DNA of 18,706 nucleotides from Clostridiales bacterium. GTDB taxonomy: Bacteria > Bacillota_A > Clostridia > Oscillospirales > Oscillospiraceae. Each line of letters starts with the position of its first letter. The stretch's first letter is position 1. The notes under the pieces are model-generated. The model was not told the DNA's origin. It made no database searches and was given only the letters and a program-made list of their open reading frames with translations. Where the stretch lies: positions 1-18,706 of the forward strand of contig JALFGI010000110.1 of NCBI GenBank assembly GCA_022777455.1, read 5' to 3'. The position numbers were made by a program, and so were the translations under genes. This document shows, in pieces, positions 1-18,706 of the stretch.

Positions 1-121
1 TTTTCGTTGGCTGTTTTTTCGCTTACGCTTAAACAATCCATTAATTGTCCAAGGTGTTCTAGTTTGTCTTTACGTTATTCAATTTACAAGGTACAGAGTC
101 GTTCAAGCTTTCGCTGTGAAC
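1..121 (-). other. rRNA operon leader, upstream part
   Basis: Read on the minus strand, this stretch resembles the leader or spacer sequence next to 16S/23S genes in Firmicutes: it contains the phrase GTACCTTGTAAATTGAATAA, like the common 'CCTTGAAAACTGAATAA' of rRNA leaders. It is downstream of two tandem consensus promoters at 128-156 and 242-270 on the same strand. The rRNA gene itself is off the left edge, so which rRNA comes first cannot be seen. No protein-coding gene is supported here. Confidence 0.65.
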
Positions 122-127
122 TCGTTT

Positions 128-156
128 AGTCTATCACAGAAGCCTCAACTTGTCAA
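128..156 (-). promoter_or_regulatory. rRNA-type promoter P2 (proximal)
   Basis: The minus strand reads TTGACA at 156-151, a 17-nt spacer, then TAGACT at 133-128. This is the nearer of two tandem promoters pointing into the rRNA leader. Tandem strong promoters are typical of Firmicute rRNA operons. Confidence 0.75.
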
Positions 157-241
157 GAGCTTTTTTCATCTTTTTTCAGGTTTTTTCGGCTTCGCGGCTC
201 CCTCCGGGCCTCTCAGGGGCCGTTCATCGGAGAGCTTGCAT

Positions 242-270
242 ATATTACCATCTCCCACTCCATTTGTCAA
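242..270 (-). promoter_or_regulatory. rRNA-type promoter P1 (distal)
   Basis: The minus strand reads TTGACA at 270-265, a 17-nt spacer, then TAATAT at 247-242. It lies 114 bp upstream of the second promoter with the same orientation and spacing. Between 271 and 462 I see no gene or recognisable element. Confidence 0.75.
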
Positions 271-462
271 GCACTTTTTACAATTTTCTTCATTCTTTTT
301 TGGTGACTTTATATAACGCACATCTGTCCGTCCGGCAGCGAATCAGCGTCAGAAACTCCTCCGACATACCGTCGGTTCCCCTATGTTACCGGGACCCGAT
401 GGGACAGCTTTATTCTGCCCCGACTTTGGGAAAAAGATACCTTCTTCCGTGTATCGGAAACG

Positions 463-496
463 CAAAAAGGACGCCCTTCCGGAGAAAGGCGTCCTT
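463..496 (-). terminator. Intrinsic terminator of the secreted-protein gene
   Basis: Perfect 9-bp stem AAGGACGCC (467-475) / GGCGTCCTT (488-496). On the minus strand it is followed by a short T run (463-468). It lies 25 nt after the stop codon of the gene at 522-1001. Confidence 0.85.
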
Positions 497-521
497 CTAT
501 TCAGAGCGATATCAGGCAAAA

Positions 522-1001
522 TTATTTGATTTTGAAGGTGAACTCGATCTGGTCTTCTTCATCCACTTCCACCGTACCGTAGTCGGTATGATACTTGACC
601 AACTTGACGGTAACATAGCGGATCTTGTCATTGGAACGGAGCGCAAAATACTCGGTGTAGTCCGTGACTCCCTTCCGGAAGGTTTTATCGCCGGTGTAGA
701 GCAGGGAGTTATAGTATCTGCCGTCGCTGCACTCCAGCAGAATCTCTTCCTCGTAGGCATCCATCGCGGAGATTTCGAAGGTATAGGCATCCACATCTAT
801 GCACGAGGAAGTATTTTTCATCTTGAGTTTGAAATCCACGCCGCCGTTTACCCATTTCCACTGGGCATAGCTCTCGTACTCCTTGCTGTTCCAGAACCAG
901 AAATCATAGATTTCATCGTAATCCAGTGCCGCCTGGGCGTTAACCGGCAGCAGGCACAGCACACAGACCAGCGCCAGGGTCAAAGCCAAACATCTTTTCA
1001 T
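522..1001 (-). CDS. Small secreted protein of unknown function
   Basis: A 159-residue protein I cannot assign to a family. It begins with a clear Sec signal peptide: MKR, a hydrophobic core of about 15 residues, then an Ala-Gln-Ala-Ala type cleavage region near residue 24. The mature part of about 135 residues is acidic and rich in Tyr, Asp and Glu, ends in a beta-like EFTFKIK, and has no lipobox, membrane anchor or cell-wall motif, so it is probably released. The ATG at 1001 was chosen because AGGAGG sits about 6 nt upstream and the signal peptide starts there; an in-frame ATG at 1031 would add ten polar residues and lacks such a site. The gene has its own consensus promoter and terminator, so it is monocistronic and likely well expressed. 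Confidence 0.8.
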   Translation of the reverse strand: MKRCLALTLALVCVLCLLPVNAQAALDYDEIYDFWFWNSKEYESYAQWKWVNGGVDFKLKMKNTSSCIDVDAYTFEISAMDAYEEEILLECSDGRYYNSLLYTGDKTFRKGVTDYTEYFALRSNDKIRYVTVKLVKYHTDYGTVEVDEEDQIEFTFKIK

Positions 1002-1080
1002 ATTTTTCCTCCTGTTCTCTTCTACGGTCACGTCCCGCTTTCAGCGCAAAGCCTGCGTTAAAGCAAATAATACACCAATT

Positions 1081-1109
1081 ATTATATAAATCAGAGAACA
1101 GATTGTCAA
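1081..1109 (-). promoter_or_regulatory. Consensus sigma-A promoter of the secreted-protein gene
   Basis: Minus strand TTGACA (1109-1104), 17-nt spacer, TATAAT (1086-1081): a match at all 12 consensus bases. Transcription should start near 1074, giving a leader of about 70 nt. The spacer holds CTGTTCTCT (1101-1093), the exact complement of AGAGAACAG (1020-1012), which abuts and overlaps the Shine-Dalgarno of the gene. Confidence 0.9.
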
Positions 1110-1172
1110 GGAATAGAAAGGCAAAACCCACACAATCCGGTAAAATTGCGCTTTTCCAAAACGTTTATCGCC

Positions 1173-1661
1173 TTACACGTCGCTTTGGAGGCGTCGGGCG
1201 GCGCGGATGCCCACCAAGAGCTCATAAATCACCCAGCCGTGCATCACCAGGTCCAGGATGCTGTCCGTAAAGCCACCGAAGATGAACCGGCACAGCAGAG
1301 CCAGGCAAACCGTATCCACCACAAACAGCACCAGCCCCACAGTAAGCCATTGGGGTGTCTTCCGGCTCAGCAGCCAGCAGACAAGGAACAAACCCAAAAT
1401 CAGGGCGCTCACTCCCAAAGCCATCCAGGTGTAGGCATGATTCACCCCGCCGAATTCAGCCAGATCAAAGCCCCGGGCCAGGCTGGTCAGGTAATAGGGC
1501 ACGGAGGCGGAGAACAGCAGATAGAAATTGGTATTGGAGATCAGCAGGAGCAGGTTTGCCGCTGTCAGGCACAGCACCACCAGCAGGGTGCTTCGACCCA
1601 TGGCCACCTGGCGCTCATAATACTCCTGGGAGCCCTTCTCCACCATTTGCTCTTTTTTCAT
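1173..1661 (-). CDS. Small multi-pass membrane protein, unknown
   Basis: A 162-residue protein with a charged N-terminal tail of about 23 residues followed by hydrophobic stretches at roughly 24-45, 46-62, 78-98, 104-126 and 135-152, so four or five membrane helices. I recognise no family motif. It starts at ATG 1661 behind a GGGAGAAAG ribosome binding site, 13 nt after the acetyltransferase gene, and is therefore the last gene of the cbi operon. Its place suggests co-expression with the Co/Ni importer but gives no function. I see no clear intrinsic terminator between it and the next promoter at 1109, so some read-through into the secreted-protein gene is possible. Confidence 0.75.
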   Translation of the reverse strand: MKKEQMVEKGSQEYYERQVAMGRSTLLVVLCLTAANLLLLISNTNFYLLFSASVPYYLTSLARGFDLAEFGGVNHAYTWMALGVSALILGLFLVCWLLSRKTPQWLTVGLVLFVVDTVCLALLCRFIFGGFTDSILDLVMHGWVIYELLVGIRAARRLQSDV

Positions 1662-1674
1662 TTGTCTTTCTCCC

Positions 1675-2466
1675 TTACAGCAAATTATGGCACACCCGGG
1701 TCACCAGGCAGGGGGTTCCGGGTCGGAACAGCACTGTATCCCCGGCCTTGGGACGGACCCCCGGTGCCGCTTCGGCATTCAGGGTCAGCTCCCAATAGGA
1801 CAGGGTGAGCTTCTCCCCCTCCGCCTTTGCCACCGTGGCGAACCGGCAGTCGAAAATCTGAAGGAAGCCCTCCTGAATTTTGATTTTGGGATAACGGGGG
1901 AACTCCGTCTCCGCCGCGGCCAGCAGTGCCGGGTCGTCGCACCGCTCAAACACCTTGCTTTCATAGAGCTTTCCGTGGAGATCGGCGCTTTCATCCAGGG
2001 GATAGACCATCAGCGCGTCGAACTGCCTCCCCTCCGGGTCGGTGATGCCGTAGTCCCGGCAGCTGCGGAAGCCCCGCTTGGGATAGTATTCCGGTTCGCC
2101 ATAGATGCACACCCCGGGGTAACCCGCCGCCTTGGCCAGGGGTAGCGTCGCTTCCAGCAATTTCCGGCCGATGCCGCCGCTCTGTACTGTGGGTTCCACC
2201 GTCAGGGGGCCGAAGGTCACAATGTCCAGGGCGCCCCCTTCGCGCACCAGCCTGGCCTTTGTGTAAAAGATGGCCCCCACGATTTTTCCGTCCAGCTCCG
2301 CCACCCGGCTGAACTGGGGCAGATAGTCTTCACTTTCCCGAATCAGCCGCACCAGCACATGCTCGTTGCAGCCGGGGCAATGGATGTTCCAGAAGGCACG
2401 CTGCACCATGCACTCCGTGGCACGGTAGTCATCGGGTGTCTCCGGGCGAATAATCAGTTCAGACAT
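1675..2466 (-). CDS. GNAT family N-acetyltransferase with C-terminal extension
   Basis: Residues 1-150 have the GNAT fold signature: an N-terminal IIRPETPDDY strand, the central FGPLTVEP strand, and the acetyl-CoA pyrophosphate loop QSGGIG at 95-100 followed by RKLLE. The segment 'YPKRGF' near residues 128-133 is usual for the YhbS-like group (COG3153). The protein has 263 residues, about 90 more than a minimal GNAT domain; the extra C-terminal part (about 165-263) is beta-rich and unassigned. The acceptor substrate is unknown. The ATG at 2466 has AGGAGG upstream. It lies 15 nt after cbiO and 13 nt before the membrane protein gene, so it belongs to the same transcript. Confidence 0.85.
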   Translation of the reverse strand: MSELIIRPETPDDYRATECMVQRAFWNIHCPGCNEHVLVRLIRESEDYLPQFSRVAELDGKIVGAIFYTKARLVREGGALDIVTFGPLTVEPTVQSGGIGRKLLEATLPLAKAAGYPGVCIYGEPEYYPKRGFRSCRDYGITDPEGRQFDALMVYPLDESADLHGKLYESKVFERCDDPALLAAAETEFPRYPKIKIQEGFLQIFDCRFATVAKAEGEKLTLSYWELTLNAEAAPGVRPKAGDTVLFRPGTPCLVTRVCHNLL

Positions 2467-2481
2467 TGAAATTCCTCCTGT

Positions 2482-3222
2482 TTATTGATCGTTTCTCTTT
2501 CCCCTCCAGCCCTGCAGGCAGAAGGGCAGTTCCATCCGGTTGGCCTCCAGCAGCGCCTTGTCGAAAAGGATTTCCTCCGCCGGGCCGTCGGCCACAATCC
2601 GCCCGTGGGACAGCAGGATCACCCGCTGGCAGGTATCCAGGATCATGTCCAGATCGTGGGAGGCGATGAGCTTGGTCTGAGGAAGCCAGCGGATGGTATT
2701 GATCACCGTACGGCGATTCACGGGGTCCAGGGCCGTAGAAGGCTCGTCCATGAGAATGGTCTCCGGCTCCATGGCAAGAATGGTGGCAATGGCGGCCATC
2801 CGTTTTTCGCCGCCGGAGATCTTGTGATTGTAGCGGTGCTTTAATTCCGAGAGTCCCAGGCGGTTCAGGACCTCATCCACCCGGTGCTCTGTCTCTTCCT
2901 TGCTCAGGCCGTAGTTCCGGGGGCCGAAGGTCATGTCCTCGTAGACCGTGGGCATAAACATCTGATTGTCCGAGTCCTGCAGCACAAAGCCGATTTTCTG
3001 CCGGATCGCCGGAAGGTTCTGCTGATTCAGAGGCAGGTTATCCACGATGATCTCTCCCTGCCCCCGGAGCAGACCCAGCAGCAGCTTCATCATGGTGGAT
3101 TTTCCCGCGCCGTTGGCGCCGATCAGGCCGACGTTTTCACCCCTTTGAATGGTGAAGTTCAAATGCTCCACCACAGGATGCTCCAGGTCATAGGAAAAGG
3201 ACACATTCCGAAATTCTATCAT
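2482..3222 (-). CDS. cbiO: CbiO, ECF-type cobalt/nickel importer ATPase
   Basis: A 246-residue ABC ATPase with all motifs: Walker A GANGAGKS (35-42), Q-loop VLQDSDNQMF (80-89), signature SGGEK (136-140), Walker B TILMDEP (155-161), D-loop ALD, and H-loop SHD (188-190). The 'QDSDNQMF' Q-loop is characteristic of the CbiO/EcfA group rather than of other importer ATPases. It would power uptake by binding the coupling helices of CbiQ, probably as a homodimer because only one ATPase is encoded. The start at 3222 is preceded by GAGGT, which overlaps the end of cbiQ; the gap is 7 nt. It is the third gene of the operon. Confidence 0.95.
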   Translation of the reverse strand: MIEFRNVSFSYDLEHPVVEHLNFTIQRGENVGLIGANGAGKSTMMKLLLGLLRGQGEIIVDNLPLNQQNLPAIRQKIGFVLQDSDNQMFMPTVYEDMTFGPRNYGLSKEETEHRVDEVLNRLGLSELKHRYNHKISGGEKRMAAIATILAMEPETILMDEPSTALDPVNRRTVINTIRWLPQTKLIASHDLDMILDTCQRVILLSHGRIVADGPAEEILFDKALLEANRMELPFCLQGWRGKRNDQ

Positions 3223-3229
3223 TTCACAT

Positions 3230-4033
3230 TTACCTCACAAACAGACTTCCCAGCAGGTTGGGAACATTGACCATTCTGGCAAAAAGGAACAAGCCCACGC
3301 AGGCAACCGTATACACCACGCCGGAGAAACGGCATTGAGGCACCTGGGCATAGTGGAACTCCCCCCGGAAGCCCCGCAGGCGCATACTGTCGTACAGCTC
3401 CTGGGCCCGGTCCATGCTCCGCAGCAGCAGCTGACCCAGGAAGGAACCCCAAGCGGAAATATGGATGCCCTTCTGCCCCGGTGCCCGGAGCTTGTAAGCC
3501 TCGGTCATGATTGAAACCTCCTCCAGCATGACACCGATGTAACGGTAGGTAAGCAGCAGCAGGGTCGTCAGGACGGAGGGCACATGGAGCTTTCGCAGGG
3601 CGGCGCACAGGGCATCGATGGGTGTGGTAGCGATGAGCAGGAAGGAGGCCATCAGGGAAAAGACACCCTTCAGCATCAGCGTCACCATGGACACCATACC
3701 GCCGGTGACGGTGAGATTTCCCAGCTTCATCCACGGTGTATGGTCCAGGAAGGGATTCACCAGGCCCACGGCACAGACCAGGGGCAGCACCACCCGCAGC
3801 TTATAAAAACAGGTTCGCACCGGAATCCCCGCCGCCTGGAACAGCAGAATCGGATACAGCACCATCACCACCAGCCCGGTGAAATCATATTTTGGAAACG
3901 ATACCACCGCGGCAATGTAGCAAACCGTCACCAGCAGCTTGCACAGCGGGTGCAGCCGGTGGGCAGGGGAATCCTCCGCCGCAAGGGCATCCATCTCCCG
4001 CAGCTCGCAGCGGGCCTGGGTCAATTTATCCAT
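3230..4033 (-). CDS. cbiQ: CbiQ, ECF transporter transmembrane (T) component
   Basis: A 267-residue membrane protein with several hydrophobic helices at about 33-70, 83-95, 111-137 and 152-170 plus one at the C-terminus. Two coupling motifs identify a T component: EAYKLRAPG (178-186) and DRAQELYDSMRLRGF (208-222), variants of the Ala-Arg-Gly helices that contact the ATPase. The start at 4033 was chosen because GAGGA precedes it and the N-terminus then matches the family; an in-frame ATG at 4114 would overlap cbiM and add a basic non-family stretch. A hairpin at 4059-4083 separates it from cbiM. Confidence 0.93.
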   Translation of the reverse strand: MDKLTQARCELREMDALAAEDSPAHRLHPLCKLLVTVCYIAAVVSFPKYDFTGLVVMVLYPILLFQAAGIPVRTCFYKLRVVLPLVCAVGLVNPFLDHTPWMKLGNLTVTGGMVSMVTLMLKGVFSLMASFLLIATTPIDALCAALRKLHVPSVLTTLLLLTYRYIGVMLEEVSIMTEAYKLRAPGQKGIHISAWGSFLGQLLLRSMDRAQELYDSMRLRGFRGEFHYAQVPQCRFSGVVYTVACVGLFLFARMVNVPNLLGSLFVR

Positions 4034-4058
4034 AGAAAATCCTCGTTTCAAAAGCAAT

Positions 4059-4083
4059 CGGAGGCACCGAACCGGCACCTCCG
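4059..4083 (-). promoter_or_regulatory. Intercistronic hairpin between cbiM and cbiQ
   Basis: The minus-strand RNA reads CGGAGGUGCCG-GUU-CGGUGCCUCCG, an 11-bp stem if two adjacent G-U pairs are allowed, with a 3-nt loop. On the DNA plus strand those two positions are mismatches, so the stem is best in the cbi transcript sense. It is followed by ATTGCTTTTG, a weak T-rich tract. It may partly terminate or protect the cbiM end of the mRNA. Confidence 0.6.
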
Positions 4084-4100
4084 ATAGTATACCATATCTG

Positions 4101-5168
4101 TTATGCTTTTGCATCCGCTTTTTTTCTGCGGAAGAAGCCGCCGCCCATGCAGATCAGCACAGCCACACCGGCCACAATGGCAGAGCCCAGCAGACCGGAA
4201 ACCGTGGTACCGGCAGCGCTGTCGCTGTTTGCAAAGGCATAGTCCGGCAGGAACGCGGTCTTTTCCTGGATGGAGCCCGCCACCTCAGCGGCGCCGCTGG
4301 ACACACCGTAGTCCTCCTCGTCCAGGCCCATATTCTCGCTGTAGCCGGCCTCCGCGTTGCCGAACATGGACCACTCCAGGCCATCGGGGTTGGAGCTTGC
4401 CACCAGGCTCAGACCGCCGCCGACAATGGCCACCACCACAGCCAGGATCATCACAGTGGTTTTCAGAGAGCACCGACTCTGAACAGCCGCATCACCGGTA
4501 TCCACGTCCATCAGCAGCTCGGGACGGGCTTCATAGACAAACACCAGCACAGCGGAGGTAATGAGGCCTTCGACCAGGCCAATGGCCAGATGGATGGGCT
4601 GCATGATGCCAACGAAAGCACCGAAGGGCAGCTCGGTGATGCCGGAAAGGGAGGTTTCCAGAACCACGGAGAGGGCGCCCAGCTGCAAGGTGATGACACA
4701 GCCCAGGACAGAAGCCAGAACAATTTTGGACCGGCCGGCGGCTTTCGCGCCCAGACCGCCAAACAGCTTGCTTCCCATGATTGGTCGCCATAACAAGTAG
4801 TACCCAACAAAGCACCCGTAAAACGCCATGTTCCAGCAGTTGGCGCCCAGCGCCAGCAATCCGCCGTCGGCAAAGAACAGGCACTGAATGGCCAAAATCA
4901 CCACCATGGACAAAAAGCCTGCCTGGGGTCCCAGCAGAGCGGACAGCATCATACCGCCGCACAGATGGCCGGAGGAACCGGTGCCGGGAATGGTATAGTT
5001 AATCATCTGGCCCGCGAAGACCAGAGCAGAGGCCACTGCCATGGTGGGCAGCTTTTCCAGGTTTTCATCTTTTTTCAGAGTCTTTACGGAAGCACCCACT
5101 GTCACCGCGGAGGCGGCATACATGGTCGCGGCAACAGCCGGGGCCAGCAACGCGTCTGCCATATGCAT
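4101..5168 (-). CDS. cbiM: CbiM-CbiN fusion, Co/Ni substrate-binding (S) component
   Basis: A 355-residue integral membrane protein. The N-terminus MHMADALLAP gives the strict Met1-His2 start that binds the metal in CbiM/NikM proteins, and GTGSSGHLCGG (62-72) supplies the conserved His68 region; GAFVGIMQPIHLAIGLVEG (183-201) is also typical. The C-terminal third is a separate module: a membrane helix (about 238-257), PDGLEW at 261-266, an acidic extracytoplasmic loop and a final helix (about 323-342) ending in RRKK. PDGLE is the hallmark of CbiN/NikN subunits, so CbiM and CbiN are fused and no separate cbiN is present. Co versus Ni cannot be decided from sequence. The start at 5168 has AGAGGTG upstream and is the first gene of the operon. 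Confidence 0.93.
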   Translation of the reverse strand: MHMADALLAPAVAATMYAASAVTVGASVKTLKKDENLEKLPTMAVASALVFAGQMINYTIPGTGSSGHLCGGMMLSALLGPQAGFLSMVVILAIQCLFFADGGLLALGANCWNMAFYGCFVGYYLLWRPIMGSKLFGGLGAKAAGRSKIVLASVLGCVITLQLGALSVVLETSLSGITELPFGAFVGIMQPIHLAIGLVEGLITSAVLVFVYEARPELLMDVDTGDAAVQSRCSLKTTVMILAVVVAIVGGGLSLVASSNPDGLEWSMFGNAEAGYSENMGLDEEDYGVSSGAAEVAGSIQEKTAFLPDYAFANSDSAAGTTVSGLLGSAIVAGVAVLICMGGGFFRRKKADAKA

Positions 5169-5203
5169 AGGAATGCACCTCTTCTTTCTTTTGAGATAGC
5201 ATC

Positions 5204-5212
5204 ATTATAGCA
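5204..5212 (-). promoter_or_regulatory. Extended -10 promoter of the cbi operon
   Basis: The minus strand reads TGC-TATAAT at 5212-5204, 35 nt upstream of cbiM. The -35 region is poor, so the extended -10 probably compensates or a regulator is needed. The leader is too short for a riboswitch, and I find no GCCACTG-like B12 box upstream. Confidence 0.65.
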
Positions 5213-5373
5213 ACAGGCAACCGTCAGCGGAAGCCCCCGGGGGGGATGTATTTTATCCTGATTTGCAGTAATCCACCAATAATCGGGCTTGAAGGCGCCT
5301 CACACCCCTGCAACAGGCCCGGAACCGCTTCGCCCCGGATTGACAACATTTTTCGGCAGCCTTTAAAAAACCA
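5213..5373. other. Intergenic stretch with no recognised feature
   Basis: This is the divergent region between the cbi promoter and the plus-strand orphan unit. It holds a CCCCCGGGGG palindrome near 5235 and a plus-strand TTGACA at 5340-5345 without a convincing -10. I see no gene, tRNA or riboswitch in it. Confidence 0.5.
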
Positions 5374-5427
5374 TCGATGAAAGTCCCCCTGACCTGCTAT
5401 AATACCCTTACGAAACAGGTCAGGGGG
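5374..5427 (+). promoter_or_regulatory. Promoter embedded in a 12-bp perfect inverted repeat
   Basis: Extended -10 TGC-TATAAT (TATAAT at 5398-5403) with a weak -35-like TCGATG at 5374-5379. The -10 sits in the 19-nt loop of a perfect inverted repeat, CCCCCTGACCTG (5385-5396) / CAGGTCAGGGGG (5416-5427). The right arm contains a Shine-Dalgarno-like AGGGGG. The same layout recurs at 13850-13905. Confidence 0.7.
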
Positions 5428-5560
5428 CCATGTTTTATGGGTAATGAACCAAAAAGCGCCATGTAGTATTGCTCTATTGCCCATGTGTGAGCAGGTAGAG
5501 GAGAACCACATTTTTATTGCCCTGAGAAGTTGGGATTTCTCAGGGCTTTTTCATTTTATT
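5410..5560 (+). ncRNA. Putative small RNA or leader-peptide transcript
   Basis: A short unit bounded by the promoter at 5374-5403 and the strong terminator at 5519-5560, so a transcript of about 150 nt. The only well-placed ORF is MGNEPKSAM (5437-5466), nine codons, with AGGGGG 9 nt upstream of its ATG. A longer frame from 5444 runs through the terminator and antisense into the next gene and is not credible. I could not match the RNA to SRP, 6S, or a riboswitch class I know. It may be a small regulatory RNA or an orphaned attenuator. Confidence 0.5.
5519..5560 (+). terminator. Strong intrinsic terminator
   Basis: Perfect 10-bp stem GCCCTGAGAA (5519-5528) / TTCTCAGGGC (5537-5546) with an 8-nt loop, followed by a T-rich tail from 5547. 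The T tract is on the plus-strand side only, so it serves the orphan unit rather than the convergent VOC gene. Confidence 0.92.
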
Positions 5561-5612
5561 TTTTCGGTTATATCGTTTTCTTTATGCGCATCTCAAAAGA
5601 TGGCAGCCCCAA

Positions 5613-6068
5613 TCAATAATGCTCCTTGACTTCTACCAAGACCCCCAAGTCTTTGGCAGTGTCAAAATACTCATAGGCCTCGTAGCCCTTTTCCTGCTTA
5701 AAGATGGAAGCGTAACCGGCCTTGGCCATGATATCCTCATCCTTTTCCAGGGCACCGTCTGACAGCAGGCAGACAGAACAGACGGAAGTGCCATGCTCCT
5801 TCAGCCAGGCAGCCCAGGGATCATTGTCGCCCAAGGGCTGGATAATCTCAAACCAGAAATTGTCGCTGAAAACACTCTCCACCTTCATGGGTGTGTCGGT
5901 GATATCCTTGCCCAGATACCTGGTAAAGGGGGTGCGAACCATTTTGTGCTCGCCCTGCTCTGCGGGCGCTGTTCCGGTTCCCAGCAACGCTTTGTAGCCT
6001 GCCACGGTTTTTTCCAGATTATCGGTCACGATGATGACCTTTATGATTTTGGTAGACGAAAGAGCCAT
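5613..6068 (-). CDS. VOC superfamily protein, metal site degenerate
   Basis: A 151-residue protein with the two beta-alpha-beta-beta-beta modules of the vicinal oxygen chelate (glyoxalase/epimerase) fold. Alignment by eye with the second VOC protein of this operon (10847-11314) places its four ligand positions at Lys10, Glu74, Cys97/Ser98 and Glu146, where the paralogue has Gln12, Glu76, His99/His100 and Glu148. Two of the four usual ligands are thus missing. It may have lost metal catalysis or bind a sugar intermediate without metal. The ATG has GGAGG upstream. It is the last gene of the sugar operon, 24 nt after the SDR gene. Confidence 0.8.
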   Translation of the reverse strand: MALSSTKIIKVIIVTDNLEKTVAGYKALLGTGTAPAEQGEHKMVRTPFTRYLGKDITDTPMKVESVFSDNFWFEIIQPLGDNDPWAAWLKEHGTSVCSVCLLSDGALEKDEDIMAKAGYASIFKQEKGYEAYEYFDTAKDLGVLVEVKEHY

Positions 6069-6092
6069 TGAATTATCCTCCTTTTTTGTCCT

Positions 6093-6836
6093 TCAGCGAT
6101 TTGTAAAGCCGCCATCGGCGATGATTTCTGCGCCGGTTACATAAGATGATTGGTCAGAGGCCAGGAACAGGGCAATTGACGCAATCTCAGCAGGCTGACC
6201 GATATGCCCAATGGGAATTTGGGAAACCAGAGAATTGTAAACCGCCTGGTCTCCGTGAACAAACGCGGTGAATGCCTTGGTCTCCGTGGGCCCGGGGCTG
6301 ATGGCATTTGCCCGGATTCCCCGCTCTGCCAGCTCCCCGGTAAAAGAGCGGGCCATGGAGCGCACGGCGGCCTTGGCTGCATTGTATACAATCGCATTCT
6401 TGCCGCCCTGGAAACCGGCAATGGAGGAAATTAGAACGATTGAGGACTTACCGGACAGATAGGGAAGAACCTTCTGCACTGTAAAGAATGCGGAAAACAC
6501 ATTCAAGTTCATCGTCAAATTAAAAATGTCCGGGGTAATCTCCTCGATGGGATTCTGGGGACCATTGCCCACCACGGGCACAACCGCCTTCACCTTTCGG
6601 CCAGTTTTTGCGACAGCCTGTCCCAGGCGCTCCAGGTCTTCAATCTTGGTTGCATCCATGGCAACAAGTTCTACAACCTTGGGGTTATCCGCGTATACCT
6701 TCCGGGCGTTTTCCAGATTGTGCACACCCAGAATCACATCCGCACCCTCGGCTATAAACCGCTCCGCCACAGCACGGCCAATGCCATCACCCGCACCGGT
6801 AATGACACACAATTCATGATTCAGCAATTTTTCCAT
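6093..6836 (-). CDS. Short-chain dehydrogenase/reductase (SDR)
   Basis: A 247-residue classical SDR. It has the cofactor loop TGAGDGIG (13-20), Asn112 in LNVF, the catalytic Ser137/Ser138 in LISSIAG, Tyr151-x3-Lys155 in YNAAK, and PGPTET (181-186) closing the active site. The C-terminal SYVTGAEIIADGGF is standard. It should reversibly oxidise an alcohol with NAD(P); the usual NNAG motif is replaced by VVGNG (88-92). It lies 15 nt after a permease gene and upstream of a VOC gene, so it most likely acts on a sugar or polyol taken up by the adjacent transporter. The exact substrate is unknown. Confidence 0.9.
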   Translation of the reverse strand: MEKLLNHELCVITGAGDGIGRAVAERFIAEGADVILGVHNLENARKVYADNPKVVELVAMDATKIEDLERLGQAVAKTGRKVKAVVPVVGNGPQNPIEEITPDIFNLTMNLNVFSAFFTVQKVLPYLSGKSSIVLISSIAGFQGGKNAIVYNAAKAAVRSMARSFTGELAERGIRANAISPGPTETKAFTAFVHGDQAVYNSLVSQIPIGHIGQPAEIASIALFLASDQSSYVTGAEIIADGGFTNR

Positions 6837-6851
6837 ATCCGTTACCTCGAA

Positions 6852-7640
6852 TCATTTTAGCGCGCCGGCACTCATGCCCTGCTCAAAATTCTTCTGCATG
6901 AGCAGATATGCCGTAATTTCGGGAATCGCTGTCAGCACAGCGGCTGCCAGGATTTTGGTCTGGTCGTTTGTAAATTCGCCCTGGAAATACTGAGGCAGCA
7001 GCGTGACCACCTGCAGATTGGGACTCTGGAGGAACAGCAAGGGCAGCAGGTAAGCATTCCAGGCATTGATCAGCGTCAGCACGATGATTGCCGAGGCAAT
7101 GGGTTTGGTCAGAGGCAGGATGATGTGACAGAACACCTGCCAAATGCTGGCGCCGTCAATTCTCGCGGCTTCCATAAACTCATTGGGAATGCCGGCATCA
7201 AAGTTCCGGGTCAGCAGGATGGTGAAGGGAATCTGCAGGGCTGCACTGGGCAGGATCACCGCAAAGAAGGTGTTGAACATGTGCAGCTTCTGGAAGGTGA
7301 CAAAGAGCGGGGTCAGCAGAATCACCTCGGGCAGCGTCAGGGCAACCAGGATCAGCCAGAAATAGATCTCCTTGCCGCGGACATACAGCTTTGCAAAGCC
7401 GAAACCGGCGGTCATGCTGAAAAAGTAAACCAGCAGGATGACGCAGAAGGAAATGATGGCAGAGTTACGGAAATAGGTGGGCACCACGCCGGTGTCCCAA
7501 ACAGCCTTGTAGTTATACAGACCTCTGCCGCCTAGGGAGCCAAGAACCATCTGAACCAGAGGCAGAACGTAAGGGATTGTCATAATCAGAAGAATGACCT
7601 GAAGCAGAATCCTGTTTTTTCTGGTACGCACTTCAAACAT
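6852..7640 (-). CDS. CUT1 sugar ABC permease, MalG/LacG-type
   Basis: A 262-residue permease with about six membrane helices and the ATPase-docking EAA loop EAARIDGAS (157-165), continuing to ILPLTKP. Length, and its position as the second permease, match MalG/LacG/UgpE proteins of carbohydrate uptake transporter family 1. The start at 7640 has AAGGAGA upstream and lies only 5 nt after the partner permease gene, which suggests translational coupling. No ATPase gene is present in the operon; CUT1 systems of Firmicutes commonly use a shared MsmK-type ATPase encoded elsewhere. Confidence 0.93.
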   Translation of the reverse strand: MFEVRTRKNRILLQVILLIMTIPYVLPLVQMVLGSLGGRGLYNYKAVWDTGVVPTYFRNSAIISFCVILLVYFFSMTAGFGFAKLYVRGKEIYFWLILVALTLPEVILLTPLFVTFQKLHMFNTFFAVILPSAALQIPFTILLTRNFDAGIPNEFMEAARIDGASIWQVFCHIILPLTKPIASAIIVLTLINAWNAYLLPLLFLQSPNLQVVTLLPQYFQGEFTNDQTKILAAAVLTAIPEITAYLLMQKNFEQGMSAGALK

Positions 7641-7645
7641 ATCTC

Positions 7646-8521
7646 TCAGTCTCCTTTGTTGGCATAGTTCGTTGCCAGGGCTCCCACGATGGCCAGGACC
7701 AGAAGCGTGACGGATAGTGCCGCAGCGTAACCCAGATGGGATTGCCGGATGCCCTGCCGGTAGATGTAGGTTCCCAGGAATTCGGTGGCATGGTTGGGTC
7801 CTCCGGTGGTGATCAGATAAGGAATATCAAAGGTCTTAAGCGCGCCGATAATTCCCAGCATTGCCATGGAAACGGTAGTGCCCTTACAGTGGGGCAGGAC
7901 CATGGTGATCAGCGTACGGATATTGCCCGCGCCGTCAATACGGGCCGCTTCCAGAATCTGCTTGTCAATCTGGCTCATGGCCGCGTAATACAGAATAAAG
8001 CTCATACCGGTGAATTCCCAAATGGCCACCGCCATCAGGACATACAGGGCCGTGTCGGGATTGGCCAGCCAATTCACTTTGATGCCCAGGTGCAGTGTAT
8101 CGAATATGGACTGCAGCATGCCCTGAGGAGAGAACAGCAGGCGGAAAACAGGGGCCATGGTTGCAGGAGCCAGAATGGTCGGAATAAAGATGAGACATTT
8201 GTGCAGTGTAGGAAGCTTGACCTGGCTGTGGAGGATCGCAGCGAAGAGAAAGCCCAGAGAATTCTGCACCACAAAGGTGATAATGAAATAAACGACGGTA
8301 TTTTTGATGCAGATCCAGAATACCCGGTCCTTAAAGAGCTTTGTATAGTTCTTTAGTCCCACGCTTTTTCGAACCGGGTCCAGACCGTTCCAGTTCAGGG
8401 TAGACAGGTTGAAGGTGTAGAAAATGGAATAATAAATGATTACCAGCAGGAAAATAAACGCCGGGAGAATCCAAGGCAATCCATTTATTTTGGTGGAAGA
8501 GTGGTTCGTTTTCAATTTCAC
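7646..8521 (-). CDS. CUT1 sugar ABC permease, MalF/UgpA-type
   Basis: A 291-residue permease with six predicted membrane helices and the EAA loop EAARIDGAG (191-199). The N-terminal helix (about 16-38) is followed by an extracytoplasmic loop and the line GLKNYTKLF, usual in MalF/UgpA/LacF homologues. The start codon is GTG at 8521, with GAGGTGA about 6 nt upstream; no better ATG is near. It partners the MalG-type permease that follows, and lies 121 nt after the solute-binding-protein gene, from which it is separated by a hairpin. Confidence 0.92.
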   Translation of the reverse strand: MKLKTNHSSTKINGLPWILPAFIFLLVIIYYSIFYTFNLSTLNWNGLDPVRKSVGLKNYTKLFKDRVFWICIKNTVVYFIITFVVQNSLGFLFAAILHSQVKLPTLHKCLIFIPTILAPATMAPVFRLLFSPQGMLQSIFDTLHLGIKVNWLANPDTALYVLMAVAIWEFTGMSFILYYAAMSQIDKQILEAARIDGAGNIRTLITMVLPHCKGTTVSMAMLGIIGALKTFDIPYLITTGGPNHATEFLGTYIYRQGIRQSHLGYAAALSVTLLVLAIVGALATNYANKGD

Positions 8522-8572
8522 GATCGGTCACCTCGCTACAGTAAAAAGATTCCGTCATCGGCCGTGATAGGA

Positions 8573-8601
8573 TGTTAGGGGCACTTGTGATGCCCCTAAC
8601 A
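8573..8601 (-). promoter_or_regulatory. Hairpin between binding-protein and permease genes
   Basis: Perfect 11-bp inverted repeat TGTTAGGGGCA (8573-8583) / TGCCCCTAACA (8591-8601) with a 7-nt loop. On the minus strand it is not followed by a T run, so it is more likely a 3' stabiliser of the binding-protein mRNA or a partial terminator than a full terminator. Such hairpins usually raise binding-protein level over permeases. Confidence 0.8.
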
Positions 8602-8642
8602 TTTTGCCTGTTGGAATAAAACCCGAATAATCTTAAGGGGTG

Positions 8643-9974
8643 TTAGAAAGTGCTGTCCTCGTAAGCAGTCTGCAGCTCAGCAGCGCCCTGCTCAGGCGTC
8701 ATGGTGCCGGAGGCAACGCCTGCCAGAACATCCATCATGGCCTGGTTCAGGTCGGCATTGATATCGGCGAAACGGGTGTTGTCGCCGCTGGCGGTAGCGT
8801 TAGCCAGGTAGTCCACAACAGCCTGATTCTGCTTGGCGGGGTTGACCAGCTTCACAACGTCCCAGTTGGGAGTGGCAGCCTTCAGAGAAGGAACCACGTT
8901 CAGGGAGTCCGCAATTGCCTGCTGGCCTTCCAGAGAGGTGCCCAGCCACACTGCAAAGGCGGTGGCAGCTTCCAGATTGGAGGACTTGGCAGCAACGGCG
9001 GTAGCGTAGTCCAGATCGCCGAACATGGAGCCAACATTGCCGGTACCGGCGATGTCAGGGAAGTTGATGGGGATCATGGTGAAGGGCTCGTCGGTGGAGG
9101 AGGCGGATTCCATGGCAGCCTTCATGGTCTCAGGCAGGGTGTTGGAGGTGTACCAGGAGCCCATCATGACCATAGCAGCCTTCTGAGACATGAACAGGTT
9201 GTTCGCTTCGGGGTACTGCATCAGGCCCAGTGCGCCGTCCTGCATGATGCCCTCGTCAAACAGGCTCTTCCACAGTTCCAGAGCTCTGACGATTACAGGA
9301 TCAGTCCACTCTGTTTCGCCGCGGCAGGCCTTCATGAAGGTACCGGGCTCAACGTTATCAGCGATGGCATGGAAAGTATCCATGTTGAAGGCACCCTGAC
9401 CGGCGCCCTGAACGAAACCGATGATGCCGTTGGCTTCAAACTTTTCGCAGGCAGCTTTCCACTCCTCCATGTTGGTGGGAATGGTAACATCGTACTTCTC
9501 GAACAGGTCCAGGTTGATCCACAGGTTGCCGGCATAGACAGTACCCACGCCCAAGCCCTTCAGCTCGCCGTCGATGGTCATGGTAGCAATGGAAGAAGCG
9601 CTGAGCTGATCCTGCCAATCCTCGCCCAAAGCAGCCTTGACCGCCTCAGTCAGGTCGATGGCCTGGCCGCCGAAAACAGCGATGCCGCCGTTGGCGGAAC
9701 CGGCAGAGACTTCGAATGCGTCAACGCCTTCGCCGTATGCCAGAGCGGGCTTCAGAGTTGCGTCGTAGTCATCAATGGTAGTCTGCTTCCAGATAACCTT
9801 GATGTCGGGATGGGTCTTGTTGAATTCTGCAATGTACTGCTCATTCGTGGGAGAGCCGGGAGTCCAGCCCCACCAAACAATCTCCGCGTCTTCCGCGGAA
9901 GCGCGGCCGACGCCTGCCAGGAGCATGGTGGCCACCAGTGCCAGGGTCAGAACCAATGCCAATGTCTTCTTCAT
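8643..9974 (-). CDS. Extracellular sugar-binding protein, non-lipidated
   Basis: A 443-residue family-1 solute-binding protein. The signal peptide MKKTLALVLTLALVATMLLA leads into GVGRASAEDA, and the mature start IVWWGWTPG matches this family. Where a Gram-positive lipoprotein would have a LAGC lipobox there is L19-A20-G21-V22, so Cys is absent; an Ala-Ser-Ala site (25-27) gives an ordinary signal-peptidase I cut. The long body has typical two-lobe elements such as MVMMGSWYT and a C-terminal helical TPEQGAAELQTAYE. It is the specificity component for the two CUT1 permeases downstream. The ATG at 9974 has AGGAGA 6 nt upstream. The ligand is unknown. Confidence 0.93.
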   Translation of the reverse strand: MKKTLALVLTLALVATMLLAGVGRASAEDAEIVWWGWTPGSPTNEQYIAEFNKTHPDIKVIWKQTTIDDYDATLKPALAYGEGVDAFEVSAGSANGGIAVFGGQAIDLTEAVKAALGEDWQDQLSASSIATMTIDGELKGLGVGTVYAGNLWINLDLFEKYDVTIPTNMEEWKAACEKFEANGIIGFVQGAGQGAFNMDTFHAIADNVEPGTFMKACRGETEWTDPVIVRALELWKSLFDEGIMQDGALGLMQYPEANNLFMSQKAAMVMMGSWYTSNTLPETMKAAMESASSTDEPFTMIPINFPDIAGTGNVGSMFGDLDYATAVAAKSSNLEAATAFAVWLGTSLEGQQAIADSLNVVPSLKAATPNWDVVKLVNPAKQNQAVVDYLANATASGDNTRFADINADLNQAMMDVLAGVASGTMTPEQGAAELQTAYEDSTF

Positions 9975-10004
9975 AATGATTCTCCTTTTCTTTTGATTTT
10001 ATAT

Positions 10005-10020
10005 TCAGCATTACTGCTGA
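10005..10020 (-). promoter_or_regulatory. Small hairpin over the isomerase stop codon
   Basis: TCAGCA (10005-10010) and TGCTGA (10015-10020) form a 6-bp stem with a 4-nt loop that spans the TAA of the TIM-barrel gene, just ahead of the ribosome binding site of the binding-protein gene. It is weak and may be chance, but two other gene junctions of this operon also carry hairpins. Confidence 0.3.
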
Positions 10021-10841
10021 GTATACGGTTTCATGAGGTTTTGAATGTAAGCCACACTTTGCAGGTAATCCCCATCGCTGTCCAGATGCTCGATGATGAA
10101 AGGCATTTCAGGATCATAGCTGCATGCGGTCTCGATTAAATGCCGGATGTTCACACCGCCGTTTCCGGCGAAGGTCTCCCGGAAGAAAACAGTATAGTTT
10201 TCCTCCATCTTCACATCCTTCAGATGACAGCTTCGGACATATCTGCCCAACTTTTGGAAGCATTCGTCCACAAATTCCTCGTTGCCGAAATATCGCTGGG
10301 GCGTGGTCATCCAGTTGAAGACATCCATGTGGACGGCGAACCGGTCTCTTGCCACATCTTCCAGCAGATGCAGGTATTCCTCCGGTCCTGTGGGATACAT
10401 CCAGGGCATGGATTCCACGGTGAAATATGTATTGCGGGGGTTCACGGCATCGACGATCTGCTGAATGGTTTTCACGCCCAGCTTCCAGGTCTCTTTTGAG
10501 AAATTATCCTTGTAAGCGCCGTCCCACCGGGGGCCCCTGGCACCCAGGATATTCACACAGCACTGTGCGCCGATCCGGTCTGCCAGCTCCAGCTGCCCGA
10601 TTGTATACGCAACCGCCTTCTGGCGGTTCTCATCGTTTAAGTCCATGGTATTCCGCCAAACGCCCACTTCGGCAATCATCAGATCATTCTTTCTGGCTTC
10701 TGCCACGAATTCGTCCACCAGTTTGGGATCATCCCGGCAGGTCAGATGGAAATTGACGGCTCCAAGGCCCAGGGATTTGTGTTTTTCTGCCCAGTGTGCA
10801 GCGCCCTCGTGCTGCAGTGGGGAAGATGTACCCAGACGCAT
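10011..10841 (-). CDS. Sugar phosphate isomerase/epimerase-like TIM barrel
   Basis: A 276-residue protein of the xylose-isomerase-like / AP endonuclease 2 TIM-barrel family. A metal site of the expected Glu-Asp-His-Glu kind is visible: Glu143 in FTVESMPW, Asp173 in HMDVFNW, His206 in CHLKDV and Glu251 in IIEHLDSDG. Such proteins catalyse aldose-ketose isomerisation, epimerisation or dehydration of sugar and inositol derivatives. I chose the ATG at 10841 (MRLGTSSP), 5 nt after the VOC stop codon, as it gives the usual N-terminal strand; an in-frame ATG at 10883 would overlap the VOC gene by 37 nt. No strong ribosome binding site is visible, so translation is probably coupled to the VOC gene. 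Confidence 0.88.
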   Translation of the reverse strand: MRLGTSSPLQHEGAAHWAEKHKSLGLGAVNFHLTCRDDPKLVDEFVAEARKNDLMIAEVGVWRNTMDLNDENRQKAVAYTIGQLELADRIGAQCCVNILGARGPRWDGAYKDNFSKETWKLGVKTIQQIVDAVNPRNTYFTVESMPWMYPTGPEEYLHLLEDVARDRFAVHMDVFNWMTTPQRYFGNEEFVDECFQKLGRYVRSCHLKDVKMEENYTVFFRETFAGNGGVNIRHLIETACSYDPEMPFIIEHLDSDGDYLQSVAYIQNLMKPYTQQ

Positions 10842-10846
10842 AGGCT

Positions 10847-11314
10847 TTAACGGGGATAGCTTTCCAGCAGCTCCACGATGCACTTAAGCTCGGGTGCATC
10901 CAGATAGTTGTATTCACCGCTGCCGTCACCGTAAACACCGTGCTGTACCAGCTTCAGGCCGTTGGCTTCCGCATTTTCTACCCACTTCTTGGAATCTTTG
11001 ACCTGAAAAGCCAGGTGGTGCATTCCTTCGCCGTGCTCTTCCAGGAAGTTTCTCCAGGTAGAGGGCTTCTCGTTGGGCTGGATCAGCTCAATCTGCAGTG
11101 CGCCGGGGCCAACATCAAAGAAGGCCATCCAGCAATATGCTTCAGGTGCGGGTTCCCCCTGGAAAGTGGTCTGGGTGGTTGCGTAATCACCAATGGGCTG
11201 GGTGGGGGGAACCTCCATGCCCAGGAAGGCAGCCCACTTCTTTTTGGACTCCTCCACATCTTTAACAATAAAACCGACCTGTGCAACGGTATGGGTGCCA
11301 AGTACTCCTGCCAT
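10847..11314 (-). CDS. VOC superfamily protein with intact metal site
   Basis: A 155-residue glyoxalase/methylmalonyl-CoA-epimerase-like protein. Four candidate metal ligands are in the family positions: Gln12 in VAQVGFIVKD, Glu76 in QIELIQP, His99/His100 in GMHHLAF and Glu148 in CIVELLE. This Gln-Glu-His-Glu set is used by known glyoxalases. It could catalyse proton transfer or epimerisation next to a carbonyl, which fits an operon of sugar dehydrogenases that make keto-sugars. The start at 11314 has AAAGGAGA upstream. It lies 41 nt after the Gfo/Idh/MocA gene and 5 nt before the TIM-barrel gene. Confidence 0.88.
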   Translation of the reverse strand: MAGVLGTHTVAQVGFIVKDVEESKKKWAAFLGMEVPPTQPIGDYATTQTTFQGEPAPEAYCWMAFFDVGPGALQIELIQPNEKPSTWRNFLEEHGEGMHHLAFQVKDSKKWVENAEANGLKLVQHGVYGDGSGEYNYLDAPELKCIVELLESYPR

Positions 11315-11338
11315 AATGATTTCTCCTTTCGTTTATGT

Positions 11339-11358
11339 TAACAGGTTTTTACCTGTTA
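11339..11358 (-). promoter_or_regulatory. Hairpin over the dehydrogenase stop codon
   Basis: Perfect 8-bp stem TAACAGGT (11339-11346) / ACCTGTTA (11351-11358) with a 4-nt loop. On the minus strand it includes the TAA stop of the Gfo/Idh/MocA gene and sits just upstream of the VOC ribosome binding site. No T run follows, so mRNA processing or stability is likelier than termination. Confidence 0.55.
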
Positions 11359-12507
11359 AATGTCTTCGGGGTAACCGCCGGGGGCGATGGGTCGAGGCCG
11401 CTGGCAGCTGGTGGTCATATGGTAAAACTCGCCGGTCTGGCTGGACTTCAGCAGTCCCTCCAGCGCCTCGGTAATGTGCAAGATGAGCTGACCATTTGCC
11501 CGGTTTTCCGTTTTGGCTTCGATGGCCTTTGCCAGGTCCAGCACGCCGATACCCCGGGAATAATCCTTCACTCTGGGGAAGATCTCCGGGAGATCGTAGA
11601 ATTTCTGCTTTCTTGCCGCGGCCTCTTCGTCATCCCGGTAGGCAAAATCGGTATACTGCTCCTTCCGGTATACCCTGGGGGTGCCGCCGCCGAAATTGGG
11701 ATCCGGGTAGGCCAACGTACCGCCGTCGCCGTAAATCTCGAACATGGGAAGGCTGGACTTGTAAATGTCAAAGCTCACATTTAGATTCACCACCACACCG
11801 CTGACCAGCCGCAGGATGGCGGTGTAATGGGTGGGCGTTTCCACCGAAATCGTGCTGCCGGCGTTTGGGCCTGTATATACCCGGCGGGTACCTGCCGCCT
11901 GGGCTGCGAATGCGGCAATGGTTTCGATTGGACCCAAAAGGGAAACAATGGCGGACAGATAGTAGGGAGCCATGTCCATCAGGGGACCGGCGCCCTTCTG
12001 ATAGAAGGGGCCCGGATTGGGGTGCCAGGTTTCCACGCCGAAGGTCGTCATGTTCGCAGTTACAAAGAAGGGCTTTCCGATCAGGCCGGCATCCAGATAG
12101 TACCGCATGCTCTGCAGCCCGGAGGCCAAAAACGTGTCCGGTGCGCTGCCTACCTTCACTCCCTTTTCTGCGGCCAGTGTCAACACTTCCCGGGCCTGTT
12201 CCAGAGTTGGCGCAAAAGGCTTTTCACTGAACAGATGCTTCCCCGCCGCGATGATCTGCCGGTCCAGCGCTACGTGGAATTGGGGTGGAGTCAGATTGAT
12301 GATGATGTCAATTCCCTCATCCTTCAGCAGATCTTCCGTGACGTATGCCTTGGGAATGCCAAACTCGCCTGCCAGCTTTTCGGCCAGCTTGATGTCAATA
12401 TCTGCACAGGCGCAGACTTCCAAATCTCCGTAGAATTTCTGAATATCCGCAATATACGTCCGGCTGATCACACCGGAACCGACGATTCCAATTTTGTATT
12501 TCCGCAT
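11356..12507 (-). CDS. Gfo/Idh/MocA family sugar dehydrogenase
   Basis: A 383-residue NAD(P)-dependent oxidoreductase. The Rossmann loop GIVGSGVIS (7-15) opens the protein and the family motif EKP, with the catalytic Lys96, is at 95-97 (SEKPFAP). The segment GPLMDMAPYYLSAI replaces the more usual D-x-G-x-H-x-x-D pattern and marks a recognisable subgroup that also has SAPDTFL and WHPNPGPFYQ. Members oxidise hydroxyls of sugars, inositols or glycosides, often at C3. The ATG at 12507 has GGAGGCGG upstream. It is the first gene of the eight-gene operon and faces the divergent AraC gene. Confidence 0.93.
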   Translation of the reverse strand: MRKYKIGIVGSGVISRTYIADIQKFYGDLEVCACADIDIKLAEKLAGEFGIPKAYVTEDLLKDEGIDIIINLTPPQFHVALDRQIIAAGKHLFSEKPFAPTLEQAREVLTLAAEKGVKVGSAPDTFLASGLQSMRYYLDAGLIGKPFFVTANMTTFGVETWHPNPGPFYQKGAGPLMDMAPYYLSAIVSLLGPIETIAAFAAQAAGTRRVYTGPNAGSTISVETPTHYTAILRLVSGVVVNLNVSFDIYKSSLPMFEIYGDGGTLAYPDPNFGGGTPRVYRKEQYTDFAYRDDEEAAARKQKFYDLPEIFPRVKDYSRGIGVLDLAKAIEAKTENRANGQLILHITEALEGLLKSSQTGEFYHMTTSCQRPRPIAPGGYPEDI

Positions 12508-12571
12508 CCCACCGCCTCCAATTGTTAATATTACACATATTTCTGCTTGTTTGTTACTGTTTTCTGTGTAT

Positions 12572-12580
12572 ATTGTACCA
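12572..12580 (-). promoter_or_regulatory. Extended -10 promoter of the sugar operon
   Basis: The minus strand reads TGG-TACAAT at 12580-12572, about 65 nt upstream of the Gfo/Idh/MocA start. No good -35 box lies 16-18 nt further upstream, which is typical of activator-dependent promoters and fits control by the divergent AraC protein. The rest of the AT-rich 12508-12812 gap holds the AraC promoter and repeated candidate operators. Confidence 0.55.
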
Positions 12581-12627
12581 ATTTATTTCATCGTCTGCTT
12601 TTCATATCCTCCGCAATCGATGCGCAA

Positions 12628-12749
12628 ATATTGTAATTTACGTATAAATTTTTTCCCAATTATAAAGCGTTTTTGTTGTCTTTTTTACTGCTATTGCACA
12701 ATTTGAACAATTTTTCAAAATGTCGCTTCCTATATATTGTAATTTTACG
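12628..12749 (+). repeat. Direct repeats, candidate AraC operators
   Basis: ATATTGTAATTTACG at 12628-12642 recurs as ATATTGTAATTTTACG at 12734-12749, 106 bp apart; a shorter ATATTGTA is at 12570-12577. The second copy covers the -35 box of the regulator gene and the short copy covers the -10 of the sugar operon. This is the placement expected for sites that autoregulate araC and activate the operon, but binding is inferred. Confidence 0.5.
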
Positions 12750-12765
12750 CATCATTCGGTAAAAT
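12737..12765 (+). promoter_or_regulatory. Promoter of the AraC regulator gene
   Basis: TTGTAA (12737-12742), 17-nt spacer, TAAAAT (12760-12765). Transcription from about 12772 gives a 40-nt leader to the ATG at 12813. This rules out the longer frame that would begin at 12720. Confidence 0.7.
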
Positions 12766-12812
12766 ACAGTCATGAAGCAACAACCCCCCTGTTCTCAGAA
12801 GGTGAATGGAAT

Positions 12813-13679
12813 ATGCTCAGAAACGATTACTTTGAATTTGTTACGTTCAACAGCGGAAAACACTTCAATGTTTCCAGACATGTGGATATTTCCTATCTGG
12901 ACAAGCTGCACTGGCATCCCTTTGTGGAAATCCTTGTGAGCCTCACTGACCACAATGAGGTCAGCATCAACTTCACCAAATACACGCTGGGACTCAACGA
13001 TATTCTCGTTGTGTACCCCGGCGATCTTCATTCCATTGATTCCTGCACCGAAGGCTCCATGCTGGTCATCCAGTTTTCAAGCGAACTGCTCACCATTATA
13101 AGTGAGCTGGGCAGCAGCATGCCTCTGCTCACCCAGTACCCCTATTTCAAATACGATTCGACCACCGCAGAGAGTGATCGTCTGGTGTTGCTGATCAAGG
13201 AGTTCTGTGAAACCTTTGAGTCGGATGCCAATTTCAAGGAAGTTCATATGTATTCTTTGCTTTTGAGCTTCTTTGAGCGGATCGGCAACCGGTGCATGAG
13301 CATCAAAACAGAGCATTCAGAGGATGTCGCCGACGCCCAAAGCAAGACCATCAAGAAAATGGCAGAGGCCTGCCTGTATATCTCTCAAAACTGCACGCAG
13401 CCGCTGACGCTGGACGATATCGCCAGCTTCATGGGGGTGAGCAAATCTCACTTTGCCCATCTGTTCAAGGAATACACCGGCATCACCTTCGTAGACTATC
13501 TGACAGCAGAGCGGGTCAAACGGGCCCAGACACTGTTCCTCAATCCCAACATGCAGATCATTGACATTGCGTTTGATTCCGGTTTTTCCAGTATTTCCTC
13601 CTTTAACCGTTCATTTAAGAAAATTACCGGACTCTCACCCAGCCAGTTCCGTGAGACCATGATCGAACATCTGAACTAA
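12813..13679 (+). CDS. AraC/XylS family regulator of the sugar operon
   Basis: A 288-residue regulator. The N-terminal half is a cupin-like sensor with LHWHPFVEIL, an N-terminal AraC-arm pattern. The C-terminal 100 residues hold two helix-turn-helix motifs: LTLDDIASFMGVSKSHFAHL and, after YLTAERVKRAQTLF, IIDIAFDSGFSSISSFNRSF, ending with the family signature KITGLSPSQFRE. The ATG at 12813 has AGAAGGTG 8 nt upstream and lies downstream of the promoter. It is divergent from the carbohydrate operon, so it most likely activates it in response to the imported sugar. The gene is clearly more AT-rich than the GTPase gene that follows. No terminator is evident after its stop codon. Confidence 0.93.
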   Translation: MLRNDYFEFVTFNSGKHFNVSRHVDISYLDKLHWHPFVEILVSLTDHNEVSINFTKYTLGLNDILVVYPGDLHSIDSCTEGSMLVIQFSSELLTIISELGSSMPLLTQYPYFKYDSTTAESDRLVLLIKEFCETFESDANFKEVHMYSLLLSFFERIGNRCMSIKTEHSEDVADAQSKTIKKMAEACLYISQNCTQPLTLDDIASFMGVSKSHFAHLFKEYTGITFVDYLTAERVKRAQTLFLNPNMQIIDIAFDSGFSSISSFNRSFKKITGLSPSQFRETMIEHLN

Positions 13680-13849
13680 GGCAGCACCGCATAATGGAGC
13701 AAGGAGATTCGGCGGGATGCATGTTTGAGCCAGCTTCCCCATGAGGGAGGCGCGAGTTTTCTGCTCTCAACGGAGACAGACTGAAAAGATCTTATCCACC
13801 ACTTTCGGCAAGCAATCCCACATTTTCATGAAAAATCACCTGAACTCTA
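13680..13849. other. Gap between araC and the GTPase gene
   Basis: No gene or terminator is visible. It begins right after the araC stop with GGCAGCACCGCATAATGG, a phrase I associate loosely with ends of repeated intergenic elements in Clostridia; I cannot verify that here. Confidence 0.3.
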
Positions 13850-13905
13850 TCGACTATAGCCCCCTTCCATGATATAATACGGGAAATTATCCATGAAAGG
13901 GGGCT
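13850..13905 (+). promoter_or_regulatory. GTPase promoter embedded in an inverted repeat
   Basis: TCGACT (13850-13855), 17-nt spacer, TATAAT (13873-13878). The -10 is in the loop of an inverted repeat, AGCCCCCTTCCATG (13858-13871) / CATGAAAGGGGGCT (13892-13905), pairing at 13 of 14 positions. The right arm holds the Shine-Dalgarno AAAGGGGG of the gene at 13912. Transcription should start near 13885, after the left arm, giving a 27-nt leader. Confidence 0.75.
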
Positions 13906-13911
13906 GCCATC

Positions 13912-16443
13912 ATGCCAGAGCAGCCGAAAAAGACACCGTGTGGTATTGGTGTGTTAGCCCATGTGGATGCGGGAAAGACCACTCTTTCGGAAGCCCTTCT
14001 GTATTGCAGTGGGGAGCGGCGGACTCTGGGGCGGGTGGACCACGGAGACGCCTACCTGGACAGCCACAATCTGGAGCGGGAGCGGGGCATCACCATTTTC
14101 TCCAAGCAGGCCCGGCTGGAAACCGACCACCGGCAGATCATCCTGGTGGATACCCCGGGGCATGTGGATTTCTCGGCGGAGGCGGAGCGCACCATGCCGG
14201 TGCTGGACTGCGCCGTGCTGGTGATCAGCGGCACCGACGGGGTCCAGGCCCACACGGTGACCCTCTGGCGGCTGCTGGAACGCTACCAGGTGCCGGTATT
14301 CCTGTTTATCAACAAAATGGATCTGCCCGGGGCGGACCGGGAAAAGCTGCTGGCCCAATTGCAGCAGCAGCTGAGCCCCGGCTGTGTGGACTTCGGCATG
14401 GCCAAATCGGAAATCGCCGAGGCGGCGGCCATGTGCGACGAAGGTCTGCTGGAAAGCTACCTCGCCACCGGCGCCGTGACGGATGGAAATCTGCGGGGGC
14501 TGATCCAGGGCCGGAAGCTCTTCCCCTGCTGCTTTGGCGCGGCGCTGAAGCTCACGGGCGTGGAGCAGCTGCTGGCCCTGCTGGACACTTACGCCCCTCA
14601 AAAAGAATACGGAAGCTCCTTTGCCGCCCGGGTGTACAAAATCTCCCGGGATGCCGCTGGGACCCGGCTGACCTGGGTGAAGGTCACCGGCGGCAGTTTG
14701 AAGGTGCGCCAGAATCTGCGCTACACCAACCGGAAAGGGGATGCGTTGGAGGAGAAGCTGGTGCAGCTGCGGCTGTACTCCGGGGACAAATTCACCGCCC
14801 CGGAGGAAGTGAATGCCGGGCAGCTGGCGGCCATCACCGGCCTTTCCGCCACCTATGTGGGCCAGTCCCTGGGAGCGGAGCCGGAAGGACAGCCTCCCGT
14901 CCTGGAGCCGGTGATGACCTACCGGGTAAACCTGCCCAAGGGCTGCGACCCCGCCCAGGCCCTGCCCAAGCTGCGGCAGCTGGAGGAGGAAGGCCCCCAG
15001 CTCCACCTGCTGTGGGAAGACGGGCAGATCCATGTGCAGATCATGGGACGGGTGCAGCTGGAAATTTTCCGCAGTCTGGTGCAGCAGCGCTTTGGTCTGG
15101 AAATCACCCTGGACGACCGGCGGATTTTTTATAAGGAAACCATTCTGGACACGGTGGAGGGCGTGGGCCATTTCGAGCCCCTGCGCCACTACGCCGAATG
15201 CCACATTCTCCTGGAACCCCTGCCCCAGGGCTCCGGGCTGGTATTGGATACCGTCTGCCCCCTGGATGTGCTGGACGGGAACTACCAGAACCTGATTCTC
15301 ACCCACCTGGCGGAGAAAACCCACCGTGGTGTGCTCATCGGCGCCCCCATTACGGACATGAAGCTCACCCTGCTGGTGGGCAAGGCCCATCTGAAGCACA
15401 CCGAAGGCGGCGATTTCCGCCAGGCCACCTACCGGGCGGTGCGCCAGGGACTGATGCAGGCCAAAAGCCAGCTGCTGGAGCCCTGGTACGATTTCGCGGT
15501 GACCGCCCCCACGGAGCTCATCGGCCGGGCCATCACCGACATCCGGTCCATGGGTGGAGAATTTGAGGCCCCGGAGAGCCAGGGGGCCGTTTCCACCCTG
15601 AAGGGCATGGTCCCCGCTTCGGAGGTCCGGGACTATGCCGACCAGCTGGCGGCCTACACCCAGGGGCGGGGACGGCTGCAGCTGTCCCTCCACGGCTATG
15701 CCCCCTGCCACAACACCCAGGCGGTGGTGGAGGCGGCGGGCTACGACCCGGAGGCCGACCTGGACAACACCCCGGATTCCGTGTTCTGCGCCCACGGAGC
15801 GGGCTTCAACGTGAAATGGAACCAGGTGAAGGATTACATGCACCTGGAAAGCGGCCTGAAGGAAGAAAAGCCGCCCCAGATCATTCCCCGGGCCAGCATC
15901 GACGACAAGGAACTGGAACGGATCATGGAGCGGGAATTCGGCCCCATCAGCCGCCGGCAGTACGCCGCCCCCGCCTCCCGCCCCGCCACGGAGGAGGTCA
16001 CCATCCGCCAACCCAAGCAGCGCTGCATCATCGTAGACGGCTACAACATCATCTTCGCCTGGGAGTCCCTGGCAAACCAGGCCAAATCCGACCTGGACGC
16101 CGCCCGGCGGCAGCTGTGCGACGCGCTTTCCAGCTACGCCGGCTTCACCAAGCACCGGCTGGTAGTGGTGTTTGACGGCTACAAGCAGAAGGGCAGCACC
16201 GGAGAAAAAAGCCAGTTCCACAACATCCAGGTGGTGTTCACCCGGGAGGGTCAGACTGCCGACCGCTACATCGAAGAGCTGGCGGCGGAAATCGGAAACA
16301 ACTATGCCGTAAGGGTAGCTTCCTCCGACGGCCTGGTGCAGCTGAGCTCCTTCCGCAGCGGCGTGCTGCGGATGTCCGCCCGGGAGCTCCAGGACGAGGT
16401 AGAAAACGCCCACCGGGAAATGGGGAAATATTTCCGCTGTTAG
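13912..16443 (+). CDS. TetM/EF-G-like ribosomal GTPase fused to Rae1/YacP NYN ribonuclease domain
   Basis: An 843-residue fusion. Residues 1-690 are a translational GTPase of the ribosomal-protection (TetM/TetO) type: G1 AHVDAGKT (16-23), G2 Thr61 in RGIT, G3 DTPGH (80-84) with catalytic His84, and G4 NKMD (134-137). EF-G-like domains II-V follow, including LLEPWYDFAVTAP and a domain V with TQGRGRLQLSLHGY. The domain IV loop is HLKHTEGGDFR (493-503), not the YSPVSTPADFR of TetM/TetO. After a linker, residues 704-843 form a NYN/YacP domain: IIVDGYNII (Asp709), VVFDGYK (Asp755), TADRYIEEL (Asp784) and ASSDGLVQ (Asp806), so the acidic nuclease residues are kept. YacP/Rae1 is an A-site mRNA endonuclease in Bacillus. 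The ATG has AAAGGGGG 7 nt upstream. A role in ribosome rescue or mRNA cleavage is inference. Confidence 0.9.
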   Translation: MPEQPKKTPCGIGVLAHVDAGKTTLSEALLYCSGERRTLGRVDHGDAYLDSHNLERERGITIFSKQARLETDHRQIILVDTPGHVDFSAEAERTMPVLDCAVLVISGTDGVQAHTVTLWRLLERYQVPVFLFINKMDLPGADREKLLAQLQQQLSPGCVDFGMAKSEIAEAAAMCDEGLLESYLATGAVTDGNLRGLIQGRKLFPCCFGAALKLTGVEQLLALLDTYAPQKEYGSSFAARVYKISRDAAGTRLTWVKVTGGSLKVRQNLRYTNRKGDALEEKLVQLRLYSGDKFTAPEEVNAGQLAAITGLSATYVGQSLGAEPEGQPPVLEPVMTYRVNLPKGCDPAQALPKLRQLEEEGPQLHLLWEDGQIHVQIMGRVQLEIFRSLVQQRFGLEITLDDRRIFYKETILDTVEGVGHFEPLRHYAECHILLEPLPQGSGLVLDTVCPLDVLDGNYQNLILTHLAEKTHRGVLIGAPITDMKLTLLVGKAHLKHTEGGDFRQATYRAVRQGLMQAKSQLLEPWYDFAVTAPTELIGRAITDIRSMGGEFEAPESQGAVSTLKGMVPASEVRDYADQLAAYTQGRGRLQLSLHGYAPCHNTQAVVEAAGYDPEADLDNTPDSVFCAHGAGFNVKWNQVKDYMHLESGLKEEKPPQIIPRASIDDKELERIMEREFGPISRRQYAAPASRPATEEVTIRQPKQRCIIVDGYNIIFAWESLANQAKSDLDAARRQLCDALSSYAGFTKHRLVVVFDGYKQKGSTGEKSQFHNIQVVFTREGQTADRYIEELAAEIGNNYAVRVASSDGLVQLSSFRSGVLRMSARELQDEVENAHREMGKYFRC

Positions 16444-16537
16444 GACACAGGCATCGGCGGCGAGCGTGTTTGGTTGAATGGCACCACATCCATCGTGGTA
16501 CGAATTCGCCCGACCTGGTTCATGATTGTGGGGTAGT

Positions 16538-16570
16538 ACCGCACGGGCGGATAATATCCGCCCGTGCGGT
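16538..16570. repeat. 33-bp perfect palindrome
   Basis: ACCGCACGGGCGGATA (16538-16553), one central base, then TATCCGCCCGTGCGGT (16555-16570): 16-bp perfect arms. It lies between the GTPase stop and tadA. No T run follows directly on either strand, so it is not a textbook terminator; T5 begins about 17 nt later. I recall similar GGGCGGAT palindromes as dispersed intergenic repeats in Oscillospirales. It may still end or protect the GTPase mRNA. Confidence 0.8.
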
Positions 16571-16656
16571 GGGCGCGGGATGTGCTCTTTTTGGAATTGC
16601 TTCTTCCCTTCGGCTGATTTTGCCGGGAAGGTATGATAGGATTTAGGAGGTTAAGC

Positions 16657-17139
16657 GTGGAGGACGCTTCTTTTATGGAACAAGCCCTGGCTCTGGCCAG
16701 GGAGGCCGCCCGGGAAGGGGAAGTGCCCGTGGGCTGCGTCATCGTCCGGAAGGGCGAGATCGTAGGCCGGGGCCGCAACCGCAGGGAGAAGGACAAGTCC
16801 GCCCTGGCCCACGCGGAGGTGGAGGCCATCGCCCAGGCCAACCGCACTTTGGGTGGTTGGCGGCTGTGGGAGTGCACCCTGTACGTCACCCTGGAGCCCT
16901 GCCCCATGTGCGCCGGGGCCATCCTCAACGCCCGGATTCCCCGGGTGGTTTATGGGGCCAGGGACGAAAAGTACGGTGCCTGCCGCAGCGTGTGCAGCCT
17001 GTTTGACATGAATTTCAACCACCATCCGGTGGTGGAGGGCGGGGTGCTGGAACAGGCGTGCGCCGAATTGATGCAGGAATTCTTCCGGGAACTTCGCGTC
17101 CAGCTGAGAAGCAGACCAAAGTGGAGGCAGCCGGAATAA
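16657..17139 (+). CDS. tadA: TadA, tRNA-specific adenosine deaminase
   Basis: A 160-residue zinc deaminase that makes inosine at the wobble position of tRNA-Arg(ACG). The catalytic set is complete: His52-Ala-Glu54 in LAHAEVEAI and the two zinc cysteines in PCPMC (81-85). VPVGCVIV, LYVTLEPC and VVYGARDEKYGA are all usual for TadA. The start is GTG at 16657, with AGGAGG 6 nt upstream; the resulting MEDASFMEQAL matches the family N-terminus better than the upstream in-frame ATG at 16633, which lies before the ribosome binding site. It is followed 17 nt later by spoIIP, probably on the same transcript. A possible -10 (TATGAT, 16632-16637) would give a very short leader. Confidence 0.95.
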   Translation: MEDASFMEQALALAREAAREGEVPVGCVIVRKGEIVGRGRNRREKDKSALAHAEVEAIAQANRTLGGWRLWECTLYVTLEPCPMCAGAILNARIPRVVYGARDEKYGACRSVCSLFDMNFNHHPVVEGGVLEQACAELMQEFFRELRVQLRSRPKWRQPE

Positions 17140-17156
17140 CCGCAGGAGGGATTGGA

Positions 17157-18128
17157 TTGGACCAGGTGCGCAGTGCCCGAAAATTCGGAATATCCGTGAT
17201 TTTGCTGACCATGCTTTTCCGCGTGTTTGAGCTGGGGCTGCCCCAAAAAGCGCTCCGCTCCGTCAACTGGCCCTCCGCCAGGCAAATAGAGAAAGAGACC
17301 GAACGGGCAGTTCGGTCCTTTTCTTTTCCCTTCCCCTTTGAGTCCTCCCCACCCACGGACTATACCCCGGAGCCGGTGCGCCCGGTGTTCACCGCCGGGG
17401 ATATTCAGGCGGTGGAGGTGGTGTCTGCCTCCCGGGAGGAAGCGGACTGCGAAGCGCTGATGGAAAGCCCTCTGACCTGGAACCTGGTCGGAAGCGGGCC
17501 GACGGTGCTCATCGTCCACACCCACACCTCCGAAAGCTACGAGAAAAACGGGGCGGACTATCAGGAAACCGCCGCCTACCGCACCCTGGACGAAAACTAC
17601 AATATGCTCTCCATCGGTGACCGGGTAGCGGAGCTTTTGGAAGCGGAGGGCATCCGGGTGATCCACGACCGGGAATTCCACGACTATCCCGACTACAATA
17701 CCGCCTATACCCACGCCCGAAAAGGGGTGCAGAGCCTTTTAAAGCAGAATCCCGGCATCCAGCTGGTGCTGGACCTGCACCGGGATGCCTCAGAGAGCAG
17801 CGGAAGTCAGCTGCGCACCCACGCCCTGGTGAATGGGGCGGACAGCTCCCAGCTGATGATCGTGCTGGGCACCGGCAATTCCGGACTGCCCAACGAAGGA
17901 TGGGAAGATAACCTCTCCCTGGCCCTGAAGCTCCAGGCCACCCTGGAGGGGCAAGCCCCCGGCATCTGCCGCCCCATCTCCCTGCGCAGCCAGCGGTTCA
18001 ACCAGGATCTGGCCCCCCACGCCCTGCTGGTGGAGGTAGGCGCCGCCGGGGACAGCCATGAAGAAGCCCTGGTTGCCGCCGAGCAGCTGGCAAAGGCATT
18101 GGCCGTGCTGAAATACGGGACGGAATAA
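17157..18128 (+). CDS. spoIIP: SpoIIP, stage II sporulation amidase
   Basis: A 323-residue membrane-anchored peptidoglycan hydrolase of the forespore engulfment machinery, which with SpoIID and SpoIIM degrades septal wall. One N-terminal membrane helix (about 9-26) is followed by a Pro-rich region and the catalytic domain. Conserved lines are VLIVHTHTSESY (117-128), LDLHRDA (205-211) and FNQDL with ALLVEVGAAGD (289-299), which give the His/Glu metal residues, with Glu293 in LLVEVG. The start is TTG at 17157 with AGGAGG 7 nt upstream; the alternative ATG at 17058 lies inside tadA. It shows that the organism belongs to a spore-forming lineage. Confidence 0.93.
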   Translation: MDQVRSARKFGISVILLTMLFRVFELGLPQKALRSVNWPSARQIEKETERAVRSFSFPFPFESSPPTDYTPEPVRPVFTAGDIQAVEVVSASREEADCEALMESPLTWNLVGSGPTVLIVHTHTSESYEKNGADYQETAAYRTLDENYNMLSIGDRVAELLEAEGIRVIHDREFHDYPDYNTAYTHARKGVQSLLKQNPGIQLVLDLHRDASESSGSQLRTHALVNGADSSQLMIVLGTGNSGLPNEGWEDNLSLALKLQATLEGQAPGICRPISLRSQRFNQDLAPHALLVEVGAAGDSHEEALVAAEQLAKALAVLKYGTE

Positions 18129-18163
18129 TGCCTTACGTTTTTCTTAAGTTCACAAAACGTCTA

Positions 18164-18221
18164 TTGCATTGCCTTCCCGGGTTTGATAGTATTTTGTTGT
18201 ATACAGATCGGCTAAACCCGG
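18164..18221 (+). promoter_or_regulatory. Possible orphan promoter with inverted repeat
   Basis: TTGCAT (18164-18169), 17-nt spacer, TAGTAT (18187-18192). CCGGGTTT (18177-18184) in the spacer is complementary to AAACCCGG (18214-18221) downstream. No plus-strand gene follows; the MITE begins 9 bp later. It may be a promoter cut off by the insertion, or chance. Confidence 0.3.
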
Positions 18222-18229
18222 CAGGACGA

Positions 18230-18446
18230 TAAATTGTAATTTGGCGGGCAGATACGGCTGCGCCCCTTGGCTCTCCCTTTGGGAGAGCTGTCAGCCGAAC
18301 AGGCTGACTGAGAGGGTACCGCAGTGAGATAATAGCATCCGGAATCAAACCATGCGGCCCTCTCAGTCTGCCCCGTAAGGGGCAGCCAGCTCCCCCAGAG
18401 GGGGAGCCAAGGGGTGCGTCGGTTCCGGTCGCCAAATTACAATTTA
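18230..18446. mobile_element. MITE, 217 bp, 17-bp terminal inverted repeats
   Basis: The ends are exact inverted repeats: TAAATTGTAATTTGGCG (18230-18246) and CGCCAAATTACAATTTA (18430-18446). Inside, the stretch from CCTTGGCTCTCCC on the left pairs imperfectly with GGGGGAGCCAAGG on the right, so most of the element can fold into one long hairpin. It has no ORF. The termini suggest a TA target duplication, as in IS630/mariner-type elements. The GGGAGAGCTG / GACTGAGAGGG lines resemble dispersed repeats I recall from Oscillospiraceae genomes. Confidence 0.85.
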
Positions 18447-18469
18447 CATATTTGCCGTGAAACACAATG

Positions 18470-18706
18470 TTAACGCACCATTGCAATCAATTGCTTCTTT
18501 CCCGTGCGCTCCAACAGATAGCAGGCAAGATACGACGCGGCGAACACCGCCGCGGTGAAGGCCAGATCGTTTGCCGTCACGCCGGCTTTGCGCTGGAGAA
18601 AATCGAAGATTTTGGCAATGAACAGATGGCTGCAGTAAATGCCCAGGGTGTATCTGCTCAGCTTTTCAATGAAGGACGCGACCCTGCTGCCCATCTTCTC
18701 CAGGGG
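18470..18706 (-). CDS. Membrane acyltransferase-like protein, C-terminal fragment
   Basis: Only the last 78 residues lie in the window; the gene continues past the right edge. The frame is open to 18706 and reads PLEKMGSRVASFIEKLSRYT before LGIYCSHLF. The pattern LSRYTLGIYCSHLF followed by two hydrophobic helices is typical of the last helices of acyltransferase family 3 (OafA-like) proteins, which O-acylate surface sugars; the His of IYCSHLF is in the usual place. With so little sequence the family call is tentative. It is convergent to the tadA-spoIIP unit, with the MITE between them. Confidence 0.6.
   Translation of the reverse strand, partial: PLEKMGSRVASFIEKLSRYTLGIYCSHLFIAKIFDFLQRKAGVTANDLAFTAAVFAASYLACYLLERTGKKQLIAMVR

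Follow-up and report, generated by a model that had tools for sequence, protein, structure and literature searches.

The 18,706-nucleotide stretch of DNA analysed here (the window) encodes an intact translational GTPase of the EF-G/Tet type that carries a NYN_YacP (Rae1-like) nuclease domain at its C-terminus. Its GTPase part is, as judged by alignment, a separate subfamily and not a Tet(M)-type resistance protein, with its own domain IV tip and a C-terminal extension of 65 residues. In the genomes checked, the fusion almost never occurs together with stand-alone YacP. From these patterns, we lean slightly towards reading the protein as a GTPase-delivered Rae1, which would have replaced free Rae1 as the ribosome-dependent mRNA endonuclease in a large group of gut Clostridia.

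Architecture, nuclease domain and predicted promoter of the fusion gene

Profile searches place both parts in a single open reading frame, with the NYN_YacP domain scoring 148.4 bits against a family cut-off of 24.6. A first-pass annotation of this DNA had claimed a GTPase–NYN architecture with four aspartates kept, and this stands: Asp709, Asp755, Asp784 and Asp806, which we take to be the catalytic set, fall on D7, D53, D81 and D104 of Bacillus subtilis Rae1. The domain search and the structure prediction that it had proposed thus agree with it, as the NYN domain also takes the Rae1 fold in the model. The features of the gene are as follows.

13850..13878, + strand: predicted promoter TCGACT-17-TATAAT with an extended -10 TG (TATCGAC...TGATATAAT), by consensus match only
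13858..13905, no strand assigned: inverted repeat with arms at 13858-13871 and 13892-13905, in which the promoter spacer (CCCCCTT) pairs with the Shine-Dalgarno region (AAAGGGGG)
13912..16443, + strand: fusion gene, 843 aa; Tet-like translational GTPase, C-terminal extension, linker and NYN_YacP (Rae1-like) nuclease
13945..14598, + strand: G domain, residues 12-229, with G1 AHVDAGKT, G3 DTPGH and G4 NKMD
15124..15465, + strand: EF-G domain IV, residues 405-518
15379..15423, + strand: domain IV loop GKAHLKHTEGGDFRQ, residues 490-504, aligned at the place of Tet(M) loop III YYSPVSTPADFR
15469..15717, + strand: EF-G C-terminal domain, residues 520-602
15667..15861, + strand: subfamily-specific C-terminal extension, residues 586-650, GYxPCHN...SVFCAHGAGF...MH, also present in nuclease-free homologues
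15862..16026, + strand: linker, residues 651-705; model confidence low, below 50 at 652-664 and 680-700
16027..16425, + strand: NYN_YacP/Rae1-like PIN-fold nuclease domain, residues 706-838
16036..16038, + strand: Asp709 codon, aligned with Rae1 D7
16174..16176, + strand: Asp755 codon, aligned with Rae1 D53
16261..16263, + strand: Asp784 codon, aligned with Rae1 D81
16327..16329, + strand: Asp806 codon, aligned with Rae1 D104

The GTPase has the EF-G-like domain order I–V. The linker contains a conserved stretch, DKELxxIfERtyG (around residues 665-677), that is helical in the model at a pLDDT of 51-57, and the model of the whole protein (pTM 0.63) leaves the orientation of the domains unfixed. 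Compared with seven near relatives, dN is 0.15-0.25 for the NYN domain (dS 0.7-1.1) and 0.14-0.19 for the GTPase (dS 0.6-1.1), so both parts are under constraint. An assembly or sequencing error that joined two adjacent genes was considered and rejected, since the fusion is present in 80 loci from other assemblies.

B. subtilis Rae1 (PDB 5mq8, 5mq9) is the closest solved relative of the NYN domain, with 38-39% identity in a structural alignment that stops at Rae1 residue 141. The alignment of the aspartates took 11 of the 22 stand-alone yacP loci (those on one strand), two of which start too late and are without D7. The window protein has 14 residues after the position of Rae1 E127 and is missing the Rae1 C-terminal tail (W164/R166). 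W164 is the residue changed in PDB 5mq9, and a change of R166 to proline is one of the rae1 suppressor alleles that the available part of PMC6613710 interprets as loss-of-function mutations. In an alignment of 78 fusion rows (the open-ended rows L031, L035 and L072 being left out), the window and its 20 nearest rows end 12-15 residues past the E127 match (22 in one), and the 57 farther rows have 14-55 residues past this position, many of them 30-55. A loose tail pattern was matched in 7 of the 78 rows, and at least two more (L056 and L068) resemble these on inspection; for many fusions the match to the family profile runs as far as position 163-165 of 166. Tail loss is thus, as far as these alignments reach, not general: the clade of the window lacks the tail, and some other fusions keep it. 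We infer that this clade may have shed the tail, a presumed ribosome contact of Rae1 itself, after targeting had passed to the GTPase. A quick NYN tree, in which B. subtilis Rae1 sits on a long branch, places the fused domains on one side of a single branch (35 versus 12, SH-aLRT 99).

The predicted promoter ends 33 bases before the start codon, giving a predicted leader of about 30 bases, and a search of the + strand from 13680 to the start codon gave no terminator-like site; nothing like the long tet-type leader is therefore seen. Upstream regions of related genes contain TCGAC-N14-18-TGNTANNNT in 27 of 79 cases, on Oscillospiraceae and Lachnospiraceae contigs, versus 1 of 79 for the TTGAC version. 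Searched genome-wide, TATCGAC-N(14-17)-TGNTATAAT occurs once each in six of nine chosen genomes (reversed control, 0), and five of these six sites lie at the fusion gene by coordinates. As most of the nine genomes were chosen for having the motif at the gene, the informative point is the lack of other sites. The inverted repeat is seen in the window and several relatives, with a mean stem score of 8.05 over 20 loci versus 5.63 when the arms are swapped (200 swaps, none above 6.72); scores reach at least 8 in 11 of the 20 loci and are weak in the other 9, in a set dominated by near relatives.

A GTPase subfamily distinct from Tet proteins

The GTPase had been called a TetM-type factor in the first-pass annotation, a label that has to be given up. 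Phage-borne Tet(W/M/O) proteins among the matches listed share 28.6-30.3% identity with it over residues 11-598, and its best NCBIfam match, the tetracycline ribosomal-protection model, gives 392 bits and does not reach the equivalog cut-off of 775. The Tet-type loop III is absent from domain IV, with G490, H493, K495-D501 and R503 of the loop that stands in its place being invariant in the 78 aligned rows. Loop III of Tet(M) sits at the end of domain IV; a passage in PMC4750697 calls it functionally the most important and presumes that it dislodges tetracycline from the drug's binding site on the 30S subunit. After domain V, the Tet C-terminal end gives way to the extension of about 65 residues; the structure searches gave no fold assignment for it, the matches listed being taken up by the EF-G or NYN parts.

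Proteins with the GTPase and the extension but without the nuclease occur in Lactobacillaceae and also in part of the Clostridia genomes sampled. That of L. salivarius UCC118 is 47.7% identical over residues 13-646, and none of the 120 matches listed for this form carries PF05991. In a quick tree of 72 rows, of which 27 have an odd letter make-up and five GTPase-only ones are partial, the GTPase family and three Tet proteins are split at full support. The 25 GTPase-only proteins of the Clostridia samples form one group in the same tree (support 100), and the 35 fused proteins need two changes, one of which is forced by well-supported branches. As the tree comprises this family and Tet proteins but no EF-G, the split does not place the family nearer to one of Tet and EF-G than to the other.

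Distribution of the fusion and its exclusion with stand-alone YacP

With the last 244 residues as the query, 7146 proteins were found at E <= 0.001 among 7996 candidates scored. All of the 120 matches listed (one being the window's own) carry PF05991, and all but three also have an EF-Tu GTP-binding domain. Named hosts among the matches listed lie within Clostridia or Bacillota and include Ruminococcus, Flavonifractor, Oscillibacter, Blautia and Agathobaculum; a Faecousia relative is 91% identical across the last 244 residues, so that the window probably stems from a bacterium of this kind. Among species-level genomes, at least 597 stretches match the pattern, 558 of which encode relatives of the query that are not all necessarily fusions. 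The search for the same architecture across Clostridia that had been suggested at the outset bears the architecture out: the loci of the best 80 of these 558 relatives all have frames of 829-929 aa in which the NYN part is covered. Their neighbourhoods are not conserved, as no flanking family occurs in more than 9 of 81 clustered loci and six families occur in 6-9 loci; the unannotated flanking families may include shared mobile genes.

The relation to free YacP was followed in a sample of 391 genomes from the class to which G013, the source of a Caproicibacter fusion locus (L052), belongs. NYN_YacP matches were found in 249 of these (248 over the cut-off), and classification covers the 148 positive genomes with frame lengths listed, taking short frames (<=220 aa) as stand-alone and long ones (>=700 aa) as fusions. 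By this measure, 77 genomes have only the fusion, 62 only stand-alone YacP (one of which, G249, probably has a fusion cut by a contig end), one has both and eight have frames of intermediate length and are unclear. Stand-alone yacP, whose absence from such genomes had been put forward as a check, is accordingly missing from nearly all classified fusion genomes. The sole NYN_YacP lies in the fusion frame in 25 of 25 genomes selected for the fusion and in 15 of 15 (of 23 fusion genomes) selected for the extension; one genome, G158, carries two fusions. G161, G226 and G267 each have a second NYN match, which scores under the family cut-off and was not counted as YacP. The single genome with both forms, G355, has an intact rlmB-yacP-sigH order and looks like a possible intermediate state. 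The remaining 142 of the 391 genomes, of unstated completeness, are without an NYN_YacP match, so the activity may be dispensable.

GTPase-only relatives are found in 14 of the 62 genomes with only stand-alone YacP versus 8 of the 142 without YacP (one of the eight being a truncated frame), a Fisher odds ratio of 4.9 (p 0.0009) that is uncorrected for kinship and genome size. In a phylum-wide sample, the extension occurs in 29 of 398 genomes, as 23 fusion frames and six GTPase-only forms, with stand-alone YacP present in four of the latter six genomes and absent from two. This co-occurrence fits a working link between the two parts, and the GTPase-only forms in genomes without YacP mean that the GTPase also serves some function apart from the nuclease.

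The surroundings of stand-alone yacP were inspected in 22 loci (19 among the best matches in the 391-genome sample and three from the extension-selected set), where a sigH-like gene adjoins it in all 22 and rlmB in 19. Part of the loci also have mrnC, a gene with a role in 23S rRNA, as a neighbour. Among 20 chosen fusion genomes, rlmB and a sigH-like gene are adjacent in eight with no NYN between them, and the gaps in seven of these eight, which were re-examined, measure 19 to 583 bases. No sigH-like gene was found in the rlmB stretch of the other 12, so the slot is uninformative there. Since the fused NYN domains share one branch, the genomes are not independent events, and one gain with a few losses may give the same exclusion counts as many replacements.

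Proposed function, rival explanations and relation to known systems

How might such a protein work? In the mechanism we propose, the GTP-bound GTPase would enter the factor site of a ribosome whose A site is empty or poorly filled, where domain IV, with its tip unlike that of Tet(M), would read or clear the A site. Upon GTP hydrolysis, domain IV would withdraw, after which the 55-residue linker could let the NYN domain reach and cut the exposed mRNA; the conserved linker stretch may dock the NYN domain. The cut would mark the message for decay and leave the ribosome for rescue. The first-pass annotation, which saw in the protein a possible GTP-gated rescue or quality-control system at stalled or drug-bound ribosomes, is supported in part. 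Here, we infer ribosome binding, GTP gating, mRNA as the substrate and the order of the steps. Domain IV and the nuclease probably cannot share the A site at once, and this clash would make the mechanism sequential or have it act elsewhere on the mRNA. We also consider, at somewhat less than an even chance, a broader scenario. In it, a GTP-gated, ribosome-delivered endonuclease replaced free Rae1; its GTPase samples ribosomes and swings the NYN domain onto the A-site codon of drug-bound, starved or stalled ones; the GTPase-only members of lactobacilli and other Clostridia represent the original partner or guide of free Rae1; and the near-unique promoter tunes the dose.

Three other explanations have to be weighed against a GTPase-delivered Rae1. 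The fusion may be a ribosome-assembly or RNA-maturation factor, whose GTPase binds the ribosome or a subunit while the NYN domain trims rRNA or tRNA. The neighbours of stand-alone yacP, rlmB and in some loci mrnC, would suit this role, as RlmB methylates 23S rRNA (stated in a passage of PMC6613710) and the NYN domain was earlier proposed for rRNA/tRNA maturation (in a part of PMC4342817). We nevertheless consider it improbable, because passages in PMC6613710 and PMC12320835 describe B. subtilis Rae1 as a ribosomal A-site mRNA endonuclease. We give a similarly small chance to two separate activities that share one chain only for co-expression, with the NYN domain acting as free Rae1 does and the GTPase having an unrelated role in translocation or stall relief. 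The long, poorly ordered linker and the GTPase-only relatives in genomes without YacP would allow this; the conserved stretch within the linker and the absence of the Rae1 tail from the window's clade speak against it.

Slightly less probable still is a resistance protein whose GTPase displaces tetracycline or another A-site drug and whose RNase adds a second mechanism, for example by cutting rRNA. The best NCBIfam match is indeed a tetracycline ribosomal-protection family, some records name relatives as TetM/TetW/TetO/TetS family, and a resistance role with RNase activity was suggested in the accessible part of Atkinson 2015 (PMC4342817), the introduction of which speaks of rRNA RNase ability. 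Mobility is possible, as two of 116 matching phage records, both unannotated and faecal, hold nearly full-length fusion genes. However, the score is far under the cut-off, another, largely invariant motif takes the place of the Tet(M/O/W) loop III residues and another extension that of the Tet C-terminal end, the predicted leader is short and terminator-free, and NYN_YacP is present as a single copy in the fusion genomes of both selected sets, although G158 has two. Furthermore, of 1322 matching plasmid records just two span 80% of the gene; both are typed as non-mobilizable, one with secA nearby and the other with a gene for methionyl aminopeptidase. From the score, loop III and the plasmid records, we judge a resistance gene of recent mobile origin unlikely, and the earlier remark that this would not be an ordinary tetracycline-resistance gene fits the same evidence.

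The natural joining of the nuclease to a Tet/EF-G-type GTPase, in a protein that seems to have displaced free Rae1, offers a direct hypothesis on the way in which Rae1 selects and gets into ribosomes. Our results also suggest that some genes recorded as TetM/TetW/TetO/TetS family probably belong to another subfamily, and such genes would need a test before they are counted as tetracycline resistance.

The architecture itself was already known, having been published in 2015: a Tet-family GTPase with a YacP-like NYN RNase domain was reported in ten Clostridiales species (Atkinson 2015, PMC4342817, as far as the text is accessible), the only description of the fusion in open-licence literature among the matches listed. 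Those fusions share the architecture and the Clostridiales hosts with the window protein and differ in the role suggested for them, namely resistance. The accessible part of that paper does not describe a replacement of Rae1, a distinct GTPase subfamily, the extension or the promoter. What is added here is the GTPase subfamily, the near-exclusion with YacP, the rlmB-sigH slot and the loss of the tail in one clade. B. subtilis Rae1/YacP has the same PIN/NYN fold and the four aspartates, but is a free protein (a 181-residue chain in the PDB) with a C-terminal tail that the window protein does not have, and free YacP in the Clostridia examined is encoded beside rlmB and sigH, unlike the fusion. 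Tet(M), Tet(O) and Tet(W) are likewise EF-G-like GTPases, yet they differ by their domain IV tip, their C-terminal end, their function in resistance and their lack of a nuclease. Further counterparts are the GTPase-only relatives of Lactobacillaceae and Clostridia, which belong to the same subfamily and share its C-terminal extension, but have no NYN domain and go by names such as 'translation factor GTPase family protein', elongation factor G or TetM family.

Promoter and linker of the fusion gene

The fusion gene is preceded by a conserved predicted promoter, TATCGAC-N14-17-TGNTATAAT, found in the window and upstream of homologues among the best 80 relatives (L001-L080), and this promoter is accompanied by an inverted repeat through which the promoter's own spacer pairs with the Shine-Dalgarno region. 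Genome-wide, the pattern is scarce: in nine genomes, most chosen because their fusion gene shows the motif, the scan returned six sites, five of them at the fusion gene. A regulator specific to the fusion gene is possibly behind the conserved promoter. Within the protein, the linker is poorly ordered apart from a stretch conserved among fusions.

13850-13905: promoter (predicted) and inverted repeat
15904-15942: DKELxxIfERtyG linker stretch, residues 665-677

Neighbouring genes and further copies

Clustering of 81 loci revealed no flanking gene family common to more than 9 of them. In the window, the neighbours include:

2482-5168, - strand: cobalt-type transporter genes (CbiM with PDGLE, CbiQ, ABC ATPase)
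17058-18128, + strand, downstream of the fusion gene: SpoIIP sporulation gene

Near-full-length fusion genes also occur in two unannotated 'Bacteriophage sp.' faecal records, MT835563.1 and MT835514.1 (matches H31 and H32), which may represent host DNA rather than phage. One sampled genome, G158, holds two fusion genes (frames of 894 and 890 aa).

GTPase-only relatives and resistance labels

Lactobacilli encode similar proteins without the nuclease domain, such as that of L. salivarius plasmid pMP118, where the gene adjoins rpsN (S14):

L101 (the pMP118 locus), 5968-7902: GTPase-only gene

Some records label these lactobacillar proteins as TetM/TetW/TetO/TetS tetracycline resistance, which is probably an over-call.
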